Part shown: piece after piece, positions 1 through 6,614 of the stretch | How the letters are laid out: every line of letters starts with the position of its first letter | Position numbering within the stretch: the stretch's first letter is position 1 | Assembly: GCA_021817875.1 (NCBI GenBank) | Contig: JAKAFQ010000246.1 | Location: 1-6,614 of the forward strand | DNA length: 6,614 nt | Direction: 5' to 3' | Source of the DNA: Pseudomonadota bacterium | GTDB lineage: Bacteria > Pseudomonadota > Gammaproteobacteria > Steroidobacterales > Steroidobacteraceae | Translations under genes and position numbers: made by a program | The notes under the pieces: generated by a model | What the model was told of the DNA's origin: nothing | What the model saw: only the letters and a program-made list of their open reading frames with translations | The model's database searches: none

Positions 1-1524
1 AGCCTCGCGCTCGAGCCACACGCGCCAGACCATCCCGCGCGAAAGCTCGGTACCGAGCGCCCGTCGCTCATCGCGCTGACGCTTGGCCATCTGCTCGCGC
101 GCAGCCGCCGCCTTGAACGCGAAGAGCGCATCCGCCGTGCGGGCGTCCAGTCCCTGCGCCCGGAGCTCGGTGCGGGCGGTCTGCCGCTCGCGACGCAGGC
201 GTTCCGCGAGCGCCTGGCGCTCGGCGACGTGCTTCATGCGTAACGCCTCACGGCGCTTTGTTGCCTCCGCCTTCCGTTGAACCTCGCTGGCCGCGAAGCG
301 GGCCGCGAGCGCATCGCGTTCGGCCTGCCGTTCAGCGCGCCGTCGGGCACGGTCGTCCTGGTCGCGCTTACCGCGCTGCTGTCCAGCCCCACTGTGATCC
401 TGTTGCTGATGACCCTGCCCATGGGAGCCATGAGCATCGTGCTGGCGGGATTGCTCACGGTCCGCCGCTCCCCGCTGCCGGCCGGGTTCCGTGCCGGCCT
501 CACGGCCGGCCGGCCGCGCGGACTCCTCGCCACGCGGCGGGGCTTCGCTGCCGAGGTCCACCCGGGCGGTAATCACCGCTGCCTCATAGGTCCTGGCTGG
601 ATCGGCCGCTGGAAGTGGCTCAATCTGCGGGACGAACTCCCCCAGCCGCCGCTCAAGCGCAGACTTGCTCGCCCACCGGCCGAGTGTGCTCGCCTTCGCG
701 GCGAGCACGCGCGGCGCGGCGCCGACTGTGGATACCGTGGTAGTCACGATGAGGCCGGAACCCTTGCGCTCGAGCGCGCACCCGAATGCAGCGAGCGCGC
801 GGTGTGCGTCCCCCCACGTCGCGCCCTCGCGCTCCACGGCGGCGCGCAACGCCGCGCTCGGCGTCCCGGCCACCCATGACTCAAATGAAATGTCGCCGGC
901 CGCCGCCTCAATCTGAGCGGCATCCGGACTCGGAGTGGATCGCTCACCACGATCCTTCAGCAGCCCGCGCGCGGCGCGCTCCCGGCGGCTCATTCGCACG
1001 ATCTGAGGGCCGGACGGCGTGTCGACGGTGATCCACGGTCCGTTTGCGCGCGCCCACCCTTGCTCAATCTCGAGTTCGCGCATCGCGTGATCGAGTAACA
1101 GATAGTCGCGATGCGGGACTGCATGGATACGGCTGGATTCATCCACGCGACACGTCACGAGGTGCAGATGGTGATTGTCAGTGTCGCGGTGCAGCGCGGC
1201 CACGACAGGGCAGCCGCCGAAGCCCAGCTTGTCCATCACATGCGCGGCCGCCTGCGCGGCCTGCTCCTGCGTCGGGTGTTCCCCAGTCTGCCAGGTAATC
1301 ACCACATGGTACGGCTTCGGCCGCCGCCCACTCGCGCGAGCAGTGGTGCGCAGGATGTCGATAGCGGTTTCTCGATCGGCCCGCGAATCGAGGGGGCAAT
1401 CGACGCCGTGGACCCACATTTCGGGGCGCGGTTCACCGGCCTGATCAGGTCGATCCCGCGCGATATAGCGCACGGCCTCGCCGATATGAGCAGCGCCAGT
1501 CGCCTTGACCACCTTAGCCAGCAC
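1..1524 (-). CDS. traI: TraI/MobA-type (MOBP) conjugative relaxase, N-terminal 508 residues, runs off left edge
   Basis: Relaxases of this family nick one oriT strand through a tyrosine, stay bound to the 5' end and lead the strand into the recipient. The minus-strand frame is open without a stop for 508 codons and leaves the window. The N-terminus reads MLAKVVKATGAAHIGEAVRY with Tyr20 in the place of the RP4 TraI nucleophile Tyr22. Motif II is near residues 73-82 (HVVITWQTGE, Thr77 where RP4 has Ser74). Motif III, HRDTDNHHLH at 112-121, supplies the metal-binding histidines and Asp114. A conserved-looking segment (SFESWVAG, then TLGRWASKSALERRLG) follows, then a Gln/Arg/Glu-rich, probably coiled-coil region towards the edge. 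I chose the GTG at 1524 because it sits just upstream of motif I and overlaps the end of the traJ-like gene by 11 bp, implying translational coupling. The C-terminus (helicase, primase or other domain) lies outside. Family assignment is firm; the exact start is less so. Confidence 0.93.
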   Translation of the reverse strand, partial: MLAKVVKATGAAHIGEAVRYIARDRPDQAGEPRPEMWVHGVDCPLDSRADRETAIDILRTTARASGRRPKPYHVVITWQTGEHPTQEQAAQAAAHVMDKLGFGGCPVVAALHRDTDNHHLHLVTCRVDESSRIHAVPHRDYLLLDHAMRELEIEQGWARANGPWITVDTPSGPQIVRMSRRERAARGLLKDRGERSTPSPDAAQIEAAAGDISFESWVAGTPSAALRAAVEREGATWGDAHRALAAFGCALERKGSGLIVTTTVSTVGAAPRVLAAKASTLGRWASKSALERRLGEFVPQIEPLPAADPARTYEAAVITARVDLGSEAPPRGEESARPAGREAGTEPGRQRGAADREQSRQHDAHGSHGQGHQQQDHSGAGQQRGKRDQDDRARRRAERQAERDALAARFAASEVQRKAEATKRREALRMKHVAERQALAERLRRERQTARTELRAQGLDARTADALFAFKAAAAREQMAKRQRDERRALGTELSRGMVWRVWLEREA

Positions 1525-1810
1525 GACGCAGCGCCTCGTCAACCATTGCCACAATGCGGCTGTGCGCCGCCAGCGCCTCACGCAACTCGTCGACGCTGCG
1601 CCCGCCGCCCATGACGAGCTTCAAGAGCCCGCCCTGGCGTCCGAGTTCACCGCGGAGCTCGCGCAGCGCGGCGATCCGGGGATCGCGCACAGCACCTACG
1701 CGGCGCAGCCATGCGGAGGTAGAAAGACCGGCCGCCAGCGCAGCGGACTGAATCGCGCGGTGCTCGTCGACCGTGACCCGGATGCGCAGCATGTGGGTAC
1801 GTCTATCCAT
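1514..1810 (-). CDS. traJ: TraJ/MobC-like relaxosome accessory protein (oriT-binding), 98 aa
   Basis: In RP4, TraJ binds the inverted-repeat arm next to nic and recruits the TraI relaxase. This protein has an N-terminal segment (LRIRVTVDEHRAIQSAA, about residues 8-24) followed by GLSTSAWLRRVG, which resembles the ribbon-helix-helix half of TraJ/MobC. Near residues 47-60 it has GELGRQGGLLKLV, very close to the GDLGRLGGLLKL motif I recall from RP4 TraJ and related to the LNQLAR motif of MobC. At 98 residues it is a little shorter than RP4 TraJ (123). The reading frame stays open upstream to 1978, but the ATG at 1810 is preferred: it is preceded by GAGGAATGGAGC, a good ribosome-binding site, and an upstream start would place coding over the oriT hairpin. 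An ATG at 1792 is an alternative. Its end overlaps the relaxase start, and it is divergent from the traK-like operon across the presumed oriT. Confidence 0.87.
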   Translation of the reverse strand: MDRRTHMLRIRVTVDEHRAIQSAALAAGLSTSAWLRRVGAVRDPRIAALRELRGELGRQGGLLKLVMGGGRSVDELREALAAHSRIVAMVDEALRRAG

Positions 1811-1874
1811 GCTCCATTCCTCGGCCGGCGTGCAAAGAGCCGGATTCGTAAGAACTGCGTCAGACAGATCGGTA

Positions 1875-1946
1875 CAAGGTAGGGCGGTGTAGCTACACGG
1901 GGCGGCGCCGCAGGCGCCTTCCCCGTGCGCTACCACCGCCACCTTG
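1875..1946. repeat. Long imperfect inverted repeat (hairpin) in oriT
   Basis: The two arms can be paired from the outside in. CAAGGT (1875-1880) pairs with ACCTTG (1941-1946); GGCGGTG (1883-1889) with CACCGCC (1934-1940); TAGC (1890-1893) with GCTA (1929-1932). CACGGGG (1896-1902) pairs with CCCCGTG (1921-1927), and GGCGCC (1904-1909) with GGCGCC (1913-1918), around a GCA loop. Only 1-2 nt bulges or internal loops interrupt it, giving about 30 paired bases per arm. This resembles, but is longer than, the 19-bp imperfect repeat flanking RP4 nic, where one arm is the TraJ site. If transcribed it would also fold strongly, but no T-tract follows, so a terminator role is not supported. Confidence 0.85.
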
Positions 1947-1968
1947 GTCAGGCTTCGCCCGACACCCC
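1939..1968. repeat. Bipartite oriT motif, copy A
   Basis: CCACCTTGGTCAGG (1939-1952) is followed by a 5-nt gap and CCCGACACCCC (1958-1968). The same two blocks recur in the same order at 2012-2048. The gap and its edges form a minimal GGC-TTC-GCC hairpin. The first block overlaps the right arm of the long inverted repeat and contains the presumed nic-like CACCTTG, so this copy is joined to the hairpin while copy B is not. Confidence 0.8.
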
Positions 1969-2011
1969 GGTGCCCCACTCGGCGGCTGCGCCTTCTCGCG
2001 GCCCGGTCTCC

Positions 2012-2048
2012 CCACCTTGGTCAGGGTGCTTACGCACCCCGACACCCC
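2012..2048. repeat. Bipartite oriT motif, copy B with internal hairpin
   Basis: CCACCTTGGTCAGG (2012-2025) and CCCGACACCCC (2038-2048) are identical to copy A but are separated by 12 nt instead of 5. The longer spacer makes a perfect 6-bp stem, GGGTGC (2024-2029) with GCACCC (2034-2039), around TTAC. From memory, the GGTCA-hairpin-CCCGACACCC pattern also occurs beside the mobilization region of pMB1/pBR322, which supports a transfer-related role. This needs an alignment. Confidence 0.75.
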
Positions 2049-2083
2049 ACCCGCAACGGGCAACGGGGAATGGAGAGTACAGA

Positions 2084-2104
2084 CCCCAGAACCACCCCAG
2101 AACC
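2084..2104 (+). repeat. 11-bp tandem repeat upstream of traK
   Basis: CCCCAGAACC occurs at 2084-2093 and 2095-2104, a period of 11 bp (about one helical turn), ending 23 bp before the traK-like ATG. Helically phased repeats here could be binding sites for TraK or another autoregulator. That function is inferred from position only. Confidence 0.6.
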
Positions 2105-2127
2105 GGGGACGTTACGAGGATCGCGAA

Positions 2128-2589
2128 ATGACCAAGAGCCAGACTTACGACGCCGGCACGGTTCTCCCGGCATGCCGTGCGGCGCTCACGAAGCTGCGCG
2201 AAACAGAGCGGCCTGGCGAAGGCGAACGGCTCCGGAAACGCAACGTGCTGGAGGCGCTGCGCCCGGAGATCACGGCCATGCTACGAGACGGCTATTCAGT
2301 CCGGCAAATCGCCGCCGCGCTGGCCGCTTCGGGCAACCTACAGGTCAGGCCCAAGACGATCACCGAGGTCTGCGGCGGCTCGGCACAGCCCCCGGCCCAG
2401 GGTCGCTCACGGGCACGGAAACGCAAGCCCGCTCCGGGCACCGCCGCCGATAACGAGACACCAGCACCGCCGCCACGCGGCGGGGAGCCGGAAGCTGCGG
2501 CCACTACACCCTCCGCGACGACCCCGGCTACCGGGACCGTAACGGACCGTTCTACGTTTCCGATCATCCCCGACAACGAAAACCTTTGA
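2128..2589 (+). CDS. traK: TraK-like oriT-binding protein with helix-turn-helix, 153 aa
   Basis: In RP4, TraK binds and bends oriT DNA and is needed for full transfer. The name here rests on position (first gene on the far side of oriT, upstream of a TraL-like ATPase), similar size (RP4 TraK is about 134 residues) and fold clues rather than clear identity. Residues 38-82 are helical with a putative helix-turn-helix (VLEALRPEITAMLRDGYSVR, then IAAALAAS and RPKTITEV). A basic stretch follows (RSRARKRK, about 93-100). The C-terminal third (about 101-145) is low-complexity Pro/Ala/Thr/Glu and probably unstructured. The frame is open back to 2017, but the ATG at 2128 has GAGGA at 2116-2120, 7 nt upstream, and avoids coding through the motif and tandem repeats. 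It starts an operon with traL (12-bp gap) and the next small gene. Confidence 0.75.
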   Translation: MTKSQTYDAGTVLPACRAALTKLRETERPGEGERLRKRNVLEALRPEITAMLRDGYSVRQIAAALAASGNLQVRPKTITEVCGGSAQPPAQGRSRARKRKPAPGTAADNETPAPPPRGGEPEAAATTPSATTPATGTVTDRSTFPIIPDNENL

Positions 2590-2601
2590 GAGAGACACAC
2601 T

Positions 2602-3336
2602 ATGAACAACGCAACCCGCAACAGCGCCATTTACGTCGTGGGTGGAGGCAAGGGTGGGGTGGGCAAGAGCCTCTCATCCCATGCCCTGGTAGACTGCCTA
2701 CGCACCCCGATACTCGACCCCGCAGCGACCCCGTCACCGGAGCCCAATGAGGTCTGCTACATCGAGTCTGACGACAGCAACCCGGACGTGTACAAGGCCA
2801 TTCATGACTCGGCGGGCGTGCACGCCGAGGTCTGCAATCTTGACAACGAAGATGGCTACGTGCGGCTCATCAATACCATCGGCGCGCGCACGGACCTGCC
2901 AGTGGTGATTAACACTGCAGCGCGCGCGACTGCCACGCTCATTGAACACGGCGGGCTCTTAGCCGCCGCTGCTCAGGAACAGGGCCGCGAATTGGTCATG
3001 TTATGGGTGATCAACCGGCAGCGCGACTCGCTGGAATTGCTGCGGCAATGGCTCGACAGCAAGCAGGCGTACAGTGCCGTGTACGTTGTGCGCAATCTGT
3101 ACTTCGGTGCGGCCGAAAAATTCGACCGGTACAACAACGGGCGGCTCAAAACCGAAATCACAGGCACCATCGACTTGCCCGAGGTCACCGCGGAACTGGC
3201 GGACTATCTGACCGACCACCGGCTCGCCTTCTGGGCCGACCGCGACCGGGACGGGAATGCGTTCTCGCTGGGTTACAGGCTGGCGTTGGCCTCCTGGCGC
3301 GGGAGGAACCGGAAGGCGTTCGCGCCGGTGCTATGA
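2602..3336 (+). CDS. traL: TraL-like ParA/MinD-family ATPase, 244 aa
   Basis: A P-loop ATPase of the ParA/MinD/SIMIBI group. Residues 15-23 read GGKGGVGKS, a deviant Walker A motif with the signature lysine (Lys17) and the P-loop lysine (Lys22), after a hydrophobic strand (IYVVG). VCYIESDDSNPDVYKA (from about residue 50) fits the ParA-type switch region. Acidic and hydrophobic strands at VVINTA and LVMLWVINR fit the rest of the fold. At 244 residues it matches RP4 TraL (241 as I recall). The same slot is filled by MobD in pTF-FC2 and, by analogy, StbB in R388. In these systems the ATPase is accessory to mobilization or plasmid positioning; the precise role is unsettled. The ATG at 2602 follows GAGAGAG (2588-2594), which overlaps the traK stop. 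Lack of an evident DNA-binding domain argues against a stand-alone partition ParA. Confidence 0.82.
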   Translation: MNNATRNSAIYVVGGGKGGVGKSLSSHALVDCLRTPILDPAATPSPEPNEVCYIESDDSNPDVYKAIHDSAGVHAEVCNLDNEDGYVRLINTIGARTDLPVVINTAARATATLIEHGGLLAAAAQEQGRELVMLWVINRQRDSLELLRQWLDSKQAYSAVYVVRNLYFGAAEKFDRYNNGRLKTEITGTIDLPEVTAELADYLTDHRLAFWADRDRDGNAFSLGYRLALASWRGRNRKAFAPVL

Positions 3337-3638
3337 GCGAACTGGACGGCGGCAGGGGACAGGAGCCGGCGGCACCAATGGACGGTGCCGCCGCGCTCTC
3401 TGACATCAGCGAGTGCCTGCGGCACCTGGCGTGCGGGTACGGCCTCGATCCCCGCGAGCGGGCGGCCTGTCTCCGTCTCCTCAAGGCCGGAATCGCCGGT
3501 GGGGACGCCGCCGACCTTCAGGCGGCGGTTAAGGTCTTACAGTCTCAGCGCCGCCTCGCTGATCGGCAGCGAACTCAGGCCAGCGAGCTATCTCTCCGGC
3601 TCGGGGCGCTCGCCGAGTCCCTACGGCCCCGACCCTGA
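3333..3638 (+). CDS. Small TraM/MobE-position protein, 101 aa
   Basis: A small protein encoded immediately after the TraL-like ATPase: its ATG (3333) and the traL TGA (3334-3336) overlap as ATGA, so translation is almost certainly coupled. I recognise no catalytic motif. Residues 1-20 are Gly/Ala/Glu-rich and probably flexible. The rest is predicted helical, with a Cys-containing segment (ECLRHLACGYGLDPRERA, about 27-44) and a long amphipathic helix (about 60-98). It has no signal peptide or membrane segment. RP4 has traM (about 146 residues) and pTF-FC2 has mobE at this place, so a partner role for the ATPase is likely, but sequence similarity is not evident by eye. The reading frame stays open upstream to 3003 inside traL; that extension is a shadow. 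It is the last gene of the transfer operon and converges on the membrane-protein gene starting at 4277. Confidence 0.75.
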   Translation: MSELDGGRGQEPAAPMDGAAALSDISECLRHLACGYGLDPRERAACLRLLKAGIAGGDAADLQAAVKVLQSQRRLADRQRTQASELSLRLGALAESLRPRP

Positions 3639-3671
3639 TTCTCCGCCCTGAATGGCTTACCGCGACACTGG

Positions 3672-4277
3672 TCAGCAAGCCGCAGCAAGGAGATCGGAGA
3701 TCCCTCGATCTCCTGCGGCGGCGAGCGCCAATTCGGACTTCAGGACACTATTGAAGTCGCGATTCACATTGTGCTGCAGGACGCCCGAGGGCGCGGATAC
3801 GACGAACGCTATGGTGGCCGCAACGGCGGCTACCGGAATCATCATGATCGCGATCAATGACCGTCGGATCACGGCGCTCGTGACATGCCAAGAGGCGGAT
3901 CGAAGAACTGACTGCGCGGCAGACCGCAGGCTCGGATCCAACGTCTCCATGGCGGAGGCCATCGCCTCCGCAATCGTCCTTTCCACGTTCAGGTTCCTGC
4001 CGGCCAGTAGGTACACAAGAGCGCTCGGCAGCGTCATTTTGTGCGCGAAGCGAATTTCGCCGTTCAGCACTTCCCGGACGAACCGAGCTCCACGGGTCTG
4101 CAACGCTTCCGCATCAGCACAGGTATCAAACCACTGGTCGCGCAGCTCGAATAGACGCTGTCGCGTCTGATCGACGACGAAGCGTTGCCAGAGGGTGTAG
4201 AACCATACAAGAATCAGCACTGCGGCAATCAGGCCAATGAGTGCGCTTGGCGCCAAGGACTGGATATATGAACTCAT
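3672..4277 (-). CDS. Small membrane protein with two predicted TM segments, 201 aa, function unknown
   Basis: Not recognised as a named protein. Residues 11-30 are a strong membrane segment (SALIGLIAAVLILVWFYTLW) right at the N-terminus, and 140-161 a second one. Between them lies a roughly 105-residue helical domain beginning VVDQTRQRLFELRDQWFD and including REVLNGEIRFAHKMTLP. I associate an RQRLF-LRD / LN-IR-AH pattern with an uncharacterised family of bacterial membrane proteins, but have no function for it. The short tail (162-201) would face the same side as the N-terminus. The ATG at 4277 is preceded by GGGAGGAC and overlaps the stop of the upstream 132-aa gene by 4 bp (ATGA), so the two are coupled and probably interact. 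It converges on the transfer operon with a 33-bp gap. Confidence 0.75.
   Translation of the reverse strand: MSSYIQSLAPSALIGLIAAVLILVWFYTLWQRFVVDQTRQRLFELRDQWFDTCADAEALQTRGARFVREVLNGEIRFAHKMTLPSALVYLLAGRNLNVERTIAEAMASAMETLDPSLRSAAQSVLRSASWHVTSAVIRRSLIAIMMIPVAAVAATIAFVVSAPSGVLQHNVNRDFNSVLKSELALAAAGDRGISDLLAAAC
3680..3718. terminator. Stem-loop at the junction of convergent operons, possible terminator
   Basis: CCGCA (3680-3684) pairs with TGCGG (3714-3718), and GGAGATCG (3689-3696) with CGATCTCC (3706-3713), with a GCAA bulge on one side and a 9-nt loop. It lies 42 bp past the last transfer-gene stop and inside the final codons of the minus-strand membrane gene. A stop for traK-L-M transcription is plausible, but there is no T-run on either strand, so it is not a classical intrinsic terminator. 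Confidence 0.35.
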
Positions 4278-4672
4278 TTGTCGTCCTCCCGCGTGTCTCC
4301 GTTGGGCAGTAGTCCGCTCGATGAGCGGGTCGGATCTAGTCGCAGTTCAAGCTCCCGATTTCTCTGGCTCAATTTCTCCGTCTTGCGGCGACGCTCCCGG
4401 CGCTCGAGTAACGCATAGCCGATACTGCCACCTGTGATGAGCCATGCAAACTTCGCGGTGCCGAGATGCGCGTACGCTCTCACTGCCAGCGCGACCATGA
4501 TCTTCGCTGTGGTCGCTTGCCCAGCGAAGGCCCGAGCGATCAAGACGAGGCAGTACGCAGCTCCGAGCCACGCACCGGCAATCACTGCGGTCCGCAAGAA
4601 CTTGAACAGTTCGACGTAAAAAACGGTTGGCCGTTCCTTTCGTCGCTTCTCTTCGTTCGAACTCAAGGACAC
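4274..4672 (-). CDS. Small membrane protein with charged C-terminal helix, 132 aa, function unknown
   Basis: Not recognised. The N-terminus is highly charged (SSNEEKRRKERP), followed by two predicted membrane segments, about residues 28-50 (TAVIAGAWLGAAYCLVLIAR) and about 74-89 (KFAWLITGGSIGYALL). From about residue 90 to 113 comes a strongly charged, probably coiled-coil helix (ERRERRRKTEKLSQRNRELE) and then a polar tail. The positive residues after the second segment suggest both ends are cytoplasmic. The proposed start is GTG at 4672; the upstream bases give only a weak ribosome-binding site, and no ATG offers a better choice. It overlaps the following 201-aa membrane gene by 4 bp, so the pair likely forms a two-component membrane complex. 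Nothing in it reveals an activity. Confidence 0.68.
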   Translation of the reverse strand: MSLSSNEEKRRKERPTVFYVELFKFLRTAVIAGAWLGAAYCLVLIARAFAGQATTAKIMVALAVRAYAHLGTAKFAWLITGGSIGYALLERRERRRKTEKLSQRNRELELRLDPTRSSSGLLPNGDTREDDK

Positions 4673-4699
4673 CCCAAGGGCTTTCGGTCTTGGCGGGCG

Positions 4700-4739
4700 A
4701 TTCTAGCCGGAACCGAGGACTTGACGCATCCTTGCGTCA
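4700..4739 (-). promoter_or_regulatory. Possible promoter with operator-like palindrome before the membrane-gene pair
   Basis: On the minus strand TAGAAT (4705-4700) is one base off the -10 consensus and lies 27 bp before the GTG at 4672. A perfect 7-bp inverted repeat, TGACGCA (4722-4728) and TGCGTCA (4733-4739) around TCCT, covers exactly the -35 position, where no good -35 hexamer is present. This would suit a promoter controlled by a dimeric regulator bound at the palindrome. Inference from spacing and symmetry only. Confidence 0.35.
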
Positions 4740-4748
4740 CGCAGCGCA

Positions 4749-4831
4749 CCTCACTCCGGGTGATTCAACCGAATATTGATCCCACCCGAGAGCCCCTGAT
4801 GCCGCAGGGCATCCTGCGCGTGCCCGAGACC
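4749..4831. repeat. 83-bp direct repeat, left copy
   Basis: Base-for-base identical to 6516-6598, at an offset of 1767 bp; identity stops sharply on both sides (A versus C before, G versus A after). On the minus strand it is exactly 26 codons (beginning GLGHAQDALRHQ, ending RLNHPE), a TGA stop and 2 more bases. It contains internal symmetry: CTCCGGGTG (4754-4762) pairs with CACCCGAGAG (4783-4792, one bulge), enclosing an ATTC/GAAT mini-hairpin. The two copies bound the proteasome-like gene and its partner. Confidence 0.97.
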
Positions 4832-4909
4832 GCTGACGATATTCGCCGCGCCTAGCGACTGGGCGCCCAGGAAGTCCATAACGACTTCACTGTCCCAATG
4901 CTGGTTCAC
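4751..4909 (-). CDS. Small ORF, 52 aa, whose 3' half is the left 83-bp repeat
   Basis: The frame starting with GTG at 4909 reads MNQHWDSEVVMDFLGAQSLG, continues AANIVSG and then enters the repeat-encoded 26-residue end. Its GTG overlaps a TGA (4908-4906) that closes another minus-strand frame ending VLRPIVPGSA, a GTGA arrangement typical of coupled genes. This suggests a remnant of an older gene pair. The ribosome-binding site is weak, and an in-frame ATG at 4879 would give 42 residues. No domain is recognised; the protein is short, without a membrane segment. That a second copy of its end occurs after another upstream sequence at the right window edge supports this frame being, or having been, coding. 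The frame can be extended to a TTG at 5026, but that overlaps the 61-aa gene and is less likely. Confidence 0.4.
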   Translation of the reverse strand: MNQHWDSEVVMDFLGAQSLGAANIVSGLGHAQDALRHQGLSGGINIRLNHPE

Positions 4910-4979
4910 GCTGACCCAGGAACGATGGGACGGAGCACCACGTCGATGATGGCGACCGGTTCGTGGATCTTGCGACAGC

Positions 4980-5165
4980 CTACTCCTCCAAGATCTCCGT
5001 ATTTTCGTTGACTGGGCGTTTCTCAAGTTCGCGAAGAAGCTCTTCGTAGTGCGTTAACGCGTCGGGCTTCTTGGCGACGTAAACCTCCGACGTTTTCAGA
5101 TCTAAAGTCTCATGCGCCTCAGCGGCGATGTTGTACATATCACTGTACTTAACGTTGCTCTTCAT
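4980..5165 (-). CDS. Small acidic protein coupled to the proteasome-like gene, 61 aa, function unknown
   Basis: Starts at ATG 5165 with a near-ideal ribosome-binding site (GGAGG at 5178-5174, 8 nt upstream), only 14 bp after the stop of the 426-aa gene, so the two are one transcription and probably translation unit. The frame is open further up to 5258, but that would overlap the preceding gene by 79 bp and ignore this site. The protein (MKSNVKYSDMYNIAAEAHET then LDLKTSEVYVAKKPDA) ends in a charged, probably helical segment, YEELLRELEKRP, and an acidic tail. It has no signal peptide, membrane segment, cysteine or DNA-binding motif. It could be a substrate, inhibitor, adaptor or assembly partner of its neighbour; the sequence does not distinguish these. 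Confidence 0.72.
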   Translation of the reverse strand: MKSNVKYSDMYNIAAEAHETLDLKTSEVYVAKKPDALTHYEELLRELEKRPVNENTEILEE

Positions 5166-5179
5166 AATCAGCGCCTCCG

Positions 5180-6460
5180 TTAATGCGTGGCCCCGTACCG
5201 TCTCGTAAAGAATCTGGGGTTTAGCTCTGGCCGGAAGTAATGTTTGCGCTCGATCCAAATAAAGCCATCATGCTTGCTGATGGCCGCCACATCAATCGGA
5301 CCCCCGACAGACTCACTTGGTTTAGTGACTCGTTCCTTTAGGGACTGAAGCTCTATCAGGCTCTTTGCGAGAGCGGCCATTTCTGCTACGGGTAGTGACG
5401 CAATTACTCGCGCCATCGGAGAATGGTGACTGCTGAACGACTGCGAGAACCATTCCTTCCGGTGCTCTTGAAGAGCATCTTCAACCATTTGTTCAATCCC
5501 TGGAATATCGCCCTCATGTTCAATTCGTTCGGCGATTCTTGCGGCGAAATCTGTTAGGCATTTGCGAGTTGCATCGTCAACATTCTGATGGACGTCCGGG
5601 CTGATACCGAGACGAAATGTGTTGATCATACTGGTCGTGGCGAATGGCCTAATGATTGCCGGAATCTCGTTAGTGATCGTGGCGGGATTTTCCTCGGGTA
5701 TTGCAATGAAGTGCCTCTCCAGGAAGCCCCTGCACTTGTACGCCTCAAATGAGGGGAAGTAGTCCTTCTGTCCGTAGCCGCCGATCACGATTCCGGACTC
5801 GCCGAGAAAAAGGTCGTGGCGCTTCATGGCCGCCCTGATTGAGACATCTGCGAGCCGCGGGGCGGACCCAAGATCAATCACGTACTCAGGTCCAATTTCT
5901 TCGCGAATCCTCCTGGTGATCTCAACAGCGTGTGCGGCTACCGCGGCTTCTATATCCTCCGGTGTCAACGGTACGGGGACCTCCAAGCGTGCAACGTCTG
6001 CCTCAAGTTCGGTCAGCTTATTAAGGTAGCAGTTCACCTGATCTTGGCCCTCCGCTTGCTTGACCGACTCGTCTTCCTTGAGCATGCGCGCATTGAAAAA
6101 TGCAGCCATCGTTGCATTCTCCAGAAACAGTCGCTGCTTCATCTCGTCTGGGAAAAGCGCAGAGTGCCCCTCAACGAAGCGGAAAAATCGCTCTCGGTAG
6201 CCAGATATGGAGTCCGAGGACTCCGTTCCGAGATGAGCCCGGAAATCCTTGACGATGATCTCCCAAGGCACGGAATGGAGTCCCGCTGAACCAAAGATCA
6301 TGAGGCCAACGGGGTGAACGTCAGAAAGCTGGAATAGCTTATTTGCCCCTTTGAAGTACCGGACTTCCTGTTTGCCCTTGATCCAATGGGTGACCGTGGT
6401 GGCACTGTCGGCGGCAAAGATCAGCGCATGCTGGTTCATGATCGCCACTTCCGCAGTCAC
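5180..6460 (-). CDS. Proteasome/HslV-like N-terminal-nucleophile hydrolase, 426 aa
   Basis: Read as an Ntn hydrolase of the proteasome-beta/HslV type (threonine peptidase fold). After the initiating residue the protein begins TAEVAIMNQHALIFAADS. Counting Thr2 as position 1, Asp18 falls exactly at catalytic position 17. Lys41 in GANKLFQL corresponds to Lys33 of the KKI segment, after a 7-residue insertion. GLMIFGSAG (52-60) fits the following strand and glycine loop, and SGIVIGGYG with FPSFEAYKCRG (222-245) the second sheet. MetAP removal of Met before Thr would expose the nucleophile, as in HslV. At 426 residues it is over twice a normal subunit: about 120-220 is an acidic helical insertion, and about 290-426 a C-terminal extension ending VGGPIDVAAISKHDGFIWIE. 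No HslU or other ATPase is present. The GTG start at 6460 has AGGAG 9 nt upstream. The fold is inferred by eye; substrate and role are unknown. Confidence 0.78.
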   Translation of the reverse strand: MTAEVAIMNQHALIFAADSATTVTHWIKGKQEVRYFKGANKLFQLSDVHPVGLMIFGSAGLHSVPWEIIVKDFRAHLGTESSDSISGYRERFFRFVEGHSALFPDEMKQRLFLENATMAAFFNARMLKEDESVKQAEGQDQVNCYLNKLTELEADVARLEVPVPLTPEDIEAAVAAHAVEITRRIREEIGPEYVIDLGSAPRLADVSIRAAMKRHDLFLGESGIVIGGYGQKDYFPSFEAYKCRGFLERHFIAIPEENPATITNEIPAIIRPFATTSMINTFRLGISPDVHQNVDDATRKCLTDFAARIAERIEHEGDIPGIEQMVEDALQEHRKEWFSQSFSSHHSPMARVIASLPVAEMAALAKSLIELQSLKERVTKPSESVGGPIDVAAISKHDGFIWIERKHYFRPELNPRFFTRRYGATH

Positions 6461-6515
6461 AGGTAGGCGCTCCTCGTCTTTTGTGGGTGCGAATCTACAC
6501 GACGATGGCCATAGC

Positions 6516-6598
6516 CCTCACTCCGGGTGATTCAACCGAATATTGATCCCACCCGAGAGCCCCTGATGCCGCAGGGCATCCTGCGCGTGCCCGAGACC
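6516..6598. repeat. 83-bp direct repeat, right copy
   Basis: Identical to 4749-4831. It lies 55 bp upstream of the GTG start of the proteasome-like gene, so any promoter for that gene must lie in this 55-bp gap or within the repeat. Beyond 6598 only 16 bases remain in the window, and they differ from the sequence beyond the left copy. Confidence 0.97.
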
Positions 6599-6614
6599 AC
6601 GGGAGGCGTGCTTC
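6518..6614 (-). CDS. C-terminal end of a gene entering from the right edge (31 codons visible)
   Basis: Reading inwards from the edge on the minus strand, the frame gives KHASR and then the 26 residues and TGA encoded by the repeat, the same ending as the 52-aa ORF at the left copy but after a different upstream sequence. The visible part is too short to assign a family. It could be an intact gene, a fusion made by the insertion, or simply non-coding DNA beyond the repeat. Confidence 0.3.
   Translation of the reverse strand, partial: KHASRGLGHAQDALRHQGLSGGINIRLNHPE

Follow-up and report, generated by a model that had tools for sequence, protein, structure and literature searches.

IncP-type conjugative elements have hot spots for accessory genes, in which variable cargo lies near the trb/tra genes between conserved borders. 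Among the proteasome homologues surveyed by Fuchs, Alva and Lupas in 2021 (PMC8665760), the PMI-4 / PHI proteins have the proteasome fold with catalytic Thr/Asp/Lys, no propeptide and a long helical insertion after H1/H2. They are found in bacteria and archaea, and Table 1 of that survey lists PMI-4 in phages, bacteria and Euryarchaeota. The insertion of PMI-2 to PMI-6 is placed there between H3 and H4, and neither genomic context nor co-occurrence gave a pattern that hinted at function (PMC8665760). A third system of interest is homology-facilitated illegitimate recombination (HFIR), reported to be rare in E. coli conjugation (PMC3240628); an insertion joined homologously at one side and illegitimately at the other would carry a partial duplicate.

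The window (that is, the whole stretch of 6,614 bp that we analysed, G000:C53:131-6744) comes from a contig of 22,177 bp in an assembly of 325 contigs. It shows a slot for cargo directly behind trbL, of a kind seen in a family of conjugative elements, which a two-gene module appears to have entered. Compared with IncP-type hot spots, the variable part here starts directly after the trbL stop codon, and the end of trbL can be its left anchor. The larger protein of the module shares with PMI-4 / PHI the fold, the Thr/Asp/Lys residues, the long insertion after H1/H2 and the lack of a propeptide, and its family, like PMI-4, occurs in phage records and archaeal loci as well as in bacteria. Unlike in the 2021 survey, we see a recurrent small partner ORF, and this copy sits in a cargo slot. 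Compared with HFIR, the event is read here from its product only, the donor not being seen. The features of the window are:

1..1978, minus strand: relaxase (running off the window; PF03432, 3.2e-21) and NikA-like protein (PF21983, 4.7e-14)
2602..3638, plus strand: ParA/MinD-like ATPase (weak ParA-like match, below the cut-off) and a 101-aa ORF
3672..4277, minus strand: second membrane-protein ORF, tm2 (by eye), cargo of the empty site
4274..4672, minus strand: membrane-protein ORF, tm1 (by eye), which in the empty site is the gene next to trbL
4749..4831, minus strand: left repeat copy, in which the 3' end of trbL is duplicated apart from its gene and joined to unrelated DNA upstream; 81 bp identical in the assembly
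4751..5026, minus strand: chimeric ORF of 91 aa across the junction, probably not a gene
4832..4979, minus strand: trailer of 148 bp, ending at an illegitimate-looking junction with the trbL tail
4980..5165, minus strand: small partner protein of 61 aa, an open frame starting at an internal ATG of a 92-aa ORF
5180..6460, minus strand: proteasome-like Ntn hydrolase of 426 aa, an open frame with a GTG start and Thr2/Asp18/Lys41
6461..6515, minus strand: leader that separates the hydrolase start from the trbL stop
6516..6598, minus strand: right repeat copy, in which trbL ends with its last 26 codons and stop; the gene extends past the window (L003:6648-8477, minus strand)

The repeat and the empty site

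Positions 4749-4831 and 6516-6598 are direct repeats, identical at 83/83 positions in the window and 1767 bp apart (start-to-start), a likeness far above chance. The initial annotation had seen these perfect 83-bp repeats as the boundaries of a possibly mobile cassette with an Ntn hydrolase and a 61-aa partner. The observation of the repeat is confirmed, with one refinement: a single base directly beside it differs between the window (6517, C) and the assembly contig (G), so that the repeat is 81 bp long in the contig. These 81 bp are exactly the last 26 codons and the stop of trbL. The gene that ends in the right copy encodes a TrbL of 609 aa (TIGR02783, TrbL_P, 2.4e-42, 145.3 bits, above the cut-off of 128.85). 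The left copy holds nothing of trbL but this end, and on its strand the 148-bp trailer comes before it. A second copy that belongs to a longer duplicated gene had been named in advance as an argument against the cassette, and the right copy is of this kind. The claim that the interior is richer in A+T holds (GC of 0.51-0.56 in the unit interior vs 0.58-0.72 in the other 500-bp segments of the window).

TrbL matches, many of them distant, came from 18/148 genomes, a count that includes the own genome; from eight genomes we compared 15 loci in which a trbL end is present. In L040, from a congener, the left flank of the window follows directly after the trbL stop; there is one trbL end and no hydrolase match. 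Over 2,506 bp this flank has 3 mismatches, against an identity of about 84% on the trbL side, and the amino acid identities are 100% for tm1, 99.5% for tm2 and 99.6% for the ParA-like protein. In an empty allele of the window's own locus trbL would be joined to GGTGCGCTGCG. Measured against L040, an empty site with a single copy of the repeat, the hydrolase unit is thus an insertion. Excision between the repeats, expected to remove 1767 bp and to leave one copy, would recreate the arrangement of L040, which is thus the single-copy empty site that the annotation had proposed to look for.

An exact search for the tail pattern in 58 genomes of the genus gave 17 trbL ends in 9 genomes. Two ends on one contig were seen in G000 only, 1767 bp apart; the remaining 15 are each alone on their (fragmented) contig, and 0/13 related loci repeat their own trbL end downstream (0.9-6 kb searched). 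The repeat as a dedicated cassette boundary is not supported, and the cassette reading as a whole is partly supported: the genes look inserted and recur as a pair elsewhere, but the repeat is the 3' end of trbL. Codon differences in the tails are 339 synonymous to 21 non-synonymous in 10 loci, or 872:173 over 16 tails with the degraded ones included. The tail is thus conserved at the protein level and varies at synonymous sites, which argues against an att site; together with the absence of pairs elsewhere in the loci searched, this led us to reject the att site. An integron-type gene cassette, in whose array each member ends in one common recombination site with an integrase nearby, was rejected as well (58 genomes with 17 trbL ends gave one tail pair only, on one contig, and the repeat is coding sequence with synonymous variation). 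So was a transposon with target-site duplication, as we saw no transposase among the ORFs between the repeats and, among the longest 25 of the 27 inverted repeats of the window, only one with both arms in the unit, which is internal and not terminal (17 nt, 82%).

No recombinase was seen among the ORFs of the window. The statement that no transposase or integrase is visible thus stands for these ORFs; the contig does carry a tyrosine integrase at a distance of about 14 kb (L004:8741-9904, PF00589, 8.5e-24). Between the TrbL region and this integrase it encodes ResIII, a type III restriction enzyme, and a DNA methylase (L004:138-5055), and L004:6011-6114 holds a 52-bp tandem repeat with two copies, 98% identical. 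Upstream of trbL, L003:8603-10603 encodes a 666-aa protein which by eye resembles a PilV-type pilus tip protein and has no Pfam match.

Could the arrangement be an artefact of assembly or strain mixture, in which the 81-bp repeat is a graph node linking two real paths? The fragmentation of the assembly (325 contigs) and the differing base beside the repeat fit this, but both flanks of the locus match a relative, positions 4832-4979 are not derived from trbL, and 81 bp is shorter than common reads. We consider an artefact highly improbable. The origin of 4832-4979 was sought by DNA and by translation and no informative match came up: a 354-bp query including the trailer gave, outside the own genome, only matches of 22-37 bp (E 0.001-0.01) in 9/147 other genomes, and its 65-aa translation had no match among plasmids. 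The chimeric 91-aa ORF has 7 database matches, each covering only the 29% that is the TrbL tail. Looked at as possible other chimeric tail ORFs, the 7 by eye each run on into TrbL-like sequence upstream of the tail. The DNA search against plasmids matched one 97-bp piece and that against phages gave no match.

The cargo slot behind trbL

In the other related loci, too, differing DNA starts right after the trbL stop. We tested ten cargo proteins from 8 loci, 9 of them with a Pfam match at E <= 0.01; L043 was not counted, L047 and L050 carry the same NYN cargo as L045, and the sequences of L042 and L048 stop a short way past trbL. The cargo consists of a nucleotidyltransferase with a HepT-like protein (L044), Peptidase_M78 (L049), SocA/Panacea (L051), HEPN (L053), HigB with HTH_3 below the cut-off (L054), NYN (L045) and DUF4258 (L041). 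The cargo protein of L052 and an additional one from L046 had no Pfam match. In summary, 4/8 slots (L044, L051, L053, L054) hold cargo of the toxin-antitoxin type. In L051, L052, L053 and L054 trbL is partial or degraded, with only its 3' part left and followed by other cargo, which is of the toxin-antitoxin type in 3/4.

Three pairs of loci have near-identical cargo: the left copy of the window and L040, L041 and L048 (compared over only 67 bp, up to a contig end), and L045 and L047. The identity begins 17, 60 and 36 bp, respectively, before the end of the trbL stop codon, and the trbL bodies in these pairs have diverged. As the identity of the cargo starts within the tail of diverged genes, the trbL end can be the left anchor of a cargo exchange. 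In the looser pairs of L050 with L045 and with L047, the NYN cargo is 87% identical and the identity starts only beyond the trbL tail, 5-43 bp past the stop.

The insertion could also have happened in the reverse order: trbL and the hydrolase came first, and a block of trbL end, tm1, tm2 and parA arrived later, its left junction being the illegitimate one. Two lineages with flanks of 80-84% identity share the tm1-parA block at 99.9%, which means that this block moved recently. On the other hand, the left copy is identical at 81/81 positions to the window's own trbL end and at 74/81 to that of L040, so a donor in the reverse order would need the tail type of the window, or gene conversion. We find this order unlikely.

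Beyond the slot, the 101-aa ORF is the commonest border. The relaxase matched the TraI/MobA(P) family at 1e-71 with 242 bits, under the cut-off of 250. The ORF at 3672-4277 matches the PADLOC model '1TM-TIR' (1.1e-7); by eye it has no obvious TIR domain.

The hydrolase and its partner

The hydrolase has the proteasome beta fold, with an N-terminal threonine and the equivalents of Asp17 and Lys33. Among 80 loci the predicted catalytic residues are kept wherever they are aligned (T2 in 77/77, D18 in 78/78, K41 in 79/79). Judging from fold and residues, Thr2 would, after removal of Met1, act as the nucleophile of a peptidase or amidase. Identity to Anbu and to 20S proteasome beta subunits is about 15%, and a sequence-profile search of solved structures gave proteasome subunits only at E 0.11 or worse. 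In contrast to those proteins, the hydrolase has an extra helical region at about residues 105-218, between the second helix and the next strand, and is 426 aa long vs about 200-240. Where we looked for the insertion between H3 and H4 of PMI-2 to PMI-6, there are long helices at 288-312, 322-355 and 358-379, taken as a group. The protein resembles the PMI-4 / PHI homologues as these are described, and may belong to that subfamily.

A single-sequence scan of genome and viral contigs gave no hydrolase; scans with alignments succeeded, and the best 80 of 281 and the best 80 of 156 matches were used. In the 148 relatives (own genome included) there are 4 matches, three of them weak. In metagenomes, the protein cluster to which the window's hydrolase belongs is represented on 38 contigs, the longest of 80,760 bp. 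The initial annotation had suggested looking for the hydrolase on plasmids, and we see it on plasmids, phages (13 phage records) and satellites, and in archaeal loci too. In two of the five plasmid records that we looked at (L268 and L269, from rhizobial plasmids) it lies within a few kb of genes for multiubiquitin-domain and ThiF proteins, which places a homologue of the proteasome close to a ubiquitin-like system.

A small ORF stands behind the hydrolase in 68/77 genomic loci. Three homologues of the window's partner, each 61 aa long, are 85-97% identical to it. A partner HMM built from 23 seeds of distant loci found 13 further partners at E <= 2e-4 (the best of 690 shuffled controls reached 0.0098), and it did not match the partner of the window (E 5.2). 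The two-gene unit of the annotation is thus real, with both frames open: hydrolase and partner are a widespread, recurrent two-gene module, of which we saw no account in the literature searched for the pair or for a trbL cargo slot. The partner may be an adaptor, a regulator or a dedicated substrate of the hydrolase. It would give a functional lead of the kind that gene context had not given in the 2021 survey.

We also asked what the neighbours of the hydrolase family are. From 139 nearest neighbours two of L104, a duplicate of L101, were dropped, and the remaining 137 range from restriction enzymes to housekeeping genes. No PADLOC family (among the best 25 of 127 matched families) and no Pfam family (among the best 25 of 143) occurs in more than 2 of them. 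No recurrent defence family surrounds the hydrolases at large, so a defence role argued from neighbours was rejected, and neither the hydrolase nor the partner matched a PADLOC model (2023) at E <= 1. The suggested role as defence cargo is unproven: half of the related slots tested behind trbL are of the toxin-antitoxin type, but the neighbours of the family at large point to no defence gene. The likeness of the pair to type II toxin-antitoxin systems is one of position only, the slot holding such genes elsewhere.

Duplications around the pair

Exact repeats of at least 18 bp were found within 2 kb of the pair in 11/82 loci, and within 1.2 kb in 6/77 loci vs 8/734 control intervals. Earlier BLAST counts (E <= 1e-6) were 8/75 vs 10/428 and 0/64 vs 1/240; because the two BLAST sets had loci in common, we repeated the count on dereplicated loci (144 groups, 9 of which were skipped for short flanks, leaving 135; 1-kb flanks, BLAST E <= 1e-6). 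A direct repeat surrounds the pair in 8/135 loci vs 22/1,141 control intervals from the same loci (one-sided Fisher p 0.01, to be read with the overlap of the control intervals in mind, which are not independent). Split by source, this is 8/75 vs 20/924 for genomic loci and 0/60 vs 2/217 for the mostly viral rest. Duplications of at least 100 bp and at least 79% identity, a threshold picked after the data had been seen, occur in 5/135 other distinct loci vs 0/1,141 of the same overlapping controls. All five are among the 75 genomic loci, with 0/60 among the mostly viral others:

L071: 3' end of fabD (by eye), 243 bp, 86%
L084: 3' end of ubiA, 555 bp, 100%, near a contig end
L100: 3' end of cdhB (by eye), 149 bp, 79%
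L082: 5' end of a methylase gene (by eye), 264 bp, 94%, with an extra small ORF beside the pair
L128: long duplication with a further copy, perhaps a dispersed repeat

The Pfam families matched by neighbours include UbiA and CO_dh. The start-to-start spacing is 1754-2220 bp in the window, L071, L100, L082 and L084. In L071 the pair nearly fills the gap between the copies, and in 26/29 relatives fabG (by eye) starts less than 200 bp from fabD; L071 therefore also looks like an insertion. The closest fabD relative, L271, is among the three exceptions, with no fabG in the 1.5 kb examined. The displaced copy of L071 is 82.3% identical to the best relative vs 79.8% for the gene-attached copy, which would fit a gene end derived from a donor, although it is not decisive.

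We favour, with a probability of about 0.6, a nomadic two-gene module that was inserted via one homologous and one illegitimate junction, in an HFIR-like manner. Donor DNA with trbL, hydrolase and partner would recombine homologously within the trbL end, and an illegitimate junction would link the far end of the donor to the trbL of the recipient at a point 81 bp short of the gene's end. The module would thereby be gained and an 81-bp duplicate left behind. Mechanism, donor and event are here reconstructed from sequence. We prefer this model because it accounts for the sharp inner edge and the outer edge at the gene end, for the match of both copies to the recipient's own trbL, and for the varied targets. 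We found no donor with trbL and hydrolase alone, so the homologous left junction is not directly seen. Other points count against an HFIR-like insertion: the 60 further distinct, mostly viral loci have no flanking repeat around the pair, the long-duplication threshold is post hoc, L128 is maybe a dispersed repeat and L084 lies near a contig end. To these we add the identity of the NYN pairs that starts after the trbL stop, L271 without fabG, the reported rarity of HFIR in E. coli conjugation, and the partner HMM that misses the window's partner.

Islands that integrate into the 3' ends of genes offer an analogue for a different route, in which the pair is a dedicated mobile unit carrying a copy of the gene end and is placed at the 3' ends of genes by a recombinase that acts in trans. 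What is duplicated in the window, L071, L084 and L100 (and, at 76%, in L160) is indeed the 3' end of a gene, and the spacings given above are alike. However, the targets have no common sequence by eye, the duplicates range from 81 to 555 bp, that of L082 is a 5' end, and we recognised no recombinase in the ORFs that the repeats enclose; furthermore, the trbL tails vary at synonymous sites and 0/60 of the further distinct loci have a repeat around the pair. We therefore hold such a unit to be improbable.

A more far-reaching view, which we regard as rather doubtful, is that the pair is an undescribed nomadic element of bacteria and archaea, with no recombinase of its own, that inserts next to or into genes, preferably at their 3' end, and duplicates 81-555 bp of the target; it would be a self-sufficient protease-adaptor module competing with toxin-antitoxin genes for cargo slots. 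The insertion signature (an empty site, a duplicated gene end and its recurrence around the same pair in unrelated hosts) may show a route by which transposase-free gene pairs settle, and it marks the trbL 3' end as a site where the exchange of cargo between conjugative elements is anchored. Of these findings, the partner gene and the recurrent duplications merit further attention.

A looser case is L160, a satellite phage, where the 3' end of a gene is duplicated at 76% identity with a spacing of about 3.5 kb. In L160, L161 and L165 (streptococcal satellites and a prophage) the hydrolase lies at or near the end of the element, and in L160 it stands behind a gene pair of the RelE-like/HTH type (by eye), between the two copies of the gene end.
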